Shown here one piece after another: positions 1 to 64,000 of a stretch of DNA of 64,000 nt; the first letter of the stretch is position 1, and the number at the start of each line of letters is the position of its first letter. Origin of the DNA: Vitis vinifera. Taxonomy: Eukaryota > Streptophyta > Magnoliopsida > Vitales > Vitaceae. Under the pieces are notes generated by a model. The model was not told the origin of the DNA, made no database searches, and was given only the letters and a program-made list of their open reading frames with translations. The position numbers and the translations under genes were made by a program. The stretch lies in NCBI RefSeq assembly GCF_030704535.1, contig NC_081819.1:20494001-20558000 (forward strand), read 5' to 3'.

Positions 1-1255
1 AATAATAAAAATAAAATTGACATTTTCCACCTCAATTTTGACAGGTAAAAAAAACTGACTTTTTTTTTATTATTTTGAAAAACTAAGCTCTAAAAAAAAG
101 AAAAAAAAAGAAGTGAAAAGTGAAAACAACGTTTCAATACTTTTATAATTTTCTTAAGAAAAAATAAAAATTACTTTATAAAAAATCAAAAACAAAAAAT
201 CATAAAATCATAAAAATACTCCACACCATGATGTAAAAGGAAAATGAATATTCCAAATGTGTAATAATATTAATATAAATAAAACTTTAACTTATATACT
301 TAAAATAAAATGAAATGTTATTGATATAAACATTTTGTTTATTTATTATTTTATCGAAGATTATAAATGGATATATTTATATATTCAAATAATTTAATTA
401 ATTAATTATCAGTATATTAAAATATTCTACGAAATCATTTTAAAATAAATAATAATAATAATCAAATACCTTATAATAATGTCATATATTATATTGATAA
501 AAATAATATACTGTTATCACATGTGTATTGCATAAAATTTTATATATAAATTACTATTTTTTTATATAAATGAAAGCACAAAACCGAATAAGATTTCATA
601 TATTTCATTTTTATAAAAAGGAATTTTACTTTTCCTTGTCAAATTTTATTTTTAAAAGAAGAAAAAATAAAAAATAAAAAATATTTTTAGAAAATAAAAA
701 TAAAAAATGAAAACTACAAAATGTTTTGTAAACCCAATGCAACATTATCTAGTTCTTTTCATAAAAGCAAAGAATTTTTTTTTTTAAAATATATATATAA
801 TTTCAAGTAATTCACATTATATTTTATTTTTATTCATAAATTTTATAATAAATTAAGTAAAAGAATTTGCAATATATATTTCAGACCAATTTCCAACATT
901 AATAAAAAAGAGAGAAGATTCTTAAATAGTCTCTAAAGCCCAAAGGCAATTTTTTTGGTTCTTATAATATTAATTTTTTTTTTTCCTTGTCTATGTACTC
1001 TTCCAAATTCAAACTGGGTTTTTTTTTTTTGGTACTGTGTTGAATAGTGCCATTCAATCTTTAATATTAAAAAAAAAAAAAAAAAAACAAACAAACACAT
1101 ACTGTATAGAAACAGAATAGAAGATTATTTTTGAGTCATATGTAAATGAAAAATAGCAAAGATTACCAGAAGTAGTGTTGGCTGAATCTTTAACAATGGA
1201 GCAAAATGTTCCAAGGCCATGAAAAAAGAAAGTCAGGGGTGATACCAATGGGAAT
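1..1255. other. AT-rich intergenic DNA and invertase 3' flank
   Basis: No coding region is visible. The stretch is strongly AT-rich, with many short A and T runs and no recognisable gene fragment. The part nearest 1255 probably includes the 3' UTR of the minus-strand invertase; I could not fix its polyadenylation site. Confidence 0.6.
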
Positions 1256-4200
1256 CTAAAAAAAACAGGAGGCAGAGCGAGTGTGCCTTAGCTTATTGGT
1301 CTTCTTTTCCTCTTCATGGGAGATAACGAGGAGATTGGACTCGTTCTCAATCATCATCTTGGCAACCAGGTAGCCAGCTATGCTCCATGTCTGAAACTTC
1401 CTTGCTTGTTTTCCGACGTAACGCCCTGTTTTACCATCGTAGTACTCAGGCCACCCATCTTTGGAAAGACGCTGCTCCACCAGGTCTATTGCCCGCTTTG
1501 CAATTTGGGGCCTGCCGATCTTGATACAAGCAGCTGTAAGTAACCACAGCAGAACTGCACAAACAGTCCAAACCACAATAGCATATTAGGCATAAATACA
1601 GGACAAAGCTCAGAGTGTAGGGAGCCTAATTCATGACTCAATTCTTAAGCTCATTGATTCAATAAGAAGTAGCAGTGAAATCGAAATAAAATAAGGAGTG
1701 GGCACATGAGTATCACCTGGCCAAGAACCACCGTTATGGTAACTCCATGGCGTGTTCTTGGGGTCGCATCCAGTGACGAGCTCCCAATAGTGTCCCTCCA
1801 ATGCTGGGTACACAACCTTCAAAGGCACCTCACCAATTAATTGTTCCCACCGCTCCTCAACCAGATCCATGATAGCTGTAGCTTGTTCAGATGTGGCTAA
1901 AGAGCTCAAGATGGCAATGCAATTTCCAGCTAAAAACCACCGGAAATCCATGCGACCTGGACTGACATTGCCCATAAAATATCCTCCACGTAGGGGCATG
2001 AAATCAAACAACCACTCTGGTATAGAGTCAGGTATAATGTTGAATTTATTGACAGCAGTATGGGAATATTCCTCTGTTTTATAACGATAGATGTTATTTA
2101 GTTGTGTGATGTCAAGCCAGTAGTAAGTCTGGACGTGGAAACTCAGAGCAGTGATCCGCGCGTCAATTCGCTTGAAAAATTCCTTACCACCGTGCTCTGG
2201 TTTCAGCATCTGTCTTGCACACCTAAGTGCAAAATAGAAGAGTGACTGGATCTCAATTGGGTAACCATTTATACCCTGTATCAAAAACATATTACTACTC
2301 AGTGATGACAATTGTTTATGAATACAGATACCACCTTAAAATATATCAGCTAAACCTAAAATCAGGCAGAAGAAAGGTAAAAGATTCTTCCAATGCTTTT
2401 GACCCTAGGTAGTTAGTCCTATTTTTTTTTTTTTTTTAAGAATTGGAAAACAAGGAGAAGCTCACCATACTCCTGTCGACCATGCAACATCCATCTGCAC
2501 ACAGAAGTGTTGGAAAATTGTTGAACCCATCGCACAAGCAGAGTTTGAGTATCGACTTTATTCCTCCCTGTACCTGAGGCAGTTCTGAGAATGAATTGTC
2601 TCCGGTGCATTTTGTATACGATCTCAGCAGTATAATCCACCAGAACACTGAATCAACAGGTGCAACTCTTCCGATTGCACTTCCACCAAAATCAGCAACC
2701 AAAGTCTCCTTCTGTGTCTTAGGGTCATGCAGGACTTTGAAGCTTGCAGGCATCACACCTTCTCCAAGAGTATAGTTATCAATCTTCTTCTGGCAACCTT
2801 GAAGGTGGAGGGTCTGCAATAAGAAGTTCTTTACAATCTCAGGCTCTGGAGGGTTTTTCATTAGGCAGGCTAGGCCACTGGGAACAAAATCCCTCACAAA
2901 AACCTGCTCATACAAATGAGGAGAATTTGTGAACAATTTTCGAAGCAGCAGAAACATCTCTATTAATTGAGCTGTTCTTATAAATGGAATACATCTAGTT
3001 GAAAGAACAGCCATTTGAGCGTACTAAATACTGAGTGACATGAGATGTCTACCACAAGCAACACTAAAAATCTAAAGCCTTGCACAATGAACAGAAGACT
3101 CTATTCATTTCACCCACAGTATTGTTGCTGCTCTTTAAAATGCATTCAATATTTCTATTTGGAATGCTGATAATTTTGGTGAAATGTAAAGAAAAAGATT
3201 CCGAAAACGTACAAGCAGCAGGATTGCAGGGATTCTAAACCCAACAAACCAAACGTGAAGAGAATCAAAACATGATGTTAGACTTCCACCATTTTAAAAC
3301 AGAGGAATTAGCCAATGACAGGAGAACTCAAACAAGTTAATATCACTTCCTACCTACTCCAAAATAAATACGGAGGGAAAAAACTAAATAAATTCGCAGA
3401 AAGGCAAAAATTCAAAAATTCAAAAAAAAGAAAAAAGAAAAAAAAACCACACACACACACACCATGTGGATATGTGTTTGTTTTTCTCTTCCAAAAAAAA
3501 CTGAGAAAACTCAGCACAATTAAGTGGATTGTGATATATTTTTAACTTCAGTCCAGTGAGTTCTGTTTTCTGTGGTCTCAACTAATTAACTAACAATGAT
3601 ATAGTCATAATGAAAGTAAGTCAAAATATTGATTCACTTTCCTCTCTTTTTCCTACATTTTCTCATCAACCATGGACATATAGACATGCTCACAGAAAAG
3701 AAACATAGCATTAGATAATGACATATATAACAGAGAACATTCACTCACAGATAGCAGACAAACACGAAACATACACGCACACGCGCGCGCACACATGCAA
3801 ACAGATAATGTTGTAGCAAAGAGAGACCTGATTGTAGTTCAAAGGCTCAGCGCTAGGGTCTATAGCCGCGAGTGTTCCCACAGGCTTTCCTCTGAAGTAG
3901 ACGAAAGATTTCTGGAGTCTATCCCAAGCTTCATCCACCAAGGAAGCGCCCTCTGTGCCAGTCACCTGATGTCCACTCAATCTACTTCCCGGCGACGTGT
4001 TCTGATCAAGATTCCCTATATTCGTCTCAACATTCAGCGGCTGCTTCAATGTACAAACAACCTTCTCTTCGTTCACTTCCGACCGAAAAACCAGAGGCTT
4101 CTCAGGCTCATCTGTCTTCTTTACTCCTTTGTCCTCACGAATCTGATCATATCTCTCTAGACTCGCGCCAACACTATGCGATTCCTTCAAAGTCGGCACG

Positions 4201-4832
4201 CTCCTCCCGCTCCCGCCAGACACATTCTCAGTGCTCTGCTCATTCTTTTCGCCGGAGGCTTCCGCCGGAGAATCAAGAGGCTTCTCCGACGTTTCGGTAA
4301 CATCAGGATATGAATAACTCTCTGCTTCCACCATCTGAGGAAGATTATCGAGGTCTACATGTTCGAGGTCTAGCTCTTTGAGTAAGTACTTCACCGCCGG
4401 AAGAAGATTCAACTTCTTGGCATCCAAGGTCGAAGCTGAATCAGATGAGGTCGGTTTTTTCTCAGGCATGACATGCTCTTTTTCCAGTTCTTCCTCCGTC
4501 GAGAGATGCTCTTTCTCCGCTAATACATTCTGTTTTTCCGGTTCTTTCTCAGGCGATGCATGTACTCTTTCCAGTTCTTTCTCCTGTGGGACAGTCTCTT
4601 TTTCCGGTGTTTTCTTAGGCGAAACACGCTCTTTTTCCGGTTCTTCCTCAGACAATGCATGTTCTCCTAATGGTTCTTTCTCATGTGAGGCACACTCTTT
4701 TTCCGGTGTTTTCTTAGGCAAAACACGCTCTCTTCCCGATGATTTCCCCAGCGAGGGATCCTTTTTGTCCACTTCTTTCCTACGTTCCCGTGATTGTTTC
4801 CGTTCTCTGTCGACGCCGGAGCCCGAAGCCAT
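1256..4832 (-). CDS. alkaline/neutral invertase (GH100), four exons
   Basis: Hydrolyses sucrose to glucose and fructose. Exons on the minus strand: 4832-3828, 2903-2466, 2275-1717, 1554-1256 (stop included), all with GT-AG introns, giving about 766 residues. The catalytic core starts near residue 299 ([11 protein letters not shown]) and contains [83 protein letters not shown] and [20 protein letters not shown], all family hallmarks. VLHDP and ADGCCMVDR fit the beta (cytosolic) clade, as does the four-exon structure; this clade call is from memory. The first 298 residues are hydrophilic and rich in Glu, Lys, Pro and Ser, far longer than the roughly 100-residue leader usual in that clade, with no obvious transit peptide. 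Some conserved positions differ (DRSMG for DRRMG, VDSVFWW for VDSGFWW), so it is a divergent member. The start is the first ATG after a TATA box at 4909-4917. Confidence 0.93.
4530..4727 (-). repeat. tandem 33-residue coding repeat in the invertase N-terminus
   Basis: Residues 36-68 and 69-101 of the invertase align without gaps. Both begin RV-x-PKKTPEKE and end EEPEKE or KEPEKQ; about 60 percent of positions are identical. This corresponds to a 99-bp tandem duplication in exon 1. Further EKE-type short repeats continue to about residue 127. Confidence 0.75.
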
Positions 4833-4908
4833 TGTAGAGAGAGATGGAGCACAAAAATCACTGGGAATTTCTGAGAGTAGAGAAAGAAAGAAAGAGAGTA
4901 GAAAGGAC

Positions 4909-4917
4909 TATTTATAG
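4909..4917 (-). promoter_or_regulatory. TATA box of the invertase gene
   Basis: Read on the minus strand this is CTATAAATA, about 77 bases before the ATG at 4832. Transcription should start near 4880, giving a leader of roughly 45 to 50 nt that is almost pure CT/TC (seen as GA-rich on the plus strand at 4870-4905). Confidence 0.7.
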
Positions 4918-4929
4918 TGTGGGGAGACG

Positions 4930-5588
4930 AGGGAGCTTCGCAGCATGGAGTCGTTCTGAAGCTGAAGGAGGCCGTTAGAATCGAAACAGACTCAAATCAT
5001 TGACCTTTGCATGCATCGTTATTTACGAGAACTGCCATAGAATGCTTTGTGAGTGAGTGAGGTGATCACTGATAAGTGAAAATTAACGCTATTTTGCTTT
5101 GAAAGACTTGGCAAAATGTGAATGAAAGAAAATAAAGAATTTGAGGGAAAATGTAATAAAATCTTTAAAGAATATTCATAAATTAAAATTTTATATGTTA
5201 TTTTAAATTTATTTTATAATATAAAGATTTAATAATTTAGAAATGTATAAGTTTTTAATTAATTTTAATATAAATAAATATGAATTTTTTTAATATATAT
5301 ATTTAGGCATATTAGTCCAGAAAGGTTTCTAGAAACACGTGAGAATAGGTATCAAAAGGAAATCACAAAAAAAAAAAAAAAAATAACATCAAAATCAAGT
5401 GAAGAAATAAGATGAAGTTGAAGAAAATAAACTTTAAATTTGTATTCAATTTTAGATATCTTCCCTTATGAACTATGAAACAAACCACATATTGTTTCAA
5501 AACCCAAAAAGTTGGTAATTCAACACTAGAAATTATTTAGGGAAAAGTGAGATTTGATTCACTAATATGGAAATATTTAGAAAAAACA
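4930..5588. other. intergenic DNA upstream of the invertase
   Basis: Promoter-proximal DNA followed by AT-rich sequence. No coding region or recognisable element was found apart from the TATA box listed separately. Confidence 0.5.
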
Positions 5589-6502
5589 AAGAACCTCAAA
5601 TATTTTAAATTAATATTATCTTCATCTATTTAAAAATAATTTGAAATGCATGCATTTTAGTCATCCAATTATTCCCAAAAATTTTCATTTACTTATCATA
5701 TCATCTAAATCAATTGACAACTCGACTCCTCCATATAGATGTTTTATGATATTTTATTATTATTATTATTATTATTTAGGAATTTTTTTTTCTAGAAACA
5801 TTATAGAGTAAGAATTTGAAGAAAAAAAGAGAGTTTATTCTAATATTAATAAGTTTAAAAATAAATTCATATTCTTGATAATAAATAAACCAATAATAAA
5901 TTTGTATTTATTATATAATATTAATAATTGTTTAATATAATAGCGAATAAAATTTGTTATAAGAATTTTTCAGATATAAAATGTTTTATTATAGGGTTGT
6001 ACTTTGATATATAGTATAAAAATAAATAAATATTTTATATTAAATGAATTAATCACAATTAAAATAATTATATATTACTAAATTTATTATTTATTATTTA
6101 ATAAACAACCTTATTACTTTTTAATTGGTAATTATGATTAAATAATATTTATTTGACAACATTTCCTCTTACAATTCTAAGAAAGAAAAAAAATATTAAT
6201 CCTATATAAATAGGATTTTTTTTGCACAATATTTCTTAAATTTTAAAAAAACTAAAATAAGAATCCTACCAGGTGTCTGCTTTTAGAGAGAACAAAAAAT
6301 CTCAAATAATAAAATTATAATTATAATGATAAAACATCTAAAATGAATTAAAACATCTATATGGAAGAATCTAGTTATCAATTGATTTGAATGATATGAC
6401 AAGTAAATATCATTTTTATAAAATAATTAGATAACTCATTAAAAAGTGCATGTATTTTAAATTAAATAAATATAATACTAATTAAAAAATTTTGGGGTTC
6501 TT
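5589..6502. mobile_element. non-autonomous element with ~160-bp terminal inverted repeats
   Basis: The left arm (about 5589-5750) reappears in reverse complement at about 6345-6502. Matching landmarks are the outer end GAACCTCAAATATTTTAA against TTAAAAAATTTTGGGGTTC and the inner end CCATATAGATGTTTTATGAT against AAAACATCTATATGG, with the block around CAATTGA in between. The 600-bp interior is AT-rich without an open frame, so this looks like a MITE or foldback relic. No clean target-site duplication could be assigned. Confidence 0.75.
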
Positions 6503-8940
6503 GGAGGGACCTAATATAATTAAGTTGGTATGGTTGGAATCCTAACATATGAAGGTTAAATTATTTCCCTATAATAAGAAGAGCTCAAGTCTATTATACT
6601 TCAACTGCTCAAAAACAATGAACCAATTTTATGTTAACATGTGTAATTTCAAATTATTAAAATAGTTTTTGTATTTTTTTTATCTAAATAAAAATTTAAT
6701 TCTTTTAATAAAATAAATTGGCAATGAAAAAAATTAATATTAACATCAAGAAAATGTTATTGCTAAAAAAAATTATATTCTAATTTATATAAAATTATTA
6801 CCACAAAAGATAAATTTAAGTGAATGCACGTATCATATTTTGGTTTTGAGAATGCATGCCGAGATAAAGCAATGATATGCTAATTCAAATGAAATTATTA
6901 TTATTATTCTTATTTATTTATTTATTATTACTATTATTAAAATTTTAAAGTCTATTTAAAAGTACAACTTCATTTTGTTTAGTGGTTTGACTTATTGGGA
7001 TAATATTTTTGACCCTGATTAAAAGGATGGTTAATAAATCAACTTGATGATTTAATATAATTGAACAACTTATTTTAAATAATTAAATAAATTAGGTATA
7101 TTAGTAAACTAACTTAATAACATAACTTAACTTCGAAAATAACTTGAAATATTAAGTTAAAATAATTAAGTTCTACTCAATTTCAAATTTATCTTTTTTA
7201 TGCACGAAAGTCTTTTTAACATCCATCGGCTAAAAGAAAAAAAGTGAAAAAAGAATTAAAACAATGGATTTAAAGTTAATTAATTATTTTAAACTTATTT
7301 CACCTATTTTAATTTTTTCATATAAAAATTAAATAATTAAAAATTGTATAAGTTTCTAACTAATTTTAATTATGCTTTAATTTTTTATTTTTTATTTTTT
7401 TTTGTATTCTCTATAATACTATCTCACACATGAGAAAACCTTTTTTTTAGCAATTTTTTTAAAATGGATTTAAAGTTAATTAAATAACTTATTAATTTCT
7501 TCAAATTCATTTCACTATTTCTCTTTTCTAAGTAAAGATTAAAAATATGAAAACTTATGATAAAAAAAATGAGAAAACCGATTTCTATTTTTCATTAAAA
7601 AAAAATAGAAAAACATGTTTGATAACTAAAAATTATAAAATAGTTTTAAGTTCTTAAAAACAGAGAATATGATATTTAAAAAAAATATTTTTTAATTATT
7701 TTCACTTATTTTTTAAAACTATATTTAAAAACATAATTGTATAGATACGAGGAATGATTAAAAATAAATCACTCCATATAAAAGAAAATATGGTATATTT
7801 TTTTAATCATTTTTAATTATTTTCACTTGTTTTTTTAAGAACTATATTAAAAAAATAATTGTATAAATATGAGAAATTATTAAAAATAAATCATTCCATA
7901 TAAATTTTATTTTTAAAACATATTTAAAAATATAGAAAATATGTTAAGAATATTTTTAATTCTCAAATATATATTACACAAAAATCAGATTTCTAAAAAA
8001 GTTATTTTAAAATATACTTTCCAAACATGACCTCATTTTCTTTAATGGTTAATAATCTTTTAAAACCAAACATAATCAAGTAAAAACTAAATTTCACATA
8101 ATACCCTCTAAATCCTATCATATCTTTTATCCTTGGTTACATTTTTTAGGATAAAAATTATAGAGATTTCGGTGATATTGATGATGGGATATTATGGAAA
8201 TATCGAAAATAATAATGAAAAAATTCTATAAAAAATAATAAAATAAGTAATAATGCATGTAAGAAGGTTTCTTTTTTCTTTTTTAATAATAATAATATAA
8301 ATAATTAAATTTATAATATTATAATATCTCTCACATTAGATAGAAAAAAGGTTTTTAAAATCAATCTCTAATCAAGTTTTTCAAACAGTTGTAAAAAATA
8401 ATTTTCTTAAAAACTTAATCCAAACAATGTTTTTCTTAGGCTTTTGGATGGGGGATTGAATTAATGATAGAAACATGAGTTTAATTATTCTATTTATAAG
8501 TGAATAAGGAAAAATATTATATTTTAAATATTTTTTTTTAAAATTTTTAATGTATTATTTTATTTTCGATTATTTTTTATATTTATCCTATTATCATTTT
8601 TCAAATGTAATAAGAAAACAATTTAAAATAATTAAAATATATTATCAGAAAATATCATATTTTTTATTTTTAAGTTATTTTTTTCTAAAAAACCATAAAT
8701 AATATTCTGCTCTCCAGAAATGTTCACAACTAAATGTAATCATTGTTTGCTATAATAGAAAAGAATGCATCCAAATTTAATTCTCTAGAAAACTAGGGAA
8801 AATAAAAGAAAGAGAAAGAAAGATAACGAGAATTTGAATTTAGAGAAAAATGGAAAACCTGCCTCACGCCCTCAACAATGTCATATGATTGTATTGGGTT
8901 TAGATCAGCTGAGGCTTCTGTCTTATTGGGTTCTCCAAAT
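6503..8940. other. AT-rich intergenic DNA
   Basis: No gene is visible. The stretch holds repeat relics, including a tandem duplication at 7690-7905 and A/T-rich sequence resembling other relics in the window, for example near 20630-20830. Confidence 0.5.
7690..7905. repeat. degenerate tandem duplication, ~117-bp unit
   Basis: Two units start near 7690 and 7807. Both contain TTTTAATTATTTTCACTT, then an ACTATATT block, then ATAATTGTATA, then ATTAAAAATAAATCA and CCATATAAA, in the same order. The unit probably belongs to a decayed repeat element. Confidence 0.6.
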
Positions 8941-10900
8941 CTAAAGATTCAAAATTACAATTTCCTCGGGCTTCCCACACTTTCTCAGCAGCCAAACGAA
9001 CCTTAGCTTTTGTTCAATACAAAGAAGGAAGAACCTAAAAAAGAAACTCAAACAACACTGCAAATTACTGAGATAGGTTACAGTTTGAGTGGTGGTCGCT
9101 GCAGCCTCCGCCGCCCAACCCCGTCGTTGTCGCCCACCGCCGTCTGGCTGAACTCTCTTCATTGGCCATCACATATTCAGTGGTATACAGACTCTGGTCG
9201 TGATAGGGGCCGGTCATGGGCCCACCGTATTTGAAGCCCATGGGCTCAATGAGACAGGCCTAATAAACGTTTGGACAAGGCTCGAGTTTGGCCTCCTAGT
9301 TTTGAAGAAGTGTCGTATAGACAAAAAGCCCTTTACTTTGGTACTAAATGTATAATTTTAATTTGGTTTAATTTTTTTATTTTTTAGATAGAGAAAATTG
9401 AAAATTATTATTATTTTTTACATAGAGAAAAAAAAAAGACATGGAAAGGGCTTGTATTAATGTTTTCTTTTATTTTACGCTATCAATTTATACGTCACCA
9501 AGATTATTTTGTGTCAGGTTTGAATACTTCAATGCGAATTTACTCCCACTCAGACTCTTCGGTACAGACTTTTTATTTTTTCCCTGCCAAAACTACCCCC
9601 TGAAAGATGGGTTAATTACACTTCTGGCCTCCACGGTCTAATTTAATAATGGCTCGGTAGTTGTTGTTGGGCTATGAACCTAAGATTTGCATGTGAGCAA
9701 ATGAGTGGCACAAAAATCGAGGCATTTTCGTTAATATGCCTTGATTGATGGGCCCCTTTCTAACGATAAAAAAGGAAAAAGATCGAAGGCGAAGAGTGAG
9801 AGAGAAGATATGGTGATTCCATGTCCAACTCAAAGTAGAAATTTTTTTTTCCACCTTTTGCATTTTTTTATAAATATAAAAAATGAAAATACCGAAATGT
9901 CCCCCGGAAAAAAAAACCAGTAAGCCATGTCTCTATGGCCTGAACATATGATGAAAAATCTGAAATAAATAAAATAAAGAGGAAAAAAAAATTAAATTTA
10001 TAAATTATTTTTATATATTATTTTTTATTTATTTTAACTATGTACTATAAAAATTAAATAATTGAAAAATATATCATTTTTTAATTAATTTATTATAGTA
10101 ATTTACCATCCTTATATTTTTACTACTTCCAATCATCACACTCAATTAATAGGTGACAAAAATCATAATGTATGTCCATTTTGATATTATTATATGGCAA
10201 TTTTTATTTATAAAAATAAATAAAAGAGGTAGGGGTGGAAAGGGAAATTACTTCAATCCCTTGACTAAAATAAAATTTCAAAAAAGAAAAAAATGAAAAT
10301 GATGGAATAAGGTGGATGGTTGATGGTTTGTGGGTGAGGGGGATGGTAGGGGTGTTTTGGTCATTATGGAAAATGGGCAGCAAATAGAGGAGAATCAAGT
10401 ATCTTATCTGGAAGGTGATTCTCCAACTGCCACCGAAGAACAGGGTGTGAAACCACGATTCCGTGAGCGATGTGAATTTCCTATAATGCCCTTCCAGGCC
10501 AACAAGGAAAATAAATTCCATCGTTATAATTATAGAGCCATTTTGATAAAATTAAGGAGGGTTTTTATTTAAAAATTAATCGAAATGTGACCTTATTAAT
10601 ACATTTTTCAAAGATTTGTACAAGATAAACTTTTGAAATGGGAGACGTGTGGAGGAATCTACCAAACATGCCCTCTGAAGTTTTCCCCACAACCAAACAA
10701 AAGGGAGAGAAAAAAGGAAAGGGGAATTCCATGGGCAGCAGCAAAGCTACAAAATGGGGCAAAAGAGAAAATGTGAGGAAGAATCATGGGCTATTTCGGA
10801 ATCCGACAAACCTTTGTGGGACAGTACCCAAGTCCCGGTCGCAGTCTCCTCATCCTGAAGGAGAAAACATGACCATGGAGGCAAAAAAGAAGGAAGAGTA
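8941..10900. other. intergenic stretch upstream of KLCR with a GC-richer patch
   Basis: A GC-richer patch at 9090-9260 contains several TGGGCC/GGGCCA-type motifs, including TGGGCCCA at 9217-9224 and the perfect palindrome AGCCCATGGGCT at 9235-9246. Such site II motifs are common in plant promoters, but I see no convincing gene starting here. Short ORFs in the patch resemble no family known to me. The rest is AT-rich and leads into the KLCR promoter. Confidence 0.4.
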
Positions 10901-10924
10901 AAGAGGCAGTCACATAGATAGCTC

Positions 10925-11011
10925 ATGAACCCTCAATCATCAACCCCACTACCATGGATTTTCTCTCCATTTTCTTCCCATTTTTCATTCTCAAAGTCTT
11001 CATCAAATTGA
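10925..11011 (+). other. upstream ORF 1 in the KLCR leader
   Basis: A 28-codon ORF (ATG at 10925, TGA at 11009-11011) in what is probably the KLCR 5' leader. Its ATG has a weak context. It overlaps the second upstream ORF in another frame. Whether the leader extends this far 5' is inferred. Confidence 0.4.
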
Positions 11012-11094
11012 AGTACCCTCACACTATGATCATCTCAACAATCTTCCACACCACCACCCACCACCGCCAGCACCACCACCACCGCCGCCACTGA
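10954..11094 (+). other. upstream ORF 2 in the KLCR leader, strong start context
   Basis: A 46-codon ORF with the start context ACCATGG, close to the optimal plant context, ending 79 bases before the KLCR ATG. The predicted peptide has a hydrophobic, Phe-rich N-terminal half and a His/Arg-rich C-terminal end encoded by CAC/CGC repeats. If the leader includes it, it should limit translation of the main ORF, whose own ATG has a weak context (CTTGATGC). Confidence 0.5.
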
Positions 11095-11173
11095 CCAGTT
11101 CAGCCACTACATTTCTGCGTCAATCCTCTCTTCAACCACCAAAGTTGAAAAGTTTTCACTTGGGAGGGTCTTG

Positions 11174-14045
11174 ATGCCTGGTTTAGTTTCGGTGAAAACC
11201 CCACGTGCCTCAACGCCGCTCAGAATTTTCCTTCCAGAAAATTCACAATGCGACGGTTCCAGAAACGGGTCGCCGCAGGTTCAGCGTCGGATGGCGTCGC
11301 CGTCGCCTTCCACGTCCACCTCCCGAGCCAGGCCCTCCCCCGACCGGGGCTCCGGCAGGAAGAAGACTACGCCGGAGAAGACGACAATCGACGAGTCCTC
11401 CCTAGACAACCCTGATCTGGGTCCGTTTCTCCTCAAGATGGCCCGCGACACCATCGCCTCCGGCGACAGTCCCAGCAAGGCTCTCGATTTCGCGATCCGC
11501 GCGGCGAGGTCCTTCGAGAGTTGTTCGGGTTCGGAGCCGAGTTTGGACCTGGCCATGTGCCTCCACGTCGTGGCGGCGATTCACTGCAGCTTGGGGCGGT
11601 TCGAGGAGGCGGTCCCAGTCCTGGAGCGGGCTATTCGGGTCCCGGATCTGGCAAAAGGGTCGGACCACGCTCTGGCCATGTTCTCTGGGTACATGCAATT
11701 GGGCGACTCCCATTCGATGCTGGGTCAATTGGATAGATCAGTTTCTGCTTACGAATCGGGTCTAAAGATCCAGACAGAGACTCTGGGCGAATCCGATCCG
11801 AGAGTTGCAGAGACTTGCAGGTGCGCTCTTCTTGAATCAGAATAATATTATATATTAGAAAACTTAATTATTGGTTATATATTATATTATATTTAATTAA
11901 ATATTTATCCTATAAATATTGCTCGTATGAAATTATAGTTTTGGAGGTTGCCCACCTGAGTTATGATTTCTGCCATTAGCTTCTACCTAAAGACCTAAAT
12001 AAATAAATATACCAAAATCCAGCTAGAACAAGAAGCCGTTAATAAACTTGGGTTATTTGGTGCACTTTAGTTTAGAGTGAGGTCTTGGGCTAACGTGCGC
12101 GACAATATGATTCTCTTCACCCGCGCCTGCAAAATGTTTACGTTAGTGGGGCCCTTTTGCTGTATTTAACGTGCGCAGACGGGTGTCCTTGGGTATCTAA
12201 CGTAGGCCCCACGAACTTTTTCGTCCATATTCGGTAATCAATTTCTCGGTAGCCTCCTAATTTGTAGTAGGTAACTTATTTATTTATTCAATGACGTCAA
12301 ATGTTTTCACTTCCTCGAAATTTTAAAATCTTAAAATAAATTTTTGAAAGTACAACGTCAATTTCCGGTTTTTAATAATTTATACAGAAATTTTTATTTT
12401 AAAAAAACTAAAAAATAGAAAAAATATATTTAAAAAGGGAAAATGAACTCATTTGTAACAATCATTGGATGTTTCTTAGCATAGGTATATGGAAAGAGTG
12501 CAATCGGTGAGGGAAAATGATTGATTTTGCAATCAAACTCAAGGAGGAGATTTTTTGTATGTCATGGAGGATGTGAATTTTTAGAAAATGGTCCTGAAGA
12601 TATATTAGGATACGCGTTTTCCTCATAAATTGATTTTGGAAATGGCAGGTACTTGGCTGAGGTTCATGTTCAAGCACTGCAGTTTGATGAGGCAGAGAAT
12701 CTCTGTAAAAAGACCCTTGAAATCCACAGGGAGCATAGTGAACCAGCCTCCCTTGAAGAAGCAGCTGATCGTCGGCTAATGGCTCTAATCTGTGAGGCAA
12801 AGAGAGATTATGAGGCTGCACTTGAGCATCTTGTCCTTGCCAGTATGGCGATGATTGCAAACGGTCAAGACAATGACGTTGCTGCAATAGATGTGAGCAT
12901 TGGTGACATTTACTTGTCCCTCTGTCGCTTTGATGAGGCCGTGTTTTCATATCAGAAGGCACTTACAGTCTTTAAGTCCACAAAGGGTGACAATCACCCT
13001 TCTGTGGCATCAGTGTTCATTCGCCTTGCTGACCTCTACTTCAAGACCGGAAAGCTACGAGAATCCAAGTCATACTGTGAGAATGCCTTGAGAATATATG
13101 CAAAACCTGTGCCTGGAACCACACCTGAAGAGATTGCCAATGGGCTGACAGAGATTTCAGCCATCTATGAAGCTGTAAATGAGCCTGAGGAGGCATTGAG
13201 GCTCTTGCAGAAGGCAATGAAGTTATTGGAGGATACCCCTGCCCACCGTAGCACGATTACAGGGATAGAGGCACAAATGGGCGTGATGTTCTACATGGTT
13301 GGGAGGTACGGGGAGGCTCGGGCCTCCTTTGAGAGTGTTATAGCAAAGCTTCAGGCCAGTGGGGAGAGGAAATCATCCTTCTTTGGAATTGTGTTGAACC
13401 AGATGGGATTGGCTTGTGTGCAGTTGTACAAGATTGATGAGGCTGCCGAGTTGTTCGAAGAAGCAAGGGGGATATTGGAGCAAGAGTGCGGCCCGTATCA
13501 CTTGGATACTCTAGGGGTATATAGCAATCTTGCAGCAACTTATGATGCTATGGGGAGGTAACCATTATGTTTAGTTTCATTTTAGTGCTTAATCGTCTCT
13601 TTTCAAGTAGTTGTTCACCTCATCGTTGATTCTCTGCTACATTTTCTTGTCCATTTGATCTTGATATGTCATATCAGTCGATTTGGGTTAACTAATCCCT
13701 TCGGTTTGTGTTGCAATCTTTTGGTTCTTTGGCTTACTTCTCTAGGGCAAAAGCTTAGTATTCTCCATTCTTGGAGCTACCATGTTGAGCACAAACTTGT
13801 GTTGTTGCAGGGTAGAGGATGCAATTGAGATATTGGAGTACATACTTAAGGTGAGGGAAGAAAAGCTTGGAACAGCAAATCCGGATGTGGATGATGAGAA
13901 GAAAAGGCTAACTGAGCTCTTAAAACAAGCAGGCAGGGTTCGGAACAGAAAAGGAAAATCACTTGAAAATCTTCTTGTTTCCAACCCCCAAGGGATGAAA
14001 AAAGAGGGAACAAAGAGGTGGTCAGGGTTCGGTTTCAAAACTTGA
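11174..14045 (+). CDS. KLCR: kinesin light chain-related TPR protein
   Basis: A plant KLCR/CMU-type protein; Arabidopsis relatives bind microtubules and IQD proteins and help stabilise cortical microtubules against movement of cellulose synthase complexes. Exons: 11174-11820, 12649-13557, 13811-14045, giving 596 residues; frames join as CR/YLAEV and MGR/VEDA. The N-terminus MPGLVSVKTP is conserved in the family, which fixes the start one codon downstream of an in-frame TTG. Residues 1-75 are Ser/Pro/Arg-rich and probably disordered. From about residue 80 to 545 there is an array of TPR helices, for example LDLAMCLHVVAAIHCSLGRF, EEAADRRLMALICEAKRDYE and VASVFIRLADLYFKTGKL. The C-terminus is basic (RNRKGKSLENLL, KRWSGFGFKT). 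Exon 1 is much GC-richer than the rest. Two upstream ORFs precede it. Confidence 0.95.
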
Positions 14046-14458
14046 CCAGGAATATCCCCTCTGTTGCTGTCTTCCACTTTCTCACAGAGAGACTCCACTC
14101 TTTGTAACATAGAAGAGTTTCCATTTTATCGTTTACTTTAACTTGGTTGTTTCTTTGAATATTTGTGCTGTGATCTTGAAGATGTTCACTGAAAGAAAAG
14201 TTGAAATGCATGGAGTGAATAAGTTTTATAAATTGTCTGTTGTCATACGGTTTTTCATCTACTAATGTGATAAGGGTATAAATAATGAGACATAAAAATG
14301 AAATCTAAACCTTTGAACAAGGTATGAACAAACCGTACGAGGATATAAGCACACAAAGAACGGGAGAAAAAATGTATACTTGAAATCGAATGATATATTG
14401 ACTGGTGATGTCTTCTGGTTATATGCTAAAAAAGTGTCCTTTGCTGTAGCCTGATCGT
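14046..14458 (+). other. KLCR 3' UTR and spacer
   Basis: Follows the KLCR stop directly. The first 100 to 200 bases are probably 3' UTR; no further gene is visible before the duplicated segment begins near 14459. Confidence 0.5.
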
Positions 14459-14680
14459 GTAATTGATTTTTGTACCCTTCTTTCGGGTGTCAGTACTGTT
14501 TCTGATGGGGTGCTCACATTCGCTTCCTCGCTTTTTCTTCTCATGCTTATAACCACATGCTTTTCCTATTGAGCAGCCAAGGATGTGTAAGGCTACGGCA
14601 TATTAATTTGTAGACATCGGAGCCACTTTTGTTGTAGTAATTGGATTGTTCACGTCACAGTGTGGCCATGCCTTGGGAGC

Positions 14681-15216
14681 AATGTTTTTAGAACGATCAT
14701 TGAATTGAAAAAGTTACCGATTCATAGTTCATTGGTCGAATCGACGGTCAAATCACGATTGAACCGGTAACATCATAAATGTATATTTTATTATTTTTTA
14801 TAATATTAAAATTTAAAAAAAAAAATTATAACTAAATTTTTATAATATTTATAAAAAAATTATGATCAACAAATAAAAATAACATATTAAATAATAAATA
14901 TAAAAGTAATAAAACATCAAAAATAAAATTTAAAAAATAAATATCAAATGTTGGACTGTTGGAGCAGCTACTCCAAAATGTTGGGCAGGCCTGGAGGCGG
15001 GCGATAGCTAGTGTGGTTTGGAGAGGGAGAGTTTGGAACAAGGTTATATATCCTCCAAAACGGCGTCGTTTTGATGCTAAAAAAAAAAAAAATTAATAGA
15101 ACCCTCGGTTCATCCAATCCGATTCCGAATCAACCTATTTTTGGTCTAATTGACTTGATTGGATTGGAACCGTGATCGGTCAGTCCGATGTATCGGACCC
15201 GGTTTTTAAAACCATA
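14681..15216. mobile_element. short non-autonomous DNA transposon, empty in unit B
   Basis: About 536 bp flanked by CTTGGGAGC (14672-14680) and TTTGGGAGT (15217-15225), a probable 9-bp target duplication with mismatches only at its ends. The termini are roughly inverted (GTTTTTAGAAC against GGTTTTTAAAACC). Subterminal sequence holds CGGTT/AACCG-type motifs. The equivalent place in unit B (about 23168-23185) runs straight from GGCCTTGG to GGAGTGCTAG, so B shows the unfilled site. The 9-bp duplication suggests a Mutator-like mechanism; this is tentative. Confidence 0.7.
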
Positions 15217-16013
15217 TTTGGGAGTGCTAGCCGGTCAAGGTTAGGGCACGTGTCATTGGTGAGGGAGAGAGAGTCCCTATACCGGGTAGGACAGGAACCC
15301 TACCTTTCTTCCCACGAGGGCCACCTGTCTCCATCCCACATTCTAAAGTTGGAATTGGAATATTGTACGGCATCATCTTATTATGAGTATTCACGTGGTC
15401 GTGTACCATGTGATTAATGTCACCTTAATTATATTTGATCATGGTTTCCTGATTGATTAGGCCTCGTGCTGCATTTTTTCATATTTCCTTTCAATTTGTT
15501 CCTTTCCTTTTCCCACTTTTTTTTACTTCAAATTATTATTGTACGTCATTTCTGTCCAGAATTATTTCATGGTCTTCCTGGAGGTAGAGATTTCTGGTGT
15601 CATTGCCACTTGATTTTTGAAATTTTCTGATAGGCATTCATCCTCTAAAGATTTATTAGGTTCTTATTGAGCAAAATTTTCTCTAGCCAGGCCTGAGGTC
15701 ACAGTGACCACCTCAGAATTGTCAAATGAAGTGGCCATAGGAACATCAACATGTGTCCAAGGCTCAATCATTACAATAAGGAATGTTCATGTTCAGGTAC
15801 GTACCATTCTGATTGCACTCCAACCCCTTCAAATAGGGTTGGTTTCTAAAGCAAAAAAAAAACAAAAAAAAAGGAAACTTGTGTTTTGATGGGGCATTTG
15901 GAAAATGTCTAATTTTTGAAATCCAACTTTATAAAATATGAGAACCAGATTTTAATATGAAAAGTAATATTGCTTTCATACGCTCTGAGCTGACTCCATT
16001 TTTTGTGCCAAGA

Positions 16014-16309
16014 TTACCCTCCGACGGCGATGATCTTGGTGGCAATGGCTTTTGGCTTAGGTTTTTCGGCGTCGAAGGGGGCTTCCTTTTTGGCTTTTTT
16101 CTTCATTCTGGAGTGAGGAGTGAGGAAGACAAAAGTGTCCTTGTTGTCGTTGTTGCTCCGGTGGAGGAAGTCGCGGAACTTCCATCGTTTCGATGATCCC
16201 GTGGAGTTGCTTTTCCTACACCTTCCCGGTGGAGACTCTGCCGCCTTGGTTTCCACACGCAATACGTCCCCGGCGGGACTCCCTCAAGCTCGTCGGCCTC
16301 TGATGACAA
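16014..16309 (-). pseudogene. DUF1645 gene fragment, minus-strand copy, disabled
   Basis: Read on the minus strand, this encodes ADELEGVPPGTYCVWKP, then after a one-base deletion near 16249 KAAESPPGRCRKSNSTGSSK, RWKFRDFLHRSNN and KDTFVFLTPHS, the C-terminal signature of plant DUF1645 proteins (function unknown). Compared with the plus-strand copy the first codon is TTG instead of ATG, one C is missing in the AAACCCAAGG run, and a CAA codon is TAA, ending the frame at 16014. Most of the normal protein is absent. It is a pseudogene fragment forming one arm of an inverted repeat. Confidence 0.75.
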
Positions 16310-16468
16310 GGATACTCCAGGTCCATTACAGATAAAAAAAATAGGTTACAGTGGTGACGGCGGCAATGGACTAAGCTGCAGCGGCAATGACCTTGATACT
16401 TCTAGATTTTTCTCAAATATGAAATAGAATTTCAATTGAAAAATATGTTTTTGATAGAGGAGAGAGGA

Positions 16469-16843
16469 ATGACTTCGAAGGCCGACGAGCTCGAGGGAGT
16501 GCCACCGGGGACGTACTGCGTGTGGAAACCCAAGGCGGCGGAGTCTCCACCGGGAAGGTGCAGGAAAAACAACTCCACGGGATCATCGAAACGGTGGAAG
16601 TTCTACGACTTCCTCCATTGGAGCAACAATGACGGCAAGGACACTTTCGTCTTCCTAACTCCTCGCTCCAACATGAAGAAAAAAGCTGAAAAGGAAGCCC
16701 CCTCCGGCGTCAGAAAACCTAAGCCAAAATCCATTGCCGCCAAGGTCATTCTCGTCGGAGGGCAATCTTGGCACAAAAAATGGAATCAACTCAGAGTGCA
16801 TGAAAACAATATTACTTTCCATATTATTATCATGTTTTATTAA
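16469..16843 (+). pseudogene. DUF1645 gene fragment, plus-strand copy, open frame
   Basis: An open frame of 124 residues starting MTSKADELEGVPPGTYCVW, continuing with AESPPGRCRKNNSTGSSKRW, KFYDFLHWSNNDGKDTFVFL and a Lys-rich tail, then running into sequence unrelated to the family. Complete DUF1645 proteins are much longer and carry this motif near the C-terminus, so this is a fragment even though the frame is intact. About nine of ten bases match the minus-strand copy 165 bp away. It could still be transcribed or translated as a short protein. Confidence 0.6.
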
Positions 16844-17855
16844 GTTGGATTCGGATTTTTCAAATGACCTCATCAAAACACAAGTTCCCAAAAAAAAAAA
16901 AAAAAAACTGGGAATCAAGTAAAAAAAAAAAAAAAACCAATGGGAATCAAGTAATTAGTACAATGCAGCCATGGAAATCAAGTACATTATGGTTTTCTAT
17001 CCCATCAAACAATGGGTGTGATGAAAGCTTGGGAAAATGTTGAATAGCTGTTTGTGAAAGCATGAAGATTCGTCTTGGAATAGCTGTGTACAACTTTAAA
17101 CCCCACGTGAAAGGTTCTGGGCAGGCGGCCACGTGTTGGAACAGAAATTCTACATTGTTTTTATGACTTAGCCGTTTATTTTCATTTCTTTTCTCCCTTA
17201 TGAGCTAAGCTATGCAGATTCGTCAATGCATCAGCAACAGATATATGAGAAAAGTAGTAGTCGAATTCGGATGTCACCAATCAATATCATAACACAAGCA
17301 AGTAGTAATCGATTTGCGTATGACCACATTTTTATTTTTTTTTCTACTTAGACATGGATATGAAGATATGAAGCCGCCAAGCATGTATCAGTGTACCCTT
17401 TGAAAAACTAATGAATGGGACCCTGAGATATGAACATATGACGACTGAGATTCAGACATACGGAAATCCAAATGATAAGGTTCTTTGCACAGATGACATG
17501 AGATGAGAGGCTGAGAATATTTCCCACACTGTGGCAACCAACTAGGAAAGAGTTGGATGCGACCAAATGAGAAATTTCTTTTCTGGGTAGTGACTCATCG
17601 ACATCCCTGACGGGCTATTTGGGGAACCCCATCTAGCTTATAGCTGTTAGGTGCATTGTATTCACTATTCACAGTGAATTGTCACATTTTTCAACATTTT
17701 ATCATCTTAAAATGTCCTCAAGTGGCCGCCTGCCCAACTTCCTCGCACTTAAACCATTGAAATTTGGCATCCTCACAAACAATCTATACCTATCAGCATG
17801 TGGGCAACTTATATTAATTGATGTCCTTGCTTTAAAATCTTGCCTTGGTGCAAGC

Positions 17856-18484
17856 ATGGAGACATCGACTATGGCTGCCCAAGTTCCACCCCGAGCCAGG
17901 ACCCATCAGCCTTGCGCTGCTTGTAGGATGCTGAGGAGGAGGTGTGATAGAGACTGCATATTAGCACCATACTTTCCAAGCTATGAGGCTGAGAAATTCG
18001 CTGGTGTGCATAGAGTGTTTGGTGCTAGCAATGTTATCAGAATGATTCAGGTGATAGTCCTTTTGCTTTTAATTTCTTTCTGGGTCACATTATCAGTTCA
18101 TGTAATCGAATTTGGAGGATTTGATAAATCTTGTGTTGGTATCAGATGGTGGAGGAATCGAGGAGGGAGGATGCTGTCAAAGCCATAATTTATGAAGCAA
18201 CAGCAAGGCTTAGAGACCCTGTGTATGGCAGTGCTGGAGCAATTTTCCACTTGCAGAAGATGATTCAAGACCTCAAAACACAACTGGACTCGATAAGAAC
18301 TCAAACACTGGTGCTTCAAGAACAAAGAGATCAGTTGTTAGGGATTCTAAAAAATGTTCATCACATGGATCCAGTTTCCCCCATGGATTTCCCCATGTTT
18401 GGCGCTGCTGGTTCCTTATCCAATGGTGATATATTGCGCTATGATCCTTCTACATTTCCCTTAGACTGTGACTGGACTTGGTGA
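17856..18484 (+). CDS. LOB domain (LBD) transcription factor, copy A
   Basis: Plant-specific nuclear DNA-binding protein. Exons 17856-18050 and 18146-18484 with a 95-bp GT-AG intron; 177 residues. The zinc-finger-like C block is CAACRMLRRRCDRDC (C20, C23, C30, C34, the required C-x2-C-x6-C-x3-C). It is followed by APYFPSYEAEKFAGVHRVFG with ASNV, and by RLRDPVYGSAGAI with the invariant DPVYG. The class I coiled-coil motif L-x6-L-x3-L-x6-L starts at L101, L108, L112, but the fourth position (119) is Thr. The chosen ATG matches copy B; a longer in-frame ATG at 17679 is not conserved, because B has a stop in the corresponding stretch. Exon position after the GAS block is typical. The tail ends DCDWTW. 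Likely roles are organ boundary or lateral organ development, but the exact subgroup is not resolved. Confidence 0.92.
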
Positions 18485-19460
18485 GGAACAAAAACAAAAG
18501 ATGCATATATATATATATATTTTTTCAGTTTCAAAGAACTCTTATTGTACAATTATATTCCCAAAGAATGTTAGGTGGTAGAATCATGTTCTAGTTTCCC
18601 CTTTGTTATATGCCTATTGATCATATAATCTTAATAAAAAAAACAAAAAAAAAAAACCAGTTTGACTGCAGTCTTCCTTCTTGTTGTTTCATTGATCACC
18701 TTTCTGCTTTCTTCTTCTTCTTTTTTCCCTGCAACTTCCTTCAATGGAAACGCATGGTATTCAGATTTATCCACAAAATTAATTGTGTGTCAATCCAAGG
18801 GAATGAGACCAAACTGAGAGTCTGTACAAACCCGTACAAGACGACAAAAGAGATAGGTGAAGAGGTTCTTTTTCATTGGAAGTAGCTGGAGGGGGTGGAA
18901 AGTGATGAATGCCTAACTATGGTTTTGGAGATTTGGATTGGATCCCATATGTAAATAGTCATATAGAGATAGCTTTCAGTGGCTTCTCTTCGAATTGATG
19001 AGGAATGGAAGTATTAAATAGTGAATAGCAGTGTTCCATTTTCTATTTTCAATGCAGAGTCTGCAGAAAAGTCAAAGAAGAAGTGGTGATGAAGGGCCAC
19101 CATGTTAATTTGTGTTTCCAGATGAATGCCAACCCACTTTCTTTCTTACTTTCTTTGTGATTTTGTTAGGAATCTAACCAACATATTTTCATCCACCAAC
19201 CAGGATGGATAGACGGCATTGCTTTTGCATTAGGTCATTATCTATGTATACATCCATTTAGACCAGTAGATCGAATGTCAGAAAAGAGGAGGAAAAGAAA
19301 TATATAGTGAATTTGTACATCAACCCATTTAACGATTGGTAACTTTTTCGAAGTGATGGGGAAGAGGATCCAAACATTTCACTGAAAAACCCTACAATTA
19401 TTAGTGATTTTGAATATGATATCTCATAGTTGAATCTTTTTCTATATAATGGGAAAGAAC

Positions 19461-21224
19461 CACATGGAATATTTATCTCGGATACGTTATTTTGTGATGT
19501 CATTGAAAAATTCTACTAAAAAAGACGGTTTAGTTGATCTTTCAAGGTTTAGTGGGTGTTTAATAAACATTACTTTTATCTTTGCTCTTAAGAGTTTCAA
19601 GGATGAATTCCTTTAATTGATTAATTGGAATAGACTCTTTTGGAAAAATTTGAAGATTCATAAGAGGTTCTTGTGCTTTAGAATTCTGAGTACCATGATG
19701 ATGATTTTATTTTGATGGAAATCTTATGGATGGATCAACAATCATTTAAAGAGTAATTTGGGCATTTTTTTTCATTCGTGGTTTTTGTAAAGACTTCAAT
19801 TTGTTTTACCATTTGAGCAATTTGCTTTTCTAGTTGAATTAAATTGAGTTTGTCATTATGATTAGTATGATGTTATTAGAAGTAACATGATCAACCAAAG
19901 TTGATTATGTTACTTTTAACATCTCATTTAGAGACGTTAGCATAGATGCATTGCTATACTTATTGTGCTTTTGAGCAAAAGAAGACTTTAGAGTTATCTC
20001 TTAAGAGAGTGATTTCACTTGTTCAAACATGTTGATTTTCTTTATCCTCGAAGCGTTTTAAGGAGATTCCTGAATTTCTAGAAGAAATAGCTTTACACCC
20101 CAAGAGTTCCTTTAAGTCATAAGACTAAAGCTTGCTTTAGTTTCAACCACTTTGACTGCATTAAAATGAGTAGATTAATTGATTTTTAGATGGCCAAATT
20201 TGTTTTGGGAGAAGGAGTAGACTTGACTCTTGGATGATCGAATTTGTTTCTTTAACTCCTCAAATAAGGAAATTTATAGGAAAAAAATGTAAATTTAATA
20301 ATTTAAGGGGGACAATCTCTAATATGCCCTCTAATTCTTCTTACAACGACAAAAACACCATTTTAAACAATTTAATACTTAATTTCAATCATCATATCTA
20401 CAACCAATCTTCAAATCTTCCTTGATTCTTCAAGAAATCTTCAATCTTCAAGAAATTTCTCTAATAGCTCTCCAAATTTTATTTGCTCTTCCTAGTGTCT
20501 TTTGAAATAAGAGGAACCCTCTAAATCAAGAAAATCCTCAAATTTTATTTTAAGGATTCTATTTTGATGATATATCAAAGTTCTAGTAGAGAAACCAGCT
20601 AGGTGTTGTTTGAAAATAATTTTTAAAAATAGTTTTTCTAATATTAAAAAATAAATAGAAACTAAAATATCTTTAATTTTTTTTTAAAATAAAAAACCGC
20701 CTTTTAAAACTTGTTAGGAATATATGGTATTTTATAAGCATTATACTATTTTCACTTTCTTTTTTTTTTTAAGATGGTTTTAAAAAATAATTATATAAAT
20801 ACGGATAATGGTTGAAGATAAAATTTAAGAAACATTTGGAAACATTCAAAAGACATTTTGAATGTTGCTAAGTCAACATTTCCGAAAAGTTAGGAAGTGA
20901 GAAACAACTAAGGAAACAACACTTGTAAAATGAAAACTTGAATTGCACTAGAATTGAAAGCTCAAAGTGCTGAATGCCTAGAGGAAATAAAGTCATACTC
21001 TAGGTATTCGAGGAACTCTTGTAAGGTTCCTTACATCTCTAAAAGTCCCTGGAATTACCCACACAAATTCCATGTATGACATATGTATGGAAGTTTCTAA
21101 AAATCTCCACACTACTCCATCTTCTTCCATCCTTACGTAGAAATTTGTGGGTCTCTCTAGGAGTTTCTAAAGTCTTACCCACCTTGTTGCTCTCCTGTCA
21201 AAGCTCCGAGGGTCATCTTGAATA
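19461..21224. other. spacer between duplication units A and C
   Basis: AT-rich sequence with no gene I can support. Short ORFs here match nothing I know. A decayed repeat near 20620-20830 resembles the type seen around 7600-7950. Confidence 0.4.
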
Positions 21225-21285
21225 GGTTGTGACACTGTGCTACAATCTTTCTACAGTTCCCTTAGACTGTGACTGGATTTTGTGA
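21225..21285 (+). pseudogene. remnant 3' end of a third LBD gene
   Basis: The bases around 21255-21283 read CTTAGACTGTGACTGG followed by ATTTTGTGA, encoding LDCDWIL and a stop, identical in layout to the ends of LBD copies A and B. The LOB domain and intron are missing, and nothing upstream of about 21225 aligns. It shows that unit C once held an LBD gene that was lost by truncation. Confidence 0.75.
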
Positions 21286-21670
21286 GGAGGAAAAACAAAG
21301 AAAAAACGACGTACACAACTGCAACAGCCACGGTTTGCAAAAAGATTTTAGGTGAGCAGATACATATATTCTCATTGATCACCTTTCTTTTTTCTTTTTT
21401 TTAACTCCAACTTGCTTCATTGTAAACGCAATCTTGAGTCAGTCCAGGGGTATAACACTACAAAATTAACCAGTACAAGAGCACAAAAAGGATAAGGTGA
21501 AGAGGTCTTTTTCACTGAGGGGGTGGAAAGTGATGAATGCCTAACTATGTTGCTGATCTGGTTTTGGAGATTTGGATTGGATCCCATGTCTAGATAGTCA
21601 TATAGGGATAGCTTTCACTAGCTTCTCTTTGGATTAGGGAGGAATGGAGGTAGTCAATAGTGAATACCAG

Positions 21671-21746
21671 TGTTCCATTTTCTATTCTCTATTCAGAGTC
21701 GGCAGAAATGTTCCATTTTCTATTCTCTATTCAGAGTCGGCAGAAA
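21671..21746. repeat. perfect 38-bp tandem duplication in unit C
   Basis: The unit beginning TGTTCCATTTTCTATTCTCT occurs at 21671-21708 and again at 21709-21746. Units A and B have one related copy (near 19033 and 25652), so this is a recent slippage event private to C. Confidence 0.85.
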
Positions 21747-21908
21747 AGTCAAAGAAGAAGAAGCTCGTGATGAAGGACCACCATGTCCATGTGTTCCACA
21801 TGCCAACCCATTTTCTTTCTTCTTGATTTTGTTAGGAGTCTAACCAACATATCTTGATCTACCAACCACGATGGGCAGACAGCATTGTTTTTGCAATAGG
21901 TCATTATC

Positions 21909-22247
21909 TGTTGTAGTACGTGGCTTATATTGAGTGAAAGACATATAGAGAAAAAGGGTCGTGTCGGTATTTGTCATTAAAGCTTATATTTTTATTACTA
22001 AGGGCAAAAGATAGGTTGAGGGAGGGGAGAGGGGGGATTATACAGTTCAGGGGTATTTTTTGGAATTTCATTACCTAAGAGTTAGTATAAATATCTTTTT
22101 ATGTAATCTTAATTTGATAAATAATCAAAGTCTTATTCCCTATTCCCGTAGTCTTATTCCCTATTCCCGTGGATGTAGGCAATCTATCGAACCATATTAA
22201 ATTTTTCACCATGAATCGTTGTACGGAAATCAACATTATCTACAACA
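21909..22247 (+). mobile_element. solo LTR, Ty1-copia type
   Basis: About 339 bp bounded by TGTTGTAG and CTACAACA, an 8-bp inverted TG...CA end pair. A TATA-like GTATAAATA lies near 22087, and the 3' part has CCCGTGGATGTAGGCAATC followed by CGAACCATATTAAA, typical of the U5 end of plant copia LTRs. A 21-bp tandem repeat (22130-22171) lies inside. Units A and B lack it: they run from GGTCATTATCT straight to TACATCCAT. No internal retrotransposon sequence is left. The expected 5-bp target duplication is not clean. Confidence 0.8.
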
Positions 22248-24492
22248 TACATCCATAAAAGAAAAAAGAAATTGGTTTATATGAATAACCATGACAGTGA
22301 ATTTGTACATAAACAAAGTATATTTAGAGTTATTGGATTAAAAAGTTGATTTTAATCCTCCAATTTTTGTCCTCTCTTTTTATTGTAAAAGTTACATTTT
22401 TTTAAACTACATATAAATAATCGAAATAGTGAATAATTTATGTCAATAATAGGTTATTTTTCAAGTAAAAATACAAGATGAGTTAGATTTACAAATTTGA
22501 GGATTATTTTATCTTTTAACCAAGTAATTTTTATGTTTAACATAATATGTAATGGACGAGTAACTTTTTCTAAATAATGGAAAGAGGGAGAGGATCCAAA
22601 CATGCCACTGAAAAATTCTACCATTAATTAATGGGCAATGAGGCTACAAACAAATTAAACTAAGATACAAAAATAAGGATACTAATGATTGGGACCAAGA
22701 TATAAGAATAAATAAAAATATGGTATAAATAATAAAACTTAAAAATATATACGTGATAATAGTTGATTGATGATGTATTTTCGATGAGATTTAAAGTATT
22801 GAATAATATTAATTACAAAATAATAAGATTAAAGTATAAGGGTTGAAATAATGAGTCATATAAATTATATGTGTGGCATAATCAGGCGGTGCCTTTTCAT
22901 TAGTTACCGAAAACGGTGGTATTTCTTTGGTATATATGTACCAAAAAAAGGTATATTCTTTACTATTGCGAGACCCAAACTTATCATATGTCATCGGTTA
23001 GTTGATTTTTGTAGCGATCTTCTTCTGGGTGACAATACTGTTTCTGTAGGGTGCTCACACTCGCTGCCTTGGTTTCTCTAACCACATGTTTTTTCTATGC
23101 TCAGCCGCCAAGCATGTGTAACGCTATGGCACATTAACTAGTAATTGGATTGTTCTACCGTGGCCAGGCCTTGGTCGGAGTGCTAGCTGCTCAAGGTTAC
23201 CGTGATAGAATCCTGGTTCGTAGACAATGAGGGCACGTGTCATTGGCGAGGGAGAGAGTCCCTACACTTGGTTGGACGGAAGCTCCTACTTTTCTTCCCA
23301 CGACAGCCAACTGTCTCCATCGATCCCCACATTCTCAAGTTGAAATTGGAACATTGCAAGTCATTATCTTAATTATGAGGTATTCACGTGGTCGTGTGGC
23401 ATGCGATAATTAATGTCACCTTAGTCATATTTGATCATGGTTTACTGATTGATTAGGCCTCGTGTTGTATTTTCTCAGTTTTCCTTTCATATTACTCCTT
23501 TCCTTCTCCCACTTTTCTTTTACTTCAAATTCTTATTGTACATCATTTCTGTCCAGAATTATTTCATGGTCTTCCTGGAGGTAGAGACTTCTGGACTTAT
23601 TGCCAGTTGATTTTTGAGATTTTCTGACATGCACTCATCCTCTAAAGATGAGCAAAATTTTCTCTAGGCCTGAGATCACAGTGGCCACCTCAGGATTGTC
23701 AAATGAAGCGGCCATAGGAGCATCACATGTGTCCAAGGCTTAATCATTAGAGTAAGGAAGTTTAATGTTCAGGTACATACGGTGCAGCCATGGAAGTCAA
23801 GAACATTATGGTTTTCTATCCCATCAAATGATGAGTATGATGAAAGCTTTGGGAAAATGTGGAAAATGAGGACAAAAACATGGAGATTGGTCTTGGAATA
23901 GCTGTGTACAACCTTAAGCTCCACGTGCAAGGATCTGGAAAAGAGAACACCTGCCCCTAGAGAAATTCAACTGCGTTTTTATGACAGCCGTTTATTTTCA
24001 TTCCTTTTCTCCCTTATGTGCTAATGTATGCAGATTTCATCCAGGCAGATTTCTTACTTAGGCATGGATATGAAGCCGCCCGCCACCCATGTGTAACGCT
24101 TAGGAAAATTAATGAATGGGACCCTGAGATTCGGGCATATGCAAATCCAAGTGGTCCGCTTCTGACATGAGATGAGAGAGGCTGAGAATATTTCCCACAA
24201 CCAAATGAGAATTTTCTTTTCTGGGTAGTGACTCATCTACATCCCTGACGGCCCATTTGGGGAAATCCCATCTTGATTATAGCTGTTAGGTCCATTATAC
24301 TCACAGTGGAGTGTCGCATTTTTCAACATTTTATCATCTTAAGAATGTCCTCAAGTGGCCGCCTGCCCAACTTCCTTGCACTTAACCATTGAAATTTGGC
24401 GTCCTCATCACAAACCATATCTATACCTATTAGCATGTAGGCAACTTTGATTAATTGATGTCCTTGCTTTAAAATCTTGTATTGGGGCAAGC

Positions 24493-25117
24493 ATGGAGAC
24501 GTCAAACATGGCTGCCCAAGTTCCACCCCGAGCCAGGACCCATCAGCCTTGCGCTGCTTGCAGGATGCTGAGGAGGAGGTGTGATAGAGACTGTATATTG
24601 GCACCCTACTTTCCAAGCTATGAGATTGAGAAATTCGCTGGTGTGCATAAAGTGTTTGGTGCTAGCAATGTTATCAAAATGATTCAGGTGATGGCCCTTT
24701 TGCTTTTAATTTCTGGGTCACAGTATCAGTTCATGTAATTGAATTTGGAGGATTTGATAAATCTTGTGTTTGTATCAGATGGTGGAGGAATCGAGGAGGG
24801 AGGATGCTGTCAAAGCCATAATTTATGAAGCAACAACAAGGCTTAGAGACCCGGTCTACGGCAGTGCTGGAGCAATTTTCCACTTGCAGAAAATGATTCA
24901 AGACCTCAATACACAACTGGACTCGATAAGAACTCAAACCCTGGTGCTTCGAGAACAAAGAGATCAGCTGTTAGGGATTCTAAAAAATGTTCATCGCAGG
25001 GATCCAGTTTCTCCCATTGATTTCCCCACGTTTGGTGATGCTGGTTCCTTATCCATTGATGATACAGTGGGCTGCGGTCCTTCCTCATTTCCCTCAGACT
25101 GTGACTGGATTCTGTGA
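24493..25117 (+). CDS. LOB domain (LBD) transcription factor, copy B
   Basis: Tandem paralogue of the LBD gene at 17856. Exons 24493-24687 and 24779-25117 with a 91-bp intron; 177 residues. The C block is identical to copy A. Nearly all changes in the LOB domain are conservative (EIEKF for EAEKF, VHKVF for VHRVF, VIKM for VIRM), whereas the last 40 residues diverge more, ending FPSDCDWIL instead of FPLDCDWTW. This pattern suggests purifying selection on the DNA-binding part. The degenerate zipper with Thr at the fourth heptad position is shared. Both exon frames are intact, so it is likely functional. A short upstream ORF at 24343 (starting MSSSGRLPNFLAL) stops before the gene. Confidence 0.92.
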
Positions 25118-25890
25118 GGAGTAAAAACAAAAGAGAAAACTACACAACTGCAACAGCCATGGTTTGCAGGAAGATTTTAGGAGAGAAAATGCATATATTT
25201 TCATTTTCAAAGAACTCTTATCGTACAATCATATCCCCAAAGAATATTAGGTGGTAGAATCCTGTTCTAGTTTACACTTTGTTATATAAATGATCGATCC
25301 TATAATCTTAATAAAAAACCAGTTTGACAGCAGTCTTCCTTCTTCTCGTTTCATTGATCACCTTTCTGCTTTCCTTTTTTTCTCCTGCAACTTCCTTCAA
25401 TGGAAACGCAGGGTATTCAGATTTTTCCACAAAATTAATCTTGTGTCAATCCAAGGGAATGAGGCCAAAGTGAGAATCTGTACAGACCCGTACAAGACGA
25501 CAAAAGGGATAAGGTGAAGAGGTATTTTTCAATGGAAGTAGCTGGAGGGGGTGAAAAGTGATGAATGCCTAACCATATGGTTTTGGAGGTTTGGATTGGA
25601 TCCCATATGTAAATATTGAGGAATGGAAGTAGTCAATAGTGAATACCAATGTTCCATTATCCAGAGTCTGTAGAGAAGTCAAAGAAGAAGCTGGTAGTGA
25701 AGGACCACCATGGCAGTGTGTTCCAGATGAATGCCAACCCACTTTCTTTCTTTCTTTCTAATATTGTAAGGAATCTATCCAACATATCTTTATCTACCAA
25801 CCAGGATGGCTAGACGGCAGTGCTTTTGCAATAGGTCATTATCTGTGTATACATCCATTTAGAATATCAGCAAAGAAAAATAATGAACTC

Positions 25891-25984
25891 TTTTTTTTTT
25901 TGTGATAACCAGGGACTCGAACCAGTGACCATTGAAGAACAAACTCAAGGCCGGACCAACTGAGCTACCCCTCAGAGTTAAAAA
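25891..25984 (-). mobile_element. tRNA-derived SINE with 14-bp target duplication
   Basis: On the minus strand the element has an A box (TAGCTCAGTTGGTCC, 25953-25967) and a B box (GGTTCGAGTCC, 25913-25923) about 30 bp apart, and ends in an A-rich tail. It is flanked by AAAATAATGAACTC (25877-25890) and AAAATAATAAACTC (25985-25998). Unit A has one uninterrupted version of this site (near 19300-19322), so the insertion happened in B after the duplication. The body is under 100 bp, little more than the tRNA-related head. Confidence 0.85.
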
Positions 25985-26130
25985 AAAATAATAAACTCGC
26001 ACATCAACCCATTTAACAATAATAACTTTTTCTAAGTCATGGGAAAGACAATCCAAACATGACATTGAAAAACCCTACAATGAATTAATGATACTGAATA
26101 TGATATCTCATTGATGAATATTTTCTATAT

Positions 26131-29100
26131 AATGGGAAGAAGTATAACTCTACCAGGATAGAATTTGGAGGGCATTTAATAGCTGCATTAGAAGCACACA
26201 TGTGTTTCATCCTTTTTTTTCTTTTTCTTTGATCATGGCACCAGCGTCTTCCTCTTTGAATGATCTCGTGCCTAATATGGACCATCACACAGGAAGCACT
26301 TAGTCTAGTGCAAACTCCTTAATTAAGAATGTATATATAAAGGTCGGTAACTCAATTTTTTTGTAATGTGAGTGAAAGGTATTTAATATTTGGAAAATAA
26401 TTATTTGAAATTACTTTTTGATGTCGTAAATACAAGGAGTAAAAACCGTTTTGATGAGGGTATTTTTGTCAAAAGAAAAAAAATGATTTTTATAATATAG
26501 GGCTGTTATTGTCATGTCACATAGATATGCCATATGTGATGATAAAAATAAATATTTTAATTGGACTTATTCTATATCCAGTGGGATAATGAAATTAAGA
26601 AAAAGTAAATATTTAATTAAAATGCTAGATATTGATTCATATAAATATACTCTAATACCTTTATATTTAAACAATTTTATTATCAATGTCTAAAAATATA
26701 ATATACAACCATTTAGTGGTTTTTATTCAATTATATAATTAATTTAATAAATTTCAACATAGAATTTTAGTCGAAAATGTTAAAAAAAGTGTTGTAAAAA
26801 ACCATTATGCACAAAATAAAATAATATAGGACAAAAATAAATTTTATTTTTTTTCTTTTAGAATTATTTAGGAAAAAAAAATATTAGAAAGTAGAAACAT
26901 GGGAGCTATTACCATAATTTTAAGGTGGGTTGTCAATTCCATGGCCAATGCAGTGAATAAGCTTGCTAATCTTATCTAAAATAATTAAAAATAAACTCTT
27001 AGAGACTTTAAAAAATAAAGGTTTTTAAAAAATTGAGATATTAATTTTAAAAAAAAATTGAAGTATTAATAAAGTATTTGTTTGGATACAATTACTAATA
27101 ACTTTTAAATTCTAGAGATTAAAAAGGAGGAAACTTTCATCTAATATATTTATTTTAATAAAAATTTCATAATGTCTCTTGATATGAAAAATAAGTATTT
27201 AATATTTGGAAAATAATTATTTGAAATTACTAAGTATAAATATTACAATCAATTTTTTTTAAATTACTTTCAAATTAAAATAAAAAATAAGAAATTTAAT
27301 GTAGTTTGGAACTTCTCTCCAAACTTATTAAGTTACGTATTTATTAGTTTTATTAAGAATTTTAAAACAATTTTAAAACTTCTCTCAAAACTACTTATTT
27401 AATAGTTTTATTTATAATTAAGAATTTTAAAACTTATGAAGTTAAATGTTTGGTAAAACTTAGTATTTATTATTTAATGACTTAAATTAACTTTAAGTTG
27501 TTGACTTAAAACTTATTACTTAATTTTTACTTTAAGTATTAAGGTTGTTTAATAAAATTAACTTAAAATTTATTTTAATTTATTAAATTAACATATTTAT
27601 CCTTATAAATTATAATCAAAACAAAGAAGATCAAATAACAATAAAAGTCGTGGAGTAACAAAAAATGTTGTAGAGGTAATTATGACAAATAGAAATAAAA
27701 AGGTAAAATGAAGATGTTGACTTAAAAATAAGTTAATAGTTTTTACTTTTCACTTAAAAGTTGTTTTTATTTTAAATCATACCATTAAGTTATTTTACCA
27801 AATATACTTAATTTACTCAATAATTTAAATTAAGTTACTAAGTTATTAAGTTTATCGAATACCCACTTAATAGTTTTATTAAATTATTGTTAGTAAAGTT
27901 ATTTATTTTATAATTTTATTAAGTTATGAATTTTAAAACTATTTGGAAATATAAAAAAATAGTTGCACAAAATAGTTGGAAATATCAAAGATTTGGAAAG
28001 AATTTCAAAATATCAAAATTAACGGCATTCCTGATTCAACATTGAAAAATTGAAAAACCGATACATGTTTAATCTATTTTTAAAATAGCAATAATAAAAA
28101 TATAACCATTCTAAGAAAACATTAAGAAAAAAAATGATAAGTAAAATTATTTTCTCATATTTGATTTATCATAAAAAAAAATGTAAGAATAATTAATAAA
28201 TTTAAAATCTATTTTTTATTTTCTTATTTTTCATTTTATTTTCTCTATTTCATAACATACTTCAAATTTTTCAAGAACTAACACCGTCATTTGGAGCCCT
28301 TCATAGTCCATCCTTGTTTAAATAATTACAAAATAAGTTACTTAAATAGGTCATGTGGAAAGTATATGCATCTTGTGTCTGATAACATTGTCATTTTAAA
28401 AATGTATATTGCATATAATTATAAAGTATTGAAGGTATATTACTCGATTTTAAATTCGATAAAGCAATATGAAAAACACGGTATGGTTTTGAATAAAATA
28501 TAATAAACCCTAAAATATATTTTTAACTTTCAAAAATAAAAAAATTAGTGATATATTTTTCCAAATATTTTTATTCTTCTACATCTTATACCAAATTTCC
28601 AACAATTAAACTTATATTCAATTTTTAAAATAAAATTATATTTATAAATTTAATTTTAAGAATAATTAGGGCTCAAATCAAATAAATTTTTTTATTTATC
28701 TCTTGTTTTTAAGACAAAAAATATATAATAAAAAAATTGTGGTTATATTAATTTTAAATGAAAAACAATACAAAAAATTTAATTTTTTAGTGATTGATTG
28801 TAAAAGAAAATGTATTTATTAAGAAAAATAATAATTTAACTATTATATTTTTAAATTTTGCATAAAAATTAAATTATTAAAACAGATTTATTACAATTAA
28901 AGATATAAAATAAGTCTACTATTTTTTTTATACTTGTTAACTTTTATATAACGTTTTTAAAAAAAAAAAAAATATTTAAACCGAATAAAAGCTTATGTTT
29001 TTGACATATTATTTATATTTTTGATAATTTTCCCGTAATTTATTAATTTAATCATATCCTTTATAGATTAATTATAATTTTTAATTATTTATTGGTTTTT

Positions 29101-29150
29101 ATTAATAATAATAAAAAGTTAAAAACCTTTTCCTTATAGGAAAACATTGC
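26131..29150. other. AT-rich intergenic DNA
   Basis: No coding sequence is visible between the LBD duplication and the Rav1-like gene. It contains a MITE-like element at 27442-27866 and long A/T-rich stretches. Confidence 0.5.
27442..27866. mobile_element. MITE-like element with inverted ends
   Basis: The left end reads TTAAATGTTTGGTAAAACTT and continues with a GACTTAAATTAA block. The right end, reverse complemented, reads GGGTATTCGATAAACTTAAT and continues ACTTAATTTAAATTA. The interior is non-coding. The ends resemble hAT-type MITEs common in grape; that assignment is from memory and no clean target duplication was found. Confidence 0.5.
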
Positions 29151-29225
29151 ATGTGTACAATGCCGCATTTATTTACATATAACAAAACTGTTGCTACTCA
29201 TCCCTATGATCAGATGAAGAAAAAA

Positions 29226-32200
29226 ATGCAAGACTCAATCACAGCCGTAGATTTGCCCGGCCAGTTGCCTCTCCAATTCGTCAAGTCGGATCCAATCCCA
29301 CCGGCCCCGACCCCATCCCAGTTTGCCGTCGATTGGCTGCCGGACTTCGCCGGACTCTCATGGGTCGCCTACGGAGCCTCCACGTTGCTCGTAATCTCCC
29401 ACTTTCCCTCTCCTCTCTCCTCAGAGGAAGCCCTAATCGGCCCAATTTTCCGGCAGGTAGTGGAGATCGCAGCCGACGAGTCCGCCGCCGTTTCGGTGGT
29501 TGGTTGGTCGCCGGCTACGCCCTCGGTCGGTGAGCTGGCGGTGGCGTCGGGGAACTGCGTCTGCGTGTTTTCGCATGATTCGGAGAGGGCGGAAGGTATG
29601 TGGTTAAAACTCTTATTGTTGAGGTCTGTTTGGTTGCTGGGAAATTGTGAGAGGATGGAAGAAAAGTGAATGTGAAGATTAGTCAGATGGTTGTATATGA
29701 CCTAATTTGAACTCTTAGGTTGCATTGGGTGATTTGGGTCGTGTGATATTGGATTTGGATTGGAATTCCCAACAAATTCTTGCTCATTTTATGGAATTGA
29801 ACTCCTCTCGTGGGATGTGTTTGGTTATTGAGAAAATGTAGAAAAAAAGAACAGAAAATGAGTATGAAGTGAACTTATAGCTTAACAAAGTTACTGTACA
29901 TTGAAATTGGAGTTCTATTAGAATTCCCAAAAAAAAAAAAAAACTCTTCCTTGTACTTTGAAATTTGGTCTGTGGATTTTGGTTTTATGGGAATCCTGCA
30001 GTGGAATTGGCTTCCCAGTTGCCAGGCTCGACCTCATGTGACCAAGTACCATCAATGCAGTACCATATTGTAGGTGGATATCAGAATTATCCAACTTTGT
30101 GATTGTGTTGTAAATCCTTACTACCAATCAGACTTGTTTGAGCATCAATATATGGTTAAGGCCTCTCTTGACAATTCCTTACTTCGATGAAACTTTGACA
30201 TTTTTCTTAAAATTTCTGTATTAAAATACTTTCTAACTTTGGGATGCTGATAACCATGATTTTTCTTTTTAATAAGTTGATAACTATGATGATATGTTTA
30301 AAATGTTTTACAACTATGAATGCGATTATGTCATGTGTGTACTACTTGGGAGTGTTTAAGGTTCTTGAAGATGGGAAATGATAATTTTTACTTTTTTCGC
30401 ATAAAAGATACTAAGGGAAAGTTAATTTGTTTGGATCTGTTAATAAAATTTGTTATCTTTATGGCCTTATTTTAAAATATGCAACAACAACAATTCCTAA
30501 AGTCTGTGTGGATTTCTAGGATTCTACCACTGGGTCCTTTTTAATACATTTGTACCTGCAAATTATGTAGGTAAAGGAACATATGTTTTATGCAAAACAG
30601 AATAATGAAAATATAAGCTTTTAAATAATATAATTTATGTATAATATTCTCTACGGAAAGTAATGTATGTTTTCATCTTGATAATTACTTATTTGTAAAA
30701 GGAGGTATCTTTGATTGTTTTCTCTTCTTTTCCATTTTGTTTGGATATCTTGAAGTTGAGATCTCTTTTACTCATATTCAGGTTCTTTTTGTTGGGGCCA
30801 GACTGCAGTGCTTGTACACTCTACCAAGGTGGAGGCTATCAAGTGGACTGGTTCTGGAGATGGGATAATTGCCGGTGGAACAGAGGTGGTCCTCTGGAAA
30901 AACAAGAGCAGGTCCTGGGAAATAGCTTGGAAGTTTAAATCAGAACACCCTCAAACCTTTGTTTCTGCAACCTGGTCCATTGAAGGACCATTGGCTTCTG
31001 CAGCTTATCATAGTAAACTTCATATAGGAGGATGGTTTTCTCCATTCAATGACGCTAGCAAATGTGTGTTAGTATGTTACAATGATGGAAATTCTGAATA
31101 TGTGAAAACTGAGCTACGTCATCCTCAGCCTGTCTCAATGATTCAGTGGAGGCCATCGACAAGACAACAACAATCAAAGGGAGATGCAAAATATCCAATG
31201 AGGCACGTGCTGCTAACATGCTGCTTGGATGGAACTGTAAGGTTGTGGAGTGAGATTGATAATGGGAGGGTCAGAAAGATTGGCACCGAAACCAATGATC
31301 AGAAGACTGTGAGACGATCATTTCGTGTTGCTGCTGTGATTGAGATAAATCAGACCTTGAACGGAACTTTGGGAACAAATGTATTTGTGACATGGGCAAC
31401 AGAAATTGCAGGTATAATTAAGACAGGTGAAGGAGCTAATCAAATTTTCTCTACAAAACATCATGAGCATGAAAAGGCTGGAAAGTGTGAGTGGTTAATT
31501 GGGTTTGGTCCAGGGATGTTCCTTACTTTTTGGGCCATCCACTGCCTTGATGACTTCTCACCTGTGAGATTCCCTCGAGTGACTTTATGGAAGAGACAGG
31601 AGGTCCAGGGTGCTGAAATAGGAAATTTTCATAATACTGGTAATTCAAATTCTGAAGACCAATCTGTTCTTAATAAAGTTGTTATTATGAGGAATCTGTT
31701 ATTTGGTCCACCAATCGCGTGCTCTTTGATTCAGTTATTACCTTGTAATTCTTTATGCTGGTCGTTTTTATATACTCAAGCATTTAATGGTACGCAGGAT
31801 GGATCTATAAATAAATTCACAAGAGAGAACATTTTATCATGTTGTTCTGGGGCTACCTTAAATATAGATGGACATAGTGGAAAGATTTTACAAGTTGCAG
31901 TGCATCCTTATAGCTGTAAAGTTGAACTTGCTGCTTCTTTGGATTCTAATGGATTGCTTCTACTTTGGTCACTTTCTACCATTTCCAACTGTATTTTGGG
32001 CCTGTCTACATTGAATCCTACATGGAAACTTTGTGGAAAATTTGCAACTCAAGATTCTGGCTCCAAATATACGAGCTTGCATTGGGCACCTTCAGTATTG
32101 GATGAAGACTGCATCCTTCTTATGGGACATGCTGGGGGAATTGATCTCTTTATAGTTAAGGTTTCTCAAAGTGAAGAGGAAAAAGTTATATGTTACAAGT

Positions 32201-35200
32201 TGTGCACTATACCTTTTACTAAACATGGTCCTTGTCAGGATGGTCCCGCAAATGTATTCTCAATTCCTCTGCTTTCTGCTTGTAATAAAACATTTAGTTC
32301 AAATAAGTTTATGTTTTTAGCAGTATGGATGAAACCTTTTCAGGCCCTATCATGGGCAATCACTTTGCATTCCTGTGATTTATCAGGAAGCTGCTTTGGA
32401 TGCAGTTCTGACATTGGAAATACTGCTGAAAATGAGGAGATGAGGTTTGAGAATATTTTTTCTGGTAGAAAATATTCTGTTCTTGTAAATCCTTGCTCAT
32501 CCCAATTTCCAGATCCTCATATCCATGATCAGGTTACGAGTTATGCTGTGGTTTGTCCAGCTAATTCAATTCCTTCATTACAACAAGGTCAGGTTTCTTC
32601 TAATGATTTGCACATTGACATTCCTGCATATCACATGGCCACAGGCTGCTCTGATGGTACTTTGAAACTATGGAGAAGCAACTCTTCTAGATTATCAAAC
32701 CCTCATTTTCTATGGGAGCTTGTGGGTATGTTTGTGGCACATCAAGGACCCATCAGTGCAATATCTTTGACTGATTGTGGTCAGAAGATTGCAACCATCT
32801 GCATGGCTGGTCATTTAAGTACTGCCAGCACCCTTCGTATATGGGAGTCTGTACACCTTACAGGTGCAGGAAGTTTTGTATTAGAAGATACCGTTTCTGT
32901 CGATGGAGATGTTGTTGCTCTAAGTTGGTTAGCATTAGGAAATGGTCAGTTACTGCTTGGAGTTTGCATGCAAAATGAGTTGCAGGTGTATGCCCAGAGG
33001 CGTTGTGGTGGTCAGACTTTGTTAAGCTCTGGAAAATCTCTGGAATTGCATATTTGGTTTTGTATGGCATCTGCTCGTACTTTCCCTTCTATTCATGACT
33101 TCCTTTGGGGGCCCAAGGCCACAGCTGTGGTCATTCACAGTAACTATTTTTGTCTGTTTGGTCAGTGGTTATTAAGTGTGGATAGGAAAGATCAGTCTAA
33201 TTGCCACCCAGAATGTACCAAGGGCAGTCCTGATTTCAAATTTGAAGCAGACAAAGATGTTCTTTCTATAATTTCCACCGACTCTGGCATTCTTGATTTC
33301 AAAGCATTATCAATGGAAGATAGTACTGGAGAATGCAAATCCAAGCTGCCTATTAACATAAATATGACTGGCCATCTATCCAGCAGTTTGTTTGCAGCAA
33401 GGACTCGAATGAAATATGGTTCTGGTGCCAAGCTCGGTTTCTGGAGTATACTAGAAGTTGCAGAGAAATTATGTGGATCTTTGCCTGTTTATCATCCTGA
33501 GGCGCTCCTGATGAATATATATTCAGGTATTTTATAAGCAGTGATACACTGATCCTTATAGAAAGAAACGGAAATTTTATCCCATTTTCTTCTTCTTCAT
33601 GCAACATTCATTTGATGGAAGTAGTACAGCTGTTCAGTTAAGAATTCTGGAGCTTGATATGATATCCAGAATTCTTAACTGAACAGCTGTACTACTTCCA
33701 TCAAATGAATGTTGCATGAAGAAGACGAAAATGGGATAAAATTTCCATTTCTTTCTTTTTCATGGCCTTAGTTTCATAGTTCACAGTTACCTCTTTTCTT
33801 CTTTCTTGGTAGGAAAAACAAGGAACTATATAAGGGTGCCTAAGAGAGTAACTATTGTGTATATAACATTGTGGTCTGAGTATAAATGCTGGGATTTTTG
33901 CAACAATCTGAAGAGGAAAAATAACTGACCTTTCATGAAAGGAAGAGTCAATCCTTGCAAACTTAAATATGATTTTTACCAGAATAATGAATAGATCTGC
34001 AGTGAACCCGGTAGCTACTCTTGAACTCTCACTGATATATTTATATAGAACCATAATTCCCATCACTTTCTTCTAAGAGCATCTGGAATATTTCAATACA
34101 TATTACATGCTCTGTTACTGTTGACCACACAAGTAACTCACATTTGCACATTAGATATGTCATTCTACTCAAACTTATTGTCACCTTTCAGTTACAAAAC
34201 TATTTATTTCATTTTATTGTATTAGATGTTTTCTCTAAAAAAGAGTTTATAGTACTTGTTTCATTTTAGCTGACATGTTACTCACGGCTTGTAGTCTGTC
34301 ATGTGTATAGGCAATTGGAAACGTGCTTATATAGCTTTGCAGCATCTTGTTGAGTGTCTTACTTCTACTCATGCTCCTGAGAGAAGACATTCCACTGCAA
34401 AGTCTAGCCACATCATCCCACAGATTCACTTGTCAAATTATTTTGAAGGACATCTCTCAAAAGCTTCAACTGACAAAGGATTTCAATGGAGTAGAGAGGA
34501 CACTTTAGTCACATCGTCTGCACAGTTTCAGAGAGGTCCAATCCAGTTTTCATACAATTCAGAGTCTGATGCTCCCAGGAATATGTTCTCTTCATCTTCT
34601 ACAAAATCTGAACTCAGCAGCTTTGTTGAACCACTTGAGAAGTTCTATGAATTAGCAGCCATAACCAGCTCAGAGAAGATGCAAATTCTTGCGATTATTG
34701 ATCTTCTTAATGAAGTCAATAATCCCCACTCTGCTTCTGCCTATGGGAGTCTTGATGAACCTGGCCAAAGGTACTTGTAAATCTGGTTGATTATGTATGT
34801 TTTTGGTGTTATTGATGTTCTAGACTTCTAGTCCATTACATGAAAGATTTTCTTCCCTCTTGATTTTATGCCTTTTCTGTGTGCATCTCGGTTTTCGCTT
34901 TGGGAACTGGTCTATGGTTTAAGAATTCAGGTACAGGACAACGTAAAACTGGTCTTCAGATGACCCATCGACTGTGGAGGGAATGGGTTCAGTGTCTTAT
35001 TGGCTAGGAAGACTGAATGCAGGAAGAAGTTATCTCAAATTTGGATGTGCTTCCTGAACAAATTTAGAAGGCTATTTAGCTATTGGTAGAATTTAGGCTG
35101 TAAATTGTACAAATGTGGTGTTTTTGTTTTCAGGGACAGGTGATGGGGAAAGCTTGGCTTTATAACCAAATGAGGACTGGTTTTCCATTTTTGTATATAA

Positions 35201-36973
35201 TAGTTATTAAAATATTAATAATTGTTTAGAAATGAAATTCTAAATTATAATCAAAGAATACAATATTTAAAATTAGGTATTTCTTTTTTGGTAGGTAAAC
35301 TAAAATGATATTGTCAAAGCGCTTGGAAATGGTTGACAGAGTACACATGGAGAGGGATATTGTGTCTGTGATGAAGATTTTAGGTATTGCTAAAGTACAC
35401 ACACGAAACTTCTACTTATGCCTTACGCATTCTGATGAATATAAATATGGGTGATTGACAATAAAAAATGAAGTGGCAAGAAAGAAAATTATGCTATTCA
35501 GGAAATATTTCTGTTCTTGTAGTTACTTCCACCTCTTGGAATACCTACATAACATGTTTTGATATATATTAAACAATGAAATCTGTTAAATCACAAATCT
35601 TGCTTATCCTGCTTGAGGAAGCAAGAACAGAAAATTTGATGATTGTAAGTTTCTTTCCTAGCAAGCAACATTGACTGATGCTTTTGGTTTTCTGTCAAGA
35701 TGCAACAGATTTGTTTTAAATCACAATCCATATTCTTTACAGATGGAAATAATCATGGTACTTTATATGTGTATGTATTGGATGAAAAGTTCTAAGCACA
35801 AATTTTAAGGCTTTATTGCAACATTGGTTATATTCTTTGCCCATCGCCTTGTGGCTACAATATAGGAGTAGTTATGTGCTAATCTATTTCTCATTTTTAT
35901 TGACCATGTAGTGATGCGAGCATCTTGTTCAATTATTTTTATGAATTTGAGATATTGCTTGTTCTTGTTTTTATTCTTCTTCTATTTTTTTTGCTCTCAA
36001 GATTCTGGGTTGCAGTAAGATTTCAGCAACTTTGTTTTGCCCGAAGATTTGGTCGACTGGCATCCACGGATGAGTTGGTTGTTGACTCTGGTCTGATTGC
36101 ATGGGCCTTTCACTCTGATTGTCAAGAAAATTTATTTGGTTCCATCCTACCTAATGATCCATCTTGGCAAGAAATGCGGACTCTGGGTGTTGGGTTTTGG
36201 TTTACTAATGCACAATCATTGCGTACAAGGGTATGTTAGGAGTCAAATAGTTTTGCTCTTTTTATACAACGCTTTCTATTAATTTTGCAATTTTGTATTC
36301 TTCTATTTATATGGTGCCTTTGAGAGTTTGTTTTCTAATGATAGCTAGTGAACTAATGACACCCAGGGCGGAGGGTGTGGTGTTGTGTTTGGATGTCTTT
36401 CCACTTGGGATATTATCCAATTTAGGATTTTCATTTTCTTTTATTTATTTATTTGTTTTCCTGGGTGATAGGGTGTGGGGGATGGTTTGGAACAATTCTT
36501 AACTCCCTATAAGTAAATTTTATTTTTGATATTTCAGAAAGACACTGATTGCTAGGAAGTTCTATTGCATGCAGAGCTTAAACAAATCTGACGCTGGTTG
36601 TTTTACCACAGATGGAGAAACTGGCAAGACTACAGTATTTGAAGAACAAAGATCCTAAAGATTGTTCACTTCTATATATAGCATTGAATAGACTTAAAGT
36701 TTTGACTGGTCTCTTTAAGATTAGCAAGGATGAGAAGGACAAGCCCTTGGTGGGATTTCTTTCACGCAATTTTCAGGTATTGCATAAATTCATGGGTTAT
36801 CAAACCACTGGTCCACTTGTTTGAATCTTTGAATAAGAGAAATTCTTCCAAAAATCTTGTGGAAAGTATTTTTTTCCTTCACGCGCTCCTATTACTCTCA
36901 TCTTTTCTTATTGGTGCCATAGAGAGACAATTTAGATGAAGCATTAACATGATAATTTCTTCTAAACTTCAGT

Positions 36974-37010
<37 letters not shown>

Positions 37011-40000
37011 TCTCTCTCTAAATTTCTTAACTCACTAACTCCCTGAGAACCCCCCTCTGCTCTCCTGCATGCAATGCTGTTGACATTCAAAACTAATTAA
37101 TCCTCTCTATTCTTTGAATCCAATTCCAATGTGCAGTTGTATTGTTTAACTGTTACAGGAGGAGAAAAATAAGGCAGCTGCTCTGAAAAATGCTTATGTC
37201 TTAATGGGGAGACATCAGCTGGAGCTTGCTATTGCTTTCTTTCTGCTTGGAGGTGATACTTCTTCTGCAATCACTGTTTGTACAAAAAACCTTGGGGATG
37301 AACAGCTTGCTCTTGTAATTTGTCGGCTTGTTGAGGGGCATGGTGGACCATTGGAGCGTCATCTAATATCAAAGTTTATACTTCCTTCCGCAATTGAGAA
37401 AGGCGACTACTGGCTTGCAAGCATCATGGAGGTGCATGAAATATGCATATCTAAACTTCTAAATTTTTTCTCATAAAGAATGTTTCCATGCACTTAACTG
37501 CATGTATGGCATCTGACTGATTTTGGCATGTCATAGCTTATCATTCACTCTCCTTGGTTTGCAGTGGGAACTAGGGAATTATTTCCAATCCTTTCTGATA
37601 ATGCTTGGCTACCAAATGGATTCTGTGATCAACAAGCCTGCTCTTTCATCCAATCATGCTGCATTTTTAGATCCAAGTATTGGACGGTATTGCTTAACAC
37701 TGGCAACCAAAAATAGTATGAGGAATGCTGTAGGGGAGCAGAATGCTGCAATTCTGGGTAGATGGGGAACTTTAATGATGGCTACTGCTTTGAGAAGATC
37801 CGGCCTTCCTGTAAGTGCTTTTGTTATTTTTCTGCTCCTATACGGTATTAAGTTGCCAGATGAGAATATGACATTTGTGTTGAATCCCTCTTTTATAAAT
37901 ATTTCACTCTTCAGAACTATTCAAAACTTCTATAGTTGTTGTTCTTAGGAAATGACCTTCCTGAACCTGTCCCTAAAGTGATGATATACTTGATAACTAG
38001 TTCTTACATGCTTTTCATTTGTAGGTGTGTTTCAAATCTGGACATGAAATTTTACATGTAATTTGTTTGTAATTTAATAAGTCAAATGCAAGGCCTTGTG
38101 ATACTTTCTGCAAATTCAGACTGTTTGTTTACCTTATTTTTCTTGTAATAAAAAGAAATGTAACTTGTAGTTTGTACTTTCTCACTTGATGTATCCACGT
38201 TGTTAATAGTTATCCTCCAGATTAGGACTCCGTAATTAATCTCTATTATGTTTATTTTAAAGCTTGAAGCCTTGGAGCTCCTCTCATCTTCTCTGAGCAA
38301 TCTTGGGGCTGCAGATCAAAGAAGCATATCAAATGTTGGAAAATCTGAAATTCTACATGGAATATTATATCCATCACCAAGTGATTCCTCTAACTGGCTG
38401 TCAGGTGATGCGGCTTTTTATTTGGAGTCCCTTGCTAGATTAGATTTGGCAATGCAGTACTTGTCAAAATTGATGAGGGAGCATCCAAGCTGTCCAGAAA
38501 AAGTAGCATCTGGTGGTTGTAGAGAGTATGAGAGTCATCAGTATGAGATATCACTTGAAAAATTTCAGCATAAGTTATATGGAGGGCTTGAAACGTTTGA
38601 GCAGAAGTTTTCTCTGAGTGGCGATTCTCTGATTAACAAGGTACACCTGAAACACATGCTTTTAGTTGATTCATCTGGGTTATGCATTCACAATTTATAG
38701 TCTTTGAGGGACTGATGTGTTTTTGTTTGTCTGTATATTACAGGTTTTAGTTGCATTATCCAATAACAGTCTATTGTTTATTGGATATGATGTATTACAC
38801 AGATATAAATCTCAGGATCATTCACAAGATAGAATTGATACGGTTCATAGTTCTCTTTTATATTCTATTCTGCCCAAGCAACTTTTGAAGGCTACTGAAG
38901 AATTCTCTCATTTATTTTCACGATTTATTGTTGCCTGCAGTATAACCTGCTCTCAACAAAAATCTTGTTCCACAGAGAATGATATGTCTGGTGCAACTAT
39001 GTGTGGCTGTATTGATGCTGGGTGCTATCACCTGCAAGATCTCATGTTGTCATTGTGGAGTTTAAGAGCCATTCTGAAGATATTTTCTGTCTCCTGTACT
39101 GATGATGTCATCAAGAAACCAATTATCCTTCTTGATTTGATTGAATATTGCCTATATTTTGTATGTGCATGGTTTCAAAGAAATTTGAATGGTCTCATTC
39201 TGATGGCAAGACCTCTCTTGATCACATATACTGATGGGCATGCTTCATGCAATATTGACATGGAAAATCTGAAGAAGGCCCTTCACCAGATTTCAGAGTC
39301 AGTAGATCTCAATTCATTGATTGATGATGTAGGAGTCTGCCAGCAGGTTGCTAAATGGATGCAAGATGCACAAAGTGGAGATATACTGCCTTCCATGCCA
39401 GAAGATGAAAGACAGAAAATTCTAGGGGTGTGCATCTGGCACCACATATCAAGTTCCATGATAAATCTGCTTAATTCCCTGGGTGACACTTCTTCCTGGG
39501 CATCTAGTTCCACATGTTGTGAACCTGATGGCAACTCTTTAATGGAAAAGATCAAATTGGTCCCCCTGATCTTTATGAAGTTCCTAAAAACCACAGTCAC
39601 ATATATTTCTTCTTATCATGCAAAACAACTTGCATCATTTCTGTTGCAGAAAATTGAGGATGGGCTACATGTACCAACTCTTGAATGGTTAGAAAAATCT
39701 AGTCAATCTCAACCCAGATCCATCCAGAAGAATCTGAATCAGGGTATCAATTTGAACATAATGAACATTGAAGATAAGTCATCAGCTTCTGAAGTAATAC
39801 GGGATATCTTTGCTGATCCTAAAATTATATCTGAAAGTTTTGTGCAAGAAAAAATAAATTGGTCACAGTATGTGAATGGTAAGCCCTTCAAAGGATGGGG
39901 TGACATATACAAAGGCATCATGAGGGAGCATGAAAGTGCAGAAACTTCTGATCAAGATGGTAGGCATATGAGTAATTCTGCAAGTAGTGGAACTGGATCA

Positions 40001-43000
40001 CCTGTTAGAAGTCTGTTTCGAAGTACCCATACTTTTCTTGGTTCTGGGCAGAAAGATACAATCTTTGCAAAGGATGATATTCCTTTCCAAAACCCTAAAG
40101 AAATTTTTAAGAGAAATGGAGAACTATTGGAGGTAGTTCTTTTCTTCTTTCAACATTTACTTATTTTTTTATGCTAATTGTTTTTATTCTTTCTGTGTTT
40201 CTTATTTTATCCATATTAACTATTCATAAGGATCATACAAATCTGTGATACTGAATCAAGCCAAAAATGGCACAGAAATCTTGCAACCAATGTGACTCTT
40301 CATAATATCCATACTATATTTGATGGTCACTAATTATTTTTTTTGAGCAGGCATTGCGCATCAACTCTGTTCATCAGGGTCAAGCTGTCCTTGCTGGCCA
40401 CAAGAAGGTTAGTGCCTGTTCTTAAATTTCAGCTTTTGATATGATGCATTTGATGTGGTGAATGTTTTTTGTGGTTACTCCCTTCAAATGTAAATTGTCC
40501 CAAAATTTTCCTTGTTTTATGTATGGAAATAAGTCACTAGTCTACTCTTTCTCAATTACATTTTGTGTGGTAACAGTTACTTGCTAGGAATTTGTGAATG
40601 GGCTTCCATGACAGGTTACATGTTTATTGTTCAGGCCACAAACTGTCTCTTTCTCCATCCAAGAAATGTTCAAATTCCATCTTCTTGCACTTTTGAGTCA
40701 ATGAAAATCAATTTATGCAAACAACAATGAAATGAAGTTTTTAATAAGCACCTTCTTTGGGCAGATAAAATCAAACCTGAAACCTCCTCAATCTATGGAT
40801 AGAACAATCCCTTGCGACCTGATAGAACATTTTGTGTGGGAACACTCTCTCTCTCCTTGCATCCTCAGTCCAAGCCTCAAGAACTAAAGCTAGGCAACTT
40901 GGGTTCCAAAAAGAAGTGAAGTTCATGCAGACACTTACTATTATTATGTGTAGCTTTTGCAAAATTTAACTCTTTGGGAAATGCAGAAGTATCTAAATGG
41001 ATTGAATAGATGTTGTGAAATGCTCCTCCCATGTTATGCTATCAGCACTTTTTAGCTGCTCATCACCTGGAAGGCTCTTTAAAATGTGTGTTTTTAAAAT
41101 CAGTTTTAGTTTGCTTTCTTTTTTCTAATCTTGGTCCAGTTAATTTTAGCTCATATCTTCTATGCTTTTGTATTTCATTAATGCTGAATGTCATTCTCTC
41201 AATTATCCTCAAGATTTTCGTGATGGTGGTTTTTGGAATCATTTTCCATATCTGTGAGTATGCATTCAGTGTAATTTATTTTTATAGAAAGAAGAATAGC
41301 AATTCCTTCTAAAGAAAGGACATGAAAGGCTGTTTAGATTTTTAGATTTTTAGATTTTTAGTTTTTTTTTTTTTCTTGCTCCCACTGCATACAGAATTGT
41401 TTCGTGCTGACCCTTTTTTCTTATCCTTTTCTCATCAATACAATGCCTTGAGTGGAAACTTCTATCAAGCTGCCTGGTAGCTCCTCTTTGTTGAGTACAC
41501 AGCTAAAAGAAATTAAATAGCATGGTCATCATAGGCTTGTTTTATGCTCTGGACATGATGTAAAGAAAACAACTGATGACATTACTTCAACAATAAGATC
41601 CATTAAATTTCCTTTTCCTTTTCTTTACATTCATGGATTATGTGTATTGACATTAAATTCTATCTGATTCAGGGAATAATTTTCTTTAATTGGGAAGATG
41701 AGCTGCCTTTCAGGGATCAATCAGAATATATTTGGTCAGAGGCTGATTGGCCACAGAATGGGTGGGCTGGGTCTGAATCAACCCCAGTTCCAACACCTGT
41801 TTCTCCAGGTGTTGGTCTTGGGAGCAAGAAGGGGGCACACCTTGGGCTGGGTGGAGCAACCATTGGTGTTGGTTCTTTGGCCAGACCAGGGAGAGACTTA
41901 ACAGGTGGCGGTGCATTTGGAATTCCTGGTTATGCCGGTATGGGTGCATCTGGCTTAGGCTGGGAGACTCAAGACGATTTTGAAGAGTTTGTTGATCCAC
42001 CAGCCACTGTTGAAAATATTAGTACAAGGGCTTTATCAAGTCACCCCTCTAGGCCTTTCTTCTTAGCTGGCTCTAGCAACACACACATCTACTTATGGGA
42101 GGTATGAAAATTTGTCAGCAATAAAATTTTCTACTGTCATATGCATAGCATGTCCTTTTTTTCATCTATGGACCACATCAATTGCCTGAGGCCCTGGGTT
42201 AGTCTGTTGAGGTACTTGTGGTGTTCATAGGAGAGGGAAAGCCTTACGATAGAAGTTGATGTCTTGATCTTTGTGTTTTTAGATATAGTTCCTTGGCAGA
42301 GCTTGGGGATCAATTGGGTGATTCTTTTCCTCATAACAATGAGTTTTCAGGGTTGATGTCAGCATTTGCAATAACCTTGCTGATGTCATTGATGTCTTTA
42401 ATGCACTAAAAAGGATGATAAGGGGGAAGAAACTGAAAATTGTCTCATGATTCATTTTTAAGTAATTTATTTGTTTTTCCTTGTTTTCTTGGTTTGGTGA
42501 TGTGTATGCTAGTCCTGTCCTACCCCTCCATTTTGTTGCGATGTATATATTCCTAAAATTAACAGAAGAATGGCGTGCAAGAAAGCCATAAAATATTACT
42601 TGACATGCAAATGCAATACATAAAGATATAGTACTGCAATGATACTGTAGGGTTACAATTTGGTAATTGTTATTGCTCTCTCACTCTCTAATAAGTGCAG
42701 TTTGGCAAGGACAAAGCTACTGCAACTTATGGTGTGCTTCCAGCTGCGAATGTCCCTCCACCTTATGCTCTTGCATCGATATCAGCTGTGCAGTTTGATC
42801 ACTGTGGACATAGATTCGCTACTGCTGCATTAGATGGAACTGTATGCACTTGGCAGCTTGAGGTGGGAGGAAGGAGCAACATCCGTCCAACAGAATCATC
42901 TCTTTGCTTTAATGGCCATGCATCGTATGTATTCTATTCATTTAGACTTCTATGGGCAATTTCAGTTACAGTGTTATTTCACTTTAGCTTGTCTGGGAGT

Positions 43001-44524
43001 GAGAGTTAGATCCTGGAACTGATTTTTGGATTTCCCCTAGTACTCATATTTGGAATGAAACAAAAGCAGGACTTTGTGGAAAATAATTTCTTTAATTTTT
43101 CAAAATTGAAGGCAGAGTGACTTCATCTACCTTTAGCAAGAACTTTCTTTCCCTATGTCCTGGCCAGATTTTCCCCTTATTCATCTCATTATGCATTGTT
43201 TCTAATGATTAATGATCATATGGAAATCATGACAATGTTGGTGGAAGATCATAGCTCAGAAGTTTTGCTAGTCACAATGCCAATAGCCTGCTCTCTCCTA
43301 TTCTTGATTCTGTCCATTACAAATAAATCCTTACAATTAAGTGGTACCTTCTGTAATATTGGTTGCAGGGATGTCACTTATGTTACTTCAAGTGGATCCA
43401 TCATTGCTGCATCTGGACATAGCTCCAATGGTGTTAATGTGATTATATGGGACACATTGGCTCCACCCTCAACCTCTCGAGCTTCCATTATGTGCCATGA
43501 AGGTTTTCTTCTTTTTAAAATGTTTTACTGCAATGAGAATTTTGGTTGCATTGTTCTTCCCCCACTCCCCCCACCTGCCTCAACTATTCTCATCTAACAT
43601 GGCTTGCATATTTAATGTTATATATAATGTCTTCCTATTTTCCATTCAACCATGATGAGTTTAGTTTAGTAACCTTGCACATAACTTTAGTTTAAGTTTC
43701 CCATTTGTTCTGATGCCAACCTTTCATCCTTTTTGTTCTTGGAAAAGGTGGTGCCCGCTCCCTTTGTGTGTTCAACAATGTCATTGGAAGTGGTTCTATT
43801 TCTCCCCTTATTGTGACTGGTGGAAAAGGTGGTGACGTTGGACTTCATGACTTCCGCTACATAGCAACCGGAAGGACTAAACGGCATAGGCATGCTGATA
43901 AGGGTGAACAAAGCATTAACTCATCTTTGATGGCTAACTCCCAGGCAGGGTTGCCTAGTAAAATTGGGGACCAAAATTTAAATGGGATGCTTTGGTATAT
44001 ACCAAAGGCTCACTTAGGTATGGTTACATTGTGTCCCTTATATGATTATAACTTAATTTCAAATATTTTTTTCTAATATTGCTTGTCTATTGATTTGAGT
44101 GAAGGGAGTGTTACCAAAATATCTACCATCCCAAATACCAGTTTGTTCTTAACGGGAAGCAAAGATGGAGATGTTAAACTTTGGGATGCTAATAGAGCCA
44201 AGTTAGTTTTTCATTGGCCGAAATTGCATGAAAGACACACCTTTCTGCAGCCAAACACACGTGGCTTTGGTGGAGTTGTCAGGGTAATATTTTTTCACTG
44301 CTTTCAACTTGATATTCAATGATAATCATATTGGAAATAGAATTATGATTATATTAGAAACATATATTGCTTTTAGTTGTGTGGCTACACGAAATCAACA
44401 TCTCATTTGAATGTTGCAGGCTGCTGTTACAGATATACAAGTTGTTTCTCATGGTTTTCTGACATGCGGTGGTGATGGCTCTGTAAAACTGATTGAGCTC
44501 AGGGATTCTATGCAGAGTACATGA
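29226..44524 (+). CDS. Rav1/DmX-like WD40 protein (V-ATPase assembly)
   Basis: Homologue of the RAVE complex subunit Rav1 and animal DmX/rabconnectin-3, which promote V-ATPase assembly on endomembranes; the plant role is inferred. Exons: 29226-29595, 30782-33526, 34311-34770, 36002-36230, 36612-36776, 37159-37431, 37565-37810, 38263-38640, 38744-40132, 40351-40407, 41673-42101, 42701-42924, 43369-43502, 43748-44017, 44105-44283, 44420-44524; every junction keeps frame with GT-AG sites, giving about 2,550 residues. N-terminal beta-propeller repeats lie in exons 1-2 (HVLLTCCLDGTVRLW, ATGCSDGTLKLW). The Rav1p C domain spans exons 3-7 (GQRFWVAVRFQQLCFARRFG, TLGVGFWFTN, LVGFLSRNFQ, KNAYVLMGRHQLELAIAFFL). 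C-terminal WD repeats follow (SNTHIYLWE, FATAALDGTVCTW, FLTGSKDGDVKLWD, TCGGDGSVKL). In-frame ATGs at 29151 and 29214 are alternative starts; 29226 best fits the family. Confidence 0.93.
33561..33755 (+). repeat. near-perfect hairpin, 90-bp arms, in Rav1-like intron 2
   Basis: Left arm 33561-33650 and right arm 33666-33755 are reverse complements with only two mismatches that I can find; the loop is 15 bases (33651-33665). Landmarks are TTCATGCAACATTCATTTGA against TCAAATGAATGTTGCATGAA and CAGTTAAGAATTCTGG against CCAGAATTCTTAACTG. It lies just 35 bases after the exon 2 donor and inside the transcribed intron, so the pre-mRNA must contain it. Confidence 0.92.
36975..37019. repeat. CT microsatellite in Rav1-like intron 5
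   Basis: An almost uninterrupted CT dinucleotide run of about 26 bases followed by interrupted TCTTCTCT sequence, in the intron before exon 6. Confidence 0.9.
41333..41364. repeat. short TTAGATTTTT repeat in Rav1-like intron 10
   Basis: Three copies of a roughly 10-bp unit (TTAGATTTTT), followed by a T-run, in the largest intron of the gene. Confidence 0.7.
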
Positions 44525-45329
44525 AAAAGTTGATCTCCAGTTCCATCTGATCTCACTCGAAACCTTTCTAGAGAGTGAACAGCGCAGAAGCTTTGAATCC
44601 GAGAAACAGATTAGCAGCTCAAGGTTGGTGCCATTTTCCACACTCCTCCATCTACTATGGTCATCGACCTAATTTGGTTCGGTCAACAGTGTAGGCTTCT
44701 TGCTTTCCTGGCCACTCCTTTTGAAACTGTTCACCATCATAGCCTTCAAAAAAAAAACCCTAAATTCTTGCAAACTATTACAAGGAAGCAAAAGAGAATT
44801 ATAAACCCTCTTCTTCAGTAATCCATACCACCCTTTCCTCAGCTAAAGGTTTCTGCCAGTAACAAAGCACCCACCAAAAGTCACTTGTTTGGCCACTCAT
44901 CAAACTTTAATCCCCAAATGAGACATTGCCAAATTTTTTCTAGAAAAGGAAAAACAGTCCATTACCCAACCCTTTTTTCATCCTTTTTCATGTCCTCTAC
45001 TCTTCAAGGCCATCAATTCCTGTGAAAAATTGGGACCATTTTTGTTTAATGTTGTCAAACTATAGGACTTCTACATTACATTGGCCTGCATGTATATCAA
45101 AAACAAACACACCCCTTTTAGTCTTTAACTGCTTCCAATCTTATTCATTTGTTAAGTTGATGTAGACTTGTAAACATTCCCCTTAAAAGCAGTTGTATAC
45201 AGACAAAGAACAGATGAGTGCTGTCATTTTTATTTACTTAAGCTGTTATAGCTGAAATATATTGTAAGATTTCCTCTTCTTAAATGCCATAATATCAGAT
45301 TGGATGTTTAAAGTTTAAACCAGTTGAGG

Positions 45330-45351
45330 CCACGGGCCCATGGGCCCGTGG
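45330..45351. promoter_or_regulatory. 22-bp perfect palindrome with two GGGCCC cores
   Basis: The sequence CCACGGGCCCA joined to its own reverse complement TGGGCCCGTGG. Each half holds GGGCCC next to a CCACG/CGTGG end, resembling TCP-factor or site II (TGGGCC) motifs. Function is inferred from motif resemblance only. Confidence 0.5.
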
Positions 45352-45635
45352 TCTGTCATCAATGTTGCTCCTCAGGAATCCTCCCTCATGCCACATATTT
45401 ACTTCTGCAATCACCCATCACCATCCAAAATGTGCCCTGTGTCTATATCTCTGATCTGTCACCAGTTGGTCCCTATTGTTACTTTCTTCACCCTTTTATG
45501 GTATGAGGGGCAATTTTGATATTTTTAATACATACATATTTTTCATAAATTACCCTGGAAGTTCATGTACACACTACACAATCTTGTGGGCAGCCATTAG
45601 AATCGAAAGTTGATTTCTGTGTTGTATGCCAAAAC

Positions 45636-46445
45636 CACGTGTCTAAGAATCAATCAATCAATCATTTGCCTGTTTAATACATTTGCTTGTAAAAAGATTC
45701 ACCCAACTTATACCCTAAAATCTTTTCTTTCACCAATCATCTCTTGCCACGTGGACCCCTACATCTTTGCTTCACCTCAATTTGTCACGTAATTGTCTAA
45801 AAAGCTAATGTGGGCTCACCCATAATACCATGGGCGCACACAGACCAGATCCTTTCTCTGCCCTTGTTTCACCAAGCATCGGGCGGTCAATATGTCATGG
45901 TGGGACCCGTTTGTTGATCAACTGTTTTGAATATGGCCACAATTCCACAAAATTTAAGAAAATGTTAAATAATATAAAACCCATTTGACCATTGAACCAT
46001 TTGTCAACGAAGACTCTTTTTGGTACGGTATCTAAGAATCCCCTTCTAATTTTATTTTTTTTTATATCCAAAAAAGTTTATATTAAAATTTTAATATTAA
46101 TCATAATCTATAGTCTGGTATTATGTTTTTCATATTTTATTTATGTTTTTTTATGATTAATATTTTTTATTTTCCAGATATTTAAAGATATGATAGAAAA
46201 AAGTGTTATTGATTGTGAAGATGAAATTAAATGGATCTAAAATGCTTATTTTTGTTTTTATTTATTTGTTTCCATTTAGGAATGGCCGAAAGGGTGGTTG
46301 AATTGAGACCCCACGTGGCCCCCTGTATGATTTTCTTATTACCCCCTGTTTGGTTCTCAGAATAAACAAAGATTCAAAGTGGCCTTATCCTGGAAATGAG
46401 GTGGACCCATCACCACCAATAAATTTCCCACCTCCGGTCCACGTG
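45636..46445. promoter_or_regulatory. cluster of four G-boxes (CACGTG)
   Basis: CACGTG occurs at 45636-45641, 45748-45753, 46312-46317 and 46440-46445. Two are followed by T (CACGTGT), matching the ABRE core ACGTGT bound by bZIP factors of the ABF type. They lie 250 to 1,050 bp upstream of the probable start of transcription of the gene at 48335. Confidence 0.5.
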
Positions 46446-46573
46446 TATAGCATCGAACATGCTTGTTTCGGTATGAGCATCACATTTTAGAGATTTCCAA
46501 GTTGATAAAACTAGGGGCCCCACGTTGGCAAACCTACAAGCATTTGAAATGGACCAGGGTGAGGGTCTCATTG

Positions 46574-46725
46574 AAACGACACCGTTTTGATCGACGCGGA
46601 TACAAAGAAATAGGTAACTGAAAAACAAAGGAGTTCTCCGACAGAGGATGAAGAGACTTCTGAGCGTTTGATTAGCGGTTTTGGATCATAAATAACTCTG
46701 AATCTCTTCAATCTAATATATACCC
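46574..46725 (+). promoter_or_regulatory. probable core promoter of the gene at 48335
   Basis: The near-palindromic AAACGACACCGTTTT at 46574-46588 lies upstream of a TATA-like TAATATATAC near 46717, which is followed by a pyrimidine-rich leader (CATCTCTTCTTTGC). A related AAAACGGCGTCGTTTT occurs inside the TE at 15057-15072. The start of transcription is estimated near 46750. Confidence 0.4.
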
Positions 46726-46799
46726 ACCTGCCCATCTCTTCTTTGCATTCACTTCAACCCAAATTCTTTGTTCTTTTGTTGCCAAAACAGGTCTTTCTT

Positions 46800-48290
46800 T
46801 CTCTCTATCTCCATATATAGATATGTGGGTGTGTATAGAAAAATGTTTTCTCGCCCTTTCTCTTCAATTATTAGTGTACCCCACCCACGTCTATATTTTG
46901 ATCATAAAGATGTATTTTCCTTTTTTCTAATTTTTCCTTTTCATGGAAATTTTGCAGTTTTGTGAGATTATTTTGAGTAATTTTTTTTTTTGTTTGTTTA
47001 CTTGAGTGCATGTGTTGCGAGGTTTATCTAAACGTTGATTCAATTTTGGGGTGCTTTCAAGCATATAGTTTTGCTATCGTGGGTGTGTCCTGAGGCGGGT
47101 TTTGTTTATTTTTTGCTGGGTCATCTTAGCTGTGTGACTTTGGGTGTTTTGTATTGATTATACGAAGGTTGGGTCAGATTCGGTGATGTATTGCTTTTTG
47201 TGAATTGTATGGTGAGTTTGAAAATCTAGAGATTTTGGTTGGTGTTGTTTGTTTTTTGGATTTGATCTGGCGATTTATTATGTTTGGAATTTGGAATGAT
47301 GATTTTGGGGTGTGTTTGGTGGAAACTCCATGAAAAGACAAAAGAAAAATTTATGATTCATGTTTTATATGGATTCCATCGTTATTATCATAGATGTTTA
47401 ATTGATCGTTTTCCAATTTGATCGTCTAGAAGCTATTTTACTTGTGGAGATGATTCCTTAAGGAAGAGGACACCATCTACTTTCCTGCAGTTACTTCAGC
47501 GTTGAATTACAAGTATTCAGATCAAGTTCCCGGATCAAGTGCTGTGGTTTCATATTAAATGATTTTGAGGGTCATTTAACATTGTTATGAATGTGCTTTT
47601 GAAAGTCTCTCGGATGACCGTAGACTGCCTTCAGACTCATTTTGGATGATAGAAATGTGACAGAAAGGAATGGGAAATGCTAAAATTGGTTGAGGAGAGG
47701 AGTGCATTTTAAAGTAATTTTTAGCATTTTCCTTTCCCTTTTGTCATTGTTTCAAAGATCCAAACAGTGGTTTAGCAGTTTGTTAGAGGTGTCTTCTGAT
47801 AAGAGATACTTGTTGGATTGATTTTGCTTTTCCAGGATGATGAATATTTGTTTCTTTATTTTTGGTCAGTTTGTTTGAGGTTTTAACCCTACCCTTTGTC
47901 TTGAGAGCACAATCGCTTAGTCTCGTTTTCAAGGTGGTTCCTAATTAGATATTAATGGAAACATATCGTGCATTTTTTTTTTCATTTGGCAGCTTTAACG
48001 TTCAACTATCAGCTATCTATTGTTCTTTCATGAAAAACAGTTAACTTTTCATGGTCATCTATTTTGGTTTGGTGTAGAGAACTGTCACAGGCATCTTTGA
48101 ATATATTGTGTATGCTTTTTTCGGCTTTAACGTTTAACCCTTGGTTATCTTCCATTCTTTCATAACAGCAGTTAACTTTTCATAGTCATCTTGCTTATAT
48201 TGTGCACAGTTTTCAGCTTTAACTTTCAGCCCTCAGTTTTCCATTGAACAAGGAATAGCAGTTAATCTGATGCCTGTTCTTTTCTAACAG
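46800..48290 (+). other. leader intron of the gene at 48335 (inferred)
   Basis: About 1.5 kb of T-rich, non-coding, intron-like sequence separates the promoter-like region from the coding start. It ends in a good acceptor (CTTTTCTAACAG at 48279-48290), 44 bases before the ATG. The donor is uncertain; candidates lie near 46790 and 47020. There is no other gene in this stretch. Confidence 0.45.
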
Positions 48291-48334
48291 ACCCATATTT
48301 TGCATAGTAAAATGTATTAAAGAATAGAAGGGTG

Positions 48335-50058
48335 ATGGCAGCAGCAGAAGCAAGGGCTGTTTGGCAAAGAGCAGCTAATCGTTGCTTTGTCCAAGAAGAT
48401 GCTAAAAGAGCTCCAAAATTAGCTTGCTGCCCATCTTCATCTTCATCATCCAAACAGGCTGATGCAGGACATGCCAATGCAGCAGATGGACCTGATCATC
48501 CCCCTGTAGGTTTCATGCCCTTAAACAGGACTTCATATTCCAACCTGCCCCCTGATACAAGATGGTGGCTTCAGCTTCAACCTAACTATGGGTACCAAAA
48601 GGGTTTAACATCTGAACAGTTAAATGCCTTGGAGGCAGAGGTAGAAATGTTAATAGATGGAACTGCAAGCAAGACCTCTGAACTTGATGGGGCTTATGCA
48701 CAGAATGAAGATGGTAGCGGACGTGTTGATGGTGGCAAGAACACTGAATCTTTTTTTGATGTAGATAATATAAACTTTGCTGGTTGTGTAGAGAAAGATC
48801 CTGACTTTGGAAAGCAAGAGGTAAATGCTCTAGATAGTAAGAATGCCCAAGACCTTGAAGTTAACAACATGTGGAAGTACTACGAATTAGTGGAGACAGA
48901 GCCTATTGGCTCCTCAGCTTCCAAACAACCCAGTGAGCTCTATTTGGATTCAGAATCTTCATGGATTGGGGTTGAGAAAAATGAGCCGTGGTGGCGCACA
49001 GCAGATACAGATGAATTGGCTTCCTTGGTGGTGCAGAAGTCACTTGACCATATTGAGAATTGTGATCTCCCCCCTCCTCAGAAGATGCATGTTAGGAGTG
49101 ACCCATTTGCCCCTCTTGGATCTTTTGTTCACAAGGGCAACTTTGGCTCATCTTTAGATAGGAAGGCCCAAACTGGCACTCTCTCCAATTTAACCCTTCA
49201 TTTGAAGGGCAGTTCCTCTTTGGGCAGCGCAGATGGAAGACAGTGGGCTTCAGCTGAAGATCGGCATGGTTCAGACAAGCCATTCAGGTACTGCTTTAGA
49301 TTTTCCATTTCTAGCTCTCTGCCTCTCATACAATAACATGCCATCAGTCTCTATATTCTCTATTCTCTCAAAGTTAAATCACCCACAAGTTCTGATCTAA
49401 GATTGCTACCACTGGAGCTTGGGAGTTAGAACATTGAAGGTAGAGTCTAGAGAACAAACTCATAAACCCCCTAGGTCAGAGTCTTTTACTGGATCATTTT
49501 CCTTTCCTGCATATACACACAATCAAATTCTCTTATAATCTTATTCCGGGTTGGTGCTTCAACTTCAAAAGCAGTTACAATACAAACCACAAGGATCTGA
49601 CAGAAATGCAAGGAATTACCGACAATGATCCCAGCAAGGCTCAGCTGTTGGAAGCACTCCGCCACTCTCAAACACGTGCAAGGGAAGCTGAGAAAGCAGC
49701 AAAGCAAGCTCATGAAGAGAAGGAGCATATTATCAGTCTCTTCCTCAGACAAGCCTCACAACTCTTCGCCTATAAGCAGTGGTTCCACCTGCTTCAACTA
49801 GAAAACCTTTACTCCCAAATTAAGAACAAAGACCATCCAATCTCCACCCTTTTCCCAGTCACCCTACCATGGACACCTTACAAAGCCAAGAAACAACGGA
49901 AGAGCTGGCAGAAGGCAACCAAGGGGAGACGAGGCAAACGAGCCCAACCAAGATATGACATTAGCAAGTATGCTGTTGCCTTTGCACTGGGGCTGAGTCT
50001 TGTTGGTGCAGGGTTGCTCCTAGGATGGACTATTGGGTGGATGTTACCTACTTTGTAG
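48335..50058 (+). CDS. conserved plant protein, coiled coil plus C-terminal membrane anchor
   Basis: Function unknown. Exons 48335-49287 and 49575-50058, giving 478 residues. The start ATG gives MAAAEARAVWQRAANRCFVQ, a highly conserved plant N-terminus. I use the acceptor GCAG at 49571-49574 because joining at the later CACAAG would create an immediate stop. The N-terminal half contains a Cys/Ser-rich patch, NLPPDTRWWLQLQPNYGYQK, and several Trp-rich acidic blocks (NMWKYYELVE, EPWWRTADTDELASLVVQKS). Exon 2 begins with a probable coiled coil (SKAQLLEALRHSQTRAREAE), then QLFAYKQWFHLLQ, a basic stretch, and a single C-terminal transmembrane helix (VAFALGLSLVGAGLLLGW), so it is probably tail-anchored. 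I recall Arabidopsis relatives carrying an ELKS/Rab6-interacting/CAST label, which I cannot verify. Confidence 0.88.
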
Positions 50059-51234
50059 TCTGGGTTTTGGTTTTGTCAAAGTTTCCTTCTTGCTGTGAAG
50101 ATTGGTTTACAACTATTTCCTGCATGTATATATGTATCAGTCTCCTTAGTCTCTGTTTCTACTTTCTAGAAGTTCAAGAAGTATGTTGTTTGTGTATAAA
50201 ATCATGTGATGAGATTCATATTTGTGTATATGGAACATACTGTGAAACAGGGAGATCCCATCAAATTTCCTTGTGGGTGGATGCCATTTATATTGGTAAG
50301 GTGATAAAAGGCTTGTTTTGGATAGCTTTTTAACTTCTGCAGGAGTAAAGCAACAGCAGAAGTAACTACTTTTTCCATGTGATTGATCACCTGTCTTAGA
50401 TAAAAACCATGAGTTTTCCTCTTCAAAGATGAAGATAAATCATCCAATTGTCTCGTTTGACATTCAAATGTTGGTTTTATTGTTTAGAAAGCTCTCTCAA
50501 ATACGGCTACATTGTGTTGAAAAGAAGCTTCTCTTTGGAAAATACATGTTCTTTTTAAAACATAAGTCTGATGTCTTAAGACACTACCCCTTCCATAGTC
50601 ATCAGTCACAAACTCGTTTCTCTACTCTAATTGAGCATCCTTTTTAGCATTCAAGCCTATTCAGGCCTACTCACACATTGATTCAATCAAGCATTGAAGA
50701 GAGTAGAAATTATCAAGTAATTCGTTCTTTCTAATGATTTGAAGGGGGTTTGAACTTTTAACAAAGACAAAAGGTTTGTTATAAAACCGGGCAGCCACCC
50801 AAGAAAACTTGCCTTCAATTAAATATAAGCTCATACAATATATAAATATATATTAAAGTTCACCATACAAGCAAAATATTAAAAAAATATATTAATAAAT
50901 AAATAAATTCTAATTATTTTAATTTTAAATTATATTTAATTGATTACAAAAGATATGAAAACAATCATGATATTTTTAAAACTTGATCTTTTTTATATCA
51001 TTCTATATTAATGAAATATAAAAATAAAAATATTAAAAAAATTATACATACAGTTTAATTAAATAAATTATAATTTTAATATTAAATATATTTTAAAGTT
51101 AAATATATTATAATCAAATGTTCACAATATTAGTTTTAAATAATATTTAATGTAACTTAATAATGAATATATATTTATAAAATTTATATTTCTTATTCAC
51201 AAACACAATATTATTATCCAATATAACAAATTAT

Positions 51235-51237
<3 letters not shown>
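50059..51237. other. 3' UTR and AT-rich intergenic DNA
   Basis: Probable 3' UTR to about 50350, then AT-rich DNA with no gene I can support. Confidence 0.5.

Positions 51238-51238
<1 letters not shown>

Positions 51239-51301
<63 letters not shown>
51239..51301. repeat. AT microsatellite
   Basis: About 31 uninterrupted TA dinucleotides. Confidence 0.95.
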
Positions 51302-51305
<4 letters not shown>

Positions 51306-51454
51306 TTCTTCAATAAAACAATTTCAAAATGTTTATTATTTTTTTTTATATCATTTCTTAAAAAAATTCTTAATATTTTTATAAGTTTTTTTTATCCTCA
51401 ATATTTTATATCAAAATATCTACCTATATTTCTTCATATATCCCGATATATTAG

Positions 51455-51455
<1 letters not shown>

Positions 51456-51529
<74 letters not shown>

Positions 51530-51535
51530 AATAAA
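51456..51535. repeat. AT microsatellite followed by GATA repeats
   Basis: About 28 AT dinucleotides followed by three to four ATAG/GATA tetranucleotides. It lies 155 bp beyond the previous AT run and about 320 bp upstream of the next gene. Confidence 0.95.
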
Positions 51536-51757
51536 GCAAAAATGAAAAAAAAATTATGGGTAGGCATATGTTCAATAAAATATTTTTTAGGCTACTCTCA
51601 ATTTATTTATTTTCTCAAAAATTGAATAATAAATCATTTTTAGTATGTTACTATGATGTATTTTTCAAGAGAATTTGAAATGTGCTTGGACCGGACAATT
51701 TTATAGAGGAACCCGAATCCAAGGAGCTTTCAAGCCCGGCCGGGTTCAAGCCTGATC

Positions 51758-51787
51758 GGGCCCATCATCCCTTCCGGTCTATAAAAT
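51758..51787 (+). promoter_or_regulatory. site II motif and TATA box of the small membrane protein gene
   Basis: GGGCCCA at 51758-51764 (TGGGCCC on the other strand) is a site II element, typical of promoters for nuclear genes of mitochondrial proteins. TCTATAAAAT at 51778-51787 is a TATA box 68 bases before the ATG at 51855, predicting a leader of about 40 nt. Confidence 0.65.
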
Positions 51788-51854
51788 CACAGACGCTGGA
51801 TCCATCCGCATCCATCACAGAGAGAAGAAAGAAGAGAGAAGACAGTGTGAGAAA

Positions 51855-54800
51855 ATGCCTGTGGTGGAGAAATTGAAGATGCTAATTGTGCAGGAACCGG
51901 TGGTGGCAGCTTCGTGCTTCATCGCTGGCGTTGGTACGTGCTCTCTCTCGAAACCCTAACTTGAAAACTCTCGATTTTCTTTCAAATCGAACTGCGTTTG
52001 ATATAAGCCTTGGTTGACTTGATTCGAATTTTTTTTTCTGAGATTAGTTTTATGTGTTTTGTGAAATGGATACTCTTAGTTTTTGCAAGTGTAAGGCTGG
52101 GGTTTGCCGGGTAGAATGCACAATTAGGTCTTAGGGGTGATCGAAGAACTTGTGATAGAAGTGAGAGAGGATGATGATTGGATAACATAATTGGTGGGTG
52201 GTTAGAGAGTATAAGTGGTTATAAGTGGCTCGGCTAATCTTAAAATCAACTTGAATTGCCCGGAGTTCCCAATTTAGTTGATATCATGGCTAGTATCATC
52301 TGGAAAACCTAAAGAGGTGATAGTATTAACACAGAGGTGAATTTTATATTGACATTTGTGGGAATGTTGAGGGTTTGGTCTGGGTTATGGTTTGGTTTGT
52401 TTTGGTGTGTTGGTTTGAAGTGTATGAGTGTTGATGTTGTTTTTAGTTGTTTTGTGGAATTTTATTGGGTGAATCACAAGAACTATATGCAGAAAGGCAG
52501 GCTTTTATGGTCTTGCTGTCTTGGATGATATTTTTGTGTACTGATGCGCTAAAACATGGGATGAGACGAGAAGGTGGATGTGAAATACCATGTAGGTTGG
52601 GCTGTTTTAGTTTTCTCTGTGGGAAATCATTGAATTTTAGGGAACTATGCATGGTCATTCAGAAGAAAGGGTGGGTGGTATTTCATGATAGGGAAATAGT
52701 TCAAATTCGAGAATGATTGAACCCTGAAACAGTGGTTCACCAATTTGGATGTTGTTAGCAGCAAAAGCAAAGGGAATTCTTTTCATTAGGGCTAAGGAGG
52801 AAATTTTCATAAATTTTTAAATGGGAGAGTTGGCACATCATGGGTCGCTTTCAGATATGGTAATTGATAAACCCTCAAATGAACCTGATGGAGAAAATTC
52901 CTTCCTCCAGGACTGCTGGCATGAGTTTATATGGGATAGGGATTCTCTGAGCGTTAAGATTGTTTAGTGCAAGGATCTCGACTTGTTTTGCCAGGAAGAT
53001 ATGAGAAAATATGGTAGTGAGAAATTTGAACACTGGATTATGCCAACTAATTGCTGGGGTATCATTTTCCTCCTGATGCGAAGGCCTTTTTAGTTATATG
53101 AAAACCGTGGAGAATTTCTCCCCTAGATGAGGAAATATTAGAACAAATTGCTTAATTCTGGAAAGGAGTTTGAAAAAGAGAGGAATTTGCAGAAAATGTC
53201 ACTTCGAATGATAGTATAATTGGTTTTTTTTTTTTATTATTAGGTTTCAGTTCTTAAATCACAATAATCAAAGGCCACTGATTTGGACTATTTTTGTAAA
53301 GTGGACGATTTTGCAAAGACAATCTCTTCACAATTTCTTATGCACTAGCTTATAATAATAACAATAAATTCTTATGCAGTTTTTGCAATCAATTTTTTTA
53401 GGAATTTATATTATCTTTTTGTGGTGGAGAATGTTTCATTTTATTGGTTCTTGTGTTCTGAAAATTTCAGGCCTCTTCCTGCCTGCTGTCGTGAGGCCTA
53501 TATTGGACTCCCTTGAAACATCCAAGCAAGTTCCTCAACCTGCACTAAGTGATGTGAGTATCAAATTTCACAAAATGTTTATCCAAATAATTAATTCATT
53601 TTGCCTTGCTATTGAATGGTTACATATTCAAACTTATTTTCAGAGTCTGAACATATTCTCATTTTTAAGATAATGGGTAATTTAGCAAAGCATATGAGGT
53701 TTGAAGTTTCTGTCAAAGTATGCTGTTCACAAGCAGCGGGCTAAAGTTTGAAAAGAACATGCCATCAATGAATAAACCATAGAGTTGAATGTCTTACCAC
53801 CTAGATATGGTGTTATATTTTCTCTTTAGTTGGACAGATTTGTTTGCAAGAGAATGTCTAAATGCTATATGCTTTATCCTTTCATTTTAACCATTTAATG
53901 GGGTCGGTTGATTGCACTTATTTTGACATGTCAACATTTAAAAGAAAAAAAAAATTGGAATCCACCATCTGATGGGTTAGAGTAGATAGATCAACTGAGC
54001 ACAAGAATCCATCACTGTTAGATCGATTTCAATAGTCTTAAGATACAATGAACTCTCTTTAACCTCTGGATGATTTACACATTTCAGAAACTTTGAGATG
54101 CATGGCTAAAATCATCAATCTAGTTTGGTGTTCGTAAAGTAGATTTGCTAGCACTAGGAGGCTGGGACTATCTAATGGTCCATCCTAATTTTTTGGCCAC
54201 TATATAACAAAGATTATGAGCACAAGCCTCAAGGGGCTGGAGTAGGAATGTGACTTGTGTGAAAGGGTCCAGGTTCGAGCCTGTAAAAAACATAATGTTA
54301 CATATCAAAAACTCCTAGAAGTGGCCTTTTCTGTTACTGGTACTGGTACTGGTACTGGGCCTTTGTTGTTGGAGAGGAACTAACTCCTAGAAGTGGGCTC
54401 CCATGCCCATGCAGTATTTAATGAGTTTCTTCTCTGCATCTACACTTCTGGCTTTGCTATGTCACTTCTTTCCATGTCTAAGGTGGTGTCTGTTTTTTTA
54501 CTTAATTTTAAATACAATTTTAATGCTTTTAATAGTGTTAAATATTAGGTTGTTTGTTTTTGTAATATTTTATTTCTATTAAGCATTAAAAGATTAAAAA
54601 AAAAAATCAAGTTACTTTTTCTATTCGACAAAAAGTTTATAATAAGTTATAAAAAAGTATAAAAACAAACGACCTAAAATCTAAAAGCAATATTGCTTTC
54701 AGCAAAAAATTAAAAAAACTAACATCCTATGCAAATAATTGAATTGATAATTCTGCATATGCACTTGTGGTTTTTGGTTCATAGCTTCTTCTGCTTATGT

Positions 54801-54888
54801 CTAGCAAGTGCAAATAATGACTGAATCAATTATTTGTTGCACTTGTCTGCAGGTTGTTGCAGGCATGACTGGTAAAAAACAAGGGTAA
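51855..54888 (+). CDS. 65-residue single-span protein, probably complex I-associated
   Basis: Three small exons, 51855-51933, 53471-53553 and 54853-54888, joined by GT-AG introns in phases 1 and 0. The protein starts MPVVEKLKMLIVQEPVVAAS, continues CFIAGVGLFLPAVVRPILDS, and ends VVAGMTGKKQG; one hydrophobic helix covers about residues 15-37, and the C-terminus is basic. I recall similar short proteins in plants, such as Arabidopsis At1g67785, reported in mitochondrial complex I preparations; this match is from memory. The site II motif and TATA box directly upstream, and clean splice sites that keep one frame, support a real gene. An alternative acceptor four codons into exon 3 (GTTGCAG at 54862) is possible. 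Because the exons are short, it is easily missed by ORF scanning. Confidence 0.75.
54272..54282 (+). repeat. B-box-like sequence of a possible SINE remnant (intron 2)
   Basis: GGTTCGAGCCT resembles a tRNA B box and lies upstream of a short A-run. No convincing A box was found, so this is only a candidate retroposon relic, spanning perhaps 54215-54300. Confidence 0.25.
54486..54727. mobile_element. palindromic MITE, copy 1 (in intron 2 of the small gene)
   Basis: Begins GTGTCTGTTTTTTTACTTAA and ends with a reverse-complement-like TTAAAAAAACTAACATCC. Inner inverted segments are TTAGGTTGTTTGTTTTTG and AAAAACAAACGACCTAA. A second member of the family lies at 62336-62606. Confidence 0.7.
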
Positions 54889-55934
54889 TATGGATTGTTG
54901 CTGTGGGTGATGATCTTCTTTTGTCCTCCTTCGTACCATCTACAAATACTCTTTTAGATTTCATTTCATCAGCAATGGAATAAGTATGAGACTCATATTT
55001 TTTGTGGAGAACTAGATGCTGAAACCTTTCATTTCCTCCATAATTATCAATTGAAGAACTTACCTCACAATCCAAAGTTTGGTATGGATGAAGTAATCAC
55101 ATATTAATGTTGATGGTAACTGTTTGCGTTGAAAACTTCAAAATCCTGTCATTTTCCTATCGTAGAGATTGTTTGAAAACGGCCCTTTGTCCAATTGATC
55201 CATCCCTAGATGTCATGCCCTGCATAAATGAACCCCCACTTGAGCTGAAAACTAAAGTCCATGACATTATCAAGAGGTCCCAAAATTTCACCTGCGCCCT
55301 GCTTCCAAACCCATATGTCAAGGTGAACGGATGCCGTTCATGTATTTTATATGATACTAAATAAAGTTATTTTCGATGATTTGAATAAACAATGAGGAAA
55401 ATAATTAATTCCCTTACGATCACGTCTCCTTTCTTTGAATTTTACTGCTCTAAAGTCATGTTCTAGTCTATTCACCGATTGTTAAGGTTTTTCCACCACA
55501 AGCTCTTTTTTCCACAATGTTCGATCAGCAGCACTGTGCACATGGTGGTTCAGTTTGTTTGCCTACTTTGTCAGATCTCGCCTTGTTTAAATTCAATGAA
55601 CAAACATCTCAGTTGCATTCATTAGATTATGATACACAACTAGCCAATCTAAGCACCCACCCACACAATGAATCATCATCCATGGCTCAAAAATTGGAGC
55701 CCCCCCCACCCTTTTTTTTTTGTTGTTCTCCATACATACACTCGTATCCATAAAAATTAAAAAGTCTTCCTCGCATGTCATTTTCCAAACCCAAGCAGGG
55801 AAAAAGAGGTTAAAAAGCATATTACATAGTGTCTCTATACACCATAAGTTGTCAATCAATCACAGACTAGAAGGTGAGGCACAGCTGGTTTGATTAGAAA
55901 TGTGATTGAACCATTGTGGCGGACGAAGGAGAAG
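54889..55934. other. spacer between the small protein gene and the DUF688 gene
   Basis: Contains the 3' UTRs of the two convergent genes. An 85-codon ORF at 55107-55364 is open but matches no family I know and has no promoter or splice support, so it is not called. Confidence 0.4.
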
Positions 55935-56909
55935 TCAAATCAAGAGCCCATCTTTCTTCAACTTCTTACTCCTCTTCCATGGCACCACCTGCTTCAGCCC
56001 CTCATACACGCTCGCCTGTCATTATCAAATCAACAAAAAAAAAAAATTTATGTTAATCTCTATATACCCACGTCGGTCTTTAATAATAATAATTATTATT
56101 ATTATTAGACTGTTCTGTAAATCCTCAAGATTTTCATCTTAGAAAAATGTTCAAAAGCTCTCTTTACAGATTTGAGTTGATGACAAAAGTGATAAACAGA
56201 AAATGTCGTTACCCGCATTATGGTCTGTAGAATAATATGATAAAAGAGTCTAAAACGATGCGTTTCGTGAGGCAGCAGTCAAAGTGAAGAAACGGAAACT
56301 TACCCAGAAGTGAGATCTGGCTTGACTCAGGCTCAGATACCTTCCACTCCTGCTCATTCTAGTCATCTTCTCACTCGAGCCCCCACCACTGTCATAATCT
56401 CCGGTGGTGGCGGGGGAGCTACCTTCTTCAAGGTCCAGAGACCGAGAAGCTTCTCTTTTACCCTTGTGATTCTTCCTCCCCCAACCCCCGAAAAACCCTC
56501 TCCTCCCCAGCACCATCGCGCCCAGCTGCCCTCTCTCCGGGCTACCGCCTCTGCCGAAGGAGTGGCGGCGGTCTCTCGCCACTCTGAAAGAAGAGCACTG
56601 GAAGGCAGAGCGAGCCACGTAAGGGCCTTCGAGGACGGTGGTGGGGGAGGGCATTTTGGAGAGTTTGACGTCGGAGGAGAAGAGCCTCGGAGGGGGGTCC
56701 AGGCAGCGAGCGCTACTAGACTTGGAGAGGGCGACGAGGGCGGTGCAGGGTCGGGGCTTGCCAGGCTCCTCCTCCCACCGGAACGGAACGGAAGCTGTGG
56801 TCTGGAGCGGTGGGGTTTGGGTTCCGGAGGGCTCAGGCTCTTGCATGGCTATGGAGAAGAGCGGCAACTTGGGAGCGTAGCTAGGGTCGGACTCTGCTTG
56901 AGACCCCAT
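55935..56909 (-). CDS. DUF688 family protein, two exons
   Basis: Plant-specific family of unknown function. Minus-strand exons 56909-56304 and 56015-55935 with a 288-bp intron; 228 residues. The family signature is SVPFRWEEEPGKPRPCT near residue 41, preceded by KLPLFSIAM and followed by a Ser/Arg/Gly-rich low-complexity middle. The second exon supplies the conserved end: SHFW joins to ASVYEGLKQVVPWKRSKKLK and stops after DGLLI. Without this splice the frame runs on through the intron to a stop at 56250. The protein has no signal peptide or membrane segment. It is GC-rich compared with its surroundings, which produces long shadow frames on the plus strand. Convergent with the small gene ending at 54888. 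Confidence 0.88.
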
Positions 56910-57029
56910 GCCTTACCACCGACACTTCCTTCTTCTCAGTCCCTTCGTCTCCGAGCTTTTGACGCCTTTTTTGGTAGTGGAAAGAAGACAATGGAGGCAG
57001 GAGGATGTTATTTTGCGACCTTTTAGGCT

Positions 57030-58220
57030 TTTTTATTCACGAGAAAAAGCTTGACTTTTACACATCACTCTTCTTCCCTTGTTCATATCACCCTTCTCAG
57101 ACGTGTCATTTTTCCTGTAGTGAAGTGAAACCAATACCGTGTGTCTTACATTTAGGCAAATGAAGCTTTAAAACGAGTCTTTTGAGCTTTTTAAAACTTT
57201 CGATGCCTTGTAACCTTCTTTTACTTGGAGTCAATTTTTGACTACCCAACAAAATTAGAATCCTTGTTGTTTTTCTCCAAAATGTAAAATAAATTTTTAT
57301 TCTAATTACTATATCATCAATAAAATATTTCCACCACTTGATTTTTCTTAGCGAAAAGTCAAATCCAAAGATTGACAGATCATGAATTGAAAATTTATTA
57401 CCATTATAACACATTCCACTAGTCTCACGTTCCAATTTTTTTTATGAGATGGCAACAAGGTGAAGTGGAAGAGGCCTCGCCTTTAGTTGGGTGCACCCAC
57501 TCCCTTCACCGTTCAAATGAGGACACGTGTCAAAACACCCTCAAATGGTGTGGGCTTGAGAGCACCGGATATTCAGATAGAGAGAAGAAGCATAGGATGC
57601 TAGTGCGTGGTGAGAAAATGACCAGCTTTATCAGAAAATCAACTTTTCTTTATTCATAATAATGCCCTTCCAAACAGGTCGCTCCAGACTCCCATTTCGT
57701 CATCCGCACATCACCGTAACAGAAAATTTTATTTCCATGAGTCTCCCCTGGAATACTATTTACTCATGACGCCATGTTTCGCAACAGATGTTGAAAGTGA
57801 TTTTCCCGCAAATTTTTCCCATTTTCTAGAACACAGAGCATGTTGATTCTTTTGCCAAATAGGTTTTCTTGATGGAGTTTTGAGCCCAAATAATATGTTT
57901 GAAAAAAAACCTCCTCCCAAAATAATTCCTAAAACCTTAGTTATAATTACAATTTCAAACTTAAATTTAAATTTATAATCACTAACTACGATTTTGTGAC
58001 CACTCTCGTGATGCCTCGTGATTATTAATAACTTTTTATTAAAATATAAGCATTAATATATTATATTTTGTAACTTTTCAGAGTTTTTAACACGGACAAA
58101 ACAATACCTAAATCCGGTCGGAGTTTCCAAAAAAAAAGTCTCAAATCGCTCCTAACTGATTTATTTCAAACTCTCAAATCCATCCTATTACTATTCCTAC
58201 ATAAAAGATCAAAAAAGATT

Positions 58221-58265
<45 letters not shown>

Positions 58266-60300
58266 GAATTGATTTTTACTAAAAGAAATTAATTATTAAG
58301 ACAATAAGTCATTACAAAAATAGACAATAGGCTTTACAACGGCCTGTTTAAGGTAATTCTTACTATTTTGTATTTAGTTGATATTGTGCTCTTGAATGAA
58401 AATCTATCTCCCAATTACTACTTTGCCCCACAGAGAGTGCTATCCTTCACAGAGTCATGGACTCTAGCATTAAGGCATTTAAGAGGCTATCCAAACTGGG
58501 CTTTCTTGGTAAAATTAGTAAAGAATTGTGGCATGCGCATGCAAGTCAAGCAAGAGCAAAAGTCTAAAGCAAAGAAAAAGAGGGTAGAGTGATTTTCAAA
58601 GTGAAAAAAACAGACGATATGTCCAAATTAGATTGGTTGAGTAGAGAAGAAATGATGAACCTTTTGTCACTCCTTTGATTTGTAGTGTTCCACCACATCC
58701 TTATCTTAGACTTAGAAGCCATCTTTAAGAACAAGTCTTCACAACCAAAGTTCCCATTTTCCTCTTCCTATTCAGAGAAGAAAAAGTACAAAATCAGTGA
58801 CTAATGACCTCCCCCCATTTAGGCATGTACACAGTACATATATATATATATGTGCAGACAAAAAGGACAAAGAGTGCATGTAGTGTAATGGGTTTTATCT
58901 CTGAGAAATGAAGAAAGACACGGGAATTCTAGAGTTGAAAGTGTGACTCCTCAAGAGCAATAATGGAACATTTCATTTTGAGATCTATGACCATGGAGAT
59001 CCATTTTGCAACCACTATTGAATGGGTGGTTGGATGGGGGTCCTCTTCCATGTACCTGAGCTCAAAAAGGTACCACACATCACACTCTAATACTAACCCA
59101 AGATCACCATATCAAAGTGAGAATGATTTAGCTTTGTCTCATACAGGCAAAACCCCACTTCCATTGATAAAAACAAGTGATTTGATTTGGAGGTTTATCA
59201 AATTCGCTTTTCATTGACAATAATCATCACATGCATCCCATTTTAAAATATAGTAATTAGTGGATGACAGGCTGATTTAACTTCAGTAATGAACCATGTG
59301 ATCACCTGATTTGCTACCCAATAAGTTAGCTTCAACTATGGTCCATTTGTTTTCATAGCATTTCAAGGCCTATTAGAGGCTTCCACATCTGTCAGAGAGT
59401 CAATCATACACTTAAGATAAGCCTTTAGGTGCATTTTCAATGTCATCATCCCAACAATTATGAGCTTACATGATGAATGACGTGCAGAAAATTTACCCTC
59501 AACAAGGTTGCCGACTCTTCTGCCATGTAGAATAACACAAACCCAGATAACTTTCTTCATTTCAAATGCCCTCCAAGCAACAAAACATACGATAATTGAC
59601 CAACCTGCAGAGCTATGCTTAATTGACCCAGTCAAAGAAGATCCTGCAAGCAACAAATGATGCTAGTTGTGATAGTCGAGTACTCTTCATATCCTGACGT
59701 GAAGGGGAAAATGGGCAAGTGGTTTACCTCTTGGTATATCCAGACAAAATGACAATAAAAGAGGCATTAATTCGCAGATGACGATCACGTAAACTAGCTA
59801 AACACCAAGTAGACCATGTGAATAGTCCTCATCATATTTAATATTTCCCACTAAGTGCCAACTTCTTCTTCATAGCAGAGGACGAAGCCTGTGGTCTACA
59901 ACAATTGATGTTGGACTTCTCCAAATATAGAAATGGGGCAACATTTGGTTTTCCTTTGATATAATTGCTGGTAGCATTGGACTAATCAACTGTCTTTGGC
60001 TACAAATACAAGTCAACTAGCCCTTCAAGTAAAGGATTTTTCCAATTCCATTAAGCAGTGGAAGAACATCTGCACTATAAAAGATGAAACCAAGGATCAG
60101 GAATCCCCAGGAGGAATAGTAATGAAGTTCAAAATGGATAAATCTCAAAATGCTTGAAAGCTTGCCTGCCTTCAAGTAAATTATTCCTTCTGACTTGAAC
60201 CATATTTAACTTGAATATGACAACATAACAGCGATTGATTGAGCAGAAATCTTCTGTTAGAAAGAAACTATCTTAATTCAAGCCACTGTGTTAGCTTCGT
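57030..60300. other. intergenic DNA with no supported gene
   Basis: Holds the promoter side of the DUF688 gene, an AT microsatellite (58224-58261) and mixed-composition sequence with only short ORFs. The minus strand has an exon-like stretch near 59500-59640 (AG- and GT-bounded pieces in one frame), but I recognise no protein family and do not call it. Confidence 0.4.
58224..58261. repeat. AT microsatellite
   Basis: About 18 AT dinucleotides without interruption. Confidence 0.9.
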
Positions 60301-60308
60301 TAGTTACA

Positions 60309-60375
60309 AAGTCACAACAAATTATCTTTCTTTTCTGATAGGTGAATAAACGAAAAGTAAGTCACGACAAATTAT
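60309..60375. mobile_element. tiny retroposon insertion with 17-bp target duplication
   Basis: AAGTCACAACAAATTAT (60309-60325) and AAGTCACGACAAATTAT (60359-60375) flank 33 bases beginning CTTTCTTTTCTGATAGGTGA. On the minus strand this resembles the TTACCTATCA plus A-tail end of plant LINEs, so it is probably a severely 5'-truncated LINE copy. Confidence 0.6.
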
Positions 60376-60790
60376 TATACAAGATTACATAATTGAAGAC
60401 CATAAAATTAAATCAGATAATCAGTGAAAGTGTAAAACATCACAAGGCATGATAGTTGAAAACTAACGAAAACTTAAATGTTTCAGACTTTTCAATGATG
60501 TTGATCTTTACCAATCCATAAAAAGTTGCAGGAAATCAGATCATCAGTCAAACATCATAACAGCATGGTAGTTAAGATGGTTTTATTAAACAGAGAATAC
60601 TTAATTGTTCAAGTGTTTTCACAAACTCACCCTTGAACAATCGTCACAAAGACGCAATGTATTATTATATTGAAGACCATAAAAACAGGAAATCAGATCA
60701 TCAGTCACAATCTTAAGAGCATGATAATAGAAATAATCTTCCTTGGTTTATTGAGCAACAAGTGCTTCATTGTTCAAGCGTTGTGTCTAT
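60376..60790. repeat. degenerate direct repeat, about three copies
   Basis: Blocks near 60392-60470, 60525-60630 and 60675-60785 share GAAGACCATAAAA, AATCAGATCATCAGTCA, a GCATGATAGTT-type block and, in the last two, TTGTTCAAGTGTT / TTGTTCAAGCGTT in the same order. The spacing is about 130-150 bp. Confidence 0.6.
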
Positions 60791-62335
60791 GCTCCACTAC
60801 TCTCTAAGAATTTGTGGCATAATGTATAGGCCCAACCCAGACCACCCATTTGCCCTTTCTTGAGGGCAAAACAAGGCCTCCTCTTGTATTTCCTTTTGGA
60901 CCACTCTAGTGAGTGGAGACCAACAAAACAAAGCCCCAAAGTCATGCTTAACCTTGTATTCATCCAATCAAGGATACAGGAATAACTGGAAAACAGAGAT
61001 TGCCAATTGATTGCTGACTAATTTTCTACCTTTCTTTGAGATTTTTTACCTCATTGTTTTCCAAGGAACATTGAGCTACTATCCTCTTCATTAGGCCAAA
61101 AGAGATACAATTATACACAAAACTGTAAAGTCTACAACTCCCATCATACATGTTCTCATAGCAGATAACTGAAATCAGAAAACCAAGATAATCCAATCTC
61201 ACAACACAGAAAAAAAGGGGGAAAAAAAGGGAAAAAGAAAAAGAAAAAAATAATGATGGAACTATGGCTCTGTTGACTTGGGTATGATTTTTAACTAGAA
61301 GAAAGAGTTGTATGAGTGCAGAACCCCTTAGAAGCCAAGAAGGATGATGGTTCCATCTGGATTTGAATTATTGAAGGGAAATACTCAATATGGCAGCATC
61401 CTTTTGCCTCCAAGAGGGTCTGTAACAAGGAATATGAATGATCAATTGATGAACCCCAGGCATGATTGGAGATTGAGATTGGACCCCCCCTTTGTGAACA
61501 TGGAGTATGGCCCAATATCTGAAGAGGGTGGTCTTCAGCTAAGAGTGTCATTACAACACATGGGACCTTGCTGCCACCAACATATCCATACTCTATCTAG
61601 CCTATACAAGGAACCCATCCTTGGCATTCATTTATACTACACATCCAGTGGCAAATTCAGTATCATATCTTCCTAAAAAAAAAAGCATAAAGAGCATAAG
61701 GATTAAAGGGGTTGGCTTCAAATTTGCATACCCACAAACCCAAATATGCAATAAGGGTATTGCAACTAGGGTTTCTTTTAAATCATTAAGCATATCTATG
61801 AGGGATAAAAAAAAATGGTATGATTAAATAAACAATCCTAGCTACATCTGCTATACTCAATTTGAATCGCAAAAACTGCAAGGGAAAGGGAAGAAAATGG
61901 TAGAAACGATCTGAACTTCCGTTTTTCAAGGATTTGGGTTTACAGTGCCTATCATTACCACAAATACACAGAAACCATTCACAAATCAGCATCCATAAAA
62001 ACCATATGTAAAGAACAAATAGGAGGTTTTAAGGTAAGAAGCTTACTTGACATTATTGCAAATGCAAGATGCTGCTATCAGAAAGAAACGAAGGGTATAA
62101 ACCCTTTTCAGTTTCCCCCATAAACCATAATAGAAAAAATTTCCCGCATCTCTAACAAATTTGCAAATTTCTTTTCTGGAAAAAATGAATGAGATAATTA
62201 CAAGTAATATTTACAAAATTAATGAAATTGAGTTTGGATTATTCAAAATGAAATTGGGGACATTGGGGATCAAATCAACTCAACCCTAGTATAAACCAAC
62301 CCAAATCAAATTCAAGTATTGAAAATAATTGTCTA
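60791..62335. other. intergenic DNA with no supported gene
   Basis: Overlapping open frames on both strands near 61290-61680 are GC-richer than the surroundings but match no family I recognise. No splice-linked exons could be built. Confidence 0.35.
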
Positions 62336-62606
62336 ATATTTATTTTTTTACTTAATTTTAAATAGAACCTTAATGTTTAATAGTGTTAAATATTAGGTTG
62401 TTTGTTTTTATAGTATTTTATTTCTATTAAGTATTAAAAAGTAAAAAAAATTAATATATTATTTTTTTTATTTAAAAAAAATTATATATTTTGATTTTTT
62501 TTATTTAGTAAAAAGTTTATAATAAATCATAAAAAAGTAGAAAAACAAACAACTTAAATTCTAAAACTACTTTCAATAAAAAGCAAAAAAAAAAAAAAAC
62601 ACTATC
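62336..62606. mobile_element. palindromic MITE, copy 2
   Basis: Same family and orientation as 54486-54727: TTTTTTTACTTAATTTTAAA, then ATAGTGTTAAATATTAGGTT, GTATTTTATTTCTATTAAG and a right half with AAAAAGTTTATAATAAAT and AAAAACAAACAACTTAA. Confidence 0.7.
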
Positions 62607-64000
62607 TAAGTCTACTCAAATGTTAAGTTGTATTTGGTTTGAATCGAGTCTGTCCGTCCAAATTGTATCCCTAATTTTTATATGGTATCACATAAAAGAA
62701 GGTAGAGTTGTTGCCCACTAAAATTGGGTATCTTGTAAAATCCTTGTATCTAAATTTTAAATTTTAAATTTTAAACACTGTATTATAAAAAAATTTGTAT
62801 GTGGGAGCTTATTAGATAAATTTTAATATTATATTTTTTTTAAAAAAAGGGTTTGGGTAATTTTTCATTATATCATATGATTCAAGATATGTCATGATGG
62901 GTAATTATCATGCATGAAACTAATGTGGGAAAATAAAAGGAGTCCAATCATTCCGTACGACATCTTATCCAATAAAACCCGTGACATTATTTCTTGTTTT
63001 AGTAAAATATTTTTATTTTGGAAAGTACCACAATCGTCAAGAGTTTCAATTATTTTAAAGTGAATGATTTGATGAACAATTCAGGACAAATTGGAAGAAC
63101 TCCTAATTTTTATAAGAACGAGACTGATGGCAACTAATCAATGGAAATTCTTTGGTGGTTGATGACTTAATGAAGCTCCTAGGAATTTGTAAATGAATAA
63201 AAATTCTTTGATAAATTAGAACCGAATGAACCTCTTTTATGCATAAGAGAAGAGACTCCTGTTAAGTATGATAATGGTAATTGGTAAGTGTTGAAATCTA
63301 AATTTGAATTGTTGAATGGGGATACAAACAAATATGATAAACATAAAAGAATGTAAATAAATGAGATTAAAATAAGCAGGCGGCTTCTACCGATTTGATG
63401 GTATAGTTGGACACTATGTTTGTGGGGTCTTATAGGTAGTGTCATCACATTTGATTTTACATTTGATATGATACACATGGGCGAGTAGAGGATTTTCCAT
63501 GATGAGAGGAGAGTGAGGACATGGTTGACTTGCCCATTCAGTTGTGAGGTGATCTGCTCTCCACTGTGCCCACCAGCCAAGGGGCCCATATGCTGACACC
63601 CAAGACCCATATCCAGGTGAACCGGGACATCTCTCATTTCTAGGCAAATATATAATTTTTCAAACACCCATTTCTCACCTTGTAAGCATGTCTAGTGTAA
63701 CTGCTACCCTACCACCTACAGTATGCCATCTCCCTCACTCTTTTCATTCTAGGATTCTCCAAATTTCCCTTATTTCAAACCACCCATTATGAGAGAATGT
63801 ATACTGTATAGCATTATTACTAGGTAGAATGGTCTGTCTTGTAGAATTTAGTTGGGTATTAGATGTGTGAGTGGCTTCATTTCTATCCGTATAGTGGCCT
63901 TCCAGTATCCTCCAATGTCACTGTCATATGGATTTTACGCACCGTTCTAAAGTAACTTTCCAGAGCTTGAACTGCTTCCTTTTGAAGAAACGATCTTTGT
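62607..64000. other. intergenic DNA to the window end
   Basis: A GC-richer block at 63400-63660 has two long overlapping minus-strand frames (up to 162 codons) but no family signature I recognise. It could be a decayed mobile element or a conserved transcript. The last 130 bases contain a short open minus-strand frame cut by the window edge. Confidence 0.3.

Follow-up and report, generated by a model that had tools for sequence, protein, structure and literature searches.

A near-perfect 92-bp hairpin in an intron of a grapevine Rav1-like gene, a probable local inverted duplication

The 64,000-nt stretch of the Vitis vinifera genome analyzed here (the window) contains a near-perfect hairpin within an intron of a Rav1-like gene, and its arms were found at this single locus in the genome searches made. 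We consider that the hairpin probably originated from a single local inverted duplication of unique intron sequence, most simply through one template switch, that it is young, and that the pre-mRNA now carries it as a passenger. The hairpin and its surroundings comprise the following features.

30760..33526, + strand: long exon upstream of the hairpin intron, covering WD40 and the start of Rav1p_C; its 5' limit is taken from where the open frame starts rather than from a mapped splice site
33527..34310, + strand: host intron, 784 nt, GT...AG; the exon-exon junction is present in 6 of 7 fetched retrocopy stretches
33560..33651, + strand: left arm of the inverted repeat, 92 bp, single-locus in genome searches
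33652..33664, + strand: spacer (loop), 13 nt
33665..33756, + strand: right arm, complementary to the left arm in inverse orientation at 90 of 92 positions
34311..34763, + strand: exon downstream of the hairpin intron; its 3' limit is where retrocopy L039 departs from the gene

The two arms, 92 nt each, are complementary at 90 of 92 positions (98%) and are separated by a 13-nt spacer. The hairpin had been recognized in the initial annotation, and its presence as well as its estimate of about two mismatches (there are exactly two) were borne out, whereas the proposed 90-bp arms and 15-base loop needed correction to 92 bp and 13 nt, with coordinates that lay one base inside at each end. The first mismatch opposes C at 33569 to A at 33747, which on the same strand reads as CpG in the left arm and TpG in the right arm, while the second opposes T at 33590 to C at 33726. 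The region folds far above chance. The minimum free energy of 301 nt of the + strand around the hairpin was -163.9 kcal/mol versus -59.3 +/- 5.4 kcal/mol for shuffled sequences (z -19.2, none of 100 shuffles being as low), and the minus strand of the 197-nt hairpin alone gave a z of -30.3 (0/200 shuffles as good). A plant MIRNA stem-loop is expected to be no longer than about 300 nt with few mismatches, and the hairpin, with 197 nt and 2 mismatches, is of this size.

The intronic position of the hairpin in a Rav1-like gene, as first annotated, was confirmed by the GT...AG intron at 33527-34310 and by a match to the RAVE protein 1 C terminal family (Rav1p_C, PF12234). In a domain-family scan of eight frames, exons of the host gene matched WD40 (E 9.1e-11) and the frame at 37150-37476 matched Rav1p_C (E 9.6e-29), while six of the eight frames matched no family. 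The long upstream exon also aligned with PF12234 (E 2.2e-6), its 26.8 bits being just under the 27-bit cut-off. We take this RAVE-like gene to function in V-ATPase assembly. The donor GT at 33527 lies 33 nt upstream of the left arm and the acceptor AG ends at 34310, 554 nt past the right arm, distances at which the hairpin ends are not those of a mirtron. If the host gene is transcribed, the hairpin must be transcribed as part of its pre-mRNA.

To place the hairpin against its genomic background, inverted repeats with arms of at least 60 bp, at least 95% identity and a separation within 1 kb were sought in 18 nuclear stretches of 10 kb, taken at chosen round-number coordinates rather than at random, and none was found. 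The scan excluded arms with 90% or more A+T as well as words occurring more than 40 times, and its seeds had to contain at least three different bases. Two further stretches (L013 and L014, half of the latter reading N), located on contigs of 770 kb and 132.5 kb, were taken as organellar and set aside from the 18; they were also scanned, and none was found. Weaker inverted repeats in the 18 samples numbered three (49 bp at 84%, 31 bp at 94% and 49 bp at 82%). In the window, the hairpin was the only repeat of that grade among the four listed, the three others having identities of 88, 88, and 92% and larger spacers. A hairpin of such grade is thus uncommon, and many of them may still exist genome-wide since the sample amounts to only 180 kb and the window. 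As for the other repeats of the window, a nested inverted repeat at 15953-16826 has arms of 297 bp (88%) around a 280-nt spacer and continues inward as 52-bp arms at 92%. At 5687-6408, 60-bp arms at 88% stand 602 nt apart.

We searched the 495.6-Mb assembly (21 contigs) for other copies of the arms. A 206-bp query around the hairpin matched only the two arms, as did the left arm with six spacer bases at E values up to 10. Because this DNA search ignores words that are very common and limits scoring to the top candidates, it could overlook a relative that is high-copy or strongly diverged. Three patterns of 27 to 30 bases, covering 84 of the 92 arm bases and allowing at most three mismatches, each matched exactly the two arms assembly-wide, with no match for their reversed-pattern controls. 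Within the 64-kb window, the 20 matches listed for the arm included 18 besides the arms, with at most 24 aligned bases except for one of 39 at 74%, and a best E value of 0.015. The remainder of the host intron also matched only itself in the assembly. One exact 24-mer of the arm, searched against viral_contigs as a narrow test of viral origin, returned no match. The search for a source sequence recommended in the initial annotation therefore yielded none at detectable similarity outside the two arms. With no further copy found, neither a MITE family nor a source gene is detectable. Likewise, the arms had no extended similarity to another gene in the assembly of the kind left by the inverted duplication of a target gene, a known MIRNA origin.

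With its long inverted arms and short spacer, the hairpin is shaped like a transposon and could be viewed as a copy of a MITE or foldback element whose terminal inverted repeats are long. MITE-derived hairpins share this shape (PMC10004981, PMC3237417), but unlike them the grape hairpin had no other copies in the genome searches made and no convincing target-site duplication. Indeed, of 22 x 24 boundary pairs tried, the best flanking direct repeat was CCTTA at 33554-33558 and 33766-33770, located 9 bases beyond the right arm. About 0.5 such 5-mers are expected by chance over the pairs tried, assuming equal base frequencies, and trimming the boundaries evenly by -3 to 11 bases gave no match longer than 2 bp. 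As the best end repeat is at about chance level and off the arm boundary, a transposon is not supported and we consider this origin very unlikely, in keeping with the absence of transposon termini noted at first reading. An assembly or sequencing fold-back artefact, which could produce a near-perfect inverted copy such as this one, known from one assembly, appears extremely unlikely. A fold-back read would give identical and usually much longer arms, with no return to the original sequence. Here, the arms are only 92 bp and carry two differences, and the sequence returns to unique intron followed by an intact acceptor, which argues against such an artefact.

A recent inverted duplication had been one of two explanations initially offered for the similarity of the arms, and it fits two differences per 92 bp and the lack of an arm copy elsewhere in the assembly searches. 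The stretch of intron would have been duplicated once, locally and in inverted orientation, creating the 92-bp/13-nt/92-bp near-perfect hairpin. One replication template switch may suffice, in which the polymerase copies back along the newly made strand and then returns, and the two arm substitutions would have accumulated after the duplication. Consistent with such a switch, the hairpin comprises a near-perfect inverse copy adjoining its source, with no other copy found in the assembly. Template switching has been argued, from reconstructed mammalian ancestors, to yield perfect stems in one event, including at microRNA loci (PMC8794818). Those loci, such as MIR633, have in common with the grape hairpin a new reverse-complement repeat, a near-perfect stem, a short spacer and later mismatches, whereas the grape hairpin lies in a plant intron, has a long arm and comes with no reconstructed ancestral state (PMC8794818). 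Against a single switch, the 92-bp copy exceeds the largest pattern discussed in the available text of that study (up to 59 bp, that one failing quality control). Either arm may be the original, and the route may have taken one or several steps.

Two differences in 92 bp suggest an age of about 1.7 Myr (0.2-6.0) at 6.5e-9 substitutions per site per year, or 4.3 Myr (0.5-15.7) at a second rate. The former is a grass rate that had been applied to grapevine (PMC2576258). Gene conversion or repeated switching between the arms, if any, would make the true age exceed the estimate. One of the two differences, C versus T at a CpG, is of the kind that deamination of methylated cytosine would leave, but a single site proves nothing. 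Selection for the stem, the other explanation initially put forward, is not supported. The hairpin is probably a neutral passenger, presumably riding along with the Rav1-like pre-mRNA.

The hairpin lies 33 nt from the donor of exon 2, and the stem could be a cis-acting splicing element kept for altering the use of this donor. Modelled pairing was higher at donor positions +7 and +8 with the hairpin (0.60 and 0.87) than without it (0.39 and 0.60), but positions +2 to +5 were less paired (0.05-0.09 versus 0.24-0.34), and the last three exon bases and +1 were strongly paired either way (0.88-0.96 with the hairpin, 0.85-0.93 without). Moreover, the arms cannot loop an exon since both sit in one intron. 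The stem itself is thus predicted not to engage the donor, but an effect on splicing may still exist. The suggestion that the hairpin affects splicing of exon 2 found no support, as the modelled stem does not take up the donor, and we regard a role as a retained splicing element as highly unlikely.

While the intron exists, its RNA would fold into a 92-bp double-stranded stem that leaves out the splice donor. In plants, DCL2, DCL3 and/or DCL4 act on the transcripts of inverted repeats, which is also the presumed starting point of proto-MIRNAs (PMC12825306, PMC4211545). A long dsRNA transcribed along with the host gene could plausibly be cut by siRNA-making Dicers and so provide raw proto-MIRNA material. 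Some of the stem might be diced by the siRNA-making DCLs (DCL2/3/4) into low levels of heterogeneous 21-24-nt siRNAs. The only close match found for such siRNAs is their own locus, and they would therefore cause at most weak methylation in cis.

A stronger proposal is that the intron holds a young working MIRNA or hairpin-siRNA gene, with a single main 20-24-nt product, or a small number of them, acting in the regulation of other genes or in methylation of the locus. The near-perfect 197-nt stem-loop within the intron is compatible with it. DCL4 instead of DCL1 is required for several non-conserved miRNAs whose precursors are long hairpins, miR822 and miR7695 among them, and miR400 is an example of a miRNA located in an intron (PMC4211545). 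Plant MIRNA models also headed the sub-threshold Rfam matches, the E-values for MIR821 being as low as 2.5e-21 and 6.3e-21. However, no known RNA family was retained: there was no match in the window at the Rfam gathering score, and hence none to a curated precursor family, which would be supportive but is not required of a new MIRNA. MIR821 reached 109 of the 249 bits needed, with the two strands about equal (109.3 and 107.5), and the 21 sub-threshold matches also took in models of animal microRNA, snoRNA and bacterial sRNA. Because both strands score alike and unrelated models are included, we judged these matches to be generic to long hairpins. In addition, the assembly searches made disclosed no second locus that could serve as source or near-perfect target.

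The literature was searched for six 12-13-mers taken from the arms, a set able to detect 28 of the 72 21-nt windows of the left arm and 30 of the 72 of the right arm. Written in RNA letters, they were absent from the text of the papers covered. In DNA letters, six papers each contained one of the six, none of them with a title on grape or plant small RNA. Both are weak tests confined to main texts. The main texts of three grapevine small RNA papers (PMC4434875, PMC6366190, PMC6404619) did not name chr15, and the passages covered made no mention of the locus. In the miRVine atlas, candidates were restricted to 20-22 nt to keep out siRNA-like ones (PMC4434875), and such a hairpin could have been passed over in it for this reason. 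A wider search, confined to listings and selected passages and including few subscription papers, found no published account of the hairpin. Taken with the points above, a working small-RNA gene seems unlikely to us.

The hairpin resembles in part two known classes of plant loci. With proto-MIRNAs arising from inverted duplication (Allen model; PMC3237417, PMC12825306), it shares the inverted duplication, the near-perfect stem and the location inside a gene, but it copies local intron sequence and not a detectable target gene. Like Arabidopsis IR71 and other siRNA loci that are endogenous inverted repeats (PMC12825306), it would form intramolecular dsRNA when transcribed, but the stem is 92 bp versus a dsRNA of about 3 kb. 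The boldest proposal would be that the locus is a MIRNA gene at birth, created by a single template switch in a RAVE-like intron and transcribed from the host promoter, with its stem already diced into siRNAs. We hold this to be quite unlikely. If true, it would show that a plant MIRNA can be born without a transposon and without any target gene having been duplicated in inverse orientation. Should small RNAs arise from the hairpin, it would represent a clean natural one-step proto-MIRNA from unique intron sequence, served by a host promoter and having a stem that can be dated, and would make the source of new plant MIRNAs testable between accessions. Should none arise, it would be an ordinary local inverted duplication, which is a known kind of event.

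Related sequences of the same genome lend independent support to the intron limits. A protein search with the upstream exon gave 18 matches, namely the gene itself (100%) and 17 others, all partial and seven with an internal stop. Seven of the matching places were fetched and compared. Six of these stretches cross the junction without the intron: similarity to the window extends as far as 33527 and picks up again at 34308 or 34309, the alignment pieces overlapping by 3-4 letters common to both sides of the junction. In the seventh (L033), similarity ends at window position 33466, before the junction. The intron-less stretches look like copies of spliced RNA. As they join the flanking exons there, they show an ancestral transcript to have been spliced at the host intron limits. 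Paralogs keeping the intron were considered as an outgroup for the hairpin and had to be discarded; with six stretches intron-less and one ending earlier, they are uninformative on whether the hairpin was present at that time.

These six stretches (L034-L039; C12, C10, C15, C1, C18, C9) and further matches correspond to spliced partial Rav1-like copies scattered genome-wide, with about 84-96% exon identity. L035 and L036 are 95.9% alike across 1.5 kb, well past the gene-like part, while L038 and L039 show 99.5% likeness across 199 bp, each with one gap at a similar place relative to the gene. These likenesses suggest that at least some of the retrocopies spread within a repeated element that had captured the cDNA.
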